64,000 nt of DNA from Clostridium sp. AM22-11AC (GTDB lineage: Bacteria; Bacillota; Clostridia; Lachnospirales; Lachnospiraceae): NCBI RefSeq assembly GCF_003473545.1, contig NZ_QUCM01000010.1:39611-103610 (forward strand). The letters run 5' to 3'. Positions 1-64,000 of this stretch are shown in pieces (within the stretch, counting starts at the first letter, position 1; the number at the start of each line of letters is the position of its first letter). The notes beneath the pieces were generated by a model. The model ran no database searches. It had not been told where the DNA came from and saw only the letters and a list, made by a program, of their open reading frames with translations. The position numbers and the translations under genes were made by a program.

Positions 1-132
1 GTATAAACCCGCTGGAATAAGGATCAATACCAGAAGAGAAAGACCAAACTGAACTTCTCCCCCTGAGAATTCCAGGATAATTAAATCTCCCCATAACAGA
101 TCATTGATAGCTCCCACAAGTTTGATGATCAT
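1..132 (-). CDS. Alanine/glycine:cation symporter (AGCS family), N-terminal fragment running off the window
   Basis: The minus strand reads about 44 codons to the window edge, with the pattern INDLLWG, then a short Gly-rich turn, then a hydrophobic stretch ending LILIPAGLY. This layout is the usual beginning of sodium- or proton-coupled AGCS amino acid symporters (AlsT/DagA type), membrane proteins that import alanine or glycine. Only the first helix is visible. The ATG at 130-132 is 26 bases from the strong Shine-Dalgarno AAAGGAGGTG (157-166), which is too far; an in-frame ATC at 148-150 sits at ideal spacing, so the start is uncertain. The gene diverges from the gntR gene at 635 and shares an operator word with it. 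Confidence 0.65.
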   Translation of the reverse strand, partial: MIIKLVGAINDLLWGDLIILEFSGGEVQFGLSLLVLILIPAGLY

Positions 133-156
133 GTGGAGTATTCGGTTGATGAGATA

Positions 157-304
157 CACCTCCTTTTGTAATGTGTGAATTGAGGTTCACGTTGCGTCAA
201 ACCGTCAGGGCCCTCTGACATGTCTTGCACGATCATACATCTGCAGCAACCGCTGGCGGCTGGTTCTACAGATGATGTTTGATGCGTGATGCGTGATGCA
301 TCAC
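157..304 (-). promoter_or_regulatory. Structured 5' leader of the symporter mRNA
   Basis: Between the inferred transcription start (near 314, minus strand) and the Shine-Dalgarno at 157-166 lie about 150 bases with two hairpins. One is 238-274 (CATCTG/CAGATG, with inner AACC/GGTT); the other is 204-219 (GTCAG/CTGAC). I do not recognise a known riboswitch. The leader could affect mRNA stability or translation. Confidence 0.35.
281..304. promoter_or_regulatory. Candidate GntR operator in the symporter promoter
   Basis: Positions 293-304 form a perfect 12-base palindrome, GTGATGCATCAC, preceded by tandem GATGCGT repeats at 281-292. The site lies about 10-20 bases downstream of the symporter's inferred start point, a repressing position. 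The ten-base word GCGTGATGCA (291-300) recurs at 559-568 in the gntR promoter. Confidence 0.55.
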
Positions 305-320
305 ATATCTTGTAATTCAT

Positions 321-348
321 ATAATACACTATTTTGCACAAAAGTCAA
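321..348 (-). promoter_or_regulatory. Sigma-A-type promoter of the symporter
   Basis: On the minus strand, -35 TTGACT (343-348) and -10 TATTAT (321-326) are separated by 16 bases. The start would fall near 314, directly upstream of the palindromic operator. Confidence 0.55.
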
Positions 349-508
349 TGGTTATTTTAAAAAAAATTATGCAAAATAAAAAAGAAGCCGACCCTGATGG
401 CGCAGAAGGATGGGACAGGAAGAAAAAAACGGGAAATGTGTGACGGGCGGATACACCTGTAGTTGTGATACGGAAAAAGAATGCGAGGGGCAATTTTGAA
501 AATATATT

Positions 509-537
509 TTGACCGTTTGCTAAAATTGTAGTATCAT
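509..537 (+). promoter_or_regulatory. Sigma-A-type promoter of gntR
   Basis: The -35 TTGACC (509-514) and -10 TATCAT (532-537) have the optimal 17-base spacer. Between this promoter and the divergent one (349-508) I see only A-rich sequence with nothing recognisable. Confidence 0.6.
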
Positions 538-558
538 GAAAAAAGTAAGTGGATCCAT

Positions 559-569
559 GCGTGATGCAC
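559..569. promoter_or_regulatory. Candidate GntR autoregulatory operator
   Basis: The word GCGTGATGCAC lies about 15-25 bases downstream of the inferred gntR start point. It shares ten consecutive bases with the operator in the divergent symporter promoter, so one regulator probably controls both units. Confidence 0.5.
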
Positions 570-634
570 TGATAACAGTACAACAGAATAAAGAAAATAA
601 GAAAAACAATTAAGAAAAGAAGGAGGCGGGGGCT

Positions 635-1309
635 ATGCCCGAAAAAATCATTAAACAGACACTCAGTGAACAGATCTACAACATTCTGAAGGAAGATATT
701 CTGTCTGGTAGGATTTTAATGGGCGATAAGCTTACCAATCGGGAACTTCAGGAGCGGTTTCAGGTTTCATCCACACCCGTGCGTGACGCCATTAACCGAC
801 TGTCAAAAGATGGACTGACCCAGGAAGTATCAAAAAGCGGAGCACAGCTTATCACCTTTGATTATTCCTACGCCAACGAACTCAATGACTTCATCACATT
901 TTTAGCCTGTAGGGCTGTGATGCTTTCTTCCACAGAGCCTGATACAGAAAAACTGGTAGAAAAGCTTCAGATGTATGAAGAAGAAATGGCAGGAGCCAAA
1001 ACATCCATGGAATACTTTGAGGCGGATTTTCGCTATCATAAGGTATTCTTTGACCATTGCGGAAACCGTTTTATGAAGGAAACCTATAAGCAGTATAATT
1101 TTATCCGGACCCTTCTTATACGTTATGCCATCCGGACCGAAGATGAACGGGATCTGGGGATCAGACAGCACCGGGGGATCACTCAGGCTTTTCAGAAAAA
1201 GGATTATGAGAAGGCAAGAAAGCTTATGGAAGAACATTATCTGTCCGGTATGCAGTTAGCAAGAGAGCATTACCGGGAAGGGGATACTTTCAGAGAAAAT
1301 AAAAAATGA
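635..1309 (+). CDS. GntR-family transcriptional regulator, FCD (FadR) subfamily
   Basis: A 224-residue DNA-binding regulator. Residues 10-75 form the GntR winged helix-turn-helix (SEQIYNILKEDILSG, then RELQERFQVSSTPVRDAINRL). The remainder is the all-helical FCD effector domain, with the usual metal or acid-binding residues in DFRYH, QHRG and EEHY. The ATG follows AAGGAGG at good spacing. The shared operator words suggest that it represses itself and the divergent AGCS symporter, so the effector may be an amino acid or a related small acid; this is inference. degV follows after 33 bases, possibly in the same transcript. Confidence 0.85.
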   Translation: MPEKIIKQTLSEQIYNILKEDILSGRILMGDKLTNRELQERFQVSSTPVRDAINRLSKDGLTQEVSKSGAQLITFDYSYANELNDFITFLACRAVMLSSTEPDTEKLVEKLQMYEEEMAGAKTSMEYFEADFRYHKVFFDHCGNRFMKETYKQYNFIRTLLIRYAIRTEDERDLGIRQHRGITQAFQKKDYEKARKLMEEHYLSGMQLAREHYREGDTFRENKK

Positions 1310-1342
1310 TCAGAAATATTGGGAAACATTAAGGAGACAGTT

Positions 1343-2212
1343 ATGAGAACAGCAATCGCTACAGACAGCAACAGCGGTATTACACAGGAGCAGGCAGCAA
1401 AATTAGGTATTTATGTGCTGCCTATGCCTTTTATGATCAATGGGGAAATGTTTTATGAAGGTGTGAACCTGACCCATGAGGAATTTTTTAAACGGATGGA
1501 AGAAGGGGCAGATATCACTACTTCCCAGCCTTCCCCAGGTGAGGTAACTGACTTCTGGGATAAGCTGTTAAAGGAATATGATGAAATTTTATATATTCCC
1601 ATGTCCAGCGGTTTAAGCGGTTCCTGCCAGACAGCTATCATGCTGGCAGATGATTACGACGGAAAAGTACAGGTGGTAAACAACCAGCGTATTTCTGTTA
1701 CCCAGGAGCAGTCAGCACTGGATGCAAGGGATTTAGCTGCAAAGGGATATGAGGCAGCCCAGATTAAAGAAATCTTAGAACGTACCAAGTACGAGAGCAG
1801 TATTTATATTACCCTTACTACTTTGAAATATCTGAAAAAAGGCGGACGTATCACTCCGGCTGCTGCAGCCCTGGGAACTCTCCTTCGCATTAAGCCGGTT
1901 TTAACCATTCAGGGAGAAAAACTGGATGCATTTTCAAAGGCACGTACAGCCAAGCAGGCCAAGACCATTATGCTCACTGCACTGGCAAAAGACTTAGAAG
2001 AGCGTTTTCATGACAAGAATGCGGAACATACCTATCTGGAGATCGCCCATACCTGCAATGAAGAAGGGGCAAAAGAGCTGGAAGAGGCTTTAAAAGAGCA
2101 GTATCCAGGTGCCCCGATCACCATAGCACCTCTTTCTTTAAGCATTGCCTGCCACATTGGACCAGGAAGTTTTGCAGTAGCCTGCTCCAGTAAGCTGAAG
2201 GAGCTGGAATAA
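1343..2212 (+). CDS. DegV family fatty-acid-binding protein
   Basis: A 289-residue cytoplasmic protein of the DegV family, which in Gram-positives binds fatty acids and passes them to fatty acid kinase FakA. The family signatures are visible: ATDSNSGI at the start, TSQPSPG near residue 60, and MSSGLSGSCQTA around residue 90. The rest is a two-domain fold of normal family length. I chose ATG 1343 because AGGAG lies just upstream; an upstream TTG would add eight residues without a ribosome binding site. The acyl ligand cannot be inferred. The following kinase gene begins one base after the stop, suggesting translational coupling. Confidence 0.85.
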   Translation: MRTAIATDSNSGITQEQAAKLGIYVLPMPFMINGEMFYEGVNLTHEEFFKRMEEGADITTSQPSPGEVTDFWDKLLKEYDEILYIPMSSGLSGSCQTAIMLADDYDGKVQVVNNQRISVTQEQSALDARDLAAKGYEAAQIKEILERTKYESSIYITLTTLKYLKKGGRITPAAAALGTLLRIKPVLTIQGEKLDAFSKARTAKQAKTIMLTALAKDLEERFHDKNAEHTYLEIAHTCNEEGAKELEEALKEQYPGAPITIAPLSLSIACHIGPGSFAVACSSKLKELE

Positions 2213-2213
2213 T

Positions 2214-3683
2214 TTGGAAAAAGAAAAATGGTATGAAAAGTTAAAGGCACAGGGACAGAGTATTACTGTCCCCATGACTCTTTTGATGATCGCAGTGGCT
2301 GTTATCCCTCTTTTATTACAGACATGGATCCTCATCGGCTCTTTTAAGCAGAACCAGATAGAAGCCAGGAGCATTGAGATACAGAACCAGTGTGTGATCT
2401 TAAGCAACCGAATGACCCGCTCCGGGTATATGACGGCGGATAAGGCCAATAATGTAAGCCTAGATGCCCAGATGCAGACCATAGCGGATCTGTATAATGG
2501 CCGTATCGTTATTGTCAACAGCAGTTATAAGATCATGACAGATACTTTTAATCTGTCTACAGGAAAATATTATATATCCGAAGAAGTTATCCGCTGTTTT
2601 AAAGGGGAAAGCGGCAGCAGCTTTAATAAAGAGGGTGGATATTTTTACCAGACTATCCCTGTTTATGATCCGGCAGATGAGAAAAAGATCCAGGGAGTGA
2701 TCGCAGTGACTGCTTCCATGGAAAATGTTGTGTCGGTAACAGAACGGGTAAAAAGCAGTGCCCAGCTGTTCTTTCTGTGTATGGCACTGGTGGCAATCCT
2801 GTTTTCCATTATGTCAGCTCATTTCCTGGTGCGGCCTTTTAAGCGGCTCCTGCGTTCCTTTGACCGGGTGGCCCAGGGGGATCTGGATGCAGATATCAGC
2901 GAAGATGCTTACAGTGAGACCAGGCAGATGTCCCAGGCAGTGCAGAAGTCTCTTCGCAAGTTAAAAGCAGTGGACCAGTCACGTCAGGAATTTGTTTCCA
3001 ATGTGTCCCATGAGTTAAAAACCCCTATTACATCCATCCGTGTACTGGCGGACTCCCTTATGGGAATGGAAGATGCGCCGGTGGAACTGTACAGGGAGTT
3101 TATGGCAGATATTTCAGATGAGATCGACCGGGAAAATCAGATCATTGAGGATCTGCTTACACTGGTGCGTATGGATAAGTCCGCAGAAAGCCAGATGAAT
3201 ATTTCCCAGGTGCATATCAATCATGAACTGGAAATGATCTTAAAGAGACTGCGGCCTATTGCCAAGAGAAGCAATGTAGAACTGATCCTGGAGAGCATCC
3301 GTGAAGTAACTGCAGATGTGGATAAAGTGAAATTAAACCTGGCTGTGACCAATCTGGTGGAAAATGCCATCAAGTATAATATAGACTCCGGCTGGGTCCG
3401 TGTAACACTGGATGCAGACCATAAGTATTTTTATGTTAAAGTGGCAGACTCCGGCATTGGTATCCCGGAGGACAGTGTGGACCATATTTTTGAGCGCTTT
3501 TTCCGTGTGGACAAGGCACGTTCCAGGGAAGTTGGCGGTACAGGACTGGGACTTTCGATCACAAAAAATGTGATCCAGATGCATCATGGTGTGATCGATG
3601 TGGAAAGTACACCGGGAGAGGGAACTACCTTCAGTATGCGTATCCCGTTAAATTATGTGCCAAGACAGGAGGAACGGTTATGA
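2214..3683 (+). CDS. Membrane sensor histidine kinase (PhoR/WalK-like)
   Basis: A 489-residue sensor kinase. It has a first membrane helix (about 17-43), an extracytoplasmic sensor of about 140 residues, a second helix (about 183-204), a HAMP linker, the dimerisation/phosphoacceptor helix with His266 in SHELKTP, and an HATPase domain with NLVENAIKYN, ADSGIGIP and GGTGLGLS. All catalytic boxes are intact. Translation probably starts at TTG 2214, ten bases after AAGGAG inside the end of degV. No response regulator gene lies beside it or anywhere in the window, although kinases of this type are normally encoded directly after one. It overlaps the GerMN gene by four bases (ATGA). Confidence 0.9.
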   Translation: MEKEKWYEKLKAQGQSITVPMTLLMIAVAVIPLLLQTWILIGSFKQNQIEARSIEIQNQCVILSNRMTRSGYMTADKANNVSLDAQMQTIADLYNGRIVIVNSSYKIMTDTFNLSTGKYYISEEVIRCFKGESGSSFNKEGGYFYQTIPVYDPADEKKIQGVIAVTASMENVVSVTERVKSSAQLFFLCMALVAILFSIMSAHFLVRPFKRLLRSFDRVAQGDLDADISEDAYSETRQMSQAVQKSLRKLKAVDQSRQEFVSNVSHELKTPITSIRVLADSLMGMEDAPVELYREFMADISDEIDRENQIIEDLLTLVRMDKSAESQMNISQVHINHELEMILKRLRPIAKRSNVELILESIREVTADVDKVKLNLAVTNLVENAIKYNIDSGWVRVTLDADHKYFYVKVADSGIGIPEDSVDHIFERFFRVDKARSREVGGTGLGLSITKNVIQMHHGVIDVESTPGEGTTFSMRIPLNYVPRQEERL

Positions 3684-4627
3684 AACATGGAAAAAGAAAG
3701 TTTCTTCTGAGTATACTTTTAGGTGTACTGGTGGCTGCAATGGCAGTCCTTTCCGGATGTAAAGCCAGGACAGAACCAAAATCGGATCCGGGAGCCGGAA
3801 AATACCTGATCTATTATCTGAATTCCTCGGTTACGAAACTGGTTGCCCAGGAATATGAAACAGAAACAAAAGATCAGGTGGCGCTGGCAGAGGAACTGGT
3901 CGATCAGCTGACTTATGTGCCAAGGGATCTGGACTGCCAGACTGTTTTAAATGATAAAGTGTCTTTTAAAGCCTGCAGGATCGATGAACAGGTACTGTAT
4001 CTGTATTTTGACGGCAGTTATACGGCTATGAAACCGGAACAGGAGATCCTTTGCAGAGCGGCCCTTGCAAGGACTATGACCCAGATACCGGGAATTGATT
4101 ATATCAGTATCTACTGTGGGGACCAGCCGCTGATGGACCGTCAGGGAAATCCGGTGGGATTTATCTCAGCAGGTGATTTTATTATCAATACAAGTAATGT
4201 AAATGCCTATGAAAAGACGGAACTGACCCTGTATTTTGCAAACAGCACCGGTGACAAGCTGGTGGCAGAAAAGCGGGAAGTGGCCCACAATATCAATACG
4301 TCCATGGAGCAGCTGATCGTGGAACAGCTGATCGCAGGACCATCCGACAGCAGCCATCAGGCAGTACTGCCATCTGACTGCAAGATACTTAGTGTGTCTG
4401 TAACGGATAATATATGCTATATCAATTTTGACTCTGCTTTTTTAAACAGCAACCAGGCGGTAAATGAATATATCCCTATTTACGCCATTGTAAATTCACT
4501 GGTAGATAAAACCTCTGTTTCTAAGGTACAGATCATGGTAAACGGTTCCCAGGATGTAATGTTTCGGGAAGTGGTATCTTTGAATACGGCCTTTGAGCGG
4601 AATACGGATTATATTGAGCAGGAATAA
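3680..4627 (+). CDS. GerMN-domain lipoprotein
   Basis: A 315-residue exported lipoprotein. The signal peptide ends in the lipobox LSGC (Cys at about 26). Two GerMN-type beta-alpha domains follow, roughly residues 40-165 and 175-310, with the family pattern of LYF near the start of each and an AQLIAGP-like segment (EQLIAGPSD). GerM proteins act at the cell envelope during sporulation and germination, but the domain also occurs in vegetative lipoproteins next to sensor kinases. The four-base overlap with the kinase gene suggests co-translation and a shared envelope-sensing role. The exact ligand is unknown. Confidence 0.85.
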   Translation: MKHGKRKFLLSILLGVLVAAMAVLSGCKARTEPKSDPGAGKYLIYYLNSSVTKLVAQEYETETKDQVALAEELVDQLTYVPRDLDCQTVLNDKVSFKACRIDEQVLYLYFDGSYTAMKPEQEILCRAALARTMTQIPGIDYISIYCGDQPLMDRQGNPVGFISAGDFIINTSNVNAYEKTELTLYFANSTGDKLVAEKREVAHNINTSMEQLIVEQLIAGPSDSSHQAVLPSDCKILSVSVTDNICYINFDSAFLNSNQAVNEYIPIYAIVNSLVDKTSVSKVQIMVNGSQDVMFREVVSLNTAFERNTDYIEQE

Positions 4628-4688
4628 AGGCGGATCAAAAGCGGAAAGATAAAGCGGAAATTAAGAACAAAACAGGAGAAAACAGAAT

Positions 4689-7142
4689 ATGAAACGGCCC
4701 CTTGTGGTGATAACTGCAGGCTTTGTACTTGGAGAGGTGCTTGCCCTGTGTTTGCAGGAGGCTGTATACAGAATTTGTTTCTGGTTTGCAGGAGTGCTGT
4801 TTTTGACAGTGCTTGCTGCCAGGCGTTTTTTAAGCAGGAGTGTCATATACAGGACACTTCTGCTTATTTTTGTGTTTGTTTTTGGCGGGATGACGGCAGG
4901 AAGTTTTTCAGGTGCCAGGTGCCGGGACCAGATGGAGCAGGAAGAAAAGAGGATTATCCAGGCTGGATTTGGGGATGTGGTACAGTTGGTTGGTCAGGTA
5001 GTGGATGTACGGGAAAAAAGTGAAAAACTGGAAATAATTGTAAACCAGGTAAAAGTGGGAAAGAGAGTGCGAAATATTGCTGACCCGGATAACATCCGGT
5101 GGCTGTCACTTCAATACCCGGTGCAGCTTTCTGGAACCCCAGGTGATCTGGAAGGCTGGGAAGAGAAGCTTCTTCCTGGGAAACAGGTGAAAATGGCCTG
5201 TTCTTTCCGTCTCACAGAACCTGCTAAAAATCCGGGGGAATTTGATGCAAAGCTGTATTACCGGTCAAAGGGAGTGGTGTGTACCGGTTACATAAAAGCT
5301 TTAAAAGAAAGCAGCGGGGCGGATCAGCCGTTTATGAGGCTTATTCTGTGGTTCAGACGATATTGCAGTCATGTTCTGGAAGAATACGGTGGGAAAGAAG
5401 ACAGCAGTATTTATAAAGCAATGTTACTGGGTGATACCTCGTTTATGGAGAAGGATACCCTGGATCTGTACCGCAGCAGCGGGATCGCCCACTTGCTGGC
5501 AGTCAGCGGGCAGCATTTGTCACTGATCGGTGGTGGAATGTATCTGCTTCTTAGAAAGACAGTGGGAGGTTTCCGTGCTTCCGGGATAATAGGATGCGGT
5601 TTTGTGATCAGCTATGGCATATTTACCGGCTCATCCGGGTCTGCTATCCGTGCAGTCCTTATGATCTGCTGTCTGTGGCTGGCAGCAGAGCGGGGACGGA
5701 CCTATGACAGTCTTTCTGCCTTAAGTTTTGCAGCGTTAGGTCTTCTGGGAAACAATCCCTATCTGATCTTTCACAGCGGTTTTCAGCTATCGTTTTCAGC
5801 GGTCCTGGCTATTTCCGGACCGGGGCAGTGGATGATCCGGGAGTATAATATTGGAAAAAACTGGGAAAAGACAGTGGTGATCAGTTTATGGGTGCAGATT
5901 TTTCTTCTGCCTGTTATGGCATGGCATTATTACCAGTATCCTCTGTATGGGATGTTTTTGAATTTTCTGGTATTGCCGTTGGTGCCGGTTTTGATGATAG
6001 CGGGGATCATGATATTGCTTACAGGAGGATTTTTGCCTTTGGCAGCAGGGACAGCTGCTAAAGTGGGGCATGTGATATTGGGTTATTATAAATGGATCTG
6101 TGAAGGTTCCCTGAAACTGCCGGGGGCAGTAAGGATAATGGGGAGGCCCGGTCCGGGACAGATCCTGGGGTATATTGTGTTGTGGGGGATAGCGGTGGCT
6201 TTATTGAGATGCCAGAGGTGGGGGCAGACCAGAAAGATCCTGAAAAAATATATAAATTTGATATTTGCAGTTGCAACTCTGCTCACAGCAGTATTGTTTA
6301 GTTTCGCTATTCTTTCTCCACACCCGGTCCGTGGTTTTGAACTTCTCTGCCTTGATGTAGGTCAGGGGGATGGTTTTTTGCTTAGGTCAGGAACAACCAA
6401 CATCCTTATAGACAGCGGAAGTTCTGACCAGAAAAAACTGGGAAGCAGGACTCTTGAACCCTGCCTTAAGTCTAAAGGGATCTCCCGTTTAGATATAGCA
6501 GTCGTAAGTCATGGGGACAGTGACCATATAAGTGGTCTTTTGTATTTATTAGAGCAGAAAATGCCCATAGATTTATTAATATTGCCTGGTGGGGGAAAAG
6601 GGGGAGAGATCTACGGTCAATTGGAACAGCTGCAGACAGAAGCAGGGGGAAAAACATATTACATGCACCAGGGAGATAAGATAAAGGCCGGAGAAATGGA
6701 ATTTACCTGTATTTTTGAGAAGGAGACAGAAGAAGAACGTAACGCCCATTCCCTGGTTTTATGCTCCCACTATAAAGATCTGCATATTTTATTTACCGGT
6801 GATATGGGAATATCAGAAGAGACAGAACTTTTAGATCTGGCAGAAGAAAATGGCAGCATCCAGCAGGAACATTTGGAACATGTACAGATCCTGAAAACGG
6901 CCCACCACGGTTCCAAAGGATCTTCCAGTCCTGCCTTTTTGGAAGCAATGCCTTTAAAAGCTGCTTTTATTTCCTACGGTAAAGACAATTCCTATGGACA
7001 TCCATCCGGGCAGGTCACGGAGGAGATGAAGAAACAAAACATTTCCCTTTATGAAACCGGCGGAAAGGGGGCATGGACATTAGAAAGTAAAGCGAGAAAC
7101 GTTATTATAAAAAGAACCGTGAAAAGCAGGGGAGAAAATTAA
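4689..7142 (+). CDS. comEC: ComEC/Rec2 DNA-uptake channel and metallo-hydrolase
   Basis: An 817-residue competence protein predicted to carry single-stranded DNA across the membrane. The N-terminal third holds two membrane segments and the DUF4131 beta-rich region. The centre is the polytopic Competence domain (about 215-500) with GDTSFM and HLLAVSGQH. The C-terminus (about 545-800) is a metallo-beta-lactamase domain with SHGDSDH, FTGDMG and TAHHGSKG, so the metal-binding residues are intact. Length is normal for the family. The ATG follows AGGAG with a short spacer. It closes the run gntR-degV-kinase-gerMN-comEC, which may be one transcript. No other competence gene is visible here. Confidence 0.92.
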   Translation: MKRPLVVITAGFVLGEVLALCLQEAVYRICFWFAGVLFLTVLAARRFLSRSVIYRTLLLIFVFVFGGMTAGSFSGARCRDQMEQEEKRIIQAGFGDVVQLVGQVVDVREKSEKLEIIVNQVKVGKRVRNIADPDNIRWLSLQYPVQLSGTPGDLEGWEEKLLPGKQVKMACSFRLTEPAKNPGEFDAKLYYRSKGVVCTGYIKALKESSGADQPFMRLILWFRRYCSHVLEEYGGKEDSSIYKAMLLGDTSFMEKDTLDLYRSSGIAHLLAVSGQHLSLIGGGMYLLLRKTVGGFRASGIIGCGFVISYGIFTGSSGSAIRAVLMICCLWLAAERGRTYDSLSALSFAALGLLGNNPYLIFHSGFQLSFSAVLAISGPGQWMIREYNIGKNWEKTVVISLWVQIFLLPVMAWHYYQYPLYGMFLNFLVLPLVPVLMIAGIMILLTGGFLPLAAGTAAKVGHVILGYYKWICEGSLKLPGAVRIMGRPGPGQILGYIVLWGIAVALLRCQRWGQTRKILKKYINLIFAVATLLTAVLFSFAILSPHPVRGFELLCLDVGQGDGFLLRSGTTNILIDSGSSDQKKLGSRTLEPCLKSKGISRLDIAVVSHGDSDHISGLLYLLEQKMPIDLLILPGGGKGGEIYGQLEQLQTEAGGKTYYMHQGDKIKAGEMEFTCIFEKETEEERNAHSLVLCSHYKDLHILFTGDMGISEETELLDLAEENGSIQQEHLEHVQILKTAHHGSKGSSSPAFLEAMPLKAAFISYGKDNSYGHPSGQVTEEMKKQNISLYETGGKGAWTLESKARNVIIKRTVKSRGEN

Positions 7143-7237
7143 AATAAAAGGTTTTCAAGTAAGAAAAGAAGTGGTATTGTTATTAACAAAATTTGCAGCC
7201 CCATATGCCAGGGACTTGAATACAGGAGGCCAGAATA

Positions 7238-7846
7238 ATGAGTGAGAAAAATGAAAATGTAAAGATCCAGGTGGCATCAGTGGAAGATGCAGAGGAGCTG
7301 CTTGCAATTTATGCTCCTTATGTAGAAAAGACAGCGATCACTTTTGAGTATGAGGTTCCGTCCGTAGAAGAATTTAAAGGACGGATTGCCCATGTATTAC
7401 AGCGTTTCCCATATCTGAAAGCAGTGGAAGATGGTAAGATCCTTGGATATGCTTATGTAAGTCCTTTTAAAGAGCGGGCTGCTTATGACTGGTCAGTGGA
7501 AACATCTATTTATGTAGATGAAAATGTGAAGCACAAAGGGGTTGGAAGAAAGCTTCATGAGGTCCTGGAAGCTGTCTTAAAAGAGCAGGGCATCCTGAAT
7601 ATGGAAGCCTGCATCGGTTATCCGGAAGTGGAAGACGAATACCTGGATAAAAACAGTGTCAATTTCCACGCACACATGGGATACCGCATGATAGGCGAGT
7701 TCAAAAAATGTGGATACAAATTTGACCGCTGGTACAACATGGTATGGATGGAGTACATCATTGGCGAGCATCAGGCCCATATGACAGCACCGGAAAGCTT
7801 CCCGCAGATCCGGGACAGACTGAAAGAAAAATATGGTTTAGAGTAG
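7238..7846 (+). CDS. GNAT N-acetyltransferase, phosphinothricin-acetyltransferase-like
   Basis: A 202-residue cytoplasmic acetyltransferase. The fold runs from a beta strand plus VEDAEELLAIYAPYV through the acetyl-CoA loop KHKGVGRKL (about residue 100) to NFHAHMGYR near the C-terminal part. This arrangement resembles the phosphinothricin/methionine sulfoximine acetyltransferase (Pat/Bar, YncA) branch, which acetylates small amine substrates including toxic amino acid analogues. The true substrate is not known. It has its own AGGAGG site and is followed by a strong terminator, so it is the last gene of its transcript. Confidence 0.8.
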   Translation: MSEKNENVKIQVASVEDAEELLAIYAPYVEKTAITFEYEVPSVEEFKGRIAHVLQRFPYLKAVEDGKILGYAYVSPFKERAAYDWSVETSIYVDENVKHKGVGRKLHEVLEAVLKEQGILNMEACIGYPEVEDEYLDKNSVNFHAHMGYRMIGEFKKCGYKFDRWYNMVWMEYIIGEHQAHMTAPESFPQIRDRLKEKYGLE

Positions 7847-7863
7847 AGTTGTAAATGCGTTGT

Positions 7864-7892
7864 AAGCGTCCTTCGGGGCGCTTTTGCTTTGT
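7864..7892 (+). terminator. Rho-independent terminator after the GNAT gene
   Basis: An eight-base-pair stem, AAGCGTCC/GGGCGCTT with one G-T pair, closes a TTCG tetraloop and is followed by a T-rich tract. Confidence 0.8.
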
Positions 7893-7919
7893 CTGGGGAA
7901 ATTTTATTTAAAGCAGTTT

Positions 7920-7948
7920 TTGGAAAAAAGAAGTGTTGTTGATACAAT
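7920..7948 (+). promoter_or_regulatory. Promoter of the Lon-like ATPase gene
   Basis: The -35 TTGGAA (7920-7925) and -10 TACAAT (7943-7948) have a 17-base spacer. This is the only clear promoter before the ATPase and the closely following thi-type transporter. Confidence 0.5.
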
Positions 7949-8017
7949 AAATCCGTGGTAAACTTGGAATGAGTTTTTTGAAAATGGTAGTAAATATTTA
8001 ACTGCGAGGAGAAAAAA

Positions 8018-9508
8018 ATGCCAGTTTTTGATTTTAATGATGAACCGAAAGAAGAAAAGAAAGCACCGGAATGCACCTACACTGTGATCCGTTCCAATGA
8101 AACAACCGCTTCTCCAGAACATCCGATCCTGGTTCTGGACAACAGTAATAGAAAATGGGAGCACCATTCCTGGGGTGTATTTACAAATCCCATCCGTAAA
8201 ACAGCTTTTGAATTTCAGGTAGAAGGCGGCGGCACTGTCAGTGCTGACATCTTAAAAGTAGATGCCCGCTTTGTAAGCCTGCTTAAATGGCTGGGCGAGA
8301 GCCATATCAATGTACGCCTTTCCGGCTCCAATGAGGCGGACGGGTATGCTGTATACAAGATCCGTGAGATCGCCTTTGGCGGCGGCACCAAGCTTTCCGC
8401 AGAGGACGGCTTTTTACAGTACATGATCGAGCGCCTTCAGGCCAGCAGTGCGCCTGCAGAGGAGATCCGGGAAGAGGATGCAGATGAAGACGGCGATGAT
8501 ATGAAGCTGACCAGTTTACAGAGTATTACCGACTTTATGACCTGCGCGGGAAGGACCCTTCCTGACAATATCCGTCTTTGGGCAAGAAGAAACCTGGCAG
8601 TTGCCAATTCCCATGAGGTTTCACCGGAAGAACGCCGTCACGCACAGAGAGCTTTATCCATTATGATGAACATCCAGTGGAAGAGCAATTATTTTGAGGC
8701 CATTGACCCAGACGAGGCAAGACGGATCCTGGATGAAGAATTATACGGAATGGAACGTGTAAAACAGCGTATCATCGAGACCATTATCCAGATCAACCGT
8801 ACTCATACACTGCCTGCTTACGGTATCCTTTTGATCGGACCTGCAGGAACCGGAAAGTCCCAGATCGCCTATGCAGTAGCAAGGATCCTGAAGCTGCCGT
8901 GGACTACTCTGGATATGAGTTCTATTAATGATCCGGAACAGCTGACAGGAAGCTCCCGTGTATATGCAAACGCAAAACCAGGTATCATCATGGAGGCATT
9001 TTCCCTGTCCGGTCAGTCCAATCTTGTATTTATTATCAATGAGTTAGATAAGGCTGCTTCCGGCAAAGGAAACGGAAATCCGGCAGATGTGCTTTTAACA
9101 TTGCTTGACAATCTTGGATTTACAGATAACTACATGGAGTGTATGGTTCCTACTGCAGGTGTATATCCGATCGCAACAGCCAATGACCGTTCTCTTATCA
9201 GCGCTCCGTTAATGTCACGTTTTGCAGTGATCGATATTCCGGATTATACAGAAGATGAAAAGAAGATCATTTTCACAAAATTTGCCCTTCCAAAGATATT
9301 AAAGAGAATGAGCATGAAGGAAGATGAATGTGTGATCCTTCCGGAAGCTTTAGATGAGGTAGTCCGCCACTATTCTGATACTACCGGTATCCGTGATCTG
9401 GAGCAGGCAGCAGAGCACATTGCAGCCAATGCCCTGTATCAGATCGAAGTAAATCATGTGGATCAGGTTGTATTTGACGCAAAAATGGTTCGGGAACTGT
9501 TAGGTTAA
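8018..9508 (+). CDS. Lon-like AAA+ ATPase without a protease domain
   Basis: A 496-residue protein. Residues 1-160 form a domain I do not recognise and end in an acidic stretch. Residues 200-260 resemble the helical region preceding the Lon ATPase (ILDEELYGMERVKQRI). The AAA+ core has Walker A GPAGTGKS (274-281), a Walker B region FIINELDK, sensor 1 IATAND and an arginine finger region LMSRFAV. The usual Walker B aspartate is Asn341, while the following glutamate is kept. The S16 Ser-Lys protease domain of Lon is absent, so the protein is more likely a remodelling ATPase than a protease. It lies 12 bases before the thiX-like gene and may be cotranscribed with it. Confidence 0.75.
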   Translation: MPVFDFNDEPKEEKKAPECTYTVIRSNETTASPEHPILVLDNSNRKWEHHSWGVFTNPIRKTAFEFQVEGGGTVSADILKVDARFVSLLKWLGESHINVRLSGSNEADGYAVYKIREIAFGGGTKLSAEDGFLQYMIERLQASSAPAEEIREEDADEDGDDMKLTSLQSITDFMTCAGRTLPDNIRLWARRNLAVANSHEVSPEERRHAQRALSIMMNIQWKSNYFEAIDPDEARRILDEELYGMERVKQRIIETIIQINRTHTLPAYGILLIGPAGTGKSQIAYAVARILKLPWTTLDMSSINDPEQLTGSSRVYANAKPGIIMEAFSLSGQSNLVFIINELDKAASGKGNGNPADVLLTLLDNLGFTDNYMECMVPTAGVYPIATANDRSLISAPLMSRFAVIDIPDYTEDEKKIIFTKFALPKILKRMSMKEDECVILPEALDEVVRHYSDTTGIRDLEQAAEHIAANALYQIEVNHVDQVVFDAKMVRELLG

Positions 9509-9520
9509 GGGACAACTCAC

Positions 9521-10279
9521 ATGAAACATGTAAAAGATAAAATGATACCGGCAGTGCTTATTCTGGTGCTGCTGGTGATCTGGGAGGCAGCAGTGGACCT
9601 GCTGCACATCCCTTTATATGTACTTCCATCACCTCTGGAAGTGGTAAAAGCCCTGTTCACAGAAGGAACAGAGCTTTTTAGCCATGGCCTGACTACAGTA
9701 GGAGAGGGACTTTTGGGAATTTTGATCGCGTCAGCTTTGTCACTGGTGCTTGGAATTTCCATGGACTGGTTCCCGGCTGTGCGAAAGGGACTCTATCCTA
9801 TTCTGGTAGTGACCCAGACGGTTCCCATGATCGTTATGGCTCCGATCCTGATCATTTATATGGGATTTGGAATGGCACCGAAGATCCTTACGGTAGTTCT
9901 TATGTGTTTCTTTCCAGTGGCAGTCAGTTTTGCAGACGGACTGCAGCGGGTAGACGAAGAATATGTACATCTGGTGCGCTCCTATGGGGCAGATCGGTGG
10001 AAAGCTTATTGCCTGGTAAAGATACCGGCAGCGCTGCCGGAACTGTTTTCCGGACTGAAAGTGGCAGCGACCTACAGCATCAGCGGTGCTGTAGTAGGAG
10101 AGTGGCTTGGTTCCCAGAAGGGACTTGGCTATTACCTGTTAAGGGTAAAGAACAGCTATATGCTGGATAAGGTGTTTGCCTGCGTGGTGGTCATTATCCT
10201 GTTAAGTCTGGCTATGAACGGGCTGATCCGGGTGATCGCTAAGGTGTCTATGCCTTATGAGAGAAATAAGAGATCGTGA
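9521..10279 (+). CDS. ABC transporter permease, ThiX-like (NitT/TauT type)
   Basis: A 252-residue inner-membrane permease with about six membrane helices. The permease loop EEYVHLVRSYGADRWKAYCLV (residues about 146-166) contains the conserved helix that contacts the ATPase. The family imports pyrimidine thiamine precursors (HMP, formylaminopyrimidine), nitrate or taurine. Together with the NMT1/THI5-like binding protein and ATPase that follow, a ThiXYZ-type pyrimidine importer is likely. The start ATG follows AAGGG. An 80-base gap with a GC hairpin separates it from the binding-protein gene. Confidence 0.8.
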   Translation: MKHVKDKMIPAVLILVLLVIWEAAVDLLHIPLYVLPSPLEVVKALFTEGTELFSHGLTTVGEGLLGILIASALSLVLGISMDWFPAVRKGLYPILVVTQTVPMIVMAPILIIYMGFGMAPKILTVVLMCFFPVAVSFADGLQRVDEEYVHLVRSYGADRWKAYCLVKIPAALPELFSGLKVAATYSISGAVVGEWLGSQKGLGYYLLRVKNSYMLDKVFACVVVIILLSLAMNGLIRVIAKVSMPYERNKRS

Positions 10280-10283
10280 GTTT

Positions 10284-10298
10284 CCCGCCGCAGGCGGG
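10284..10298 (+). other. GC-rich intercistronic hairpin
   Basis: CCCGCC/GGCGGG pair around a GCA loop between the permease and binding-protein genes. No T run follows, so it may tune mRNA stability rather than end transcription. Confidence 0.4.
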
Positions 10299-10359
10299 GA
10301 GCAGGTGTACCATTTCCTGCAATCAACAGAGAAACAGACAGAAAATGAGAGGAAATATT

Positions 10360-11430
10360 ATGAAAAAATCTTGGAAAAAAGCCAGTGCTATTTTTATGGC
10401 AGCAGCTCTTGCAGCCGGACTTGCAGGCTGCGGCGCGTCTAACAATAACAATACAGCTACAACAGCTGCAGGCAAAAGCGCAGCAGAAAGCAAAGTAAAT
10501 GGTGAAAACAGCCCAGAGGCAGATAGCAAAAAAACAGATGTGACTGTTATCTTAGATTATGTTGCAAACACCAACCACACCGGTATGTATGTGGCTCTGG
10601 ACAAAGGCTATTATGAGGAAGCTGGACTTAATGTAAACATTGTAGAGCCGACAGAAGGCGCTACTGCCACACTGGTTGCAGTAGGAAAAGGTGATTTTGG
10701 CATCAGTTATCAGGAAGATGTAACCGTTGCCTTAGCGTCCAAAGACGCCCTTCCGATCAAGGCCATCGCAGCCATCATCCAGCACAATACCTCCGGTTTT
10801 GTAACTTATGCAGACAAGGATATCCACTCTCCAAAGGATTTTGAGGGAAAGACCTATGCAGGCTGGGGCGGACCTGGTGAAGAGGCTGTTTTAAAAGCTG
10901 TTATGACACAGGCAGGTGCGGATCCTTCCAAACTGAACCGTATTATCTCTGACGGTTCCGGTTTTGAAGCACTGAAAGACAAAGTAGATATTGAGTGGTT
11001 TTTTGAAGGCTGGGATAATGTAAAGTGCAAGCTGAATGATTTCCCGATCAACTACATGGAGCTGCGCCAGTTAGATGAGCGTCTGGATTACTATACTCCG
11101 GTGATCATTGCAAATAATGATACGTTAGAAAACCGCCCGGAACTGGTAAAAAGCTTCCTGGCAGCAACAGAAAAAGGCTATAAATATGCCATTGAAAACC
11201 CGGACGAAAGTGCCCAGATCCTTCACAAATATGCCCCGGACTATTCTATGGATCTGTTAAAAACATCCCAGGAATATCTGGCTGGAAAGTATATGGAAGA
11301 TACCGACCGCTGGGGTGAGATGAAGGACAGCGTATGGGATAACTATACGGACTTTATGACAGAATACGGCGTCATTGACCATGCCATTCCTGCTGCAGAC
11401 TGCTATACCAACGAATTTCTTCCAGAATAA
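10360..11430 (+). CDS. NMT1/THI5-like substrate-binding lipoprotein, ThiY-like
   Basis: A 356-residue exported binding protein. The signal peptide ends in LAGC (Cys about 26), followed by an Asn/Thr/Ala-rich linker. The mature domain starts with TVILDYVANTNHTGMYVAL and GYYEEAGL, the hallmark opening of NMT1/THI5-like proteins such as ThiY, which binds N-formyl-aminopyrimidine. GDFGISYQEDV and EWFFEGWDNV fit the same family. I chose ATG 10360, behind GAGAGGA, because it gives a clean signal peptide; an upstream in-frame start would add 28 residues. The ligand is predicted, not shown, and no TPP riboswitch precedes the operon. Confidence 0.82.
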   Translation: MKKSWKKASAIFMAAALAAGLAGCGASNNNNTATTAAGKSAAESKVNGENSPEADSKKTDVTVILDYVANTNHTGMYVALDKGYYEEAGLNVNIVEPTEGATATLVAVGKGDFGISYQEDVTVALASKDALPIKAIAAIIQHNTSGFVTYADKDIHSPKDFEGKTYAGWGGPGEEAVLKAVMTQAGADPSKLNRIISDGSGFEALKDKVDIEWFFEGWDNVKCKLNDFPINYMELRQLDERLDYYTPVIIANNDTLENRPELVKSFLAATEKGYKYAIENPDESAQILHKYAPDYSMDLLKTSQEYLAGKYMEDTDRWGEMKDSVWDNYTDFMTEYGVIDHAIPAADCYTNEFLPE

Positions 11431-11436
11431 AAGCGT

Positions 11437-11484
11437 ATTACTTATAAAAGAGTATCACTTATAAAGGAGTGCCACTTATGACAA
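11437..11484 (+). repeat. Short tandem repeat carrying the ribosome binding site of the ATPase gene
   Basis: The segment contains three imperfect copies of a roughly 17-base unit built on ACTTATAAA-GAGT. The second copy holds the AAAGGAG used by the next gene. Slippage here would duplicate or remove a ribosome binding site. Confidence 0.45.
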
Positions 11485-12224
11485 AAAAGCTGGAGGTCTC
11501 AGACCTTGTATTTGACTATGAAAACCGGAAAATACTGAACCACCTGGATTTTTCTGTAAATGAAGGGGAGTTTGTCAGTATCCTGGGACCTTCCGGCTGC
11601 GGTAAATCCACTCTTTTAAAGCTGCTTACCGGAGTTTTAAAGGCAGAGAAAGGTCATATTTTAGTGGACGGACAGGAGATAAAAGGCGTTACAGAGCATT
11701 TTGCCTATATGCCACAGAATGACCTTTTATTCCCCTGGAAGACCATTTTAGAAAATGTGTGCCTTTATGGCCGGATCCATGGAAGCGCTGATGGGATGAA
11801 GGAACAGGCAATAAAGCAGATGGAAGCCTTTGGTTTAAAGGGTTATGAAGATGAATATCCATCTTCCTTATCCGGCGGAATGCGCCAGAGAGCAGCATTT
11901 TTACGTACCCTTTTGTGCCATGCGGATATCCTGCTTTTAGATGAGCCTTTTGGCGCTTTGGATGTGATCACCAGAGGAGAGATGCAGGACTGGCTTTTAA
12001 GTGTGCGAAAACAGATGAACCGTACAGTTCTTCTTGTGACCCACGATATGGATGAGGCCATCTATCTTTCCGACCGTATTCTGGTACTGGATGCGAAAAA
12101 AGGCAAGGTACGGCAGGAATTTACAGTAAAAGAAGAAAAACGAAACAGGGAGTGGCTGTATGAACAGGGCGCTCTGCGCAGGGAGATCTATAAAGAGATC
12201 ATGGAAGGTAAGGTAAATGTATGA
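11478..12224 (+). CDS. ABC transporter ATP-binding protein, ThiZ-like
   Basis: A 248-residue cytoplasmic ATPase that powers the neighbouring permease. Walker A is GPSGCGKST (about 37-45), the Q-loop is MPQNDLLFPWKT, the signature is SLSGGMRQR, and Walker B is DILLLDEPFGALD with the switch His in VTHDMDEA. These features are typical of the NitT/TauT/ThiZ group. The start is ATG 11478, eight bases after AAAGGAG. The stop overlaps the next start (ATGA), so the TatD-like gene is translationally coupled to the transporter. Confidence 0.87.
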   Translation: MTKKLEVSDLVFDYENRKILNHLDFSVNEGEFVSILGPSGCGKSTLLKLLTGVLKAEKGHILVDGQEIKGVTEHFAYMPQNDLLFPWKTILENVCLYGRIHGSADGMKEQAIKQMEAFGLKGYEDEYPSSLSGGMRQRAAFLRTLLCHADILLLDEPFGALDVITRGEMQDWLLSVRKQMNRTVLLVTHDMDEAIYLSDRILVLDAKKGKVRQEFTVKEEKRNREWLYEQGALRREIYKEIMEGKVNV

Positions 12225-13030
12225 TACAGCTTACAGATGCCCATGCACATATAAAGAATGAAAAACAGGCCATGGAACGGATAACCTTAGGGATCCCTAC
12301 CATGGCCTGTGCCGGTACACCGGGAGAAATGCAAGAACTGGAAAAATTTGGAAGGCTGCAGGGAGCAGAAAAGATCCTGATCCCTGCCTGCGGCCTTCAT
12401 CCATGGTACAGTGACAAATGGGAACCGGAAGAGATGTTTTCCTTAATGGAAAAAGTGCCTGTAATAGGCGAGATCGGAATGGACAGTGTGTGGTGTGATG
12501 TGCCACTTGACCGGCAGAGGAAGGCTTTGGAAAAACAGCTGCAGTTTGCCTGTGAGATCAAAAAGCCGGTAGTCCTTCACACCAAAGGCCAGGAAAAGGA
12601 GATCGCCCGTATCATATCCCATTATCCAAACACCTATCTGGTCCACTGGTTTTCCGGGGATACAGGTCTTGAAGATTATTTAAAACTGGACTGCTATTTT
12701 TCCATTGGACCGGATGTTTTGTGGAACCCGGCAGTACAGAAGGTGGCAGAGCAGATGCCGGAAAACAGGATCCTTATAGAAACAGATGGAATGGAGGCTG
12801 TGGACTGGGCTTATGAAGAAGGAAAGAAACAGGGATTTCTTAAAGAGAAAAAAGAAAACCTGACGCCGGAAACTTCTCTGTTTGAGACCCTGAAAACAAC
12901 GGCAGGACTTAGAAACTGTGAACCGGAAGCGCTGGCAGAGGCGGTGTACGCCAATTTTTATCGTTTTATATCCGTTCATATGGTCGTATGGCGCAGTGAT
13001 AAATTACTAAAAACTGGACTGGTTAATTAA
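12221..13030 (+). CDS. TatD-family metal-dependent hydrolase
   Basis: A 269-residue TIM-barrel hydrolase. The metal-binding motifs of TatD enzymes are present: DAHAHI near the start, GEIGMD around residue 85, LHTKGQ (about 122), VHWFSG (about 144) and ILIETDG (about 185). TatD proteins are magnesium-dependent nucleases or amidohydrolase-like enzymes. The four-base overlap with the ThiZ-like gene suggests that it works on the imported compound, for example by removing a formyl or amino group from a pyrimidine; this is inference. The last residues are hydrophobic and divergent. No terminator is evident before the next unit. Confidence 0.75.
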   Translation: MIQLTDAHAHIKNEKQAMERITLGIPTMACAGTPGEMQELEKFGRLQGAEKILIPACGLHPWYSDKWEPEEMFSLMEKVPVIGEIGMDSVWCDVPLDRQRKALEKQLQFACEIKKPVVLHTKGQEKEIARIISHYPNTYLVHWFSGDTGLEDYLKLDCYFSIGPDVLWNPAVQKVAEQMPENRILIETDGMEAVDWAYEEGKKQGFLKEKKENLTPETSLFETLKTTAGLRNCEPEALAEAVYANFYRFISVHMVVWRSDKLLKTGLVN

Positions 13031-13072
13031 TTGAAAACTGGATGTTTGAAAAAAACCAATTATCATTTATCC

Positions 13073-13101
13073 TTGTGTTAAGCTAATAAAGCAAATACAA
13101 A
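13073..13101 (+). promoter_or_regulatory. Candidate promoter of the ECF S component and aminotransferase unit
   Basis: TTGTGT (13073-13078) and TACAAA (13096-13101) are 17 bases apart. Transcription would start near 13108, so the mRNA would begin almost exactly at the hairpin 13109-13147. Confidence 0.4.
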
Positions 13102-13108
13102 AAGAAAG

Positions 13109-13147
13109 CCTGATGCTATTCTCCCTGGGCCCCGAGAACCCGTCAGG
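13109..13147 (+). promoter_or_regulatory. Compact 5'-terminal RNA hairpin with internal loop, candidate small riboswitch or translational regulator
   Basis: An outer stem of seven pairs (CCTGATG 13109-13115 with CGTCAGG 13141-13147) and an inner stem TTCTC/GAGAA (13119-13123, 13134-13138) enclose a C/G-rich ten-base loop. The ribosome binding site GAGAGGAAAAGG begins three bases later. The inner TTCTC could alternatively pair with the GAGAG of that site. There is no T run. I do not match it to a known riboswitch class. Confidence 0.4.
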
Positions 13148-13161
13148 AAGAGAGGAAAAGG

Positions 13162-13710
13162 ATGATGAGTATGAACACAAAACAGGCAGCTGCGGCTGCA
13201 AAAAGCGGATACAGCACAAAAGAACTTGTTTTAGACGCAATGTTTATTGCACTGACCTATGTATTTACAGCATTTGTAAATGTTAGACTGCCTATCGCTG
13301 CCAATGGTGGACTGATCCATTTGGGAAATGTGCCTTTATTTATCTGTGCCATTCTGTTGGGCAAGCGCACCGGTATGTTAGCAGGCGCTTTCGGTATGGG
13401 ACTGTTTGATCTGTTATCCGGCTGGACTGCATGGGCACCATTTACATTTGTGATCGTAGGTGCTATGGGTTATGTAGTTGGTGCTATGACAGAAGGACAC
13501 CGCAGCACAGCAAGAGATGCGGCAGCGATCGCTGTAGCCTGTGTGATCAAAGTAGTTGGTTACTATATTGCAGAAGTGATCCTGTATCACAACCTGTTTG
13601 CTCCGGTTGCTTCTATTCCTGGAAACCTGGTGCAGATCGGTACAGCAGCTGTGATCGTTCTGATCTGTGTAGAGCAGCTTCGCAAGGTACTTCGTCCTAT
13701 TTTAAAATAA
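13162..13710 (+). CDS. ECF transporter S component (HmpT/PdxU-like vitamin-binding subunit)
   Basis: A 182-residue membrane protein with about five or six helices. KELVLDAMFIALTYVFT near the start, NGGLIHLGNVPLF at about residue 52 and GKRTGMLAGAFGMGLFDLLSG at about 72 are typical of energy-coupling-factor substrate-binding subunits of the broad group that includes HmpT and PdxU. S components bind a vitamin and share the ATPase/EcfT module encoded elsewhere. The next gene, a class V aminotransferase, is 31 bases away and probably cotranscribed. Pyridoxine-type or aminated substrates are possible, but the vitamin cannot be read from sequence. Confidence 0.75.
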   Translation: MMSMNTKQAAAAAKSGYSTKELVLDAMFIALTYVFTAFVNVRLPIAANGGLIHLGNVPLFICAILLGKRTGMLAGAFGMGLFDLLSGWTAWAPFTFVIVGAMGYVVGAMTEGHRSTARDAAAIAVACVIKVVGYYIAEVILYHNLFAPVASIPGNLVQIGTAAVIVLICVEQLRKVLRPILK

Positions 13711-13741
13711 GACAGAAAAATAAGAGAAAGGAACCATTATC

Positions 13742-14875
13742 ATGTACGATATCATGACACCCGGCCCAACACAGGTAAGGGAAAATGTACGTCAGGCGAG
13801 AGCGCTTGCCTGCACCAATCCAGATCTGGATGCAGATTTTTATGATTTTTATAAGGAGACCTGTGAAGAGATCAGCGAACTCCTTTATACAAAAAATGAG
13901 ACCCTGATCCTGGACGGAGAAGGCATTTTGGGACTGGAAGCAGCCTGTGCCACTCTCACAGAAAAAGGAGACCGGGTGTTGGTAATGGACAATGGAGAAT
14001 ATGGAAAAGGTTTCGCCGGTTTCGTGACTATGTACGGCGGAGAACCAGTCCTGTATTCCACAGATTACCGCAATGCTTTTGATGTAAAAGCGCTGGAAGA
14101 ATATCTGGAAAAGGATCACGATTTTAAGTATGCAGCCTTAGTGCACTGTGACACTCCAAGCGGTATGTTAAATGATGTTTCAAAGCTTTGTCCATTATTA
14201 AAGAAATATGGTATCCTGACCCTGGTAGACTCCGTTTCCGCCATGTTCGGTGAAGAAATGCGTGTGGATGATTACCGGATCGATCTTCTGTGCGGCGGTT
14301 CCCAGAAGGCAGTTTCCGCACCTCCAGGATTAAGTTTTGTTACCATCAGTAATGATGCTTATAAGGCAATGCGTTCCAGAAAAACACCGGTTGCGTCTTT
14401 CTATGCAAATATCCTGGCATTTGACGGCTACTATGAGAAGCAGTGGTTCCCATATACTATGCCGATCAGTGATATCTATGGTCTGCGTCAGGCCTTTGAT
14501 AATATTAAAAATGATCCGGGCATGTTAGAGCGCCACGCAAAGATCGGTGAAGCAGTGAGAGGAGCGGTAGTGGAAGCAGGACTGGAATTATACCAGGAAA
14601 CCGGTTTTTCCAATACAGTCACTGTATTTAATGTTCCGGAAGGAACCACAGATACAGCCATCCTTACTGCAATGAAGGAAAAATGCAACATTATGTTAGC
14701 AGGTTCTTTCGGTGCTTTTGCAGGAAAGGTGATCCGTATCGGTCATATGGGTGAAAATGCATATCCTGAAAAAGTAGAAGCTGTGATGGCCGGACTGGAC
14801 AGAGTATTTGCAGATCTGGGAATTACATTAAAATGCAGCCTGAAAGAGGCTTATGATAAGAGAATGAATGGATAA
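13742..14875 (+). CDS. Class V PLP-dependent aminotransferase (alanine-glyoxylate / pyridoxamine-pyruvate transaminase-like)
   Basis: A 377-residue cytoplasmic enzyme. It opens with MTPGPTQV, the signature of the serine/alanine-glyoxylate aminotransferase group. The PLP aspartate is in LVDSVSAMFGE and the Schiff-base lysine in GGSQKAVSAPPG (about residue 189). Family members include AgxT, PhnW, PucG and pyridoxamine-pyruvate transaminase. Coupling to an ECF S component suggests a role in salvaging the imported compound, but the substrate remains open. It is followed by a terminator that also serves the convergent DUF378 gene. Confidence 0.82.
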   Translation: MYDIMTPGPTQVRENVRQARALACTNPDLDADFYDFYKETCEEISELLYTKNETLILDGEGILGLEAACATLTEKGDRVLVMDNGEYGKGFAGFVTMYGGEPVLYSTDYRNAFDVKALEEYLEKDHDFKYAALVHCDTPSGMLNDVSKLCPLLKKYGILTLVDSVSAMFGEEMRVDDYRIDLLCGGSQKAVSAPPGLSFVTISNDAYKAMRSRKTPVASFYANILAFDGYYEKQWFPYTMPISDIYGLRQAFDNIKNDPGMLERHAKIGEAVRGAVVEAGLELYQETGFSNTVTVFNVPEGTTDTAILTAMKEKCNIMLAGSFGAFAGKVIRIGHMGENAYPEKVEAVMAGLDRVFADLGITLKCSLKEAYDKRMNG

Positions 14876-14883
14876 TGGTTTAA

Positions 14884-14920
14884 AAGAACGGGGGGCTGAG
14901 ATGCCCCCTTATTCTTTTTT
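14884..14920. terminator. Bidirectional terminator between the aminotransferase and DUF378 genes
   Basis: The stem GGGGGC (14891-14896) / GCCCCC (14903-14908) is flanked by an A-rich 5' arm and a T-rich 3' arm. It can therefore end transcription from both strands. It touches the stop codon of the minus-strand gene at 14909-14911. Confidence 0.8.
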
Positions 14921-15106
14921 GGCATAAAAGCTGATGAGATAAATACCGCATATGCCTACTATGGTATAGATGATCCGTGACAGCAATGTCATGCTTCCAA
15001 AAAGAAATGCAACAAGGTCAAACTTAAAAAGGCCGATCAGCCCCCAGTTTACAGCTCCGATAATGGATAAGGTAAGAGCTGTAGCGTCCAGTGCCGTATT
15101 TTTCAT
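14909..15106 (-). CDS. DUF378 small membrane protein
   Basis: A 65-residue protein with two membrane helices and the family core IIGAVNWGLIGLFKFDLVAFLFG. DUF378 proteins of this length are common in Bacillota and have no assigned function. The ATG is preceded by GGAGGTAAACTGCC, a good ribosome binding site. It lies alone on the minus strand between plus-strand genes, so it is an independent unit. Confidence 0.85.
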   Translation of the reverse strand: MKNTALDATALTLSIIGAVNWGLIGLFKFDLVAFLFGSMTLLSRIIYTIVGICGIYLISFYAKKE

Positions 15107-15228
15107 GGCAGTTTACCTCCTTATACATAGCCAGTATGGACCGGAGACAGTTAAAATATACATGATCTTATGGGATCATTGAAAAATCACCTGCCAAAAA
15201 ATCTGTGAAAGAGTAAAAAATTTTCAAT

Positions 15229-15290
15229 GACAATTAACGGACAGTGTGCTATGCTATGTTGCGCGGAACCTGAGTCCGCGTTTATTTATG
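15229..15290 (+). promoter_or_regulatory. Promoter and 5' hairpin of the MATE transporter gene
   Basis: An ATGACA and TATGCT pair with 17-base spacer fits a promoter. Just downstream, CGCGGA (15262-15267) pairs with TCCGCG (15275-15280), followed by TTTATTTATG. The hairpin could be a weak terminator (attenuator) or an mRNA-stabilising 5' end. Confidence 0.4.
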
Positions 15291-15326
15291 ATCTGTTTTG
15301 ATATAAGATAAGAAAGGTAGAAAATT

Positions 15327-16694
15327 ATGGAACAGGATATGACCAGGGGCAATCCACTGTCAGTTATTTTTATGTTTACATTGCCTCTTGCAGTTGGAAA
15401 TATTTTCCAGCAGCTTTATAATATGGCGGATACGATCATCGTAGGCCGCTTTGTGGGAGCAGATGCCTTAGCGGCAGTTGGCTCCACAGGAACCATTATG
15501 TTTTTGCTCAACGGTTTTGCACAGGGCATTACAGCCGGCTTTTCCGTTCTTACGGCCCAGCGGTTTGGTGCGGGAAAAAAGGAAGGGGTAAAAGAAAGCG
15601 TGACCAACGGCGTTCTTTTATCTATTATAGGTGCCATTCTTTTTACCGTTTTAAGCTGTGGGATCATGAACCCGCTGCTGCATCTGATGAATACGCCGGA
15701 TGATATTTTTGATAAGGCATATACCTATATCATTTTGATCAGCCTGGGAATGATCGCCAATGTATTTTATAACTTATTGTCCTCTTATTTAAGAGCAGTT
15801 GGAAACAGCAAGGCACCTTTATTTTTCCTTGTTTTTTCAGCCTGCTTAAATGTAGGTCTGGATCTGTTTTTTATTGTAGTCCTGAAAACGGGAGTGGCGG
15901 GAGCAGCCTGGGCTACCAATCTGTCACAGGGAGTATCGGCTGTTTTGTGTGCAGGATACATTTTTTTGAAAGTGCCTGCCCTGGTGCCGGAGAAAAAGCA
16001 CTGGCGTCTTACCAGAAGAGATACCCGCTATCAGCTGCAGATGGGTATTCCCATGGCTCTTCAGTTTGCAATTACTTCTTCCGGAACCATGATCATGCAG
16101 TCAGCTATCAATCTTTTCGGTTCAGAGGCAGTAGCCGCCTATACTGCAGCCTGCAAGGTACATAGTTTGCTGACACAGGGAATGGTGGCTATGGGACAGA
16201 CCATGGCAGTTTACAGCGGCCAGAACTACGGAAAAGGAGATGCAAAGAGGATCCGGGACGGTGTTAAGGCAGCATTGCTGATCGATGTGATCTACTCTGT
16301 TGTATCAGCCGTGCTGGTATCCCTGCTCTTAGGTGTGACACTGGGCCTGTTCTTCTCAGGAGATGTGGACCTTACGGTTATGATGCCCTGGGCAAGGACT
16401 TATATTACCATCTGTACATTGTTTTATATTCCTCTTAGTACGATATTTATTTTCAGAAATACCATGCAGGGATGCGGCTATGGTTTCCTTCCAATGATGG
16501 GAGGTGTAGTGGAACTGGTAGCCAGATTGAGTGTGGCTATGATCGCCATGCGTGTTCACAGCTATGCGTTGTCCTGTTTCTGCGATCCGGCTGCATGGCT
16601 CAGTGCAGGTTTGTTTACAGGTGTGTCTTATCTTTTTGTAATGAAGAAGATCAGGGCATCACTGGAACCGAAGTCAGTTACGGTTCAGCCATGA
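15327..16694 (+). CDS. MATE family multidrug/sodium antiporter
   Basis: A 455-residue inner-membrane exporter with about 12 helices in two related halves. Typical MATE features are MTRGNPLSVIFMFTLPLAVGNIFQQLYNMADTI-type opening (residues about 5-37), NLLSSYLRAVGNSKAPL in the first half, and FRNTMQGCGYGFLPMM in the second. These transporters expel cationic drugs or metabolites using a sodium or proton gradient. Length is normal. A MerR/BmrR-type regulator gene follows after 94 bases, a neighbour often found with such exporters. Confidence 0.88.
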   Translation: MEQDMTRGNPLSVIFMFTLPLAVGNIFQQLYNMADTIIVGRFVGADALAAVGSTGTIMFLLNGFAQGITAGFSVLTAQRFGAGKKEGVKESVTNGVLLSIIGAILFTVLSCGIMNPLLHLMNTPDDIFDKAYTYIILISLGMIANVFYNLLSSYLRAVGNSKAPLFFLVFSACLNVGLDLFFIVVLKTGVAGAAWATNLSQGVSAVLCAGYIFLKVPALVPEKKHWRLTRRDTRYQLQMGIPMALQFAITSSGTMIMQSAINLFGSEAVAAYTAACKVHSLLTQGMVAMGQTMAVYSGQNYGKGDAKRIRDGVKAALLIDVIYSVVSAVLVSLLLGVTLGLFFSGDVDLTVMMPWARTYITICTLFYIPLSTIFIFRNTMQGCGYGFLPMMGGVVELVARLSVAMIAMRVHSYALSCFCDPAAWLSAGLFTGVSYLFVMKKIRASLEPKSVTVQP

Positions 16695-16709
16695 CAGAAC
16701 GGTAAAACT

Positions 16710-16724
16710 CTATAGTAAGTATAG
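16710..16724. promoter_or_regulatory. Candidate MerR-type operator before the regulator gene
   Basis: CTATA and TATAG flank a five-base centre. The surrounding CTCTATAGTAAGTATAG resembles the spacer of the promoter at 17646-17676, suggesting that the same regulator binds both places. No well-formed promoter boxes are obvious here. Confidence 0.35.
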
Positions 16725-16788
16725 ATAGGTATAGACAAAAACTGAGGCATTTTTACAAAAAAATTTGGGGTGTACGGGGGTGAAAATT

Positions 16789-17619
16789 ATGGATCTGAGT
16801 ATTGGTCAGATGGCCAGGATCAACCACATCAGCATCCAGACTTTAAGACTGTATGATAAAATGGGGCTGCTAAAGCCGGTAGCAGTAGATGCAGGATCCG
16901 GATACAGGTATTACAGTATCCTTCAGTGTGCCAAGCTGGATCTGATAGGCAGCCTGAAGCAGTGCGGCCTCAGCCTGAAAGAGATCGGGTCATACTTTGA
17001 AAACGGGAATATTGAAAGCCTGGAGGGGGAACTTCGCAATACCTTAGACCAGATCGGTACAGAGATGAGACGGCTGTCAGAACAGAAAGAGGCAGTAAAA
17101 CGCACGCTGGAGTCTTTTGAACAGTACCGTGTGGCTCCGCCTGCAGGTACCATTACCCTGGAATATATCCCCAGACGCAGTATTATCGTGCTGGACAGCG
17201 GGAATAATTACTTTGAAGAAGGGCTGGAATTTTATGAACACAGCCTTTTGCAGTTAAAACACGCCTTGGCAGATCGGAATGTGGAGCATATTTATTACCG
17301 CAATCCAGGGACCATCTGGCGCAAAGATAAGGTGATGAAGCGGGAATTTGTTTCCACGGAAGTTTATGTCCGGGCAGATGCGGAGAGGTTCCGTCCTGAT
17401 GAGATCACAGAGATCCCGGCGGGAATGTATCAATGCATTTACTGCAGCAGTTTTGATACAGAAAAGGAGCTGGCATGTAAGCTTCTTGATCAGGTGGAAA
17501 AGAACGGATATACCATTGCAGGGGATTATCTCTGTGAGACTATTGTGGAAACACCTATTTTTGAGAAGGATGAAAGAGGAATGTTTTTGCGGCTTCAGGT
17601 GCCTGTAAATGTGAGGTAA
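16789..17619 (+). CDS. MerR-family regulator with GyrI-like effector domain (BmrR type)
   Basis: A 276-residue regulator. Residues 1-70 form the MerR winged helix (LSIGQMARINHISIQTLRLYDKMGLL, residues about 2-27, then YRYY). A coiled-coil dimerisation helix spans about 75-115. Residues 120-276 resemble the GyrI/BmrR ligand-binding domain, including IPAGMYQCIYC. Such proteins bind lipophilic cations and activate promoters with an over-long spacer. I chose ATG 16789, preceded by GGGGGTG; an upstream TTG would add eight residues. A promoter with exactly this architecture lies just downstream at 17646-17676. Confidence 0.82.
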   Translation: MDLSIGQMARINHISIQTLRLYDKMGLLKPVAVDAGSGYRYYSILQCAKLDLIGSLKQCGLSLKEIGSYFENGNIESLEGELRNTLDQIGTEMRRLSEQKEAVKRTLESFEQYRVAPPAGTITLEYIPRRSIIVLDSGNNYFEEGLEFYEHSLLQLKHALADRNVEHIYYRNPGTIWRKDKVMKREFVSTEVYVRADAERFRPDEITEIPAGMYQCIYCSSFDTEKELACKLLDQVEKNGYTIAGDYLCETIVETPIFEKDERGMFLRLQVPVNVR

Positions 17620-17645
17620 GAGAAAAAATTGTCCTAAATCTGCCC

Positions 17646-17676
17646 TTGACTCTCTACTTAGTATAGGCTCTATAAT
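17646..17676 (+). promoter_or_regulatory. MerR-type promoter with 19-base spacer and internal dyad
   Basis: -35 TTGACT (17646-17651) and -10 TATAAT (17671-17676) are separated by 19 bases rather than 17. The spacer region carries the imperfect dyad GACTCTCTAC-TTA-GTATAGGCTC with seven of ten matching positions. This is the classical target of MerR regulators, which untwist the spacer. The neighbouring MerR gene ends 27 bases upstream. Confidence 0.7.
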
Positions 17677-17764
17677 GAAAGTACAAAGAAGGTTAATTAA
17701 TTAACAAGCAAATCAATGTTGCCAATGTTATTATTCATGTACATCATTACAAGGAGGTTACACT

Positions 17765-18805
17765 ATGAATAAAGAGAGAATCAGAGTGGTTCAGTACGGA
17801 TGCGGAAAGATGTCAAAATACACACTGCGTTATCTTTATGAGAAAGGCGCAGATATTGTAGGCGCGATCGATGTAAATCCTGCTGTAGTAGGCATGGACG
17901 TTGGACAGTTCTGCGGACTGGGATTTGATCTGGGCGTAAAGATCCGTAACGATGCAGATGCAGTATTGGATGAGTGCCAGCCGGACATTGCCATTGTAAC
18001 CTTATTCAGTTTTGTGGATGACTGCTATGAGCATTATGCAAAATGTTTAAGCAGAGGCATCAATGTAATTACCACCTGCGAGGAAGCAACCTATCCATGG
18101 ACCACTTCCGCAGCATGCACCAATAAATTAGACGTTCTTGCAAAAGAAAACGGCTGTACCATCGTTGGAGCAGGTATGGAAGATATCTTCTGGGTACATC
18201 TGATCGGAACCGTAGCAGGCGGCTGCCATGATATTAAGAAGATCGAAGGCGCTGTAAGCTACAATGTAGAAGATTATGGTCTTGCACTTGCAAAAGCTCA
18301 CGGCTGCAACCTGACACCGGAAGAATTTGAAAAGACCATTGCTCATCCGGAAGTTCTGGAACCATCTTATGTATGGAACTCCAACGAAGCGCTCTGCAAC
18401 CTGATGGGATGGACCATTAAGAGCCAGACCCAGAAGTGCGTTCCATATTTCTCCGATAAAGAAGTTTATTCAGAGACCATGGGACTGACCATTCCGGTAG
18501 GACGCTGCATTGGTATGAGCGCAGTGGTTACGACCGAGACTTTCCAGGGACCAGTGATCGAGACACAGTGTATCGGTAAAGTTTACGGACCAGATGACGG
18601 CGATATGTGTGACTGGAAGATTAAGGGCGAGCCGGATGTTACCTTCTATGTACAGAAACCGGATACACCTGTCCACACCTGCGCAACCATCGTAAACCGT
18701 ATCCCGGATGTAATTATGGCACCTCCAGGATTTATCACCGTAGACAAATTAGACAGCGTAGAATACAGAACTTATCCAATGCATCTGTATGTAGATGAAT
18801 ATTAA
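17765..18805 (+). CDS. NAD(P)-dependent oxidoreductase, dihydrodipicolinate reductase / 2,4-diaminopentanoate dehydrogenase-like
   Basis: A 346-residue cytoplasmic enzyme. The Rossmann dinucleotide loop is [16 protein letters not shown] (about 9-24), followed by GAIDVNP at the second strand. The overall plan, a DapB-like N-terminal domain with a long C-terminal domain, matches 2,4-diaminopentanoate dehydrogenase (Ord), which acts in anaerobic ornithine degradation. No other ornithine pathway gene is present, so the real substrate may be a different amino or imino acid. It has an AGGAGG site and is driven by the MerR-type promoter at 17646. A strong terminator follows. Confidence 0.72.
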
Positions 18806-18836
18806 TAATAGTAATACAAGTGTTTTTAAGCTTAAG

Positions 18837-18861
18837 CGGCCGCAGTGATGCGGCCGTTTTT
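18837..18861 (+). terminator. Rho-independent terminator after the oxidoreductase gene
   Basis: Perfect eight-base-pair stem CGGCCGCA/TGCGGCCG with a GTGA loop and five T residues. Confidence 0.9.
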
Positions 18862-18926
18862 CTGCTTCTATTTGGAAATATCTGGGATTAATGATAAAAC
18901 TTGGCACCAGAAAGGGTTGATCGCCC

Positions 18927-18955
18927 TTGCGAAAAAGTAAATTCGGATATATAAT
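18927..18955 (+). promoter_or_regulatory. Promoter of the DMT-type permease gene
   Basis: -35 TTGCGA (18927-18932) and -10 TATAAT (18950-18955) with a 17-base spacer. Confidence 0.6.
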
Positions 18956-19019
18956 AAGCAAGTCTGTCCAGATGGGAAAAACTGGAAGATAAGAAAAATG
19001 CAAAGGAATTTAGAAAAAT

Positions 19020-19997
19020 ATGTGGTTTTGGCTTGCTCTTATTGCGCTCCTGTGCTGGAGCGGATCCGACCTGTTTTCAAAGATTGGCTGTCGCGGCAAT
19101 GACAAATATGCCCATTTAAAAATGGTCATTGCTGTAGGTATTATCATGGGTATCCATGCACTGTACGAGATCTTCGTAGGCGGTGTGGAAGTTACCTGGC
19201 ACGTAATACTTACTTATTTACCGGTATCCCTGTTATACATTTCCTCTATGACACTGGGATATATCGGCCTTCGTTACATTGAGTTATCTATTTCTTCACC
19301 GATCTGCAACTCTTCCGGTGCCCTGGTAGCAGTTTTATGCTTTATCACAGGTACACTGGATGATGGAATTGAAGGTTCCATGCGTCTGGCTGTTATGGGC
19401 GCTGTTGCCCTTGTATGTATCGGCGTCATCGGACTTGGCGTCGTTGAGTCAAGAGAAGATGATGAGCTGCGTGCAGAACGTCAGAAAGCATCCAATTACA
19501 AATATGCAAAATCCTGGCTGGCTCTGGCACTTCCCGTTGCGTACTGCCTGTTAGATGCAGCAGGTACATTTGCAGATACCTTAGTTCTTGATACACTGGC
19601 TGGTGAAGTGGAAGCAGCAGGATTGTTTGCAACAGCAGAGGAGTGCTCTTCCTATGCAGCTTCTGTATCCAACTGTGCTTATGAACTGACTTTCCTTTTT
19701 GCAGCTGTCTGCTGTATCGTATATGTAGGCTTTATCAAAAAGCAGAAGTTTGCATTCAGCCAGGAAGGACCGAAATACTTCGGTGCAATCTGCGAGACTG
19801 CTGGTCAGTTTGCTTACATTTTTGCATTATCTGATACTGCACATGCTGCTATTTCTGCGCCGATCATTTCCGCATACTGCGTGGCATCTGTTGTCTGGAG
19901 CCGCATTTTCTTAAAGGAAAAGCTGTCCTGGAAGCATTATGCAATGATCCTGCTGGTTATCATTGGTATTGTAATGCTTGGTGTGTTTGATATTTAG
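19020..19997 (+). CDS. EamA/DMT-superfamily permease
   Basis: A 325-residue membrane protein with ten predicted helices in two five-helix halves, as in drug/metabolite transporters. The first half contains WFWLALIALLCWSGSDLFSK; the second ends IFLKEKLSWKHYAMILLVIIGIVML (residues about 295-320), the usual DMT ending. A polar loop of about 35 residues joins the halves. Such permeases export amino acids or metabolites. It follows the diaminopentanoate-dehydrogenase-like gene but has its own promoter. A functional link, such as efflux of the same compound, is only a guess. Confidence 0.75.
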   Translation: MWFWLALIALLCWSGSDLFSKIGCRGNDKYAHLKMVIAVGIIMGIHALYEIFVGGVEVTWHVILTYLPVSLLYISSMTLGYIGLRYIELSISSPICNSSGALVAVLCFITGTLDDGIEGSMRLAVMGAVALVCIGVIGLGVVESREDDELRAERQKASNYKYAKSWLALALPVAYCLLDAAGTFADTLVLDTLAGEVEAAGLFATAEECSSYAASVSNCAYELTFLFAAVCCIVYVGFIKKQKFAFSQEGPKYFGAICETAGQFAYIFALSDTAHAAISAPIISAYCVASVVWSRIFLKEKLSWKHYAMILLVIIGIVMLGVFDI

Positions 19998-20043
19998 AAT
20001 AAAACGAGAGATGTCTTTTTACAATTTACATTTCAGATCAAAG

Positions 20044-20071
20044 GCTGCTGTAGAAATACGGCAGCTTTTTT
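20044..20071 (+). terminator. Rho-independent terminator after the DMT gene
   Basis: Nine-base-pair stem GCTGCTGTA/TACGGCAGC, GAAA tetraloop and six T residues. Confidence 0.9.
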
Positions 20072-20106
20072 GATATGATAAAAGGAGCAGAAAAGGGGAA
20101 TTATAT

Positions 20107-20727
20107 ATGCTTCAGGATAAATGGATCGAATTTGCAGTAGAACTTCAAAGCCTTGCACAGGCGGGACTGGCTTATGGAAAAGATGTGTACGATCTGGAAC
20201 GGTATACCAGGATACGGGAGATCGCAGCGGAGATGATCGCATGCAAAAGCGATATTCCGCTGGAAAAAGTAAAAAATCTGTTTTGCAACGAAACAGGTTA
20301 TCAGACTCCAAAAGTAGATACAAGGGCGGCTGTTTTTAAAGAGGGAAAGATCCTTCTGGTCCATGAGAAAAATGGGACCTGGTCACTGCCGGGAGGATGG
20401 TGTGATGTAAATCAGTCCGTGGCTGAAAATACAGTGAAAGAAACATTGGAAGAAGCAGGGCTGAATGTAAAGCCGGTGCGTATGATCGCAGTTCAGGACA
20501 GGAACAAGCACAATGATCCGCCTTATGCTTATGGGATCGTGAAAGTATTTATTTTGTGTGAAGTGATCAGTGGGGCATTTACGGAAAATATTGAAACAAC
20601 AGAGATCCGGTATTTTGGTAAAGAGGAAATTCCTGAAAACCTGGCTCTGGAAAAGACGAATAAAGAACAGATCCAAATGTGTTTTAAGGCAAATGAAGCG
20701 AAGCACTGGGAAACGCAGTTTGATTAA
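20107..20727 (+). CDS. Nudix hydrolase with N-terminal helical domain
   Basis: A 206-residue cytoplasmic hydrolase. Residues 1-60 form a helical domain seen in the YjhB-like Nudix group (LQSLAQAGLAYGKDVYDLERY). The Nudix box spans about 97-119 as GGWCDVNQSVAENTVKETLEEAG. The catalytic EExG part is intact, while the usual early Gly-Glu is Asn-Gln and the Arg-Glu is Lys-Glu, variants that are common in this subgroup. Members hydrolyse ADP-ribose-like or other nucleoside diphosphate compounds. It is followed after 30 bases by an AlkD-like gene, so the pair may be cotranscribed in a housekeeping or repair role. Confidence 0.82.
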   Translation: MLQDKWIEFAVELQSLAQAGLAYGKDVYDLERYTRIREIAAEMIACKSDIPLEKVKNLFCNETGYQTPKVDTRAAVFKEGKILLVHEKNGTWSLPGGWCDVNQSVAENTVKETLEEAGLNVKPVRMIAVQDRNKHNDPPYAYGIVKVFILCEVISGAFTENIETTEIRYFGKEEIPENLALEKTNKEQIQMCFKANEAKHWETQFD

Positions 20728-20757
20728 ATTATTAAAATAAAAGGATAAAAAGCTGAT

Positions 20758-21462
20758 ATGACGGATATTCAGAAACGATTATTTGAATTACAGGATCATG
20801 CATATGGGGATTTCCACAGCGGGCTGATCCCGGAACTGCCAAGAGAGTATTTTATCGGGGTCCGTGTGCCGGTTCTGAAAAAATTTGTAAAAGAGTATAA
20901 AAAAGAGGCAGAGTCAGAAACATTTTTAAAGCAGCTGCCTCATACCTATTATGAAGAATACATGGTCCATATCCTTTTGCTGGGGGAGATCAAAGACTAT
21001 GATACCTGTATGAAGGTAGTGGAAGAATTTCTTCCCTATATTGACAACTGGGCTATCTGTGACGGCCTTTCTCCTAAGGTATTTAAAAACCACAAACCGG
21101 AATTGTTAGAAAAGATCAAACAGTGGATCCCTTCTGAGCATACGTATATCTGCCGGTTTGGCATTGAAATGCTGATGCGCTGGTTCTTAGATGAAGATTT
21201 TAAGCCGGAATATCTGAAAATGCCGGCTTCTGTCCGGTCAGATGAATACTATGTGAATATGATGATCGCCTGGTTCTTTGCAACCGCTCTTGCAAAGCAG
21301 TGGGATGCAACCATTCCTTATCTGCAGGATCCGGTTTTAGAACCGTGGACCCACAATAAGACCATCCAGAAGGCAAGGGAAAGTTTCCGCATTACGCCGG
21401 AGCAGAAGGAATATTTAAAGACTCTGAAAGTAGGGTGCAAAAAGAGCATCAAACGGCCATAA
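20758..21462 (+). CDS. AlkD-like DNA alkylation repair protein (HEAT-repeat)
   Basis: A 234-residue all-helical protein of the DNA alkylation repair family. GVRVPVLKKFVKEYKKE (about 34-50) and YYEEYMVHILLLGEIKDY (about 62-80) are typical, as are DNWAICDGL and the WFFATALAKQWD region. Relatives excise N3/N7-alkylated purines without base flipping. The start ATG follows a modest AAAAGGAT site 30 bases after the Nudix stop. The last codons run into a short CATCAAAC repeat, which may have altered the C-terminus. Confidence 0.85.
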   Translation: MTDIQKRLFELQDHAYGDFHSGLIPELPREYFIGVRVPVLKKFVKEYKKEAESETFLKQLPHTYYEEYMVHILLLGEIKDYDTCMKVVEEFLPYIDNWAICDGLSPKVFKNHKPELLEKIKQWIPSEHTYICRFGIEMLMRWFLDEDFKPEYLKMPASVRSDEYYVNMMIAWFFATALAKQWDATIPYLQDPVLEPWTHNKTIQKARESFRITPEQKEYLKTLKVGCKKSIKRP

Positions 21463-21490
21463 AACAGTCATCAAACAGTCATCAAACAGC
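21447..21490 (+). repeat. Short imperfect tandem repeat (CATCAAACAGT unit)
   Basis: CATCAAAC occurs at 21447, 21469 and 21480, with two adjacent 11-base copies at 21469-21490. The repeat spans the stop codon of the AlkD-like gene and looks like replication slippage. Confidence 0.6.
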
Positions 21491-21554
21491 GTAAAAATCC
21501 TGAAAGTTGGGAAAGGCAGAAGGAAACATAAAAAAGGGCAAAAGGAGTACATCT

Positions 21555-22460
21555 ATGACACTGCAGCAGCTGACCTACATAAAAATGACGGCCGAATGTG
21601 GAAATATCACAGAAGCGGCAGAAAAACTCTTTATATCCCAGCCAAGCCTCAGCGCAGCGATCCATAACCTGGAAAAAGAAATGGGAGTGACTATTTTTGT
21701 CAGGTCCAAAAAGGGTGTAGTCCTTACCAGGGAAGGGGAAGAACTGCTGTCTTATGCGGGAATGCTGTTGGAACAGGTGGATATTATGAAGGAGCATTTC
21801 GGCGTCGGAAAAGCGCGGATGCCCAAGTTTTCTGTTTCCTGCCAGCATTATTCCTTTGCAGTCAATGCCTTTGTAGATGTGGTCCAGACCTATGATGCGG
21901 CAAAATATGATTTTATCCTCAGGGAAACACAGACCGGTGAGATCATTGATGATGTGGCAAATGGAAAAAGTGAGCTGGGAGTGATCTATCTGTCTGAACA
22001 CAATGAAGAAGTGCTGACGAAGCTGATCAAAAAGAATGGCCTGATCTTTGAAGAATTATTTACAGCAGAGCCGCATGTATTTATCAGCAATGTACATCCT
22101 CTGGCGGTGAAAGCGAAGATACAGTTAGAGGATCTGAAGGCGTATCCATATCTTACTTACGAACAGGGGGAGCGGAATTCTTTTTATTATGCAGAAGAGT
22201 TTTTAAGCATGCTGGACATGCCTAAAAACATTCAGGTAAGAGACAGGGCTACCATGTTTAATCTGATCATTGGTTTAAATGGTTTTACTGTGTGTTCCGG
22301 AGTAATAAGCGAGGAACTAAATGGCTCCCAGATCATTGCAAGACCGCTTGACATGGATGTTCAGATGCGGATCGGTCTGGTGAAAAAGAAAAATATACTG
22401 TTCAGCCGTTATGCAGATACTTATATTGAAGCACTGAAAAAATATGTATCCATAGATTGA
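21555..22460 (+). CDS. LysR-family transcriptional regulator
   Basis: A 301-residue regulator. The N-terminal winged helix (LQQLTYIKMTAECGNITEAAEKLFISQPSLS region, residues 3-33) is followed by the LysR linker helix and a two-lobed effector domain (about 90-301). The start is ATG 21555, seven bases after AAAGGAG. A symmetrical T-N11-A box overlaps its last codons and lies upstream of the MetE-like gene that follows on the same strand, so it probably regulates that gene in response to a sulfur or methyl metabolite; the effector is inferred. Confidence 0.85.
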   Translation: MTLQQLTYIKMTAECGNITEAAEKLFISQPSLSAAIHNLEKEMGVTIFVRSKKGVVLTREGEELLSYAGMLLEQVDIMKEHFGVGKARMPKFSVSCQHYSFAVNAFVDVVQTYDAAKYDFILRETQTGEIIDDVANGKSELGVIYLSEHNEEVLTKLIKKNGLIFEELFTAEPHVFISNVHPLAVKAKIQLEDLKAYPYLTYEQGERNSFYYAEEFLSMLDMPKNIQVRDRATMFNLIIGLNGFTVCSGVISEELNGSQIIARPLDMDVQMRIGLVKKKNILFSRYADTYIEALKKYVSID

Positions 22461-22494
22461 AACTATGGATAACATAAAATATAAAGTATTATCC
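22448..22494. promoter_or_regulatory. LysR-type operator between lysR and the metE-like gene
   Basis: ATCCATAG (22448-22455) and CTATGGAT (22463-22470) are a perfect inverted repeat around seven bases. Its core has the T-N11-A spacing (T22453, A22465) of LysR boxes. A second inverted pair, GGATAA (22467-22472) and TTATCC (22489-22494), lies next to it. The sites are 105-150 bases upstream of the MetE-like start. Confidence 0.5.
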
Positions 22495-22598
22495 CAAAAT
22501 GAAAACTACTGTTAAACTATCCTCAGAAAAAAACAGACGGGAACCAGATAACAACTGGTTGATTGATCTATAAAATTGTGAAAACGGAGGATAAGACA

Positions 22599-23720
22599 GT
22601 GGCAGATTTAAAAACACCATTTCGTTATGATTATGTAGGAAGCTTCTTAAGACCGGAAGCATTAAAGCAGGCAAGAAAGAATTTTGAAGAAGGAAAGATC
22701 ACAAAAGAAGAACTGACAGCAGTAGAAGATGACTGCATCCGTGATCTGGTTGGAAAGATCAAAAAGCTGGGATATCATGTGATCACAGACGGTGAGTTCC
22801 GCAGATCCACCTGGCATCTGGATTTTATGTGGGGATTTCAGGGCATTGAGCATAGAAAGACAGTAGAAGGAAATACGACTTTCGATGCAGAGGCAGCTAT
22901 GATCGACGATACCTACATGGTAGGCAAGATCTCTGTAAAGAACCACCCGTTTGTAGAGCATTTTAAATTTGTAAAAGCATTAGAAGATGAAAATACAGTA
23001 GCAAAGCAGACTATTCCGTCTCCAGGACAGTTTTATGCTTACTTTACAGGTGCCGAGCTTCTTGGAACTACACTGGATATCTATGGAAGTGAAGAAGCTT
23101 TTGCAAAAGATGTGGCAGGGGCATATGTGGAATTTGTCAATGAGATCTACGCAGCAGGCTGCCGCAACCTTCAGTTTGATGACTGTGTATGGGGCGGTAT
23201 GGTTAATCCAAAGCTGGCAGTTGCATTGACCGGAAGAAAGGGAGATGCGTTGGAGGCATACAAGAAACTGCTCCTTCAGTTAAACAATGAAGTTGCAGCT
23301 CAGGCACCGGCGGATCTGGTGATCAATACCCATGTATGCCGCGGAAACTATCATTCCACATTTTTCAGTTCCGGTGCATACGACGGAGTAGCCGACCTGC
23401 TTTTTGGCGAGGAAAATGTAAACGCCTACTATCTGGAATACGATGATGAAAGATCCGGCGGTTTTGCTCCTTTAGCAAAAGTTTCCGGCGACAAAAAAGT
23501 AGTTCTGGGCCTTGTAACCACCAAATCCCCGGTATTAGAAAAGAAAGAAGACGTGATCGCAAGGATCCATGAGGCTGCAAAACACGTGCCTTTAGACCGC
23601 TTATACTTAAGCCCACAGTGCGGTTTCGCCTCCTGTGAGATCGGAAACAAGCTTACAGAAGAAGAGCAGTGGGCAAAGTTAAAATTGGTGAAAGAAATTG
23701 CTGAAGAGGTGTGGAGATAG
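22599..23720 (+). CDS. MetE-like cobalamin-independent methionine synthase, catalytic half only
   Basis: A 373-residue protein matching the C-terminal zinc-dependent half of MetE (UROD/MetE barrel). The visible zinc ligands are His and Cys in INTHVCRGN (about residue 248), Glu in YYLEYDD, and Cys in SPQCGFAS near the end. The N-terminal MetE domain is absent, as in many short MetE-like proteins that use other methyl donors or corrinoid partners. GTG 22599 is preferred because ACGGAGG lies eight bases upstream. No S-box or T-box leader is visible. Control by the upstream LysR is likely. Confidence 0.82.
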   Translation: MADLKTPFRYDYVGSFLRPEALKQARKNFEEGKITKEELTAVEDDCIRDLVGKIKKLGYHVITDGEFRRSTWHLDFMWGFQGIEHRKTVEGNTTFDAEAAMIDDTYMVGKISVKNHPFVEHFKFVKALEDENTVAKQTIPSPGQFYAYFTGAELLGTTLDIYGSEEAFAKDVAGAYVEFVNEIYAAGCRNLQFDDCVWGGMVNPKLAVALTGRKGDALEAYKKLLLQLNNEVAAQAPADLVINTHVCRGNYHSTFFSSGAYDGVADLLFGEENVNAYYLEYDDERSGGFAPLAKVSGDKKVVLGLVTTKSPVLEKKEDVIARIHEAAKHVPLDRLYLSPQCGFASCEIGNKLTEEEQWAKLKLVKEIAEEVWR

Positions 23721-23760
23721 AAATAAGCAAATGACTTTAATGATATTCTGAAAATTCTAA

Positions 23761-23835
23761 TATTCGCTGGTGCCGTATCTGGTGTGGCTGACTTATGTGG
23801 GATATCTGAATTTCATGATCAGTATTTTGAATTGA
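23761..23835 (+). pseudogene. Remnant of a TspO/MBR tryptophan-rich sensory protein (last ~24 codons)
   Basis: The plus-strand frame reads YSLVPYLVWLTYVGYLN and ends ILN-stop at 23833-23835. This matches the last transmembrane helix of TspO/peripheral benzodiazepine receptor proteins, PYLxW-x6-LN-x5-LN. A stop precedes it at 23758, and no upstream part of the gene is visible. It is a short leftover from a deletion. Confidence 0.6.
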
Positions 23836-23864
23836 AGTGAGAATGAGTAAGTTAAGAATAGATA

Positions 23865-23878
23865 AGAACAAATGTTTG
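23865..23878. promoter_or_regulatory. LexA/DinR (SOS) box of the Y-family polymerase operon
   Basis: GAAC-AAAT-GTTTG matches the Firmicutes SOS box CGAAC-N4-GTTCG with small deviations. It lies directly upstream of the -35 of the promoter at 23888-23916, so the polymerase is probably induced by DNA damage. Confidence 0.6.
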
Positions 23879-23887
23879 CAGCGTTCA

Positions 23888-23916
23888 TGGACAGGAAAAA
23901 TGGCGTATGGTATACT
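23888..23916 (+). promoter_or_regulatory. Promoter of the Y-family polymerase operon
   Basis: TGGACA (23888-23893) and TATACT (23911-23916) with a 17-base spacer. Confidence 0.55.
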
Positions 23917-23945
23917 AAACAGTAACTGGTCATGGAGGTTTAAAC

Positions 23946-25472
23946 ATGGGTTCTGATAAGATTTATATTGCTATTGATCTGAAATCTTTTTATGCTTCCG
24001 TAGAAGCAGTGGATCTCGGGCTGGATCCGCTTACTGCTAATCTGGTGGTGGCGGATCCTTCAAGGACGGAAAAGACCATCTGTCTGGCGGTATCCCCTTC
24101 TTTGAAGGCTTACGGGATCTCTGGGCGGGCGAGATTATTTGAAGTGGTGCAGAAGGTGAAGCAGGCTAATAGTCTGCGAAGAAGCGGATTGCCACAGCGA
24201 AAGTTTACAGGGAGATCTTGTGATGCGAAAATGCTTGAAAGGGATCCGCGGCTTGAGATTGATTATGTAATCGCGCCCCCTCAGATGGCTCACTATATGG
24301 AAGTGAGTACAAAGATCTATCATATTTATTTAAAGTATGTGGCTCCGGAGGATATCCATGTATATTCCATTGATGAAGTATTTATGGATGTGACAGAGTA
24401 TCTGGGCACTTACAGGATGACAGCCCGGGAACTGGCGATGAAAATGATCCAGGATGTGTTAAGTGAAACAAAGATCACTGCCACTGCGGGGATCGCCCCT
24501 AATCTGTACCTTTGCAAGGTTGCCATGGACATTGTGGCAAAACATGTGGCTGCGGATCAGGACGGAGTGCGGATCGCAGAGCTGGATGAAATGTCTTATC
24601 GCCAGATGCTATGGGATCACAGGCCGCTTACGGATTTCTGGAGAGTAGGAAAAGGTTATGCCAGAAAACTGGAAGAAAATGGAATTTATACAATGGGGGA
24701 TATTGCCAGGTGTTCTCTGGGACGTTCTGGGGATTTTTATAATGAGGATCTGTTGTTTCGACTGTTTGGGATCAATGCGGAACTTCTCATTGATCATGCA
24801 TGGGGATATGAGCCATGTACCATTGCAGATATAAAGGCGTACAAGCCTCAGGATAAGAGCATTGGCTCGGGGCAGGTATTGCATTGTCCCTGTGATTTTA
24901 ACCAGGCAAAGCTGGTTTTAAAGGAAATGGCGGATATGCTGGCAATGGACCTGGTGGATAAAGGGCTTATAGCCAGCCAGATCGTTCTGACGGTGGGGTA
25001 TGATATTGAAAATCTGACAGATCCGGTGAGAAGAAAAGCGTATAAAGGGGCAGTGACTACGGATCAGTATGGCAGGAAAATCCCCAAGCATGCCCATGGA
25101 ACCATTCATTTAAAACTGCCGACTTCTTCTGCAAGACTGATCATGCAGGGGGCTATGGAGCTGTATGATGGTATTGTAGATAAAAATCTGCTGATCCGCA
25201 GGCTTTATATTACGGCAGAACATGCTATGGAAGAGAAGAAGGTACAAAAACAGGAGACTTATGAGCAGTTAAGCCTTTTTACAGACTATGAAGCAGTAGA
25301 GAAGGAGCGGGAAAAGGAAGTAAAGAACCTGGAGAAGGAGAAAAGGTTGCAGCAGGCTATGTTGGATATTAAGAAGAAGTATGGGAAAAATGCGATCCTT
25401 AAGGGGATGAATTTGGAGGAAGGAGCAACGGCTATAGAGCGCAACCGGCAGATCGGAGGGCATAAGGCGTGA
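23946..25472 (+). CDS. Y-family DNA polymerase (UmuC/UvrX-like)
   Basis: A 508-residue translesion polymerase. The catalytic acidic residues are in AIDLKSFYASVE (about 8-19) and YSIDEVFMDV (about 141-150). The thumb and little-finger regions follow. A beta-clamp-binding peptide QLSLF lies near residue 440, then a charged coiled segment. The sequence is closer to the UmuC/UvrX (YqjW) branch than to DinB, and the YolD-like partner overlapping its 3' end fits this. An SOS box precedes the promoter. It should copy past damaged bases at the cost of mutation. Confidence 0.9.
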   Translation: MGSDKIYIAIDLKSFYASVEAVDLGLDPLTANLVVADPSRTEKTICLAVSPSLKAYGISGRARLFEVVQKVKQANSLRRSGLPQRKFTGRSCDAKMLERDPRLEIDYVIAPPQMAHYMEVSTKIYHIYLKYVAPEDIHVYSIDEVFMDVTEYLGTYRMTARELAMKMIQDVLSETKITATAGIAPNLYLCKVAMDIVAKHVAADQDGVRIAELDEMSYRQMLWDHRPLTDFWRVGKGYARKLEENGIYTMGDIARCSLGRSGDFYNEDLLFRLFGINAELLIDHAWGYEPCTIADIKAYKPQDKSIGSGQVLHCPCDFNQAKLVLKEMADMLAMDLVDKGLIASQIVLTVGYDIENLTDPVRRKAYKGAVTTDQYGRKIPKHAHGTIHLKLPTSSARLIMQGAMELYDGIVDKNLLIRRLYITAEHAMEEKKVQKQETYEQLSLFTDYEAVEKEREKEVKNLEKEKRLQQAMLDIKKKYGKNAILKGMNLEEGATAIERNRQIGGHKA

Positions 25473-25864
25473 AAAAGTATGAGGATATCATTGGTCTGTC
25501 AAGACCGGTTTCAAAAAAGCATCCTCCTATGTCAAGGGAGAACCGGGCGGCACAGTTTGCGCCTTTTGCGGCTCTTACGGGATTTGAAGGGGCTATTAAG
25601 GAGACTGCCAGGGTGACAGGGGAGAAGATCGAACTGGATGAGACGCAGAAAACGTTTTTGGATGAAAAACTTAAGGTACTGCTGCGCGAAAAAACTCCCG
25701 CCCTCTTTACGTATTTTCAAAAAGATGAACAAAAAGAGGGGGGAGCTTATATAACTGTTTCAGGGATCGTGAAAAAAACGGATGCTTATACCCATAAGAT
25801 CGTCTTAGAAGATGGTACCGGGATCTGCGTGGAAGATATCCTGGAGATACGGAAACTTCTCTGA
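25469..25864 (+). CDS. YolD-like protein, partner of the Y-family polymerase
   Basis: A 131-residue small protein. SRPVSKKHPPMSRENRAAQFAPFAAL near the start is the YolD-like signature, seen beside UvrX-type polymerases on chromosomes, plasmids and phages of Bacillota. It may work as a UmuD-like accessory factor; this is not proven. Its start overlaps the polymerase stop by four bases (GTGA), so the two are coupled. The gene converges with the GH105 gene on the minus strand. Confidence 0.82.
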   Translation: MKKYEDIIGLSRPVSKKHPPMSRENRAAQFAPFAALTGFEGAIKETARVTGEKIELDETQKTFLDEKLKVLLREKTPALFTYFQKDEQKEGGAYITVSGIVKKTDAYTHKIVLEDGTGICVEDILEIRKLL

Positions 25865-25870
25865 TCCGGC

Positions 25871-27013
25871 TTATACTTCAGCTTCCTGGTGCTGGTACAT
25901 CAGTTCAATGTATGCAAGGATCAGCGGTGCAACGCCTTTCGCCTCATTTTTAACGATCGGTTCGCGCATATAATAATCAAAGGTTCCTTCCCGCATTTCT
26001 TTATTTCCAAGTCCTGCCACAAGACAGATCCCGCCCAGTTGCAGTTCTCCGTTTTCTTCAGAAAGGTAAGTGCGACAGATCCCTTCAAATGCTTTCTTTC
26101 CATAGGCAAAATAGGATCCGTCCAGGAAACCGAGACGTACACTCTTCATGATCGCATATGCAAAAATTGCGGAACCGGATGTTTCAAGATAGTTGGGATG
26201 AATTCCACCCCGGTTTACGACCTGATACCACATTCCTGTTTCTTCATCCTGATAGGGAAGCATGGAATCAATAAGTTCCTTGTAGATCCGATTCATTTCT
26301 TTCTTTTCGCTGCCAAGAGTTTCTTCTGGCATTACTTCCATTGTATCGATCAGAGCCATGGCATACCAGCCCAATGCACGCAGCCAGAAGTTGTCAGATA
26401 ATCCTGTGACTTTATCACACCAGAAAGACGTTCTGGAGTCATCATAAGCATGGTAATACAGGCCGTTTCTCAGATCACGCATCAGATTGTACACATTGAC
26501 GAACTGCTGATAGCAGTCTTTGCAATTAGTACTGTTGTTGTAAGTAACTTCATATTGCATATAAAATGGCTGTGCCATATAGAGTCCATCCAGCCAGATC
26601 TGGTTTGGATAAATTTCTTTGTGCCAGAAATTACCAGTTGAAGTTCGGGGCTGGGTCTTTAACTGGCTGTATACCAGGTCAATAGCGAGGCGATATTTTT
26701 CTTTTCCAGTCAGATCATACAGATCAAAGAGGGTTTTTCCAGTATTAACATTGTCAAGGTTGTGTTCTTTAGGATCATAAGAATGGATGGAACCATCTTC
26801 TTCTACAAAATAGTCAATAAACCGGTCTGCAAAATCAAGATATTCTTCTTTCTGTGTAATATGATAAAGTTCCAAAATAGCATTGATCATACAGCCATCC
26901 ATATAATTCCAGGAAGGTTTTGCACCTTGACGGATTTTTTCAATATTCCAGATCGGACGGGACGGACTGCTTTTTTCTAAAAGCTGGTCAATGTAGCGGT
27001 CAAGAATTTTCAT
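25871..27013 (-). CDS. GH105/GH88 unsaturated rhamnogalacturonyl hydrolase (YteR/YesR-like), copy 1
   Basis: A 380-residue cytoplasmic (alpha/alpha)6-barrel enzyme that removes the unsaturated galacturonate from oligosaccharides made by pectin lyases. Signature segments are WNYMDGCM (about 36), GNFWHKEIYPNQIWLDGLYM (about 125-144), NFWLRALGWYAMAL and YLETSGSAIFAYA. I start it at ATG 27013 because upstream sequence in frame is not protein-like. Spacing from AAAGGA is rather long. A catabolite-type operator lies 57 bases upstream, over the promoter. It is divergent from the main pectin operon and resembles the enzyme at 28974. Confidence 0.85.
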   Translation of the reverse strand: MKILDRYIDQLLEKSSPSRPIWNIEKIRQGAKPSWNYMDGCMINAILELYHITQKEEYLDFADRFIDYFVEEDGSIHSYDPKEHNLDNVNTGKTLFDLYDLTGKEKYRLAIDLVYSQLKTQPRTSTGNFWHKEIYPNQIWLDGLYMAQPFYMQYEVTYNNSTNCKDCYQQFVNVYNLMRDLRNGLYYHAYDDSRTSFWCDKVTGLSDNFWLRALGWYAMALIDTMEVMPEETLGSEKKEMNRIYKELIDSMLPYQDEETGMWYQVVNRGGIHPNYLETSGSAIFAYAIMKSVRLGFLDGSYFAYGKKAFEGICRTYLSEENGELQLGGICLVAGLGNKEMREGTFDYYMREPIVKNEAKGVAPLILAYIELMYQHQEAEV

Positions 27014-27053
27014 AGCAATATAGATTTCCTTTCTGAATTGTACAAAGTAAAAA

Positions 27054-27083
27054 AGTATACAGTAAAAACTGAAAACGTTTGCA
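27054..27083 (-). promoter_or_regulatory. cre-like / LacI-type operator over the GH105 promoter
   Basis: TGAAAACGTTTGCA (27070-27083) fits the CcpA cre consensus at 13 of 14 positions. It also resembles operators of LacI-type sugar regulators. It overlaps the -35 area upstream of a minus-strand -10 TATACT (27054-27059). Catabolite repression or control by the local LacI regulator (37311) is expected. Confidence 0.55.
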
Positions 27084-27405
27084 ACTACTTTGATTTTAAC
27101 ATAAATCCAGCAGAAAGAAAATTGTGCATAATACACAAAGTAAAAGCAACTAAACTGGATAAAATGTCTAATTGACGGGAGAAGGGATGCGTGATAATAT
27201 ATGAAATATCACGAGAGACATGCAGGACTGATAGTTGGACCGCAGAAATGTGACAGCATCCAGGATCAGGAATGCATTAAATTTTAGCCGAATTTGCAAA
27301 CCTTTGCAAAACAACAGGGCATGACGGGGATGGTTCTGTAATTCTGGCAAATATCAAAGAAGGAGTTGTGTGTGGTGAATGGATACGTTCAAAAATATTA
27401 TAAAA
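27084..27405. other. Intergenic region of the pectin island with two TTTGCAAA palindromes
   Basis: No gene is recognisable. TTTGCAAA occurs at 27293-27300 and 27303-27310, ten bases apart (one helical turn), and its core recurs in the cre-like site. A short frame at 27287-27400 has some coding flavour but matches no family I know. Confidence 0.4.
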
Positions 27406-27448
27406 TTTGTATGTATACAATAAAAAACAACATATGTATACATACAAA
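27406..27448. promoter_or_regulatory. Perfect 14-base inverted repeat upstream of the pectin ABC operon
   Basis: TTTGTATGTATACA (27406-27419) and its exact complement (27435-27448) are 15 bases apart. Each arm contains the smaller palindrome TGTATACA. Paired GntR-type half-sites of this kind suit the FCD regulator encoded at 34414. The repeat ends 15 bases before the -35 box. Confidence 0.55.
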
Positions 27449-27463
27449 ATATACAATGATATA

Positions 27464-27492
27464 TTGACATTACACTAGGCTTATACTATTAT
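27464..27492 (+). promoter_or_regulatory. Promoter of the rhamnogalacturonan operon
   Basis: Consensus -35 TTGACA (27464-27469) and -10 TATTAT (27487-27492) with a 17-base spacer. This is the strongest promoter in the window. Confidence 0.75.
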
Positions 27493-27576
27493 AAGAGTAC
27501 AAGGCAATTGGAATTAGGATGTTTTGTGGCGAAAACAGTTAAATTCCAGAATTATTTATGAAACAGGAGGAAGAAA

Positions 27577-28956
27577 ATGAAAAAGGAATTGATGAAGCGT
27601 GTGGCGGCAGCAGGTCTGGCAGTATCTATGGTTGCAGGGCTTACAGCCTGCGGACCTACAGGAAAGCCTGAAGAGACCAAGAAGGAAGAGACAAAGGCTG
27701 AGGGCGGAGAGACTTCCGCAGCTGCAGATAAGGAAGATGCTGCAGCTTCTGACGGAGAAGTTACTCTGCGTTTCAGCTGGTGGGGAGGCGATGCCAGACA
27801 TAAGGCAACAGAGGCGGCATGTCAGGCATTTATGGAAAAATATCCTAATATCAAGGTAGAGTGCGAGTACGGAGCCTGGGACGGATGGGCTGAGAAGGTA
27901 GCTACCCAGCTCAGCGGCGGTACAGCACCTGATCTGATGCAGGTTAACTGGAACTGGCTGTATCAGTTCTCTAGCGACGGTTCTAAATTCGTAGATCTGA
28001 CCCAGTTCGCAGATGTAATCAATATGGAAAACTATCCGGCAGATCTTCTGGAGCAGTGTGTAGTAGGCGGCAAGCAGCAGGCGATTCCGATCGGTACTAC
28101 AGGAAAGTGCTTCTACTGGAATAAAACTACCTTTGACAAAGCAGGTATTGCTCTTCCTACAAGCTGGGATGAGCTGATTGCAGCAGGAACCACATTTAAG
28201 GAGAAATTAGGCGATGAGTACTATCCTCTGGCTATGTATGAATATGAGAGAATGCTTCTGATGATGTATTATCTGGAAGGAAAATACGGAAAAGAATGGG
28301 CAGAGAACAATACCTTAAATTATTCTCTTGAGGAAGTAAAGGAAGGTCTTGAATTTATTAATTCCTTAGAGGATGCACATGTTCTTCCAAGCATTGCTCA
28401 GTTAAAGGGCGACGGCGCTACAGTTCTGGAGAAGAATCCGGGCTGGATCAACGGACAGTATGCCGGCTTCTATGAGTGGGATTCTGCTCAGGCGAAATTT
28501 GCTAACGCTCTGGAAGGCGATCAGGAGTTTGTACTTGGTGAGTTCCTTAAGGGCGGAGAGTATGAGGCAGGACTTATAAAGATTTCTTCCTGCTTTGCAA
28601 TTACAGAAACCTCTGAGCACAAAAAAGAGGCTGCTATGCTGTTAGATTTCCTTATCAATGATCCAAAGGGTATTGAGCTTATGGGCACAGAGCGCGGTAT
28701 GCTGGCTAACACTTATGCAAATGAAGTTCTGTCAGGTCTTGGCAAGCTGGAAGGTCTTACCTATGAGGGCAATCAGGCAGTTATGAAGGTTGCAAACTTT
28801 GCACTTGATCCAAACTTTGAGAATTCCGCATTAAAGGATTCTACAGGTATCTACTATGAGGTATTTGAGGGACTCAGCAACGGACAGGATGTAGAGATGC
28901 TGGCACAGTATCTGATTGACAGTATCAATGAAGTTTATGCAAGCAATCCTTACTAA
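27577..28956 (+). CDS. ABC sugar-binding lipoprotein for (unsaturated) rhamnogalacturonan oligosaccharides
   Basis: A 459-residue family 1 extracellular solute-binding protein. The lipobox LTAC gives an N-terminal Cys at about 26, then an acidic/Thr linker. The mature domain shows RFSWWGGDARHKATEAA (about 65-80), EYGAWDGW, DLMQVNWNWLYQF and GTTGKCFYWNK. This WWGGDxRHxAT form is common in binding proteins from pectin loci. It heads an operon with GH105, two permeases, GH28 and an isomerase. No ATPase is encoded, so a shared MsmX-type ATPase is presumably used. Confidence 0.87.
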   Translation: MKKELMKRVAAAGLAVSMVAGLTACGPTGKPEETKKEETKAEGGETSAAADKEDAAASDGEVTLRFSWWGGDARHKATEAACQAFMEKYPNIKVECEYGAWDGWAEKVATQLSGGTAPDLMQVNWNWLYQFSSDGSKFVDLTQFADVINMENYPADLLEQCVVGGKQQAIPIGTTGKCFYWNKTTFDKAGIALPTSWDELIAAGTTFKEKLGDEYYPLAMYEYERMLLMMYYLEGKYGKEWAENNTLNYSLEEVKEGLEFINSLEDAHVLPSIAQLKGDGATVLEKNPGWINGQYAGFYEWDSAQAKFANALEGDQEFVLGEFLKGGEYEAGLIKISSCFAITETSEHKKEAAMLLDFLINDPKGIELMGTERGMLANTYANEVLSGLGKLEGLTYEGNQAVMKVANFALDPNFENSALKDSTGIYYEVFEGLSNGQDVEMLAQYLIDSINEVYASNPY

Positions 28957-28973
28957 GAAAAAGGGATAAAGAG

Positions 28974-30089
28974 ATGAAGAACAGAGAAGTAATTAATTCA
29001 TATATTGATAAATGGATTGAAGATTATAACAACAGACAGCGTCCGGTTTGGAATTATGAAGATGGCTGTGTAATGTTAGGAGCCCAGTATCTGTATGAAG
29101 CCACCGGAGATGAAAAGTACATCAATTGTATTCGTACCTTTATGGACCGGTATATACAGGAGGATGGAACGATTCGTTATTATGTTCCTGAGGATTACAA
29201 TCTGGATAAGGTAAATAACGGAAGAGTTCTTTACTTCCTCTATGACCAGACCGGGGAAGAAAAATATAAAATTGCTCTGAGCCATATCAGAGAGCAGCTG
29301 GAAACACATCCCCGTACAGACTGCGGAAGCTTCTGGCATAAGCAGATATATCCGTATCAGATCTGGCTGGACGGATTATATATGGGGCAGCCTCTTTATC
29401 TGGAATACGAAAAGAGATTTAATGGCGGAGAGCGCTACAATGATATTACAGGACAGTTTTTAAACGCCAGAAAATATCTGTTTGATGAAGAGAAAAAACT
29501 GTATTACCACGCATATGACGAGAAGCGCCAGATGATCTGGGCAGACAAAACAACAGGCTGCTCCCACAATTTCTGGCTGCGCTCCATTGGATGGTATCTG
29601 ATGGCGCTGATTGACTGCTGCGGCCTGATTCCCGAGGAGAGCTTTGAACATCTGAGTACATATAAGCGGCTGTTTAAAGAAGCTCTGGCAGGAATTATGC
29701 AGTATCAGGATGAAAAAACAAAGCTGTTTTATCAGCTGGTAGATATGCCTGAGCTGGAAGGTAATTATCTGGAAACGTCTGGATCCGCTATGATTGCATA
29801 TGCGATTTTAAAGGGCTGCCGTCTGGGTATTTTACAGGAAGAAAAATGGCGCAGGAGAGGCGAAGAGATCTTTGACGGCCTGGAAAGAGAAAAGTTACAG
29901 AAGGATGAAGATGGATGGCATCTGACCGGCATTTGTCTGGTGGCTGGATTAGGCCCCAAGGATGAGCGGGATGGAAGCGTAGAATACTATCTTTCCGAAC
30001 CGGTGGTTTCAGATGAAGAGAAGGGCGTAGGAGTTTTCATGATGGCCTACGGCGAATATCTGAAGCTGGAAAAACAAGATGAAGCATAG
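28974..30089 (+). CDS. GH105/GH88 unsaturated rhamnogalacturonyl hydrolase, copy 2
   Basis: A 371-residue enzyme with the same plan as the divergent copy: WNYEDGCVM near residue 25, GSFWHKQIYPYQIWLDGLYM (about 118-137), SHNFWLRSIGWYLMAL and NYLETSGSAMIAYA. It should remove the terminal unsaturated galacturonate from imported rhamnogalacturonan fragments in the cytoplasm. No signal peptide is present. It lies 17 bases after the binding-protein gene and 15 before the first permease, clearly in the operon. Having two diverged copies suggests different chain-length or linkage preferences. Confidence 0.88.
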   Translation: MKNREVINSYIDKWIEDYNNRQRPVWNYEDGCVMLGAQYLYEATGDEKYINCIRTFMDRYIQEDGTIRYYVPEDYNLDKVNNGRVLYFLYDQTGEEKYKIALSHIREQLETHPRTDCGSFWHKQIYPYQIWLDGLYMGQPLYLEYEKRFNGGERYNDITGQFLNARKYLFDEEKKLYYHAYDEKRQMIWADKTTGCSHNFWLRSIGWYLMALIDCCGLIPEESFEHLSTYKRLFKEALAGIMQYQDEKTKLFYQLVDMPELEGNYLETSGSAMIAYAILKGCRLGILQEEKWRRRGEEIFDGLEREKLQKDEDGWHLTGICLVAGLGPKDERDGSVEYYLSEPVVSDEEKGVGVFMMAYGEYLKLEKQDEA

Positions 30090-30104
30090 AATGGAGAATG
30101 CCTT

Positions 30105-31010
30105 ATGCAGAAAAAGACAAAAAAAATAACCCGTGCATCCAGACAGAACATAGGATATGCATATATTGCTATCTGGATCATCGGTTTTCTCGTTTTTAAA
30201 TTTTATCCGTTTATGTCCTCTCTTTTCTATAGCTTTACGAACTATAATCTGTTCAAGGAATCTGTAGAAAATATAGGATTTGCAAATTATGAGAAGATTG
30301 TCGATACGGCAAAATACTTAAAGTCCTATATTGTAACCTTTAAGTATGCCTTTATGACAGTACCCTTAAAACTGCTGTTTGCGCTGTTTATCGCATATCT
30401 TCTTAACTTTAAGATCAAGGGAATTAACCTTTTCCGTACAGCGTATTATATCCCGTCTATTCTGGGAGGTTCAGTTGCGATTGCTGTTTTATGGCAGTTC
30501 CTTTTCCAGAATGAAGGTCTGGTTAACACTATCATCGGCCTGTTTGGAGTAAAGCCTGTTAACTGGCTGGGAAGCCCGGATTATGCACTGTTTGTAATCT
30601 GCCTTCTCCGTGTATGGCAGTTTGGATCAGCTATGGTTATTTTCCTGGCTGCATTAAAGGGCGTTCCGCAGGACCTGTATGAAGCGGCGTCCATTGACGG
30701 AGCAGGAAAATTTACACAGTTTTTAAAGATTACCATTCCGCTGATTACACCGGTTATTTTCTACAATCTGGTTACTCAGCTGTGTCAGGCATTCCAGGAG
30801 TTTAATGGACCGTTTATGATTACCAAGGGAGGCCCCTTAGGTTCTACAACCCTGATTTCCATCCTGATCTATCAGAATGCATTTAAGACATATGATATGG
30901 GACTTGCCAGTGCTATGGCATGGCTGCTGTTCCTTATTGTTGCAGTGCTGACGGCAGTTTCGTTTATCAGTCAGAAGCATTGGGTGTATTATGGTGATGA
31001 AGAAAGGTAG
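30105..31010 (+). CDS. ABC sugar permease (MalF/UgpA type)
   Basis: A 301-residue inner-membrane permease with six helices. The cytoplasmic EAA loop DLYEAASIDGAGKFTQFLKITIPLI (about residues 190-214) is intact, as is the opening RQNIGYAYIAIWIIGFLVFKFYPF region. It pairs with the next permease to form the channel of the pectin oligosaccharide importer. The start ATG follows GGAGAA. The two permease genes are eight bases apart. Confidence 0.88.
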   Translation: MQKKTKKITRASRQNIGYAYIAIWIIGFLVFKFYPFMSSLFYSFTNYNLFKESVENIGFANYEKIVDTAKYLKSYIVTFKYAFMTVPLKLLFALFIAYLLNFKIKGINLFRTAYYIPSILGGSVAIAVLWQFLFQNEGLVNTIIGLFGVKPVNWLGSPDYALFVICLLRVWQFGSAMVIFLAALKGVPQDLYEAASIDGAGKFTQFLKITIPLITPVIFYNLVTQLCQAFQEFNGPFMITKGGPLGSTTLISILIYQNAFKTYDMGLASAMAWLLFLIVAVLTAVSFISQKHWVYYGDEER

Positions 31011-31018
31011 GAATTAAA

Positions 31019-31867
31019 ATGACAAGACAACAAAAATACAAAATTCAGACCATAGCACGCTACATAATTCTGATTGCAGTGGGGCTTGTAATGATCTACC
31101 CCATGATATGGATGGTAGGAGCTTCCTTTAAAGCAACCAATGCGGAGATCTTTGGTTCCATCGGTTTTATTCCGAAGGAGTTTACGCTGGACGGCTATAA
31201 AAACGGCTGGTTCGCCAGTACCTATCAGTTTGGCAGATATATGGTCAATACCTATAAATTTGTTATACCAAAGGTAATAGGAACCGTTGTTTCCTCAGCC
31301 ATTGCAGCATATGGTTTTTCACGGTTTCAGTTTAAGGCACGGGGCTTCTGGTTTGCACTGATGCTTTCCACGCTGTTTCTGCCTCAGGTAGTGTTAAATG
31401 TGCCTCAGTTCTTATTGTTTACAAAATGGGGCTGGGTGGATTCCTACCTGCCTTTAGTTGTGCCGAGCTTTTTTGCCTGTGATACCTACTTTGTATTTAT
31501 GCTGGTTCAGTTCATGAGAGGAATTTCAAGAGAGCTGGAGGAGGCTGCGGAGATTGACGGTTGCAATTCCTTTAAGCGTTTCATCTACGTAGTGCTTCCC
31601 ATGGTTCAGCCTTCACTGGTATCCTGCGCGCTGTTCCAGTTTATGTGGTCCTCCAATGACTTCATGGGTCCGTTAATTTACTTAAATTCTACAAAGAAAT
31701 TTACAGCTTCTCTGGGCCTGCGTATGATCATGGATACGGAAAGCGGATTTGACTGGAATAAGACGCTGGCATTATCTGTTATTACACTGATTCCATCCCT
31801 GATTATATTCTTCCTGGCGCAGGATCAGTTTGTGGAAGGTATTGCAGCCGGAGGAGTAAAGGGTTAA
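31019..31867 (+). CDS. ABC sugar permease (MalG/UgpE type)
   Basis: A 282-residue permease with six helices. The EAA loop is ELEEAAEIDGCNSFKRFIYVVLPM (about residues 174-197), followed by the ending DQFVEGIAAGGVKG that is typical of carbohydrate MalG-type permeases. It is the partner of the preceding permease. The GH28 gene follows after 28 bases in the same operon. Confidence 0.88.
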   Translation: MTRQQKYKIQTIARYIILIAVGLVMIYPMIWMVGASFKATNAEIFGSIGFIPKEFTLDGYKNGWFASTYQFGRYMVNTYKFVIPKVIGTVVSSAIAAYGFSRFQFKARGFWFALMLSTLFLPQVVLNVPQFLLFTKWGWVDSYLPLVVPSFFACDTYFVFMLVQFMRGISRELEEAAEIDGCNSFKRFIYVVLPMVQPSLVSCALFQFMWSSNDFMGPLIYLNSTKKFTASLGLRMIMDTESGFDWNKTLALSVITLIPSLIIFFLAQDQFVEGIAAGGVKG

Positions 31868-31895
31868 AGACGCGAATTGTAAGAAAGGACGCAAC

Positions 31896-33461
31896 ATGAA
31901 ATTTCAGATTATATTTCAGACATCCAGAAAGGTCACGATTGAATTTTTGGATTTTGGAATTTATTTTACAGAAAAGAAGTATCGTCTGTTGTTAAATGGA
32001 AAAGAAATTCTTACTTCCGATCGGGTAGTTCAGACCATTTCCGGTCTGACGCCTGATACGGAATATGAGCTTACTGCTGTGGCAGACGGGGAAGCAGAAG
32101 AGACGGTTCGTTTTAAGACAGATTATGAATTTGTAACCCTGAACGTACGCCGTTTCGGAGCGAGAGGCGATGGAAAGCATGATGATACAGTTGCTATTCA
32201 GGCGGCGGTGTCATCCTGTCCGGAGCACGGAAGAGTGTATATTCCCAAGGGAGTTTATAAAGTATCCAGTATCTTCCTGAAGAGCCATATGACGCTGGAT
32301 ATTGGGGAAGGAGCAGTGATTTCTGCTTATACAGAGCGGGAGAAATTTCCTATTTTACCGGGACTGATTGAGAGCTATGATGAGACGGATGAATATAATC
32401 TGGGAACATGGGAGGGAAATCCTCTGGATATGTTCGGATCTATTCTTACGGGTATTCATGTTTCAGATGTGGTAATTACCGGAGAAGGAACTCTGGATGG
32501 AAATGCCAGCTATGAAAACTGGTGGAAGGGAGAGGGCCGTGAAAAAATCGGAGGAGCCTTCCGCCCAAGAATGATTTTTTTGAATCACTGTGAAAATGTT
32601 ACTGTTCAGGGACTGACTGTTCAGAACAGTCCAGCCTGGAACCTTCACCCATATTTTTCCAATCATACGAGGTGGATTGATTTGAAGGTACTCAATCCCA
32701 AGCAGTCCCCGAATACGGATGGAATGGATCCTGAATCAGTAGATGGACTGGAAGTAGTAGGCGTATATTTTTCCTTAGGTGACGATTGTATTGCCATGAA
32801 GTCCGGCAAGTTCTATATGGGACATAAATATAAGGTTTCATCAAGAAATGTTGATATTCGCCAGTGCTATATGAGACATGGACACGGAGCGGTAACTCTG
32901 GGCAGCGAAATTGCTGCCGGGGTGAGACATTTGTCCTGTAAGAAGTGTATTTTCGAAGATACGGACCGCGGACTGCGCGTAAAGACCAGAAGAGGCCGTG
33001 GAGAAGATTCTGTAGTTGAGGATATTCTGTTTGAAGATATTAAGATGGATGGCGTTTTAACACCCTTTGTAGTAAATTCCTACTACTGGTGCTGCGATCC
33101 TGACGGACATTCTACCTATGTAAGCACAAAGGAACCGCTTCCGGTTGATGAACGGACTCCCAGAATAAAAGAACTGGCCTTTCGCAACATTGAAGCTCAT
33201 AATTGTCATGTGGCAGGAACCTTTATATATGGACTTCCGGAAGCCAAAATAGAAAAAGTGACAATGGAAAACATAGAGATTGATTTTGCGGAAAATCCAA
33301 CGCCGGAGTATCCCGCAATGATGGCTGAGGTTGAACCCTGTACAAACCGAGGCGTGTTTATCAATAATGTAAAGGAACTCACCTTAAAGAATGTAAAGGT
33401 TCACGGCACAGCAGGAGAACCCTTTGAAATTGAAAATGTAGATTGTGTGGAAAAGGAGTAA
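31896..33461 (+). CDS. GH28 polygalacturonase-like glycoside hydrolase, copy 1
   Basis: A 521-residue enzyme. Residues 1-85 form a fibronectin III-like domain; the rest is a right-handed parallel beta-helix starting at VRRFGARGDGKHDDT. All GH28 active-site motifs are present: NTDG (about 273), GDD (about 296), GHG (about 329) and RVKTRRGRG. There is no signal peptide, so it should act on imported oligosaccharides in the cytoplasm, as exo-polygalacturonase or rhamnogalacturonan hydrolase. The next gene starts three bases after its stop. Confidence 0.88.
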   Translation: MKFQIIFQTSRKVTIEFLDFGIYFTEKKYRLLLNGKEILTSDRVVQTISGLTPDTEYELTAVADGEAEETVRFKTDYEFVTLNVRRFGARGDGKHDDTVAIQAAVSSCPEHGRVYIPKGVYKVSSIFLKSHMTLDIGEGAVISAYTEREKFPILPGLIESYDETDEYNLGTWEGNPLDMFGSILTGIHVSDVVITGEGTLDGNASYENWWKGEGREKIGGAFRPRMIFLNHCENVTVQGLTVQNSPAWNLHPYFSNHTRWIDLKVLNPKQSPNTDGMDPESVDGLEVVGVYFSLGDDCIAMKSGKFYMGHKYKVSSRNVDIRQCYMRHGHGAVTLGSEIAAGVRHLSCKKCIFEDTDRGLRVKTRRGRGEDSVVEDILFEDIKMDGVLTPFVVNSYYWCCDPDGHSTYVSTKEPLPVDERTPRIKELAFRNIEAHNCHVAGTFIYGLPEAKIEKVTMENIEIDFAENPTPEYPAMMAEVEPCTNRGVFINNVKELTLKNVKVHGTAGEPFEIENVDCVEKE

Positions 33462-33464
33462 ACG

Positions 33465-34286
33465 ATGGAGTTAGCGATAACAAGTACCAGCATGAAGCTG
33501 AGAGATCGAGCTCCGGTAGTTTTCCGGGGTGAGGATAACTGGTGCTTTGAACAGATCCGCAGCATAGGATATGATGGCGTAGAGCTTCATATCCATGATT
33601 CCTCTCAGCTTGACAGGAAGCAGTTAAAGGAGGAATTGGATCAGTTTGGCCTGAGTTTGACTTCGATTGGAACAGGATCTGCCTATGGAAAAGACAGGGT
33701 GTTTTTATCCAGCGAAGATGCGGATGTAAGACAGGCTGCAATTGAACGTATTAAGGGACATATCCTTACGGCTTCTGATTATCCTCATGCTGTGGTGATT
33801 ATCGGGCTGATTAAGGGAAAGGTATCAGACTGCGAAAGCAGAGAAAGCTATTTTGCCAATCTGATACCTGCTCTGCGGGAATGTGCAGAAGAAGCGGGAA
33901 AATATCAGGTATATCTGGGGCTTGAGGTTATCAACCGGTATGAAAGCGATGTGATCAATACCGTTAAGGAGGGACTTGAATTTCTGGAAATGGTTGGATC
34001 ACCATGGTTGCAGCTGCATCTGGATACATACCATATGAATATTGAAGAGAGTGATATTAAAAAATCAATTCAATCAGCTAAGGGGAAAATCTGTCATGTA
34101 CACGTTGCAGATAATGACCGTTGGTTTGTAGGACATGGGCACTATGATTTCGCCGAAACATTAGGTGCTTTGAAGGAAATAGGTTATACCGGAGCTGTCA
34201 GTGTAGAATCCTTCGGTTTTCCGGATATGATCAGTTCTGCCAGGGCATCTTATGAAAATATGAGACATATTATGAATCAGTTATAA
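33465..34286 (+). CDS. Sugar phosphate isomerase/epimerase family TIM-barrel protein
   Basis: A 273-residue xylose-isomerase-like TIM barrel. The expected metal residues are seen: Glu in LGLEVINRYE (about 142), Asp and His in LHLDTYHMN (about 177), His in CHVHVADNDR (about 208) and Glu in VSVESFG (about 244). Relatives are ketose 3-epimerases and inosose or hydroxypyruvate isomerases. In this operon it may isomerise the unsaturated uronate product or another pectin-derived sugar acid; the substrate is inferred from context only. A terminator follows. Confidence 0.8.
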   Translation: MELAITSTSMKLRDRAPVVFRGEDNWCFEQIRSIGYDGVELHIHDSSQLDRKQLKEELDQFGLSLTSIGTGSAYGKDRVFLSSEDADVRQAAIERIKGHILTASDYPHAVVIIGLIKGKVSDCESRESYFANLIPALRECAEEAGKYQVYLGLEVINRYESDVINTVKEGLEFLEMVGSPWLQLHLDTYHMNIEESDIKKSIQSAKGKICHVHVADNDRWFVGHGHYDFAETLGALKEIGYTGAVSVESFGFPDMISSARASYENMRHIMNQL

Positions 34287-34290
34287 AGAA

Positions 34291-34335
34291 AAGCTGCAGT
34301 GGGAACCATCAAATATGGAAACTCTGCAGCTTTTT
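34291..34335 (+). terminator. Terminator of the pectin operon
   Basis: AAGCTGCAG (34291-34299) pairs with CTGCAGCTT (34324-34332), followed by T residues. Confidence 0.8.
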
Positions 34336-34413
34336 CTATCCGATTTTCAGATTTTGTGATAGAATAGAAAAATGCAATGGATAATTATTGAACGGGAGGG
34401 GGGTGCGAATTAA

Positions 34414-35106
34414 GTGGAGAAAACAGTGTTGTTAGTGGATCAGGCATATGAAGACATTAAAAATATGATCTGTAATTTTGAGTTGATACCGGGCCAGATC
34501 GTATCAGATTTTACATTAAGTAAAAAAATGGGAATGAGCAGAACGCCGATCCGTCAGGCGCTGCAGAAGCTTGAAGGCGATGATTTGATTGTAGATGCAG
34601 GTGCGGGGAAGAGCTATCAGGTCAGTCCTATTACAGAAGATGGAATTATTGATCTTTTTGATGCAAGAGAAGGAATTGAGGTTGCAGCTGTACGTATTGC
34701 TCTTGAAAAAGGGATTGATGAAACAAGGCTGATAGAACTGGAGCGTATTAACCGGAATATGGAGGATGCTAATATAGCCGGAAGAATTAAGGAAAATTTT
34801 GAGGCGGATCAGCAATTTCATGATTATCTTGTAAATCTCTCACGGAATAAAAAACTGATACGTTTTCATGAAAGCCTGCTTCTTCAGTGCCGTCGGGTAA
34901 GGATGATTTCATATCTGGAGCGTAAATATCAGGATAAAGCATACAGGGATCATCAAATGATTTTAGAGGGTCTTAAGTCAGGAGACAGCAGACTGGCGCA
35001 GCAGGCGCTGGCTGAACATATTGAAACAGCAAGGCTGGATTATCTGAGAGTTATGAAGGAGAAGAATATAACAGAGGATTTTGGGATGCTTCGCTTTTTC
35101 CGCTGA
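34414..35106 (+). CDS. GntR-family regulator, FCD subfamily, of the pectin island
   Basis: A 230-residue regulator. The winged helix holds LSKKMGMSRTPIRQALQKLEGDDLI (about 31-55). The FCD domain has metal-binding residues in ADQQFHDYL, YRDHQMI and LAEHIETAR. It starts at GTG 34414 behind GGGAGGGGGG. FCD regulators near uronate genes (UxuR/ExuR type) bind sugar acids. The TGTATACA palindromes upstream of the pectin operon are its most likely operators. It is a monocistronic unit between two terminators. Confidence 0.85.
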   Translation: MEKTVLLVDQAYEDIKNMICNFELIPGQIVSDFTLSKKMGMSRTPIRQALQKLEGDDLIVDAGAGKSYQVSPITEDGIIDLFDAREGIEVAAVRIALEKGIDETRLIELERINRNMEDANIAGRIKENFEADQQFHDYLVNLSRNKKLIRFHESLLLQCRRVRMISYLERKYQDKAYRDHQMILEGLKSGDSRLAQQALAEHIETARLDYLRVMKEKNITEDFGMLRFFR

Positions 35107-35142
35107 AAAATACCTCAAGCAGCAGATGCTTGGGGTATTTTT
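35106..35142 (+). terminator. Long-stem terminator after gntR
   Basis: AAAAATACCTCAAGCA pairs with TGCTTGGGGTATTTTT around a five-base loop. The A and T arms make it work in both directions. Confidence 0.88.
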
Positions 35143-35250
35143 AATTTCCACAAGACAAACCCCCGGTAAAGGTGGTATGATAATACCAAAAGAACTAATC
35201 AGAAGAAAGCAGGTGAAGGGCTTGACATTATAGGAAGGGAAAAGTTTTTT

Positions 35251-35695
35251 ATGAAGAAAATGAAGAGAGCAGCACTGGCAATGGCTTCCGTTACAGCAAT
35301 TTCACTGGTTGGATGCGGTGGAAGCAACACAACTACTACAGCAGATACCAAGGCAGCAGGTGAAAGCAGCGCAGAAGGCGGAAATTCCGGTGATATTTCC
35401 GGTAACATCACTTTTTCCTGGTGGGGCGGAGATTCAAGACATGAAGCAACTGAAAAAGCGATCGAGGCTTTTCAGGCAAAATACGAAGGTGTAACTGTAA
35501 GTCCGGAATACGGCGCATGGTCCGGATGGGAAGAGAAACAGTCCTTAAACATCTTGGGCGGCAACTCAGCAGATCTGATGTAGATCAACTGGAACTGGAT
35601 CGACCTTTATTCTAATAATGGAACAAATTTTGCTGATTTAAACCAGTACGCAGATATTATTGATCTGTCCCAGTTCCCGGAAAGCGCACTTGAAG
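35251..35695 (+). pseudogene. Truncated second sugar-binding lipoprotein gene
   Basis: The frame encodes a lipoprotein signal (LVGC) and the start of a binding protein closely similar to the one at 27577: TFSWWGGDSRHEAT, EYGAWSGW, SADLM. At 35581-35583 a TAG replaces the glutamine codon expected from the paralogue (DLMQ). Beyond it the frame continues INWNWIDLY and YADIIDLSQFPE to about 35692, where the sequence switches abruptly into GH28. Roughly 300 codons of the binding protein are missing. The gene is dead twice over, by nonsense mutation and deletion. Confidence 0.9.
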
Positions 35696-37258
35696 AAAGT
35701 AAGCTGTATTTTTAAGAATGCAAGATCTGCTACCATTGAGATCGGGGATGAGGGGATCTTTCACACAAAACGAGAATATGAAGTCTATGTCAATGACGCA
35801 TTTTACCAGAAGACAGACCGGGTGATTACCGGGATCTATGATCTGCAGCCTTCTTCCGATTATAAGGTACGTATAGTGGCAGAAGATGAGCAGGCGTGTA
35901 TCGAGATAAAGACTGATGAGGAATTTGTGACACTTAATGTCAGGGATTTTGGTGCAAAGGGAGATGGAATCACGGATGATACTCTTTTTATCCAGTCTGC
36001 CATTATGGCATGCCCGAAAAAAGGCCGTGTGCTGATCCCTGAGGGAACTTATAAGGTGACCAGCCTGTTTTTAAAGGATGACCTGAATTTGGAACTGGCA
36101 CAGGGAGCTGTGCTTTCTGCTGAAACAGACCGCAGGAAATTTCCAATCTATCCGGGACTGATCCAGAGCTGGGATGAGACAGAAGAGTATAATCTTGGAA
36201 CTTGGGAGGGAAATCCTCTTCCTATGTTTTCCGCGATCATTACAGGTGTTAATGTGAAACATGTTGTGATCTACGGAAAAGGAGTGATTGACGGAAACGC
36301 AAATTTTGATGAGGACAACTGGTGGTATCAGCCAAAAGTGAAGCGGATCGCATTCCGCCCGAGAATGCTCTTTCTCAATCACTGCGAGGATGTAGTTGTT
36401 GCCGGTATCCAGGTACAAAACAGTCCAAGCTGGAATATCCACCCATATTTTTCCGACAATCTCCGCTTTATAGATCTTAAGGTACTAAATCCAAAAGTTT
36501 CCCCGAACACAGATGGCCTGGATCCGGAATCATGCAAAAATGTAGAGATCGTTGGTGTATATTTTTCTCTGGGAGATGACGGTATTGCTGTTAAAGCCGG
36601 AAAAATTTATATGGGTGCAAAGTATAAACGTCCATGTGAAAATCTTATGATCCGTCAGTGCTGTATGCGGGACGGTCATGGTTCTGTAACGATCGGAAGT
36701 GAAATGGCAGGAGGAGTGATAAACCTTACTGTTAAGGACTGTCTCTTTATCAATACAGACCGTGGACTTAGGATCAAGACGAGACGTGGCCGGGGAAAAG
36801 ATGCTATTGTTGACGAGATCCTGTTTGACAATATCCAGATGGATCAGGTTATGACACCGCTCGTTATTAACTGCTTCTATTTCTGTGATCCAGATGGACA
36901 TATTGAGTATGTTCGCAGCAAGGAGGCACTTCCGGTTGATGAGCGTACTCCCCAGATCCGCAGTCTTGTATTCAAAAATATTGAGGCAAAAAACTGTCAT
37001 GTTGCAGGTGCTTTCTTCTACGGACTTCCGGAGAAAAAAATCCAGAAGGTGGTTATGGAACATGTTCATATTACCTATGATGAAAACCCGCAGCCAGGAG
37101 CTCCGGCCATGCTTGACGGAATTGAGCCATGTACAAAAGTAGGAATATTTGCAGATAATATTGAAGAACTGATTATGCACGATGTAAAGGTTGAAGGCCA
37201 GGAGGGAGAGGCGTTCATACTGAGAAATATTGAAAACATGATCAGTGATCCGCAATAA
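35690..37258 (+). CDS. GH28 polygalacturonase-like glycoside hydrolase, copy 2, with rebuilt 5' end
   Basis: Read from TTG 35690 it has 522 residues, almost exactly the length of the intact paralogue at 31896. The fibronectin-like N-terminus (IFKNARSATIEI) and the beta-helix (VRDFGAKGDGITDDT) are complete, and the active-site motifs NTDG, GDD, GHG and RIKTRRGRG are intact. Comparison with the paralogue puts the original ATG at the deletion junction, where TTG-AAG-AAA now stands. A weak GGAAAG lies five bases before the TTG. Expression is uncertain: the catalytic domain looks functional, but promoter and start are borrowed from the broken binding-protein gene. Confidence 0.75.
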   Translation: MKKVSCIFKNARSATIEIGDEGIFHTKREYEVYVNDAFYQKTDRVITGIYDLQPSSDYKVRIVAEDEQACIEIKTDEEFVTLNVRDFGAKGDGITDDTLFIQSAIMACPKKGRVLIPEGTYKVTSLFLKDDLNLELAQGAVLSAETDRRKFPIYPGLIQSWDETEEYNLGTWEGNPLPMFSAIITGVNVKHVVIYGKGVIDGNANFDEDNWWYQPKVKRIAFRPRMLFLNHCEDVVVAGIQVQNSPSWNIHPYFSDNLRFIDLKVLNPKVSPNTDGLDPESCKNVEIVGVYFSLGDDGIAVKAGKIYMGAKYKRPCENLMIRQCCMRDGHGSVTIGSEMAGGVINLTVKDCLFINTDRGLRIKTRRGRGKDAIVDEILFDNIQMDQVMTPLVINCFYFCDPDGHIEYVRSKEALPVDERTPQIRSLVFKNIEAKNCHVAGAFFYGLPEKKIQKVVMEHVHITYDENPQPGAPAMLDGIEPCTKVGIFADNIEELIMHDVKVEGQEGEAFILRNIENMISDPQ

Positions 37259-37310
37259 AAAGTGATATACTAGTTTGTAAAGGATATCAAAATGGGACGG
37301 AGGAATAGAC

Positions 37311-38300
37311 ATGGGGGTAACGATCAAAGATATTGCGCAGAAAGCGGGGGTCTCTTATTCTACGGTTTCGAGAGCATTAAATGGGATCGGAAGTACAAAC
37401 GGGGATCGTCGGAAGCGGATATTGGAGATTGCCAAGGAGATGGGGTATGTTCCTAATCAGGCGGCGATCCATCTGAAACTTTCAAGATCCTATGTGATCG
37501 GTCTGTATTTCTCAACCATCAGCAAGATGACATCACCCTTCGTTCTCCATGATGTTCTCACGGGAGTATACAGTATTGTAGGGAGTAAGTATAATATTGT
37601 AGTCAAAGGTATTGACATGCACGAAGCGGGAACATTAAATCCGACCTATTATGATGGGATCATTGTTTTAAGCCAGAGAACGGAAGACCGGGCATTTATG
37701 GAGGAAGTTCTGGAGAAAAAGATCCCTATGGTTGTGATCTGCCGTAAGGTGGATATAGATGCACCCAATGTAACAACCGATGAAACGAAGGCAATGGAAA
37801 CAGCAATGGATTATCTGATCGAAAACGGCCATCGAAATATCTGTGTGATCGAAGGGGCTCCGAATTTGGACTCTACAAGACTGCGCCATATTGGATGGCA
37901 GAATGCAGCCAGAAAACATGGCCTGGATCCGGATATCATTCCCACTGTCAGCGGGACTTACCGGTACGCAAGCGGGTATCAGGGGGCAAAGCTCCTTCTG
38001 GAGTACCATCCCACAGCTCTTTTATGCTTCAATGATGAAATGGCTTTCGGAGCGAGAGAGGCTATAGTAGAAGAAGGGCTGAAAGTGCCGGATGACGTTT
38101 CATTGATCGGCTTTGATAACTGGGATATGTCTGGATACAGCAGTATGAAACTGACAACGGTTGAGCGGAGTATGAGTGAGATCGCAAAAGAGGGCACCAG
38201 GGTCCTTTTGCGCAGGATCGAAGACGGCGTAGAGGATAACCACAGGATCGTTCTGGAAAACCGTCTGATCGTCCGGAATACGGTCAGACGGCTGGTGTAG
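37311..38300 (+). CDS. LacI-family transcriptional regulator
   Basis: A 329-residue regulator. Residues 1-50 form the LacI helix-turn-helix and hinge (TIKDIAQKAGVSYSTVSRALNG, then YVPNQAA). Residues 60-329 form the periplasmic-binding-protein-like sensor with LLCFNDEMAFGA and SLIGFDNWDMS. It sits downstream of the second GH28 gene and probably responds to a pectin-derived sugar. The cre/LacI-like site at 27070 and the TTTGCAAA pair at 27293 are candidate targets. The start ATG follows GGACGGAGG. Confidence 0.87.
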   Translation: MGVTIKDIAQKAGVSYSTVSRALNGIGSTNGDRRKRILEIAKEMGYVPNQAAIHLKLSRSYVIGLYFSTISKMTSPFVLHDVLTGVYSIVGSKYNIVVKGIDMHEAGTLNPTYYDGIIVLSQRTEDRAFMEEVLEKKIPMVVICRKVDIDAPNVTTDETKAMETAMDYLIENGHRNICVIEGAPNLDSTRLRHIGWQNAARKHGLDPDIIPTVSGTYRYASGYQGAKLLLEYHPTALLCFNDEMAFGAREAIVEEGLKVPDDVSLIGFDNWDMSGYSSMKLTTVERSMSEIAKEGTRVLLRRIEDGVEDNHRIVLENRLIVRNTVRRLV

Positions 38301-38331
38301 CTGGTATACAGTTTTTTATATATGAGAAGGA

Positions 38332-39735
38332 TCAAAGTTCCTGCTCATAAAGGTAAATAAAGTAGGTCAGTGCAAGAAGGTCGGCGCTGCCGCCTGGACT
38401 GATGTTGCGTTCTATCATTTCAGCATCAAGTTCTTTTGCATAAGTAAGAAGCTCATGGGTATCATGGGCTTTTTCTTTTAGTACAGTTTGGATACGGGCC
38501 TGCAGTTCTTTCATTTCTTCGTAGGAAGAGCGGTTTACGATGTTGGTGTCTTCGGAGGTCGCAATAATGGACAGCAGGGTGATCACACCGGCATCATTGA
38601 TGGAACGGCCTTTTTTCAGCTCTTCTTTCAGGATGGGGAGAGCTGTTTTTAATACGGTTGCGTAGCCGGACAGTGCTTCACCCCGGGCTCCTTTCATACC
38701 ATAGAGGGCGTAGAGGCGTTCGCCATTGGTGCGGGCGGTTTCTGCCGTAATATCTTTGAAATCTTCCAGGACATCGGCTACCAGTTTCCGGTTGATGGAG
38801 AGCAGAGTGTCTGGGGAATAGGGGATATGGTTTGCATACATATAGCCTAAGGAGCAGTTTAAGATCGCCAGGGAGAAGATAAGTCCTTTGTGTGTATTGA
38901 TGCCTTTGGTGGCGGTCATCATGGCATCTTCTGCCTGGATCCCTAAAGAGCGCAGTCTTGCAAAGATACGGGAAAATGGTTCGTGGCCGTTTTCGTGTTC
39001 TTTTTCCATGCCGCAGAGGGCGAATTTCTCAAAGTAGTGGTTTAAGGAAACGGCGCTGGCTTCAAAAGTGAAGATGTCCATATCTTTGTGGGCGCCGGTA
39101 TTGTTGCGGTCTACCAGTCCTGGTTTAGGGGTGGCGCTTACCTCGTAGAGAAGGGCCTGCATGGACAGGGAAGACAGTTTTTTTGCCTGTTTTTCTTCAA
39201 AATAGTCTTTCATCAGTTCGCAGGCTTTATCTAACAGTTCTTTTACTGTGTGGGTACGGGAACGGCTGCATACAAAGGCATCGTTGCTGCATAAAAGGCA
39301 TTTTCTGCCTGGAAAGCCAAGTTCTGTACGGGAAACTTTGGTTTCATCGGTACGGATCACATCAATGTCGAAAAGACGGCCAAAGGACAGGCTGTCTTCT
39401 AAAAGGCAGAGGATCTCTTTGATGAAAAGGGTATCACCTTTAACAGACCAGAACTGTTCGTTTCCTGTAAAATCGCGGATCGTCCGTTTTTCAAGGACCG
39501 GGATCTTCCAGGCGTGAAGCTGGGAGTCGATGAGACGGACGCCTTCTTCAAAGGTCATTTCTCCTAAAGGAAAGACTTTGATGGGACCGGGAATATTTAA
39601 GGTGAAGGAAATGACTGTGGCATTGTGGGTGCGGATCAGTTCCTGCTGGATGGCGTGGCGCCTGTCTCTTGCATTTAACATATCCAGTACTGCAACTTCA
39701 CGTCCGGTGATGAATTGGGATGAGTCTGTATTCAT
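38332..39735 (-). CDS. citXG: CitXG: fused holo-citrate lyase synthase and triphosphoribosyl-dephospho-CoA synthase
   Basis: A 467-residue bifunctional protein that makes and attaches the citrate lyase prosthetic group. The N-terminal ~175 residues are CitX-like (AVLDMLNARDRRHAIQ, then GFPGRKCLLCSNDAFVCSRSR). The C-terminal ~285 residues are CitG-like (LLYEVSATPKPGLVDRNNTGAHKDM, residues about 209-233, and GGSADLLALT at the end). No citC, citD, citE or citF is in the window, so its target enzyme is encoded elsewhere. It is transcribed from the minus strand, divergent from the aminotransferase gene. Confidence 0.88.
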   Translation of the reverse strand: MNTDSSQFITGREVAVLDMLNARDRRHAIQQELIRTHNATVISFTLNIPGPIKVFPLGEMTFEEGVRLIDSQLHAWKIPVLEKRTIRDFTGNEQFWSVKGDTLFIKEILCLLEDSLSFGRLFDIDVIRTDETKVSRTELGFPGRKCLLCSNDAFVCSRSRTHTVKELLDKACELMKDYFEEKQAKKLSSLSMQALLYEVSATPKPGLVDRNNTGAHKDMDIFTFEASAVSLNHYFEKFALCGMEKEHENGHEPFSRIFARLRSLGIQAEDAMMTATKGINTHKGLIFSLAILNCSLGYMYANHIPYSPDTLLSINRKLVADVLEDFKDITAETARTNGERLYALYGMKGARGEALSGYATVLKTALPILKEELKKGRSINDAGVITLLSIIATSEDTNIVNRSSYEEMKELQARIQTVLKEKAHDTHELLTYAKELDAEMIERNISPGGSADLLALTYFIYLYEQEL

Positions 39736-39942
39736 AAGGATTTTACCTCCAGATCATGGTATAGGCAGGTTCTGAAAAGCTGCGTTTTTGAGCTGAAATA
39801 AAAAGAACCTTTATTAATGAGTATAGCATATAAAAGGCTTTGAGGAAAGCTGGTTACAGTATGCCAGATGTTGAATTATAATAAAATAGATGCAGAATTA
39901 CTTTATGACTTTACAGTGGCAAAATAAATTTTTCTAAAATCA

Positions 39943-39971
39943 TTGCGTTGGATACGTTAATGTGTTAAAAT
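39943..39971 (+). promoter_or_regulatory. Promoter of the aminotransferase gene
   Basis: TTGCGT (39943-39948) and TAAAAT (39966-39971) with a 17-base spacer. Confidence 0.5.
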
Positions 39972-40044
39972 TTTTGTTAATGAAAAAGAACAGCCGGTGC
40001 GGACACAAAAGGATAAAGGCACGATCGCTGTAGGAGGTAGAGAG

Positions 40045-41241
40045 ATGGTTCTTTCAAAGAATATGCAGAAACTGGTAGCAGGAAGTTCCACAATAAGAAA
40101 ACTTTTTGAGGAAGGTATTGAGCTGGCAAAGGAAGTTGGCGCTGAGAATGTATATGATTTCAGCCTTGGAAACCCGGCCGCTCCTGTACCGGAAGAAGTA
40201 AAGAAGAGCATTTACGATATTCTTGAAAACAGAAATGCCAATTTCGTACACTGCTATATGCCAAATGCCGGTTATCCGGAAGTAAGGGAGAAAGTAGCGG
40301 CAAACTTAAATAAGAAATACAATTCTTCTTTTACAAAAGATGACATTATTATGACCGTAGGTGCTGCAGGCGGTATCAACTGTGTTCTGCGCTGTCTGTT
40401 AGAGGCAGAGGATGAGGTCCTTTGCTTTGCTCCGTTCTTTGGTGAGTACAACAGCTATGTTATGAACTTCGGCGGAAATTTAAAGGTAGTTCCTGCTGAT
40501 TATGAGACTTTCCAGTTAAATGTGGAAGAGGCTGACAAGTATATTACAGAGCGCACCAAGGCTGTGATCATCAACAATCCAAATAACCCATCTGGTGTTG
40601 TATACAATAAAGAGACGCTGATCCGTTTACAGAAGATGTTGGAGAAGGCGGAGGAGCGCATCGGACATCCGATCTATGTTCTTTCTGATGAGCCATACCG
40701 TGAACTGGTATATGATGGCTGTGAGCTTCCATTTGCACCGGATTATATTAAGAACTGTATCGTAGTTTACTCCTTCAGTAAGTCCCTGTCCCTGTCTGGT
40801 GAGCGTATTGGATATATGGCTGTGAGCCGCCAGATCGCAGAGTATGATACCATGATCAATGCCCTGGTGGTTGCAAACCGCTGCATCGGTTACATTAATG
40901 CACCATCTTTATTCCAGCTGGTTGTAGCTGACTGCCTGGATGTAAAGACAGATGTGGAATTTTATGACAGAAACCGCAAGCTGTTATATGAATCCATGAA
41001 GGATATGGGCTTTGAGTGCGTAAAGCCGGAGGGAGCTTTCTATATGCTGGTTAAGGCACCTACAGGGGATGACGCAGAGTTTTCCGCAGCAGCCAAGAAG
41101 TTTAACCTGCTGATCGTACCTGCAACCAGCTTTGGCTGTCCTGGTTATGTTCGTATGGCATACTGCGTATCCAATGAGATGATCCACAGAGCACTTCCTG
41201 CACTGCAGAAGCTGGCTGATCATTACGGTCTGAAGAAATAA
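40045..41241 (+). CDS. Class I/II PLP-dependent aminotransferase (aspartate aminotransferase-like)
   Basis: A 398-residue fold-type I enzyme. Key parts are the glycine-rich opening DFSLGNPAAPVP, NNPNNPSGVVY (about 178), the PLP aspartate in LSDEPYREL, the Schiff-base lysine in YSFSKSLSLSGERIGY (about 246), and the carboxylate-binding Arg in YVRMAYC. ATG 40045 is chosen for the GGAGG seven bases upstream; an upstream frame adds 16 residues without support. It transfers amino groups between amino acids and 2-oxo acids; specificity is not predictable here. A terminator follows. Confidence 0.88.
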   Translation: MVLSKNMQKLVAGSSTIRKLFEEGIELAKEVGAENVYDFSLGNPAAPVPEEVKKSIYDILENRNANFVHCYMPNAGYPEVREKVAANLNKKYNSSFTKDDIIMTVGAAGGINCVLRCLLEAEDEVLCFAPFFGEYNSYVMNFGGNLKVVPADYETFQLNVEEADKYITERTKAVIINNPNNPSGVVYNKETLIRLQKMLEKAEERIGHPIYVLSDEPYRELVYDGCELPFAPDYIKNCIVVYSFSKSLSLSGERIGYMAVSRQIAEYDTMINALVVANRCIGYINAPSLFQLVVADCLDVKTDVEFYDRNRKLLYESMKDMGFECVKPEGAFYMLVKAPTGDDAEFSAAAKKFNLLIVPATSFGCPGYVRMAYCVSNEMIHRALPALQKLADHYGLKK

Positions 41242-41293
41242 AGAAATAACGGCAATTATAAAAAAACTATAAAAACTTTAAAATGTAAAAATA

Positions 41294-41340
41294 AAAAGGC
41301 TGACAGGAAAAATCGTAAGTATATTTCCTGCCAGCTTTTA
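41294..41340 (+). terminator. Terminator after the aminotransferase gene
   Basis: CAGGAAA/TTTCCTG plus outer AAAAGgCT/AGCTTTT form an interrupted stem with T residues at the 3' side. Confidence 0.7.
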
Positions 41341-41415
41341 GTTTGTATACAACTTTTGGAAATTATGTACAAATATCGAAAGTGTATTTTGTGCGAAATT
41401 ATTGTGTAAAACCAG

Positions 41416-41444
41416 TTGATATTAGAAAAAAAATATGTTAATAT
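41416..41444 (+). promoter_or_regulatory. Promoter of the TRAP transporter operon
   Basis: TTGATA (41416-41421) and TAATAT (41439-41444) with a 17-base spacer. The leader is about 220 bases long. Confidence 0.6.
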
Positions 41445-41466
41445 CTTTATAGCTTCTTAACACAAC

Positions 41467-41638
41467 CGATTGCAAAGAAAACAATCGCACAAAAAAACTT
41501 GAAATCAAGTTATTTTTTTGTTAAAATTGTGCATAGAAGTGCTGCGGATCTCAAATGGAGTTTATTGAGAAAATCAGTCAGCAGGGGGGATAAAAACCTC
41601 TTTGAATGTACGAGATTTACGGACATGAAAGTGTCCGT
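41467..41638 (+). promoter_or_regulatory. Leader of the TRAP operon with an early terminator-like hairpin
   Basis: Three stem-loops are visible. The first is CGATTG/CAATCG (41467-41487). The second is AACTTG/CAAGTT (41496-41511), directly followed by A and seven T residues like a terminator. The third is ACGGACA/TGTCCGT (41619-41638), ten bases before the ribosome binding site. GCACAA (41486-41491) could instead pair with TTGTGC further down, breaking the terminator. This fits transcription attenuation; I know no matching riboswitch class. Confidence 0.4.
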
Positions 41639-41667
41639 GAAAATAAAAGAGAGAAGGAAGTAGAAGT

Positions 41668-42777
41668 ATGAAAAAAAGGTTAGCATTAGTACTGGCAGGT
41701 GTTATGATGGTATCATCATTAGCTGGATGCGGATCATCCAAACCTGCTGAAACAACAGCAGCAGCTGCTGGCGAGACAACCGCTGCAGCAGCAGATGCAA
41801 AAGCAGACACAACAGAAGCAGCAAAATCTGATGCAGCTCCAGAGTTAGAGCTGATCATCGCTTCCAACCAGACTTCTTTAGACAACCCATATTCCTATGG
41901 TATGGACAAGTTCAAAGAGGTAGTTGAGGATGTTTCCGGCGGAAAGATCGCTGTAACTGTTCATAAGGGAACCTTAGGCGAGAACGAGAACGAGCTGATC
42001 GAGAAGCTGGAAATGGGCGCTGCATCTATGGTAGTTGCTTCCCCAGGTTTCATGACCGCTATCGGTGTTCCGGAAGTAGATATCTTCTCACTGGAATATC
42101 TGTTTGACAGCTTTGATCACTGGGAGAAGTGCTTAGATGGCGAATTCGGTGACAAGATGAAAGAAGTTGTTAAGGAAAAGACCGGAAACAATTTCCGTAT
42201 TATGGCTTACTGGAGCTCCTCTGTTCGTGATTACTACGGCAAAAAGCCAGTTACCAAGCCAGAAGATTTAAAGGGTATGACAATCCGTACTCAGTCTTCT
42301 CAGGTACAGCAGGACTTCTGGAAAGCTTGCGGCGCTATCCCAACATCTGTAGCATGGGGCGAGTTATACCAGGCATTACAGCAGGGCGTTGTTGACTCCG
42401 CTGAGAACGACTACACCAGCTTTATGTTAAAAGAGCATCACAAGACTCCAAACGGCCACTACATCTCTGAAACACATCATGACTACACAACCCGTCTGTT
42501 ACTGATGAACGGCGATTTCTATGATAGTCTGACTGATGAGCAGAAGGGCTGGATCGATCAGGCTGTTGAGGCTTGTACAGAAGAAGAGCGTCAGGTAGTT
42601 TACCGTATGTTCAAAGAGTCCAAAGAGAAAGTTATCGCTGATGGCGCAGAAGTTACCAACTTTGAAGATGTTGATATCGATGCATTCAAGGCTCTGGCTC
42701 TTCCAATCCAGGATAAGTTCGCAGCTGATAACAACATGACTGCTGAGTTAGAGATGATCCGTGCAGCAGCAGAGTAA
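41668..42777 (+). CDS. TRAP transporter substrate-binding lipoprotein (DctP family)
   Basis: A 369-residue exported protein. The signal ends in the lipobox LAGC (Cys about 22), then an Ala/Thr-rich linker to about 55. The mature DctP domain contains LGENENELIEKLEMGA, DLKGMTIRTQSSQ (with the carboxylate-binding Arg) and PTSVAWGELYQALQQGVVDSAENDY (about 225-249), all characteristic. DctP proteins capture organic acids such as C4-dicarboxylates, sugar acids or lactate. In this pectin-using genome a uronate or similar acid is plausible. It leads the dctPQM operon. Confidence 0.9.
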   Translation: MKKRLALVLAGVMMVSSLAGCGSSKPAETTAAAAGETTAAAADAKADTTEAAKSDAAPELELIIASNQTSLDNPYSYGMDKFKEVVEDVSGGKIAVTVHKGTLGENENELIEKLEMGAASMVVASPGFMTAIGVPEVDIFSLEYLFDSFDHWEKCLDGEFGDKMKEVVKEKTGNNFRIMAYWSSSVRDYYGKKPVTKPEDLKGMTIRTQSSQVQQDFWKACGAIPTSVAWGELYQALQQGVVDSAENDYTSFMLKEHHKTPNGHYISETHHDYTTRLLLMNGDFYDSLTDEQKGWIDQAVEACTEEERQVVYRMFKESKEKVIADGAEVTNFEDVDIDAFKALALPIQDKFAADNNMTAELEMIRAAAE

Positions 42778-42844
42778 TCTGTAAGCAGAACGGAACATAA
42801 GGGACTTATAAAGTTCTGAACATTTACGAAAGAAAAATGAAATG

Positions 42845-42900
42845 GGTCAGGTCTTCCTGATCCGGAGGATATCAGCCATCTGGGCGACTGGATGGCTGAT
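42845..42900 (+). other. Two intercistronic stem-loops between the TRAP binding protein and permease genes
   Basis: GGTCAGG/CCTGATC (about 42845-42862) and a perfect ten-base-pair stem ATCAGCCATC/GATGGCTGAT (42871-42900). No T run follows, so they probably protect or process the abundant binding-protein mRNA. Confidence 0.55.
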
Positions 42901-42957
42901 GTTAGGTTTAAAAGAGTGTTAATATGGTGTTAAGATTTCCTGAAAGGAGAACACATT

Positions 42958-43443
42958 ATGAAAAAAGCAATTGAATGGATGCAGAAGATCCAGATTGCTG
43001 TAGGAGGATTTTTCCTTTGCATCTTCCTTCTTACAGTTGTATTCCAGATGCTCTCTCGTTACATTGGCATCGCAGCAACCTGGACTGAGGACGTATCTAT
43101 GTATTCCTTTATCTGGGCTGTATTTATGGGCGCAGGCGCTATGGTTTATGAAAAACGTCACTTTGCGTTTACTTCCGTCAGCGATATGCTGAAAAACGAG
43201 AAAATTAAGAGCGTATTAGCAATCATCATCTCTCTTGTTATGCTGGTGTTTGCTGTATTAATGGCTTATTATGGTTATAAATTAACACAGAAGTTCTGGA
43301 ACTATACATGGACCAATATTCCGTCCTTTAAGCGTGGACCTACATGGACCTGTCTTCCAATCTGTGGTGTAACTTCTACTATTTATCTGATCGCGCAGAT
43401 CATTGAAGAAATCGGTGCTCTTATGAAAGGAGGCAACAAGTAA
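42958..43443 (+). CDS. TRAP transporter small permease (DctQ family)
   Basis: A 161-residue membrane protein with four helices. It has the DctQ layout: a first helix with FFLCIFLLTVVFQMLSRYIG, then TWTEDVSMYSFIWAVFMGAGAMVYEKRHF (about 41-69), where the conserved Trp-Thr-Glu-Asp lies. It binds the large permease and helps dock the binding protein. The AAAGGAG site is strong. Its stop overlaps the next start by one base. Confidence 0.9.
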   Translation: MKKAIEWMQKIQIAVGGFFLCIFLLTVVFQMLSRYIGIAATWTEDVSMYSFIWAVFMGAGAMVYEKRHFAFTSVSDMLKNEKIKSVLAIIISLVMLVFAVLMAYYGYKLTQKFWNYTWTNIPSFKRGPTWTCLPICGVTSTIYLIAQIIEEIGALMKGGNK

Positions 43444-44729
43444 TGGGTGTTTTATTAGTAGTAATGTTTATCGTTTTTGTTGCCATTGGTGTGCCGATCT
43501 CATTCGCACTTGGCGTTGTATCTTTTACCGGTATCGCATCTCTGGGACAGATTCCGAATTTAGTTGTATTCCAGAAAATGTTTAATGGTCTGAACAGCTT
43601 TACACTGTTAGCTGTTCCGCTGTTTATCCTTGCAGCAAACCTAATGAACGAAGGTGAGATCACTGAAAAGCTGATCGACTGCTGTAACTCTTTAGTTGGA
43701 CACCTTCGCGGTGGTCTTGCTTATTCAAACGTACTTGTATCCATGATCTTCGCTGGTATCTCCGGTTCTTCCCAGGCTGATACCGCTGGTGTTGGTAAGA
43801 TCTTCATTCCTGCAATGGAGAAGCAGGGATATGACAAGGGAACATCTGTTGGTGTTACCGCAGCATCTTCCACATTAGGTTCCATTATCCCTCCAAGTAT
43901 CACCATGGTTGTATACGCAGGTATCGCTAACGTAAGTACCGGTGCGCTGTTCATGTCCGGTCTGGTTCCAGGTATCTTACTTGGTCTGGCTATGATGGCA
44001 GTAGTTAAGTACTACTCCAAGAGAAAGAACTTCCCTAAGTGTGATCGTGTTCCGTTTAAGGAAGTATGCCGCAGAACTTTTCAGTCTCTGCCAGCACTGC
44101 TTACTCCTATCATCCTGATCGGTGGTATCGTCAGCGGTTTGTTTACACCTACTGAGTCTGCAGCATTTGCATGTATCTATGCATTATTAGTTGGTATCTT
44201 CTTCTACAAGACCATTAAGGTTAAGAACCTGCCACGTATCCTGATCGAGACTATGAAGCTGTCTTCCCTGTCTCTGTTCGCTCTGGCTACAGCAAATGCA
44301 TTAGGCGAGTTATTAGCATACTATCAGTTGAATGTAATTGTACAGAACTTCTTCGCTAATATGCCAGGCGGAAGACTGGTATTCCTTCTTGTAGTAGTTG
44401 CATTCTTTATGTTTGTAGGTACTTTCATGGATGCTGTACCGGCAATGATCCTGTTTGTTCCGATCATTCTTCCGGCTGCTACTTCACTGCAGATCAGCCC
44501 GATCATCCTTGGCCTGATCATCGTTGTTACCCTGGCTCTTGGCCTGGTAACCCCACCTTATGGTCTGTGCCTGCTAATCGCTTCTTCTATCAGTGGTATT
44601 ACCATCGAGGATGCATTTAAGGGAACTCTTCCTTATTTCTTATCCTCCATCGCAGTATTATTGCTGTTAGTTATCTTCCCAAACTTCTGGCTGGCTATTC
44701 CGGCTACCCTGTTCCCGGGACTGTTCTAA
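43443..44729 (+). CDS. TRAP transporter large permease (DctM family)
   Basis: A 428-residue membrane protein with about 12 helices that forms the sodium-driven transport channel. Family signatures are IPISFALGVVSF, GGLAYSNVLVSMIFAGISGSSQADTAGVGKI (about 96-126), IIPPSI and GLVTPPYGLCLL near the C-terminus. It completes the dctPQM operon. It is followed by a terminator and then by the remnant of an unrelated EAL-domain gene. Confidence 0.92.
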   Translation: MGVLLVVMFIVFVAIGVPISFALGVVSFTGIASLGQIPNLVVFQKMFNGLNSFTLLAVPLFILAANLMNEGEITEKLIDCCNSLVGHLRGGLAYSNVLVSMIFAGISGSSQADTAGVGKIFIPAMEKQGYDKGTSVGVTAASSTLGSIIPPSITMVVYAGIANVSTGALFMSGLVPGILLGLAMMAVVKYYSKRKNFPKCDRVPFKEVCRRTFQSLPALLTPIILIGGIVSGLFTPTESAAFACIYALLVGIFFYKTIKVKNLPRILIETMKLSSLSLFALATANALGELLAYYQLNVIVQNFFANMPGGRLVFLLVVVAFFMFVGTFMDAVPAMILFVPIILPAATSLQISPIILGLIIVVTLALGLVTPPYGLCLLIASSISGITIEDAFKGTLPYFLSSIAVLLLLVIFPNFWLAIPATLFPGLF

Positions 44730-44770
44730 TAGAAAAGCGCGATAGCGCAAATCTGAGAGAAAAAAGTATG

Positions 44771-44811
44771 AAACTGTCGCGAAATAAGAAAATATTTCGC
44801 GGCAGTTTTTT
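44771..44811 (+). terminator. Terminator of the TRAP operon
   Basis: AAACTGTCGCGAAATA pairs with TATTTCGCGGCAGTTT (one mismatch-like G-T), then a run of T residues. Confidence 0.88.
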
Positions 44812-44842
44812 ACTTTATAGGAAAGACCGCCTCCGGCGCTCT

Positions 44843-44965
44843 TTTGAAAAAGAGGAACAGGCCAAAATGCTGTATGAAATGGGCTGTGATCTGGCTCAGG
44901 GATACTATTTTGGAAAGCCGGTGCCAGTGGAAGAGTTCTTCCGGAAAATGAATAAAGAGATATAA
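44843..44965 (+). pseudogene. C-terminal remnant of an EAL-domain cyclic-di-GMP phosphodiesterase
   Basis: About 40 codons read EKEEQAKMLYEMGCDLAQGYYF and then GKPVPVEEF before a stop. The segment GCDxAQGYYFxKPxPxEEF is the hallmark end of EAL domains. The catalytic EAL and metal-binding motifs and everything else upstream are gone, and the TRAP terminator lies directly before it. It cannot make a functional enzyme. Confidence 0.75.
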
Positions 44966-45018
44966 GATGCTTCGTTTTTTTACTTATAAAAAGTGAAAGA
45001 ACAGAAGCATCTTTTTTT
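44964..45018. terminator. Long hairpin terminator at the end of the EAL remnant
   Basis: AAGATGCTTC (44964-44973) pairs with GAAGCATCTT (45004-45013), with further pairing inside and seven T residues after. It isolates the ATP synthase operon from upstream transcription. Confidence 0.8.
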
Positions 45019-45128
45019 GTATTCATTTAAAAACATGTAGAAAAAAGTCTTAACATCTTCTAAACATATATTCTGAAATGTTCCAAAAAAAATAAACAAT
45101 AATCCATAATAATTATGCAATATTTAGT

Positions 45129-45157
45129 TTGATAACATTTGTGTTATGAAATAATAA
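45129..45157 (+). promoter_or_regulatory. Promoter of the ATP synthase operon with a palindrome in the spacer
   Basis: TTGATA (45129-45134) and TAATAA (45152-45157) are 17 bases apart. The dyad ATAACA-TTTG-TGTTAT (45132-45147) occupies most of the spacer and could be an operator. Confidence 0.45.
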
Positions 45158-45248
45158 GAAATTCAGAATTGAAAAGGAAAATTCATGTGGCTATAATAAC
45201 GGACGAAACAAAAAAGACAAGAAAATAGGTAGGAAGGAGAGTGAAAAA

Positions 45249-45935
45249 ATGGACCAGCTGGTAGACTCCCTGATGGAGGAATTAAACTGTAATACAGTAT
45301 TTACCATTCCTTTATTTGGCGGGATCGATGTACTGGAATCGGTGGTGGTCACATGGATCATTATGGCCATTATCATGATCGGTTCCCTAATCTGGGTGCA
45401 TGGGCTTAAGATCCGTAAAATAAGCGGAAAACAGGCAGCACTGGAAAGTGGTTTTTCTTTCCTTTATAACTTCTTTCTGGATCTTCTGGGAGAAGAAGGA
45501 AAAGATTACATTCCTTATCTGATCACCGTTGTTATCTACATAGCCATCGCCAATATGATCGGTCTGTTAGGTTTTAAATCCCCCACAAAAGACTTAAATG
45601 TGACCGCGTCTTTAGCTGTTATGAGTATTGTGCTGGTGGAAGCCGCAGGTATCCGGAAAAAAGGTGTAAAGGGCTGGGTGAAAAGTTTTGCGGAACCGAT
45701 CCCCATTATCGCTCCTATTAATGTACTGGAGCTGTTTATCCGGCCGCTGTCGCTGTGCATGCGACTGTTTGGAAATGTGCTTGGCGCAGTAGTGGTCATG
45801 GCACTGATCAAATATCTGCTGCCCTTAGTGGTGCCACTGCCATTTAGCGGGTATTTTGATATATTCGATGGAGTGATACAGGCTTATGTGTTTGTATTCC
45901 TTACATCTTTATATATAAAAGAAGCAATTGAGTAA
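45249..45935 (+). CDS. atpB: ATP synthase Fo subunit a
   Basis: A 228-residue membrane protein forming the stator half-channels for ions. The essential arginine is visible in SLCMRLFGNVLG (about residue 176), and the C-terminal helix has the expected IQAYVFVFLTSLYIKEA. Five or six helices are predicted. It is the first gene of atpBEFHAGDC; no atpI precedes it. ATG 45249 follows GGAGAG. Confidence 0.93.
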   Translation: MDQLVDSLMEELNCNTVFTIPLFGGIDVLESVVVTWIIMAIIMIGSLIWVHGLKIRKISGKQAALESGFSFLYNFFLDLLGEEGKDYIPYLITVVIYIAIANMIGLLGFKSPTKDLNVTASLAVMSIVLVEAAGIRKKGVKGWVKSFAEPIPIIAPINVLELFIRPLSLCMRLFGNVLGAVVVMALIKYLLPLVVPLPFSGYFDIFDGVIQAYVFVFLTSLYIKEAIE

Positions 45936-45971
45936 ATAAACAAAAATTTTTAAACAAAAGGAGAAATCATC

Positions 45972-46196
45972 ATGTCAGGATTAATCGCACTTGGAGCTGC
46001 AGTTGCAGTAATTACAGGAATTGGAGCAGGACTTGGAATTGGTATGGCTACTTCCAAAGCAGTAGATGCTATTGCAAGACAGCCTGAAGCAGACAGCAAG
46101 ATCACAAAGGCACTTCTTCTTGGATGCGCACTGGCAGAGGCAACTGCTATTTACGGTTTCGTTATCGGTCTTCTGATCATCCTGTTCCTGAAGTAG
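45972..46196 (+). CDS. atpE: ATP synthase Fo subunit c
   Basis: A 74-residue hairpin of two helices that forms the rotor ring. The loop is ARQPEADSK and the ion-binding carboxylate is the Glu of LAEATAIYG in helix 2. In sodium-type c subunits a Gln is found in helix 1 and Ser/Thr directly follows the Glu; here those positions are Ile (GLGIGMA) and Ala, although the following Thr and the Tyr are kept. This favours proton coupling, in contrast to sodium-driven anaerobes such as Acetobacterium. Confidence 0.93.
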   Translation: MSGLIALGAAVAVITGIGAGLGIGMATSKAVDAIARQPEADSKITKALLLGCALAEATAIYGFVIGLLIILFLK

Positions 46197-46209
46197 AAAG
46201 GCAGTACAT

Positions 46210-46701
46210 ATGCTAAATATTAATTTTTGGAATATTGCCTTTACGATCATCAACATTGTTGTGCTGTATCTGTTTTTAAAGCATTTCCTTATGAAGCCGC
46301 TGATGTCCATTCTGGAAGAGAGGAAACAGATGGTGGAAAAGGAATTAGATGAAGCGGCTGCTGCTAACAGGGATGCGGGTCTGCTAAAGAAAAAGTATGA
46401 AGTATCCCTTGAAAAAGCAGATGAAGAGGCTGGCAGGATCGTTGCCCAGGCAAAGGAAAGGGCAGGAGAGGAATACGAGAAGATCCTGTCAAAGGCAGAT
46501 GCAGATGCTTCTAAAAAGCTGGAAGATGCAAAGAAAATGATCGATCTGGAAAGAGAAAAGGCATTAAATGATCTTCGTGCTTCTGTTACAGGTCTGGCAA
46601 TGACTGCAACGGCAAAACTTTTGTCTGAGCAGGCAGGACCGGAAAGCGACAAGAAACGTTATCAGGCATTTTTAGCAAGCGCAGGTGAAAAACATGACTG
46701 A
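46210..46701 (+). CDS. atpF: ATP synthase Fo subunit b
   Basis: A 163-residue peripheral-stalk subunit. One N-terminal membrane helix (about 5-26, FWNIAFTIINIVVLYLFLKHFL) is followed by a long charged coiled coil that reaches F1. The length is normal. The next gene, atpH, overlaps its 3' end by eight bases. Confidence 0.93.
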   Translation: MLNINFWNIAFTIINIVVLYLFLKHFLMKPLMSILEERKQMVEKELDEAAAANRDAGLLKKKYEVSLEKADEEAGRIVAQAKERAGEEYEKILSKADADASKKLEDAKKMIDLEREKALNDLRASVTGLAMTATAKLLSEQAGPESDKKRYQAFLASAGEKHD

Positions 46702-47209
46702 GCAGGCAAGATTATACGGAACCGTTCTTTATGAATTAAAGGTACCTGAGAAAATGGTCCGGGAGACCGGGCGCATTTTCCAGGAAAATCCAGAACTTAA
46801 GGCAGTTCTTGATGATCCCACATTGCAGGAAACAAAAAAGGAAGCCATTATTGGAAAAATATGGAAAGAACCTGATTTTTCCAGTACAATGGTTCATTTT
46901 TTAAAGAAGGCCTGTGAGGAAGGCTGCATCGGGCAGATGGAAGATATGATAAAGGTCTGGGAGAAATGTCTGTTAGATGGAGCGGGTATTTTATCAGCCA
47001 GTCTTTTTTATGTGACCAGACCAGATGAGGAACAGCTTGCAGGGATCCTGGAATTTTTGTGCAGGGAATATAAAAAGAAGGATGTGCAGCTTGAAATGGC
47101 TGCTGCTCCGGAACTGATGGGCGGTTTCGTCTTAAAGACCGGAGATGTGGAATATGATTACAGCCTGAAAGGGCAGCTTGAGCGGCTGTTTCAGACTGCA
47201 GGCAGATAG
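46694..47209 (+). CDS. atpH: ATP synthase F1 subunit delta
   Basis: A 171-residue subunit joining the b stalk to the top of F1. The helical N-terminal domain starts [14 protein letters not shown], and the C-terminal part contains the family segment [23 protein letters not shown] (about 144-166). ATG 46694, eight bases after AGGTG, is preferred to the GTG three codons earlier. It overlaps atpF. Confidence 0.9.
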
Positions 47210-47220
47210 GAGTTATTACT

Positions 47221-48759
47221 ATGAGTACAATCAGTTCTCAGGAGATCATCTCCATTATCAAGGGCGAGATCGAAGACTATGACGCTCATGCAGGACAGGT
47301 TAATGAGACTGGTTCTGTGATCTGGGTAGGCGATGGCATTGCCATTGTATATGGTATTGATCATGCCATGTATGGAGAGATCGTTATATTTGAAAACGGA
47401 GTCAAGGGCATGGTCCAGGATATCCGTAAAAATGAGATCGGCTGTATCCTGTTTGGAAAAGATACAGGTATTACAGAGGGAACAAAAGTTACCAGAACAA
47501 AGAAAAAAGCAGGTGTTCCTGTTGGAGCGGCTTTTTTAGGAAGAGTTGTCAATGCCTTAGGAGAGACCATTGACGGAATGGGACCTGCAAAAGAAGAGGA
47601 TTACCTGCCGGTTGAACAGGAAGCACCTGGTATTGCAGAACGTAAATCCGTAGGAGTTCCTATGGAGACAGGTATCCTGGCCATCGACTCTATGTTCCCT
47701 ATCGGACGGGGACAGCGTGAGCTGATCATCGGTGACCGTCAGACCGGTAAAACCTCCATTGCAATGGATACTATTTTAAACCAGAAGGGCAAGGATGTGA
47801 TCTGTATCTATGTTGCCATTGGCCAGAAGGCATCTACCATTGCAAAGCTGGTAAATACATTAAAGAAAAATGACGCCATGGATTACACCATTGTTATGGC
47901 TTCTACAGCCAGTGATCCGGCGCCTTTACAATATATTGCCCCTTATGCGGGAACTGCCATGGCAGAGTTTTTCATGCGCCAGGGAAAAGATGTGCTCATT
48001 GTTTATGATGACCTGTCCAAGCATGCAGTAGCTTACCGTGCATTGTCCCTGTTGCTTGAGCGTTCTCCGGGACGTGAGGCATATCCAGGAGATGTTTTCT
48101 ATCTTCATTCCAGGCTGCTGGAGCGTTCCAGCCGTCTTTCAGATAAACTGGGAGGAGGTTCTATTACAGCCCTTCCTATTATTGAAACACAGGCAGGAGA
48201 TGTATCAGCCTATATTCCTACCAATGTAATATCTATTACAGATGGTCAGATCTTCCTTGAAAGCGACCTGTTTTTCTCAGGAATGAGACCGGCAGTAAAC
48301 GTAGGTCTTTCTGTATCCCGAGTAGGCGGTGCTGCACAGACCAAGGCAATGAAGAAGGCCAGCGGTACCATCCGTATCGACCTGGCACAGTATCGTGAAA
48401 TGGAAGTGTTCACCCAGTTCAGTTCTGACCTGGATGAGGCGACAAAAGCACAGCTGGCTTATGGAAAACGTCTGATGGAACTGTTAAAACAGCCTTTGGG
48501 ACGTCCGCTTTCCATGGCAGAGCAGGTGATTACCCTGTGTACAGCAACCCACAAAGTAATGGTAAGTGTGGATGTAAAACAGATCAAAAAGTTCCAGATG
48601 GATATGCTTGCCTGGTTTGAGGACAAACATCCTGAAATTGGAAATGAGATCACGGAAAAGAAAGTCTTAAGCGATGAGCTGGCAGAACGGATCGTAGAGG
48701 CAGCGAAGGAGTTTAAGGAGGCAGTATGGCAAACGCAAGAGAGATCCAAAACCGAATAA
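47221..48759 (+). CDS. atpA: ATP synthase F1 subunit alpha
   Basis: A 512-residue subunit of the catalytic hexamer. The P-loop is GDRQTGKTS (about 169-177), and the regulatory-site and DELSEED-facing regions are normal ([30 protein letters not shown] region, residues about 261-290). The C-terminus overlaps the start of atpG by 34 bases, an unusually long overlap that implies translational coupling. Confidence 0.95.
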
Positions 48760-49619
48760 AAAGTATTCAGGATACACGTAAGATCACCAATGCCATGTAT
48801 CTGATCTCTTCAACAAAGCTGAAGAAAAGCAAAAAGCTTCTGGAAGATACAGAACCTTATTTTTACACCCTTCAGAGCCTGATCCGGCGTATCCTGCGCC
48901 ATATGGGGGATACAGAGCATCCTTATTTTAATGCCAGAAAAGAGATCAAAGAAGAGGACCGTGTCCGTGGCCTGGTAGTCATTACAGGTGATAAGGGTCT
49001 GGCAGGTGCTTATAACCACAATGTACTGAAACTTGCCCATGAATGGATGGAAAAAAGTGATAAAAACCGTCTGTATGTCGTGGGAGAGCTGGGAAGACAG
49101 TATTTTGCTGCAAGACATGTGCCGGTAGAAGAACAGTTCCACTACACGGTGCAGAACCCTACCATGCACAGAGCCCGTCTGATCGCCTCTTCCCTGATCG
49201 AGGATTATCTGGAAGGACGTTTGGATGAGGTGTGGATCATTTATACGCAGATGATAAACAGCATGAAGGTGGAAGCACAGATGGAGCAGCTTCTTCCCCT
49301 GAAGCAGGAAGATTTCAGCAATGTGGTCATTCCTGCGGATATCCATCAGGAAGAGATCCAGATGGTCCCATCCCCTACAGCGGTCATGGACCATGTGGTG
49401 CCAAACTATGTAACAGGATTTATCTTCGGTGCCCTGGTAGAGTCATTTTGCAGTGAGCAGAATGCCCGTATGATGGCAATGCAGTCTGCCAGCGACAATG
49501 CGGCAGAGCTTTTAAATGAGCTGTCCATTGAATATAACCGGGTGCGCCAGGCTGCCATTACCCAGGAGATCACGGAAGTGGTAGGCGGTGCAAGGGCACA
49601 GCGGAAGAAGCGGAGATAA
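48726..49619 (+). CDS. atpG: ATP synthase F1 subunit gamma
   Basis: A 297-residue central-shaft subunit. The N-terminal coiled coil begins [23 protein letters not shown] (residues 2-24), and the C-terminal helix has [31 protein letters not shown] (residues about 258-288), both hallmarks of gamma. The start lies inside atpA behind AAGGAGG. Gamma couples ion-driven ring rotation to ATP synthesis. Confidence 0.95.
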
Positions 49620-49626
49620 GGAGTAA

Positions 49627-51029
<1,403 letters not shown>

Positions 51030-51030
<1 letters not shown>

Positions 51031-51458
51031 TGGCAGCATTCTGGCTTAAGGTCATAGCCAGTGACCATGTATTTTATAATGGAAACTGCGAGTCCCTGGT
51101 GGTTCCGGCTCATGACGGGGAAGTAGGTATCCTTCCTCACAGAGAGGCTATGATCCTGGCAATCCAGGAAGGAGAACTGCGGTTTCGCGTTCCCGGGGAA
51201 AACCAGTACCGGGAAGCGGTTGTAGGTATTGGGATCGTACAGGTAGCAAATAACCGTGTAACGGTTGTAGTAGATACAGCGGAACGGCCGGAAGATATTG
51301 ACGAAGTCCGGGCCAGACAGGCTTTGGAACGGGCCCAGGAACAGCTTCGTCAGAAACAGAGTATCAGAGAATATTATATGTCAAAAGCATCCATGGCCCG
51401 TGCTCTCAGCCGTTTGAAAGCCAGTCAGCATAAGGGCAGTGAATACCATGGATTATAA
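51030..51458 (+). CDS. atpC: ATP synthase F1 subunit epsilon
   Basis: A 142-residue subunit. The N-terminal ten-stranded beta barrel includes VVPAHDGEVGILPHREAM, and the C-terminal helical hairpin begins after RPEDIDEVRARQALERAQEQL. The C-terminal helices can inhibit ATP hydrolysis. It closes the operon and is followed by short ATAGATCACAT repeats and a terminator. Confidence 0.93.
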
Positions 51459-51461
51459 TAG

Positions 51462-51510
51462 ATCACATTATAGATCACATAAGCAGCGCGCCGGAAGGTA
51501 CGCTGTTTTT
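51462..51510 (+). terminator. End of the ATP synthase operon: short repeat and terminator
   Basis: ATAGATCACAT occurs twice in tandem just after the stop. Then CAGCG (51484-51488) pairs with CGCTG (51501-51505), followed by five T residues. Confidence 0.65.
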
Positions 51511-51530
51511 GCGTTATATATTTTTTATAG

Positions 51531-52424
51531 TTACAGCCAGTTGTTATGTTCTACCAGAAAATCGCAGAAATCAGCTACAATAGGGCTTTTCTTTCCTTTT
51601 TCGGACCGGGTCAGGATGATCTGGCGGCGGCATTTCTGGTCTGTGATGGGCAGAAGTTTTACCGGAAAATGACCAGGCGAACCACCGAAATTAGTAGTAA
51701 GAGGTCCCCAGGAGCAGGCAGGCCAGAAACCGATGCCCATTCCCGCTGCGATCAGGTTTCGCACAGACTCCGTAGTGTCGCTTTCAAAGATGATATGGGG
51801 AGTAAAGCCAGCTTCCATAAAATAGCTGTTTGTGATCTGGCGGATGGGCTTGGAACCGCCAAGGCAGATATAATCGGCATCTTTTGTGTCTGTTAAACGT
51901 ATGGACTCCCTGGATCCATAGGGAGAATGGGATGGCACTGCCAGATACAGGTCTTCTTCTAACATAACCGTGGCATCGTCATTTTCCTTTGGGGCAGTAT
52001 CGGCTCTCCGGGCTGTAACACATACGTCAAAATCATCTTCCTGTCCTAGTATCTGGTACAGCTGGAAATTTACATCCGGGCGGAGACTTCTGTAGGCAAT
52101 GATCCGGTTGGTGATCAGGGCAGAGGCAGAAAGGAGACGAAGATGTACAGTGTGGGTGGCAGCTTCCTTTCCTTTTCGCAGTTCTTCCGGCAGCCGGTCT
52201 AAGCTGCTTAAAATAGGGATGAGCCGTTTTTGCAGGAATTTTCCTTCATCATTTAATTCAATGCTGCGGTTTTTTCTCTCGAATAGGGGAACACCCAGTT
52301 CTGCTTCCAGCCTGTGGATGGCCTGGGAAAGAGCCGGCTGGGCGATCTGTAAGTGTTCCGCTGCTTTTGTCATATGCTGGTACTGGGCCGCAACTAAAAA
52401 ATATCGTAATTGTAGTAATTCCAT
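51531..52424 (-). CDS. LysR-family transcriptional regulator, divergent from manA
   Basis: A 297-residue regulator. The N-terminal helix-turn-helix is LLQLRYFLVAAQYQHMTKAAEHLQIAQPALSQAIHRLE (residues about 3-40), and the effector domain follows (about 90-297). The start is ATG 52424, preceded by GAGGTG; an upstream in-frame start would add eight residues. It converges with the ATP synthase operon and diverges from manA. A T-N11-A dyad lies over the manA promoter, making manA the probable target. Confidence 0.85.
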   Translation of the reverse strand: MELLQLRYFLVAAQYQHMTKAAEHLQIAQPALSQAIHRLEAELGVPLFERKNRSIELNDEGKFLQKRLIPILSSLDRLPEELRKGKEAATHTVHLRLLSASALITNRIIAYRSLRPDVNFQLYQILGQEDDFDVCVTARRADTAPKENDDATVMLEEDLYLAVPSHSPYGSRESIRLTDTKDADYICLGGSKPIRQITNSYFMEAGFTPHIIFESDTTESVRNLIAAGMGIGFWPACSWGPLTTNFGGSPGHFPVKLLPITDQKCRRQIILTRSEKGKKSPIVADFCDFLVEHNNWL

Positions 52425-52527
52425 GATGCACCTCTTCATTTGTTGCAAGTCTTAAGTATTTCATAAGCAGTTCTATTATAAGCAAAAGGGGGAAAATGTC
52501 AAATTTATATCGAAGATACTAACAAAA

Positions 52528-52550
52528 TGCGCTATAATATAATGAGCGCA
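52528..52550. promoter_or_regulatory. LysR-type operator over the manA promoter
   Basis: TGCGCT and AGCGCA are exact complements separated by 11 bases, giving the T-N11-A pattern of LysR boxes. The centre contains the probable manA -10 (TATAAT at 52533-52538 or 52538-52543). No good -35 is visible, as expected for an activated promoter. Confidence 0.5.
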
Positions 52551-52634
52551 GGGAAATCTTCAAACGCGTCGCTGGCGGGTTTTTGATATGCATGGCAAAA
52601 CAAGTGGCTGCAAAGCAGAAAGGGGAATATAAAT

Positions 52635-53576
52635 ATGAAGGAATTATTGTTTATGAAACCGGTTTTCAAAGAAGCTGTCTGGGGAGGCAGAAAACTTCGG
52701 GATGATTTTGGGTATGAGATACCAAGTGACAGTACCGGGGAGTGCTGGGGCATCGGAGCCCACAAAAATGGAGACTGTGAGATCGCAGAAGGCACTTATA
52801 AGGGAGAGCATCTGTCAAAACTGTGGGCAGAACATCCGGAACTGTTTGGAAATGAAGATGGAAAATATGGAAAAGAATTTCCCCTTCTTATTAAGATCAT
52901 TGACGCCAAATCTGACTTAAGCATCCAGGTACATCCGGACAATGCCTATGCAAAAGAACATGAAAATGGTTCTCTGGGAAAGACAGAGTGCTGGTACATC
53001 TTAGACAGTGAACCGGGAACCCAGATCGTTATTGGCCATTATGCAAAAGACAAAGAAGAATTAAAGCAGATGGTAGAGGAAAAGCGCTGGAAAGACCTGA
53101 TCCGTGAAGTGCCAGTAAAAAAAGGAGATTTTTATCAGATCGATCCTGGCTGTGTCCATGCCATCAAGGGCGGTACTGTTATTTTAGAGACCCAGCAGTC
53201 CAGTGACATTACTTACCGTGTATACGATTATGACAGAAAATGGAACGGAAAGCTTAGGGAACTTCATGTAAAACAGAGTCTGGATGTGATCAAAACTCCA
53301 TTCCAGCCTGCAAAGGACCAGAGAAGCATCACCCATACAGAAGGAGCTGACCTGGAACATCTGGAAACATGCCCTTATTATACAGTAGAAAAATACGATA
53401 TCCACGGAACCTGGGACCATGTTTTTGAGGCTGGTTTTGTAAATGTCAGTGTGATTGAAGGAAAAGGAAGCATAAACGGCAGAAAGATCAAAAAGGGGGA
53501 TCATTTTATCATTCCTGCTGATTTTGGGACCTGCTCTTTTGAGGGTAACTTAAGCCTGATCTGTTCCTGGGTATAA
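52635..53576 (+). CDS. manA: Mannose-6-phosphate isomerase, class I
   Basis: A 313-residue zinc enzyme interconverting mannose 6-phosphate and fructose 6-phosphate. Opening motif FKEAVWGGRKL; the zinc-binding residues are in LSIQVHPD (Gln and His, about 95), GKTECWYIL (Glu) and GCVHAI (His, about 172). It is the short Firmicutes form. The gene is divergent from a LysR regulator and carries a LysR box over its promoter. It feeds mannose into glycolysis or supplies mannose 6-phosphate for glycans. Confidence 0.92.
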   Translation: MKELLFMKPVFKEAVWGGRKLRDDFGYEIPSDSTGECWGIGAHKNGDCEIAEGTYKGEHLSKLWAEHPELFGNEDGKYGKEFPLLIKIIDAKSDLSIQVHPDNAYAKEHENGSLGKTECWYILDSEPGTQIVIGHYAKDKEELKQMVEEKRWKDLIREVPVKKGDFYQIDPGCVHAIKGGTVILETQQSSDITYRVYDYDRKWNGKLRELHVKQSLDVIKTPFQPAKDQRSITHTEGADLEHLETCPYYTVEKYDIHGTWDHVFEAGFVNVSVIEGKGSINGRKIKKGDHFIIPADFGTCSFEGNLSLICSWV

Positions 53577-53608
53577 AGTGCTATATTCAGCTGTGACAGT
53601 AAAATAAG

Positions 53609-53637
53609 TTGCTTTTTAAACTAATAGGTGATAGGAT
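53609..53637 (+). promoter_or_regulatory. Candidate promoter of the cobalamin-riboswitch operon
   Basis: TTGCTT (53609-53614) and TAGGAT (53632-53637) are 17 bases apart, ending about 20 bases before the riboswitch P1 stem. The -10 is a weak match. Confidence 0.4.
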
Positions 53638-53658
53638 AGCTTTATATCGAGTTAAGAG

Positions 53659-53907
53659 CAAATGGTGCTCTTTGTTTATGGACCAGCCGCTGATCAGCGG
53701 TCGTGTCTATTTATAAAGAGGTAAAAGGGAAGCAGGGGAAGTACCTGCGCGATCTCGTCACTGTAAGCTGTAAAGGAGATCCGGAAAGTTATCATCCAGA
53801 TCCCATGCATATAAAACGTGGATAGAAAGGACAGAATATCCGCCACTGGGAAACCGGGAAGGCAGTTTTGTATGTAGAAAGCAGCAAGCCAGGAAACCTG
53901 CCATTTG
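53659..53907 (+). promoter_or_regulatory. Cobalamin (B12) riboswitch
   Basis: The B12 box AGCCAGGAAACCTGCC is at 53887-53902. Upstream are the conserved AAAAGGGAA core (about 53722), the CACTGTAA element (about 53760), and GCCACTGGGAAACCGGGAAGGC (paired 3' part, about 53841-53862). P1 forms between CAAATGG (53659-53665) and CCATTTG (53901-53907), and CTCTTT pairs with AAAGAG as the next stem. A CCGCTGATCAGCGG hairpin (53687-53700) is an insertion in the 5' arm. High cobalamin should turn the downstream genes off. Confidence 0.9.
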
Positions 53908-54110
53908 TTGGTACAGGAGAAGGTTCATTCCGGGTCACGAGTAATTGATCGTGCCGGTTCTGAAAGATGATCATGGCAATTGTTCCAGTCGTGTTATCAT
54001 GGATCAGGATTTCTGACTCACACAGGAAAATGGACTCCTGCGCCCTGCCGGGAATTTCTTCCGGATCGATACATATTATTATGTGTCTTAGGACAAGGAG
54101 GAAAATGAAA
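53908..54110 (+). promoter_or_regulatory. Expression platform and 5' untranslated region of the cbiK-like gene
   Basis: A 203-base stretch without a gene. CCGGGTCACGA (53930-53940) pairs with TCGTGCCGG (53949-53957) as a strong hairpin, but no T run follows. CCGGGAATTTCTTCCGG forms a smaller one further on. The mode of control, termination or translation, cannot be decided by eye. Confidence 0.45.
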
Positions 54111-55151
54111 ATGAAGTTGAAAAAAGCAATGCTGCTTTTCGCAGCGGCAGCAGTAGCTGCAGGTACCGTAGCAGGATGCTCTGGAAGCGCAAAGGAGACA
54201 ACAGCCGCTTCTGTAGCAGAGACAAGTGCTGAGGAAACAAAAGAAGAGACCACAGCAGAGGAGACCAAGGAAGAGGAAACTGCTGCTGAAGAAGAGGACG
54301 AAGAAAACTACGATACAGGAGATGCAGCATTGGATAACACAAGAAATCAGGATGAGATCGGAGAAAAAGAACTTTTAGTTGTAAGTTTTGGAACCAGCTA
54401 CAATGACAGCCGTCGTTTAACCATTGGTGCTATTGAAGATGCCATCGAAAAGGCAGAGCCGGATTTTTCCGTAAGAAGAGGTTTTACCAGCCAGATCATC
54501 ATTGATCATGTAAAGAAGAGGGATGATGTTACTATTGATAATGTAACAGAAGCTCTGGACCGTGCAGTAAATAATGGTGTAAAGACTCTGGTTGTTCAGC
54601 CAACCCATCTGATGAATGGTCTTGAATATACAGATCTGGTAAATGAAATTGCAGAAAATGCAGACTCCTTTGAGAAGGTTGTTGTAGGTGAACCATTACT
54701 TACATCCGATGATGACTTTAAGGCAGTGATCCAGGCAATTACAGACGCAACCAAGGAATATGATGATGGCGAGACCGCGATCTGCTTTATGGGTCATGGT
54801 ACAGAGGCTGACTCCAACCAGGTATATGCCAAGATGCAGGATATGCTGACAGAGGAAGGTTTTGAGCACTACTATGTAGGTACTGTAGAAGCAACTCCAA
54901 GTCTGGAAGATGTAGTAGCAAAGGTAAAAGAAGGTTCCTATAAGAAAGTTGTATTAGAGCCTTTAATGATCGTTGCCGGTGATCACGCAAACAACGATAT
55001 GGCAGGTGACGAGGAAGGTTCCTGGAAGACCACTTTTGAAGAAGCTGGTTATGAAGTAACCTGCCTGGTAAGAGGTTTAGGTGAGTTAGAGCCGATCCAG
55101 CAGCTGTTTGTAGAACATGCAAAGGCAGCTGTTGACAGTCTTGCAAAATAA
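54111..55151 (+). CDS. CbiK-family sirohydrochlorin cobaltochelatase with lipoprotein signal
   Basis: A 346-residue protein. A lipoprotein signal ends TVAGC (Cys about 23), followed by a strongly acidic Glu/Thr linker to about 70. Residues 85-346 are a CbiK-type class II chelatase: VVSFGTSYNDSRR, VRRGFTS, VVQPTHLMNG, the active-site His of CFMGHGTE (about 224) and AGDHANNDMAGDEEGSWKT (about 285-303). CbiK normally inserts cobalt into sirohydrochlorin in the cytoplasm. Here the signal places it outside the membrane, as reported for some periplasmic or outer-surface CbiK relatives linked to metal or heme handling. ATG 54111 is best spaced from AAGGAGG. It lies under a B12 riboswitch. Confidence 0.85.
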   Translation: MKLKKAMLLFAAAAVAAGTVAGCSGSAKETTAASVAETSAEETKEETTAEETKEEETAAEEEDEENYDTGDAALDNTRNQDEIGEKELLVVSFGTSYNDSRRLTIGAIEDAIEKAEPDFSVRRGFTSQIIIDHVKKRDDVTIDNVTEALDRAVNNGVKTLVVQPTHLMNGLEYTDLVNEIAENADSFEKVVVGEPLLTSDDDFKAVIQAITDATKEYDDGETAICFMGHGTEADSNQVYAKMQDMLTEEGFEHYYVGTVEATPSLEDVVAKVKEGSYKKVVLEPLMIVAGDHANNDMAGDEEGSWKTTFEEAGYEVTCLVRGLGELEPIQQLFVEHAKAAVDSLAK

Positions 55152-55184
55152 TCGATTTTGCATTAGGATGCTAAGTTAAAATAA

Positions 55185-55219
55185 AAAAGGCGGTCAGAGA
55201 AAATTCTGGCTGCCTTTTG
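55185..55219 (+). terminator. Terminator-like hairpin between the cbiK-like and lipoprotein genes
   Basis: AAAAGGC...GCCTTTT with a further CAGA/TCTG inside. It is followed by only a short T-rich tract, so some readthrough into the transporter genes is possible. A second hairpin, TGCCGG/CCGGCA, lies at 55241-55260. Confidence 0.65.
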
Positions 55220-55295
55220 TTGCAATGCATATGGGAAATGTGCCGGTGATGTGTCCGGCAGTGGACCTATAGACAGTGAGAAAGATGGTAAAAAG

Positions 55296-56225
55296 ATGAA
55301 AATAAGAAAATATATACTGTGTGCCGGGATCGTTGGTTTAGTGGGGATGTCTTCCGGATGCGGACAAAAGACAGACAGCGGGGCAACTTCCCAGGCTGTA
55401 AGCGAACAGGCAGATACAAAAGAAAATGCAGAAACATCTGGTGCAGCAGGTGCCGAAACAGAAAAAGAAACGGCTCCTACAGTGCAGGTAGTAACAGATG
55501 ATATGGTGCCTGTTGAAGCAGATGCGTTAAAAGACGGCGTTTATCCGGTAGAGGTGGACTCCAGCTCTTCCATGTTCCACATTACAGAGGCAGAACTGAC
55601 GGTTGCTGATGGAAAGATGAGCGCAAAGCTGACCTTAAGCGGTTCCGGCTATGGAAAAGTATTTATGGGAACCGGGGAAGAGGCAGAAAAAGCAGGGGAA
55701 GGAGATTACATTCAGGCAGAAGAGAGTGCAGATGGAAAGAATGTATTTGAGATCCCGGTAGAAGCCTTAGACAAAGGAATTGACTGTGCAGCTTACAGCA
55801 AAAAGAAAGAAACCTGGTATGACAGGACCCTGGTAGTCCGGGCATCTTCCCTTCCAATGGAAGCCTACAAAGAGGGGAACATGAAAACTGTGGAAAGCCT
55901 GGGCCTGGAAGACGGAACATACACAGTGGAAGTGAAACTGGAAGGCGGTTCCGGCCGTACAACTGTGGAAACGCCAACGCAGTTAAAGATCCAGGATGGA
56001 AAGGCAACGGCTGTGATCACCTGGGGCAGCTCTCATTATGATTATATGAAAGTGGGAGAAGAAAAGTATGAGCCTGTAAATACAGAAGGAAATTCTTCCT
56101 TTGAGATCCCGGTCACTGTTTTTGACCAGAAACAGAAAGTGATCGCAGATACCACAGCCATGAGTGTGCCTCATGAGATCGACTATACACTGATCTTTGA
56201 CTCTGAAAGTATTCAGCCACAGTAA
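55296..56225 (+). CDS. Lipoprotein with two tandem beta-rich domains, unknown function
   Basis: A 309-residue lipoprotein; the signal ends SSGC (Cys about 22). After a Thr/Glu-rich linker come two related domains of about 100 residues. Domain 1 (about 95-195) begins KDGVYPVEV and has FEIPVEALDKG; domain 2 (about 210-305) begins EDGTYTVEVKL and has FEIPVTVFDQK. I do not recognise the family with certainty; surface tetrapyrrole- or metal-binding domains have similar layouts. Its place between an extracytoplasmic chelatase and a BtuFCD-type importer suggests binding or handing over a corrinoid or heme. The lipobox DNA is shared with the next gene. Confidence 0.7.
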   Translation: MKIRKYILCAGIVGLVGMSSGCGQKTDSGATSQAVSEQADTKENAETSGAAGAETEKETAPTVQVVTDDMVPVEADALKDGVYPVEVDSSSSMFHITEAELTVADGKMSAKLTLSGSGYGKVFMGTGEEAEKAGEGDYIQAEESADGKNVFEIPVEALDKGIDCAAYSKKKETWYDRTLVVRASSLPMEAYKEGNMKTVESLGLEDGTYTVEVKLEGGSGRTTVETPTQLKIQDGKATAVITWGSSHYDYMKVGEEKYEPVNTEGNSSFEIPVTVFDQKQKVIADTTAMSVPHEIDYTLIFDSESIQPQ

Positions 56226-56255
56226 CGGGCAGGCAGCAGATCACAGGAAAGAAAG

Positions 56256-57512
56256 ATGAAAAAACAGATAAAAAAGAAACTATTAAAAGGATTTCTTCTG
56301 GGAACGCTGACTGTCTGCGTTCTGGGAATGTGCGCTGGATGCGGACAAAAGACAGAAAATATAGAGAATACAGTTACTTCCCCTACAGCACAGGAGCAGA
56401 CAGGAAAAACGGGGCAAAAATCCCTTTCCTGGTCAGAACTAACGCAGACAGGAAGTATGGATCTTTCATATGCGGATCAGTTTTCTGTCACCTACTATGG
56501 GGAAGAAAACTATGCCCTGGTCATTATTGGAGAAGATGAAAAATTCCTGGTAGTGCCGGAAGGAGAGCCGGTACCGGAAGATCTCCCGGAAGATATTACA
56601 CCCCTTTTGCAGCCTTTAACGAATATGTACCTGGCAGCTACTTCTGCTATGGACTTTTTCTGCCATTTGGATGCAGTGGATCAGATCACCCTTTCCGGTA
56701 CAGACCGTTCCGGCTGGTATTTAGAGGAACCGAAAAAAGCTCTGGAAGAGGGAACCATGGAATATGCAGGAAAATACAGCGCTCCTGATTATGAACGGAT
56801 CGTAGATAAGTCCTGCTCCCTTGCCATTGAGTCTACCATGATCTATCATTGTCCACAGGTAAAGGAGCAGCTGGAAAATCTGGGAGTTCCAGTCCTGGTA
56901 GAGCGTTCCAGCTATGAGGCGGATCCTTTAGGAAGGATGGAATGGATCAAGCTGTACGGGGTACTTACAGGAAAAGAGCAGCTGGCAGAGGAATTATTTG
57001 AAAAAGAGATCAAAGAACTGGAAAATGTTTCTGTTCAGGCGGATGAAGGACAGGAACATTCGGATCAGACAAACCAGGGAAAAACAGTAGCCTTTTTTTA
57101 CATTACATCCAAGGGCAGTGCCAATGTGCGTAAGCCGGGAGATTATGTGGCAAAAATGATCACTATGGCAGGTGGCACCTATGTTCCCCAGAGTGCAGAG
57201 GAAGAAGAGGAAAACGCTCTTTCTACCATGAATATGGAAATGGAAGCCTTTTATGCAAAGGCAAAGGACGCAGATTACATTATTTATAACAGTACCATTG
57301 ACGGTGAACTGACCACAATGGATGAATTTCTTGCAAAAAGCCCATTGTTAGCAGATTTTAAGGCAGTTAAAGAGGGACATGTGTGGTGTACAGGAAAGAA
57401 CCTGTTCCAGGAGACTATGGGACTGGGAAATATGATACAGGATATTCACAGGATGCTGACAGAAGAGACACCAGATGAAGGACAGATGCATTATATCCAT
57501 CAACTGAAATAA
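56256..57512 (+). CDS. BtuF/FecB-type substrate-binding lipoprotein
   Basis: A 418-residue class III (helical backbone) binding protein for corrinoids, heme or siderophores. The lipobox is CAGC (Cys about 29). After a linker come NMYLAATSAMDFFCHLDAVDQI (about 127-148), IESTMIYHCPQVKEQLENLGVPVLVERSSYE and TGKEQLAEELF, all usual in this group. Acidic insertions (QSAEEEEEN) are unusual. It is followed by matching permease and ATPase genes. Riboswitch context favours a corrinoid, but heme is possible. Confidence 0.83.
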   Translation: MKKQIKKKLLKGFLLGTLTVCVLGMCAGCGQKTENIENTVTSPTAQEQTGKTGQKSLSWSELTQTGSMDLSYADQFSVTYYGEENYALVIIGEDEKFLVVPEGEPVPEDLPEDITPLLQPLTNMYLAATSAMDFFCHLDAVDQITLSGTDRSGWYLEEPKKALEEGTMEYAGKYSAPDYERIVDKSCSLAIESTMIYHCPQVKEQLENLGVPVLVERSSYEADPLGRMEWIKLYGVLTGKEQLAEELFEKEIKELENVSVQADEGQEHSDQTNQGKTVAFFYITSKGSANVRKPGDYVAKMITMAGGTYVPQSAEEEEENALSTMNMEMEAFYAKAKDADYIIYNSTIDGELTTMDEFLAKSPLLADFKAVKEGHVWCTGKNLFQETMGLGNMIQDIHRMLTEETPDEGQMHYIHQLK

Positions 57513-57529
57513 GAAAGGGGAAACACAGG

Positions 57530-58567
57530 TTGAAGACCAGAGAAATGACGGGAACAGCAAAAAAGCGGATCCATATTGCAGGGGGATTTTTACTCCTGGT
57601 TGTGGCACTGGTCCTGCTTTTTTTCTGGAATATTTATTCCGGAAGTGTAAGTGTAGAACCGAAAGATGTGCTGCGGCTTTTGTTTCAGGGACCGGATGAA
57701 AGTACCCAGGCAAGGATCCTCTGGGATATCCGTTTCCCAAGAGTGCTGGCAGCTATGTTATTAGGCGGCGCCCTGTCTGTTTCCGGATTTCTGCTTCAGA
57801 CCTTTTTTGCAAATCCCATTGCAGGCCCCTTTGTACTGGGAATTTCTTCCGGTGCAAAACTGATGACAGCCCTGGTGATGATATTTCTTCTGGGAAGAGG
57901 GCTGGTGGCAGGTTCCGTTGTATTGATTTTGGCATCTTTTATTGGTGCCATGCTTTCTATGGGTTTTGTGATCCTGATCGCCAATAAAGTGAACAATATG
58001 TCTATTCTTGTCATCTGTGGTATTATGGTCAGCTATATCTGTTCCGCAGTTACGGATCTGGTAGTTACCTTTGCAGATGACTCTAATATCGTAAATCTGC
58101 ATAACTGGTCTTTGGGCAGTTTTTCCGGCATTACCTGGGAAAATATTTCGGTTATGGCAGTGGTGATCTTTTTCTGTATGATCTGTGCCATGTTGATGGC
58201 AAAACCTGCAGGGGCATATCAGTTAGGAGAGATCTATGCAGCCAGTATGGGTGTGAACATAAAGGCGTTTCGCCTGGCACTGATCCTGGTGTCCAGTATC
58301 CTTTCTGCCTGCGTTACTGCTTTTGCAGGTCCGGTCTCCTTTGTGGGGATTGCTGTTCCACAGCTGGTAAAAAGCCTGTTTAAAACAACAAAGCCGATTA
58401 TTATGATACCTGCCTGCTTTTTAGGCGGGGCAGTATTTTGCAGCTTTTGTGACCGGCTTGCAAGGACCCTGTTTTCGCCGGTAGAATTAAGTATCAGTAC
58501 AGTAACAGCTGTGTTTGGAGCGCCGGTGGTTATTTATATGATGATACAGACCAGAGGAAGAAGGTGA
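57530..58567 (+). CDS. BtuC/FecD-type ABC permease
   Basis: A 345-residue permease with nine or ten helices. FecCD signatures are RILWDIRFPRVLAAMLLGGALSVSG (about 64-88), FANPIAGPFVLGISSGAKL and GPVSFVGIAVPQLVKSLF near residue 270. The probable start is TTG 57530, behind AAAGGGG; an in-frame ATG five codons later lacks a good ribosome binding site. Together with its neighbours it imports a metal-chelate such as cobalamin or heme. Confidence 0.87.
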   Translation: MKTREMTGTAKKRIHIAGGFLLLVVALVLLFFWNIYSGSVSVEPKDVLRLLFQGPDESTQARILWDIRFPRVLAAMLLGGALSVSGFLLQTFFANPIAGPFVLGISSGAKLMTALVMIFLLGRGLVAGSVVLILASFIGAMLSMGFVILIANKVNNMSILVICGIMVSYICSAVTDLVVTFADDSNIVNLHNWSLGSFSGITWENISVMAVVIFFCMICAMLMAKPAGAYQLGEIYAASMGVNIKAFRLALILVSSILSACVTAFAGPVSFVGIAVPQLVKSLFKTTKPIIMIPACFLGGAVFCSFCDRLARTLFSPVELSISTVTAVFGAPVVIYMMIQTRGRR

Positions 58568-58571
58568 CAGG

Positions 58572-59681
58572 ATGATGGCAGAAGAAAGAAGCAGTTCTTA
58601 TATTTGTGCGGAAGATATAAGCGTAGGTTATCATAACCTGCCATTGATCCAAAAGATAAACCTTCATGTAAACAGGGGAGAGATACTGACTCTCATAGGA
58701 CCAAACGGCGCAGGAAAATCTACTATATTAAAGAGCCTGATCGGTCAGCTGAAACTGGTAAAAGGGGCAGTGTGGCTGGATGGAACCTCTATGGGGACCA
58801 TGAAGGAAAAAGAGATTGCCCTTCGTATGTCTGTGATGATGACCGGTCGGGTGAAAACAGAGCGGATGACCTGTGAAGAAGTGGTAAGTATGGGGCGGTA
58901 TCCTTATACAGGGAAAATGGGGATCCTGACAGAAAAAGACTGGCAGATCGTAAGGGAGTCTTTAGAACTGGTCCAGGGACTGGAACTGGCAGAAAAGGAC
59001 TTTGAGGCGGTCAGTGACGGTCAGCGCCAGAGAGTCCTTCTTGCAAGAGCCATCTGTCAGGAACCACAGGTCATTGTATTAGATGAGCCGACTGCATTTT
59101 TAGATATCCGGCACAAACTGGAACTTTTGTATCTTCTTAAAAATATGGTGCGGGAAAAGAAAGTGGCAGTGCTTATGTCTCTGCATGAACTGGATCTGGC
59201 CCAGAAGATATCCGATCATATTATCTGTGTAAAAGGGGATAATTCCATTGGCCGCTTTGGTACGCCGGAGGAAATTTTCAGTGGAGATTATATCAAAGAA
59301 CTGTTTCAGATCGAAAAAGGCACCTATCTTACAGATTATGGCAGCGTAGAGTTGGAAGCTGTAAAAGGAGAGCCGAAGGTGTTTGTCATTGGCGGAAATG
59401 GAACAGGGATCCCGGTGTATCGGCAGCTGCAAAAAGAGGGAATTCCCTTTGCAGCAGGTATCCTGTGGGAAAACGACAGGGAATATCCGGTGGCAGAGGC
59501 ACTGGCTTCTGTGGTGATTCGGGAAAAAGCCTTTGAATCGGTCTCAGATGCGACCTTTGAAACTGCGGTAAAGGTTCTTAAAAACTGTGAAAAGGTGATC
59601 TGCTGTATGGAAAACTTCGGAACTTACCAGGAACCTTGCAGACAGTTGTGGAAAATAGCAAAAGATCTTGGAAAAATTTGA
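58572..59681 (+). CDS. BtuD/FecE-type ABC ATPase with C-terminal extension
   Basis: A 369-residue ATPase. Residues 1-250 are a standard importer ATPase: Walker A GPNGAGKST (about 43-51), signature VSDGQRQR, Walker B VIVLDEPTAFLD and switch His in SLHELDLA. Residues 260-369 are an added domain opening VFVIGGNGTGIPVYRQL, which looks like a nucleotide-binding or Rossmann-like fold, with a cysteine pair VICCMEN. The normal family length is about 250-270, so the extension is unusual for a transporter ATPase and may sense substrate or nucleotide. It closes the operon. Confidence 0.85.
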   Translation: MMAEERSSSYICAEDISVGYHNLPLIQKINLHVNRGEILTLIGPNGAGKSTILKSLIGQLKLVKGAVWLDGTSMGTMKEKEIALRMSVMMTGRVKTERMTCEEVVSMGRYPYTGKMGILTEKDWQIVRESLELVQGLELAEKDFEAVSDGQRQRVLLARAICQEPQVIVLDEPTAFLDIRHKLELLYLLKNMVREKKVAVLMSLHELDLAQKISDHIICVKGDNSIGRFGTPEEIFSGDYIKELFQIEKGTYLTDYGSVELEAVKGEPKVFVIGGNGTGIPVYRQLQKEGIPFAAGILWENDREYPVAEALASVVIREKAFESVSDATFETAVKVLKNCEKVICCMENFGTYQEPCRQLWKIAKDLGKI

Positions 59682-59776
59682 CTTCTATGCTCATTTTTGT
59701 TAAACTTTTATCAGCTGACAAGTAGACAAAAAAGTCCGCCAGACAAAAAACGAGAGAAAAGAGGACTTAAAAACAT

Positions 59777-60060
59777 GGAGCATTAGCATATCTTACGATC
59801 ATCCTGGCAGGTATTCCATTAACTATGATCTATAACCTGGAAGCAGGTCTGCTTCAGGCAGTGGGAATGTTTGAACATGGGCTTAGTATGGGGCTGATGA
59901 GTGCCATTTATAACATAGGGAGCGTAGTGCTCCAGAGCAGTATCAATCAGTGTGCGTCTGCGAACCGGCTACCTGGGTGGTCTGCTGCGGGTTTATTTTA
60001 GCAGCGTTGTATCTGTTCCGAAATGACTTTCGGGATGATAATATAAAAGAAACGGTTTAA
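59777..60060 (+). pseudogene. Degraded MATE transporter remnant
   Basis: The frame reads ALAYLTIILAGIPLTMIYNLEAGLLQAVG, a MATE hallmark (GIPxTMxYN), followed by VVLQSSINQ in the same frame. It stops at about 59999. A different frame then gives AALYLFRNDFR and ends at 60060, like the end of a MATE protein. Large internal parts are missing and a frameshift is present. The gap from 59682 contains nothing else I can name. Confidence 0.7.
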
Positions 60061-60086
60061 TGAATGAGAACAGGAGGAATGACATT

Positions 60087-61571
60087 ATGCCATGTACAAC
60101 TATATTAGTAGGAAAAAAAGCAAGTTATGACGGTTCTACCATGATCGCCAGAAATGACGATGCAGGCGGTAATCATTTTACAGCAAAAAAATATGTGATC
60201 GTACATCCGGAGAAGCAGCCGAAGGTGTACAAATCTGTGATCTCTCATGTGGAGATCCCGCTTCCGGAGCATCCCATGCGCTACAGCGCAGCTCCTAATG
60301 CCATTCCCGGACAGGGAATTTGGGCAGCCTGCGGTGTAAATGAGAAAAATGTGGCAATGACTGCAACCGAGACCATTACCTCCAACCCGAGAGTCCTGGG
60401 TGCGGATCCTATGGTAGTGTACCAGCCGGCAGAAGACGGAAAGGCAGAAGTTCCAGGTGGTATTGGAGAGGAGGATATCGTTGTTCTTGTCCTTCCTTAT
60501 ATTAACAGTGCCAGAGAAGGTGTAAAGCGCCTGGGAAGCCTGTTGGAGCAGTATGGAACTTATGAGAAAAATGGGATTGCTTTTCAGGATGCAAATGAGA
60601 TCTGGTGGCTTGAGACAATCGGCGGACACCACTGGATCGCCAGAAGAGTACCTGATGACAGCTATGTGGTAATGCCAAACCAGCTGGGACTGGATGTATT
60701 TGATCTGGAAGATGCCTTATTTGAGCAGAAGGAATATATGTGTTCTGCAGATATGAGGGAATTTATTGAAGAAAATCATCTGGATCTGTCCTTTGATGAC
60801 TGCTTTAACCCGAGGGATGCTTTTGGCAGCCATGAGGATTCTGACCATGTATACAATACCCCAAGAGCCTGGTTCGGTCTTCGCTATTTCAATCCCCATA
60901 CCATGAAATGGGAAGGGGAAGACGCGGACTATACACCGGAGTCAGATGATCTGCCATGGTGCATGGTTCCGGAAAAGAAGATCACAGTGGAAGATGTAAA
61001 ATATGTGCTGTCCTCTCATTTTCAGGGAACACCTTATGATCCATATGCGAAGCACTCTGACCCGGTATACCGCAATAAATACCGCGCTATCGGCATCAAC
61101 CGCACCGATCTGCTGTCACTGATCCAGATCCGCCCTTATATGCCGGAGGAGTTTCAGGTAATCCAGTGGGTTGCCTTTGCTTCCAATCCATTTAATGTAT
61201 TAGTGCCATTTTATCCACAGGTATCAAAGACACCGGAGTATATGGCAAATACCACAGCAGAGGTTTCCACTGAGAATTTCTACTGGGCCAGCCGTATGAT
61301 CGCAGCTATGGCAGATGCAGCTTATGCAAAGACTTCTATTTATATTGAGCGCTACCGCCTGGCAGTGGGATCTAAAGCCCATGCACTGATCATCAAGGGA
61401 GATAAGGCGCAGCAGGCAGCAGGCACGCCGGAAGAAAAAGAAAAGATCCGGGAAGAGATCAACGAAGAAATGGCAGCTATGTTAAAGAAAGAGACGGGAA
61501 ATACACTGAATAAGGTGTTATTTGAGCTGAGTTCTTCTATGAAAAATGCCTTTTCAAGATCAGATGCATAA
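60087..61571 (+). CDS. C69-family dipeptidase (PepD)
   Basis: A 494-residue Ntn-type peptidase. The sequence opens MPCTTILVGKKASYDGSTMIARNDD, residues 1-25, where the Cys near the N-terminus is the catalytic nucleophile released by trimming. WWLETIGGHHWIARRVPDDSYVV (residues about 172-194) is another family signature. It hydrolyses dipeptides in the cytoplasm. ATG 60087 is chosen because AGGAGG is nine bases upstream and it puts the Cys near the start. A strong terminator follows. Confidence 0.9.
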   Translation: MPCTTILVGKKASYDGSTMIARNDDAGGNHFTAKKYVIVHPEKQPKVYKSVISHVEIPLPEHPMRYSAAPNAIPGQGIWAACGVNEKNVAMTATETITSNPRVLGADPMVVYQPAEDGKAEVPGGIGEEDIVVLVLPYINSAREGVKRLGSLLEQYGTYEKNGIAFQDANEIWWLETIGGHHWIARRVPDDSYVVMPNQLGLDVFDLEDALFEQKEYMCSADMREFIEENHLDLSFDDCFNPRDAFGSHEDSDHVYNTPRAWFGLRYFNPHTMKWEGEDADYTPESDDLPWCMVPEKKITVEDVKYVLSSHFQGTPYDPYAKHSDPVYRNKYRAIGINRTDLLSLIQIRPYMPEEFQVIQWVAFASNPFNVLVPFYPQVSKTPEYMANTTAEVSTENFYWASRMIAAMADAAYAKTSIYIERYRLAVGSKAHALIIKGDKAQQAAGTPEEKEKIREEINEEMAAMLKKETGNTLNKVLFELSSSMKNAFSRSDA

Positions 61572-61582
61572 AAATTAGCAGG

Positions 61583-61627
61583 AAGCGCCCTGGGATATGT
61601 AAAAAGCATGTTCCAGGGCGCTTTTTA
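61583..61627 (+). terminator. Terminator after the dipeptidase gene
   Basis: Perfect 11-base-pair stem AAGCGCCCTGG/CCAGGGCGCTT with T residues after it. Confidence 0.9.
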
Positions 61628-61672
61628 TGTTCCGGGGTACATTCATTTTTCAGACTTCAATTTGCAAAAATC

Positions 61673-61726
61673 ATACATTTCCTATACATTTCCCTGGTAG
61701 TAGATTTTACATGGCTTTTTTATACT
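61673..61726 (+). promoter_or_regulatory. Pho-box-like direct repeats and promoter of the metallophosphatase gene
   Basis: ATACATTTCC occurs at 61673-61682 and 61684-61693, 11 bases apart, and a related TTACATGG lies 22 bases further at 61706. Repeats with an 11-base period upstream of a -10 box (TATACT, about 61721) and without a proper -35 are typical of PhoP/PhoB-activated promoters. Confidence 0.4.
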
Positions 61727-61783
61727 AAAACCATGATCAGAATAAAAAATAACAAAAAGTAATATAAAAGAAAGGGAATGGAT

Positions 61784-63343
61784 ATGAAAAAGAGAAGAAT
61801 TGCAGCAGGACTTTTAGCAGGTGTACTGGTGATCGGGGGACAGCAGGTATGGGCTGCTACCACACATTACAATGACTCATCTGTAACCGGCGGATCTGAA
61901 CAGTGGCAGAAGTGGGTAGCAGACTGGAACCAGACAGCTACAGATTTTACAAAGGTATCATTAACACCTGGCGGCGCAGCTTCCGAACTGAATTTTGCAT
62001 GGTACAGTGAAGGAAACGAGCCAACACCTGTTGTTTATTTTGGAACAGATAAGGATGATCTTAAAGCCTGTTCAGGAACTGCAAGCAGTGTAGATCCATC
62101 TCTTACAGGTGGAAAACCTTACAGCTACAACTATGTAACTGTAAACGGTCTGAAAGAAAACACTACTTATTATTATTCTGTAGAAAAGAGCGGTGTGAGA
62201 ACTCCTGCGGAAGTTTATAAAACAGGAAGTTTTGAAAATGTAAAGATCCTTTATGTAGGCGACCCGCAGGTAGGTGCTTCTAAGGGACAGCCTCAGGGAG
62301 AAGGAAAATTAAGTGCTGACTCCGGCGCTGCCAATACAGCAGCCCGCAATGACGGTTTTGCATGGGACCGTACACTGGATGCAGCTTTAGCACAGAACCC
62401 GGATCTGAATTTTGTGATCTCTGCCGGTGACCAGGTAAATAAAACAGGAAAGCCAAAGGAAGAAGAGTATGCAGCTTATCTTTCCGCAGATGCTTTAAAG
62501 AGCCTTCCGGTAGCAACTACCATTGGAAACCACGACTCTTTAAACAAAGATTACAGCTATCATTTTAACAATCCAAATCCGACTGATCTGGGAATGACAG
62601 AAGCAGGAGGAGATTATTACTACAGCTATGGACCTGGCCTTTTCATTGTATTAAATACAAACAACTACAATGTAGCAGAACATGAGCAGGCCATTCAGAA
62701 AGCAGTTGCAAACTTCCCGGATACCAAATGGCGTATCGTGACCATTCATCAGGATATCTACGGCTCCGGCCTGGATCACTCTGATACAGACGGTATGATC
62801 CTTCGTACCCAGTTGACACCTGTATTTGACAAGTATGATATTGACGTAGTCCTTCAGGGACATGACCATACCTACAGCCGTTCCAAAATCCTCTATGGAG
62901 ATGGAAAGTCACATGGCTCTTATGAATTCAGACTGGATGAAACAGGTCTGGACTATGACTGGGATCATGCTTACAACAACAATACAGGGGAGAGCATTAC
63001 TTTAAATCCTCTTTCATCTGATACAGCTGCTGTAGAAGCAAAAGATGCTTTTACAGCAGACAATAAGTGCTATACCATTGAAAGCTCCGGCAAATCCGTT
63101 GTGACCAACCCCAAGGGAACCCTTTATATGACAGCAAACTCCGCTTCCGGTTCCAAGTATTATGAGCTTATTAATTCACAGCAGGATTACATTGAAGTAA
63201 GAAGCCAGAACTGGTTGCCAAGCTACTCTGTGATCGATCTGACAAAGGATGATTTCAAGATCACCACTTACCAGATCACAGATGAAGGAAAGGTAGAAAA
63301 TATTGATAATACCTTTACTATTCACAAGACCGTAAACAGATAA
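61784..63343 (+). CDS. Secreted purple-acid-phosphatase-like metallophosphoesterase
   Basis: A 519-residue exported enzyme. The signal peptide ends around QQVWA-A. An N-terminal fibronectin-like domain (about 40-150) has VTVNGLKENTTYYYSV. The metallophosphoesterase domain (about 150-370) carries GDPQVG, SAGDQVN, GNHDS, VTIHQDIYG and QGHDHTYSR, the complete dimetal set. About 150 more residues follow. It should release phosphate from phosphoesters outside the cell. ATG 61784 is seven bases from AAAGGGA; an ATG two codons earlier is too close. Pho-like repeats upstream agree with phosphate control. Confidence 0.85.
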   Translation: MKKRRIAAGLLAGVLVIGGQQVWAATTHYNDSSVTGGSEQWQKWVADWNQTATDFTKVSLTPGGAASELNFAWYSEGNEPTPVVYFGTDKDDLKACSGTASSVDPSLTGGKPYSYNYVTVNGLKENTTYYYSVEKSGVRTPAEVYKTGSFENVKILYVGDPQVGASKGQPQGEGKLSADSGAANTAARNDGFAWDRTLDAALAQNPDLNFVISAGDQVNKTGKPKEEEYAAYLSADALKSLPVATTIGNHDSLNKDYSYHFNNPNPTDLGMTEAGGDYYYSYGPGLFIVLNTNNYNVAEHEQAIQKAVANFPDTKWRIVTIHQDIYGSGLDHSDTDGMILRTQLTPVFDKYDIDVVLQGHDHTYSRSKILYGDGKSHGSYEFRLDETGLDYDWDHAYNNNTGESITLNPLSSDTAAVEAKDAFTADNKCYTIESSGKSVVTNPKGTLYMTANSASGSKYYELINSQQDYIEVRSQNWLPSYSVIDLTKDDFKITTYQITDEGKVENIDNTFTIHKTVNR

Positions 63344-63394
63344 GCCCAAAGCCGGCAATAAAAGGTATAAAAAAGATATAAAAAGACATAAAAG

Positions 63395-63446
63395 ATCAAA
63401 TTCCGTCCCGCGAAAGCTGCAAAAAGCCTTGCGGGACGTTGATCGG
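63395..63446 (+). terminator. Hairpin after the metallophosphatase gene
   Basis: GTCCCGC (63405-63411) pairs with GCGGGAC (63431-63437), and outer GATCAA pairs with GTTGATC with interruptions. No T run follows, so termination is uncertain. An A-rich ATAAAA-GA repeat precedes it (63366-63395). Confidence 0.45.
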
Positions 63447-63465
63447 ATAGATCGAGGCAGTAAAA

Positions 63466-63945
63466 ATGGATCAGGCACTGAAAAAACAGGTAAAAAAGTA
63501 CGCAGTTATGACAGTGATCATGGTGATCATGGCACTGGCAGTGGTGAAACTGAATAACGTAACTAAGACACAGCTGGTCAACCGCACAGGGCAGACTTTT
63601 GAGACAGGAAAAGTGGTCCGTATCCTGGAAGACAACATTCAGGAAGACGGAATGCGTGTGGGGCAGCAGACTGTAGTCGTAAAGATGACGAGTGGAGTGA
63701 AAAAGGGACAGGAACTTACAACTACCAGCAGCGCAGGCTATCTTTTTGGTGCAGCCTGCAAAGTGGGAATGCGGGTAGTGGTTCTCCAGAGCGTTGCAGG
63801 AAATTCAGTGATCACAAGCGTTTATTCCATGGACCGGAAAGAGGTAATGATCGGTTTTGTGGTACTTTATCTGCTGGCATTGTGCCTGGTAGGCGGTTTG
63901 CAGGGCGTAAAAGGTGCTCTGGGACTGATCTTTACTTTTGGGGCC
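63466..63945 (+). pseudogene. YibE/F-like membrane protein gene, interrupted
   Basis: About 158 codons match the beginning of YibE/F-family proteins: a first membrane helix (about 12-27), a soluble beta-rich domain (about 45-115, with VVVKMTSGVKKGQEL), then a second helix and GGLQGVKGALGLIFTF. The family normally continues with several more helices for about 200 residues. Here homology stops after FTF at 63939 and the frame runs into unrelated sequence, ending at 63987. The break coincides with what looks like the end of an insertion sequence. Confidence 0.75.
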
Positions 63946-64000
63946 ATTCGAGACCGTTTCAAGTTTTGTGTAAACGTTAAAAACTGATATAAGATTTGTG
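63941..64000. mobile_element. Probable left end of an IS256-family insertion sequence
   Basis: The sequence from about 63949 reads CGAGACCGTTTCAAG and then TTGTGTAAACGTTAAAAA. The TTGTGTAAA-x-GTTAAAAA word resembles my recollection of IS256-type terminal repeats. It starts exactly where yibE homology ends. The transposase gene would lie beyond the window. The exact boundary and target duplication cannot be fixed without the other end. Confidence 0.55.

What the first reader, a model, noticed from the sequence alone, without database searches (positions are those of the whole stretch)
53659..55151. B12 riboswitch controls a membrane-anchored CbiK chelatase
The protein has a clear lipobox, an acidic linker and an apparently intact CbiK active site. 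Cobaltochelatase work is normally cytoplasmic; an external lipoprotein form would act on tetrapyrroles at the cell surface, inserting or removing metal before uptake. Cobalamin control ties it to corrinoid need.
Basis: partly seen in the sequence, partly recalled or inferred. Interest (0 to 1): 0.75.

Follow-up and report, generated by a model that had tools for sequence, protein, structure and literature searches.

The report
B12-controlled surface CbiK import operon
A gut bacterium carries a vitamin-B12-controlled set of five genes whose relatives often sit beside B12-making genes in bacteria lacking the known enzymes for the first part of the molecule, which suggests they pick up a half-built ring outside the cell, load it with cobalt there and import it to finish B12.

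Summary
A cobalamin riboswitch (53681-53919) precedes a lipobox-bearing CbiK (54111-55151) with intact catalytic residues.

The unit is conserved: all five genes in 61 of 80 related loci (14 more are cut by contig ends), a riboswitch upstream in 66 of 74 testable loci, cbi/cob genes within the locus in 42 of 80. CbiK-NEAT and NEAT-binding-protein fusions suggest sequential hand-over.

In 50 host genomes CbiD is found in 47; 33 of those 47 show neither HemC nor SUMT, so they should be unable to make precorrin-2. None shows CobN or a separate CbiX; in 45 of 50 the exported CbiK is the only CbiK.

Best reading (0.55): a pre-corrin ring (sirohydrochlorin or factor III) is captured, loaded with cobalt outside the membrane and imported for corrin completion. 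The substrate is untested. The window's nearest relatives do have precursor enzymes, so its organism may use this as a supplement.

External CbiK is not new (D. vulgaris CbiKP; P. gingivalis IhtB, whose locus reportedly also has a B12 riboswitch). The proposed role appears new.

The parts
53681..53919 (+). Cobalamin riboswitch aptamer (RF00174)
   Evidence: 60.6 bits, gathering 31.5; same element upstream of CbiK in 66 of 74 testable related loci
54111..55151 (+). CbiK-type class II chelatase with lipoprotein signal, 346 aa
   Evidence: Pfam CbiK 279.5 bits; lipobox VAGC at residues 20-23; His/Glu/His identical in 57 of 57; model mean pLDDT 83.4
54303..54365 (+). Conserved linker motif ENYxTGDAxLDNxRNQDxIGE just before the chelatase domain
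   Evidence: 11 of its 21 columns at least 90% identical in 57 sequences; the disordered linker ends here in the model (block mean pLDDT 57 for residues 61-70, 85 for 71-80, 93 for 81-90)
55185..55218 (+). Terminator- or attenuator-like hairpin with T-rich tail between the CbiK and NEAT genes
   Evidence: -21.3 kcal/mol, z -5.1, 0 of 200 shuffles as stable; not listed by the pattern scan
55296..56225 (+). NEAT-domain lipoprotein, 309 aa; a second NEAT-like beta-sandwich in the model
   Evidence: One PF05031 NEAT match, 37.2 bits against 32.8, residues 71-167; model pLDDT 86.7 with a second sandwich at about 207-308; best Foldseek PDB matches are IsdB, IsdH and IsdX1 (single domains TM about 0.66 by target; two-domain chains rmsd 12-14)
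56256..57512 (+). Substrate-binding lipoprotein (Peripla_BP_2), 418 aa
   Evidence: 95.3 bits; no PDB sequence match at E 0.001
57530..58567 (+). FecCD/BtuC-type permease
   Evidence: 271.5 bits; best NCBIfam is BtuC but below its cut-off (193 of 334 bits)
58572..59681 (+). ABC ATPase with C-terminal extension
   Evidence: ABC_tran 99.3 bits; best NCBIfam 'corrinoid ABC transporter ATPase', below cut-off (196 of 537 bits), its match running to residue 348

Best explanation
The operon is a cobalamin-repressed import system for a pre-corrin tetrapyrrole. The lipoprotein CbiK inserts Co(II), outside the membrane, into a scavenged isobacteriochlorin: sirohydrochlorin (factor II), or trimethylated factor III in hosts without CbiL, possibly after removing another metal. 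The NEAT lipoprotein and the binding protein pass the cobalt complex to the FecCD/ATPase importer, and the cytoplasmic cbi/cob enzymes complete the corrin. The riboswitch turns the system off when cobalamin is plentiful. Shown by sequence: riboswitch, gene set, export signal, intact site, linkage to cbi/cob genes, gene fusions, and no match for precursor enzymes in many hosts. Inferred: the substrate, extracellular cobalt insertion, transport direction and specificity.
For: (1) Conserved unit: all five genes in 61 of 80 loci (tblastn E 1e-8); 14 more end within 6 kb of CbiK; 5 lack something with room. (2) Riboswitch upstream in 66 of 74 testable loci. (3) cbi/cob genes within the locus (at most 10 kb flank, many cut) in 42 of 80 (43 have a match, but that of L035 is its SUMT gene). 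R. flavefaciens YL228 (L014) runs CbiD-F-G-H-J-ET-A-CobT-U-S-CbiB-CobD-CbiP-CbiC-[riboswitch]-CbiK-NEAT-binding protein-permease-ATPase. (4) 50 host genomes: CbiD 47, CobS 49 but HemC 13 and SUMT over cut-off 15; 33 of 47 CbiD-bearing genomes have neither, and 31 of those 33 have no Met8p-type match of 50 bits. (5) CobN 0 of 50; every CbiX-model match lies inside a CbiK gene; 46 of 50 genomes hold one CbiK, and in 45 it is the one with an export-type N-terminus. (6) The five genomes of the 50 with a signal-less CbiK all have SUMT, against 10 of the other 45 (Fisher p 0.0014; p 0.006 without G035, whose start is unsure; kinship not corrected). (7) Single-ORF fusions CbiK-NEAT in L065 and L067, NEAT-binding protein in L020, L025, L047, L051, L061 and, cut, L057. 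(8) Reported parallel: P. gingivalis ihtABCDE joins a CbiK-like lipoprotein to an ABC transporter, has a B12 riboswitch, and that species is reported to lack precorrin-2 synthesis (passages of PMC3764172, PMC10913741, PMC6461909).
Against: No biochemistry. The window's nearest rows in the CbiK tree (L001, L002, L003) have HemC, SUMT and CbiL, so for this organism a need for scavenging is not shown. G035 has the operon with riboswitch, HemC, SUMT and a second CbiK but no CbiD and no CbiL match, and its HemC and SUMT genes lie on the operon's contig. Fourteen of the 33 precursor-less genomes also show no CbiL, so sirohydrochlorin alone would not suffice there. Ten SUMT-bearing genomes show no CbiK but the exported one, so something else, perhaps a Met8p-type enzyme, would have to load their own precursor. 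Known NEAT domains bind heme, and the transporter's nearest named families are corrinoid ones. Eight of 74 testable loci have no riboswitch match. Many hosts are MAGs, and the tool gave no completeness for these handles. No control set of CbiD-bearing Clostridia without the operon was run.
Confidence: 0.55

Rival explanations
1. Corrinoid scavenging: the operon imports finished cobamides or cobinamide. The exported CbiK fold has become a surface corrinoid-binding or metal-checking protein that hands B12 to NEAT and a BtuFCD-like transporter.
For: Cobalamin riboswitch; best NCBIfam names of permease and ATPase are BtuC and corrinoid ATPase, both below cut-off; hosts have the nucleotide-loop gene CobS (49 of 50).
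Against: The CbiK catalytic residues are identical in 57 of 57 sequences, unexpected for a mere binder; in many loci the neighbours are early corrin-ring genes; corrin-ring genes persist in hosts without precursor enzymes, which need another ring source to be of use.
Confidence: 0.22
2. Heme, siroheme or iron acquisition: CbiK works as a dechelatase like the proposed role of IhtB, NEAT captures the heme, and the ABC system imports porphyrin or iron.
For: NEAT fold with heme-binding relatives; the solved relative FetB is named a heme-binding protein; IhtB is described as a putative heme-binding lipoprotein (PMC10913741 passages).
Against: Cobalamin riboswitch and cbi/cob neighbours (iron genes and Fur sites were not searched for); IhtB is reported not to be regulated by PgFur.
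Confidence: 0.12
3. Own-precursor loop: the cell exports sirohydrochlorin as a cobalt-capturing carrier, CbiK loads it outside, and the importer returns it, so the operon is mainly a cobalt-uptake system.
For: Ten genomes have SUMT but no CbiK other than the exported one.
Against: Cannot apply to the 33 CbiD-bearing genomes without HemC and SUMT. An exporter was not looked for.
Confidence: 0.07

Closest known systems
Porphyromonas gingivalis Iht system (IhtABCDE; IhtB lipoprotein)
   Same: CbiK-like lipoprotein encoded with binding protein, permease and ATPase (PMC10913741); B12 riboswitch reported upstream of ihtA (PMC3764172); host reported to lack precorrin-2 synthesis (PMC6461909)
   Different: Diderm system with the TonB-dependent receptor IhtA; no NEAT protein among IhtA-E; interpreted in the passages seen as heme/iron uptake, though IhtA is also called a BtuB homolog. 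The only possible iht sequence compared here is FetB 9b86; that FetB is IhtB is recalled
Desulfovibrio vulgaris periplasmic cobaltochelatase CbiKP (2xvx family)
   Same: CbiK-type class II chelatase, homologous over the domain; periplasmic place recalled
   Different: Recalled as periplasmic, beside a second, cytoplasmic CbiK (title of Lobo et al. 2008 seen as a citation); its gene neighbourhood was not examined
Salmonella CbiK (1qgo)
   Same: Homologous over the whole chain, same catalytic residues
   Different: 264-residue chain without signal or linker; the window protein scores 246 of the 400 bits required by the NCBIfam equivalog model
Tetrapyrrole precursor salvagers of Shelton et al. 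(PMC6461909)
   Same: Corrin genes without early precursor steps, primarily Firmicutes (section 13)
   Different: Uptake tested there for 5-aminolevulinic acid (section 14); in the parts read no importer is named for later precursors
Isd/Hbp-type NEAT heme uptake
   Same: NEAT surface protein with an ABC importer (pairing in Isd systems recalled)
   Different: Here with a chelatase, a cobalamin riboswitch and, in 42 of 80 loci, cbi/cob neighbours

Membership tests
CbiK class II chelatases | CbiK domain over the curated cut-off | tested here: met
   279.5 bits against 26.2
CbiK class II chelatases | Two catalytic histidines and acidic ligand | tested here: met
   H229, E260, H292, identical in 57 of 57 sequences; His roles from PMC7689651, Glu role recalled
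CbiK class II chelatases | NCBIfam sirohydrochlorin cobaltochelatase equivalog NF047852 | tested here: not met
   245.6 bits against the 400-bit cut-off: homologous, not assigned the same function
CbiK class II chelatases | Cobalt insertion activity | not testable with these tools
   needs purified protein
Cobalamin riboswitch | RF00174 gathering score | tested here: met
   60.6 against 31.5 bits
Cobalamin riboswitch | Cobalamin-dependent regulation | not testable with these tools
   needs probing or a reporter
Bacterial lipoprotein | Type II signal peptide with lipobox Cys | tested here: met
   VAGC in the window; regex lipobox in 71 of 80 loci, 6 without (L013, L020, L038, L041, L051, L069), 3 cut before it; some regex hits may be type I signals; no dedicated predictor was run
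NEAT domain | PF05031 cut-off and NEAT fold | tested here: met
   37.2 against 32.8 bits for one domain; fold matches. The second domain rests on the model alone
NEAT domain | Heme-ligand tyrosine | tested here: inconclusive
   Y175 and Y297 invariant in 51 sequences, but not mapped onto a ligand position
BtuFCD corrinoid transporter | NCBIfam BtuC / corrinoid ATPase cut-offs | tested here: not met
   193 of 334 and 196 of 537 bits
Tetrapyrrole precursor salvager (hosts) | Corrin-ring genes present, HemC and SUMT absent | tested here: met
   33 of 47 CbiD-bearing relatives; not testable for the window's own genome
Iht-type system | TonB-dependent receptor IhtA | not tested
   none among the five genes of the unit; not searched for elsewhere

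The most novel reading that the evidence does not exclude
Many gut Clostridia begin vitamin B12 synthesis outside the cell: a lipoprotein chelatase loads cobalt into a scavenged factor II or factor III ring, and a dedicated NEAT-ABC importer delivers it to a corrin pathway truncated at its front end. The same logic would solve the P. gingivalis 'enigma' by making Iht a pre-corrin importer and not a heme system.
Probability: 0.45. Interest if true: 0.87.

Novelty: new variant of a known kind. Interest (0 to 1): 0.72.

Why it matters
Bacteria with corrin-ring genes but no way to make precorrin-2 have been a puzzle since P. gingivalis (Roper et al. 2000, seen as a citation and in Shelton's words), and in the parts read of Shelton et al. 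no importer is named for precursors later than 5-aminolevulinic acid. This operon offers a concrete importer and would move the cobalt-insertion step from the inside of the cell to its outside. If true, B12 pathway predictions that count CbiK as proof of cytoplasmic cobalt insertion need revision, gut communities exchange half-built B12 rings as well as finished cobamides, and the function given to P. gingivalis Iht should be re-tested.

Tried and rejected
First idea, rejected: that operon hosts are B12 auxotrophs using CbiK as a corrinoid-binding relic; CbiD in 47 and CobS in 49 of 50 genomes speak against it.

Second idea, rejected: that a cytosolic CbiX or CobN does the cobalt step; CobN 0 of 50, CbiX matches only inside CbiK genes.

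Worry that HemC/SUMT absence is MAG incompleteness: CbiD 47 and CobS 49 of 50 come from the same genomes, all 13 HemC genomes have SUMT, and three isolate genomes (R. flavefaciens Y1, YL228, ND2009) show it too. The SUMT-model matches of about 120-170 bits below the cut-off are taken as CbiF; this was checked on one. The comparison of 33 of 47 with 201 of 4410 from numbers of Shelton et al. is only a rough yardstick: other methods, other sampling.

On the CbiK tree the SUMT state needs at least 10 changes and the CbiL state 11, so neither loss looks like one lineage; but that tree is weakly resolved (quick method), and the exported/cytosolic split rests on long branches.

Corrected on recount: 43 of 80 loci have a match to a cbi/cob query, but the only match of L035 (29% identity) is its SUMT gene, so 42.

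Led nowhere: sequence search of binding protein and NEAT protein against PDB; leader folding and promoter/terminator scan did not settle whether control is transcriptional or translational.

Not in print, as far as searched: held-library searches with CbiK+riboswitch+lipoprotein, cobaltochelatase+periplasmic+CbiK, NEAT domain+cobalamin+riboswitch (19, 0 papers), CbiK+heme+NEAT (20, 0 papers), cobamide+sirohydrochlorin+salvage+tetrapyrrole precursor, IhtB+Porphyromonas gingivalis+chelatase, Enigma of cobalamin+Porphyromonas gingivalis+precorrin-2 (46), sirohydrochlorin+gut+uptake+corrin ring+CbiK, IhtB+cobalamin, tetrapyrrole precursor salvag+transporter+cobamide. I saw the listings, passages of PMC6593275, PMC10913741, PMC13227078, PMC7689651, PMC12654859 and PMC3764172, and passages plus sections 13 and 14 of PMC6461909; no paper was read whole. 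PMC12654859 has a sentence calling the cobaltochelatase responsible for transporting sirohydrochlorin as well as for its association with cobalt, without an operon or surface mechanism in the passages seen. Subscription papers are mostly not held. Roper et al. 2000 and Lobo et al. 2008 were seen only as citations; their content is recalled or as told by citing papers.

Full report
What is there. The window holds one Rfam match over a gathering score, a cobalamin riboswitch at 53681-53919 (60.6 bits). It ends 191 bases before an ATG at 54111 that opens a 346-residue protein ending at 55151. This begins with a lipoprotein signal (VAGC, Cys 23), has an acidic linker, then a full CbiK domain (279.5 bits). 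Three database copies (P0022, P0024, P0025) are listed as 394 residues because an upstream start, corresponding to 53967 in the leader, was chosen; that hides the signal peptide. Downstream on the same strand lie a NEAT lipoprotein (55296-56225), a Peripla_BP_2 lipoprotein (56256-57512), a FecCD permease (57530-58567) and an ABC ATPase with a C-terminal extension (58572-59681). A stable hairpin with a T-rich tail lies between the first two genes (55185-55218), so the chelatase may be made in excess of the transporter (inference).

A conserved unit. By tblastn (E 1e-8) all five genes are present in 61; in 14 the locus ends within 6 kb of CbiK; five lack one or more genes although there is room: L012 and L022 (permease, ATPase), L029 (NEAT), L041 (binding protein), L069 (all four). 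A lipobox was found by regular expression in 71 of 80. L013, L020, L038, L041 and L051 have other hydrophobic N-termini, three loci are cut before it, and L069 starts directly at the linker motif, after a gene that I recognise as rlmH (recall), without any signal. A cobalamin riboswitch lies upstream in 66 of the 74 loci with enough upstream DNA: 44 of 50 by comparing places by eye (the six misses checked again on the loci, none), 13 of the 14 loci that are not among the 50, and 9 of 10 (8 of 8) repeats loci of the 50. The misses are L005, L015, L020, L047, L051, L056, L067 and L069. L008, L021, L037, L077, L078 and L079 were not scanned for want of upstream DNA.

Linkage and fusions. With queries from R. 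flavefaciens YL228 (E 1e-15), 42 of 80 loci contain cbi/cob genes within the held flank. In one arrangement CbiP-CbiC precede the riboswitch; in the other cbi/cob genes such as CbiD, CbiC or CbiP follow the ATPase (L059: ATPase match ends at 13768, CbiD match begins at 13786). In L054 the cluster is divergent. The YL228 genes were named by best NCBIfam match; CbiG, CobU, CobD and CbiC stay below their curated cut-offs. CbiK and NEAT are one ORF in L065 and L067; NEAT and binding protein are one ORF in L020, L025, L047, L051, L061 and, cut, L057. This is the pattern expected if ligand passes from CbiK to NEAT to binding protein.

Hosts. For 50 of the 80 loci (chosen mainly for long contigs; the tool takes 50) whole genomes were searched. 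CbiD 47 (missing G027, G030, G035), CobS 49 (missing G039), CbiK 50, one copy in 46, CobN 0, CbiX matches only inside CbiK genes. HemC 13. SUMT over its cut-off 15, the 13 plus G050 and G018. Met8p-type NAD_binding_7 at 50 bits or more in 18. CbiL over cut-off 32; G026, below it (151.7 of 163.25 bits), was counted as present, leaving 17 without. Of the 47 CbiD-bearing genomes, 33 lack HemC and SUMT; 31 of these lack the Met8p match; 19 have CbiL and 14 do not. The general TP-methylase model was run on 16 of the 17 CbiL-less genomes (not G035) and 5 controls: 14 of the 16 show four matches, G039 three, G028 (which has SUMT) five; the 5 CbiL-bearing controls show five each. So pathways look truncated at two depths, before CbiL and after it, which would call for factor II and factor III respectively.

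Signal-less copies. The second CbiK copies of G004, G019 and G050 (and of G020, outside the 50) lack a signal; that of G035 does if translation starts at MEKKK, its longer frame holding a hydrophobic stretch. With G018 (L069), signal-less CbiK goes with SUMT in 5 of 5, against 10 of 45 others (p 0.0014; without G035 p 0.006; not corrected for kinship).

Mechanism. In 45 of the 50 hosts the only enzyme found of this chelatase class carries an export-type N-terminus; in 33 of 47 the ring-making front end is missing; the ring-finishing enzymes are encoded, in 42 of 80 loci next door; an importer is encoded with the chelatase; and cobalamin is predicted to shut it off. The simplest account is capture of a pre-corrin ring, cobalt insertion outside, import, and completion inside. 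Sirohydrochlorin is the established CbiK substrate and cobalt-sirohydrochlorin the next intermediate (PMC7689651 passages). What is imported has not been measured. Corrinoid uptake with a re-purposed CbiK remains the main rival.

The window itself. No whole genome is held for it. Its binding protein is 99% identical to one from 'Clostridium sp. AM32-2'. In the CbiK tree its nearest rows (G001, G002, G003) have SUMT, HemC and CbiL. In this organism the operon may therefore supplement a full pathway, and the strong argument from missing enzymes belongs to its relatives.

Relation to what is known. External CbiK-type proteins exist. The most telling is P. gingivalis IhtB: its locus encodes a TonB receptor and ABC transporter (PMC10913741 passages), a B12 riboswitch is reported upstream of ihtA, called a BtuB homolog (PMC3764172 passages), and the species is reported to lack precorrin-2 synthesis (PMC6461909 passages). 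The passages seen treat Iht mainly as heme/iron uptake. Putting these reports beside the present operon suggests the same function reached in a diderm; no iht locus was examined here. The family is thus a known kind of protein in a NEAT-containing variant; the proposed role is, as far as my searches went, not in print.

Noticed in passing
P0001-P0019 and others: Proteins of this family of about 550-604 aa with two tandem CbiK domains; in P0008, P0011, P0014 and P0017 the AGDH motif was found in neither domain, in P0012, P0013, P0015 and P0085 in one only.
   Followed up: partly
53967-54110: Database copies of the window protein (P0022, P0024, P0025, 394 aa) use a start inside the leader downstream of the riboswitch, which hides the lipoprotein signal.
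   Followed up: partly
L069 6275-7156: A CbiK of this family without signal peptide, beginning at the linker motif and without NEAT/ABC genes; its genome G018 has SUMT. Natural relocation to the cytoplasm, or an assembly artefact.
   Followed up: partly
G008, G013, G022, G023, G024, G029, G031, G036, G037, G038, G039, G042, G045, G046: CbiD-bearing genomes without a CbiL, HemC or SUMT match: apparent truncation one step deeper, pointing to a trimethylated imported ring.
   Followed up: partly
G035 / L035 (SUMT at about 17641-18327): Operon with riboswitch, HemC and SUMT on the same contig and a second CbiK, but no CbiD or CbiL match in the genome: counterexample to the link with corrin synthesis, or an incomplete genome.
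   Followed up: partly
L100 5007-5216 and CbiK from about 5417: In G050 a second cobalamin riboswitch precedes a signal-less CbiK next to Met8p-type and SUMT genes.
   Followed up: no
58572-59681: The ABC ATPase carries a C-terminal extension of about 110 residues, largely covered by the NCBIfam corrinoid ATPase model; role unknown.
   Followed up: no
45249-51458: F1Fo ATP synthase gene cluster upstream (identified by eye from translations).
   Followed up: no
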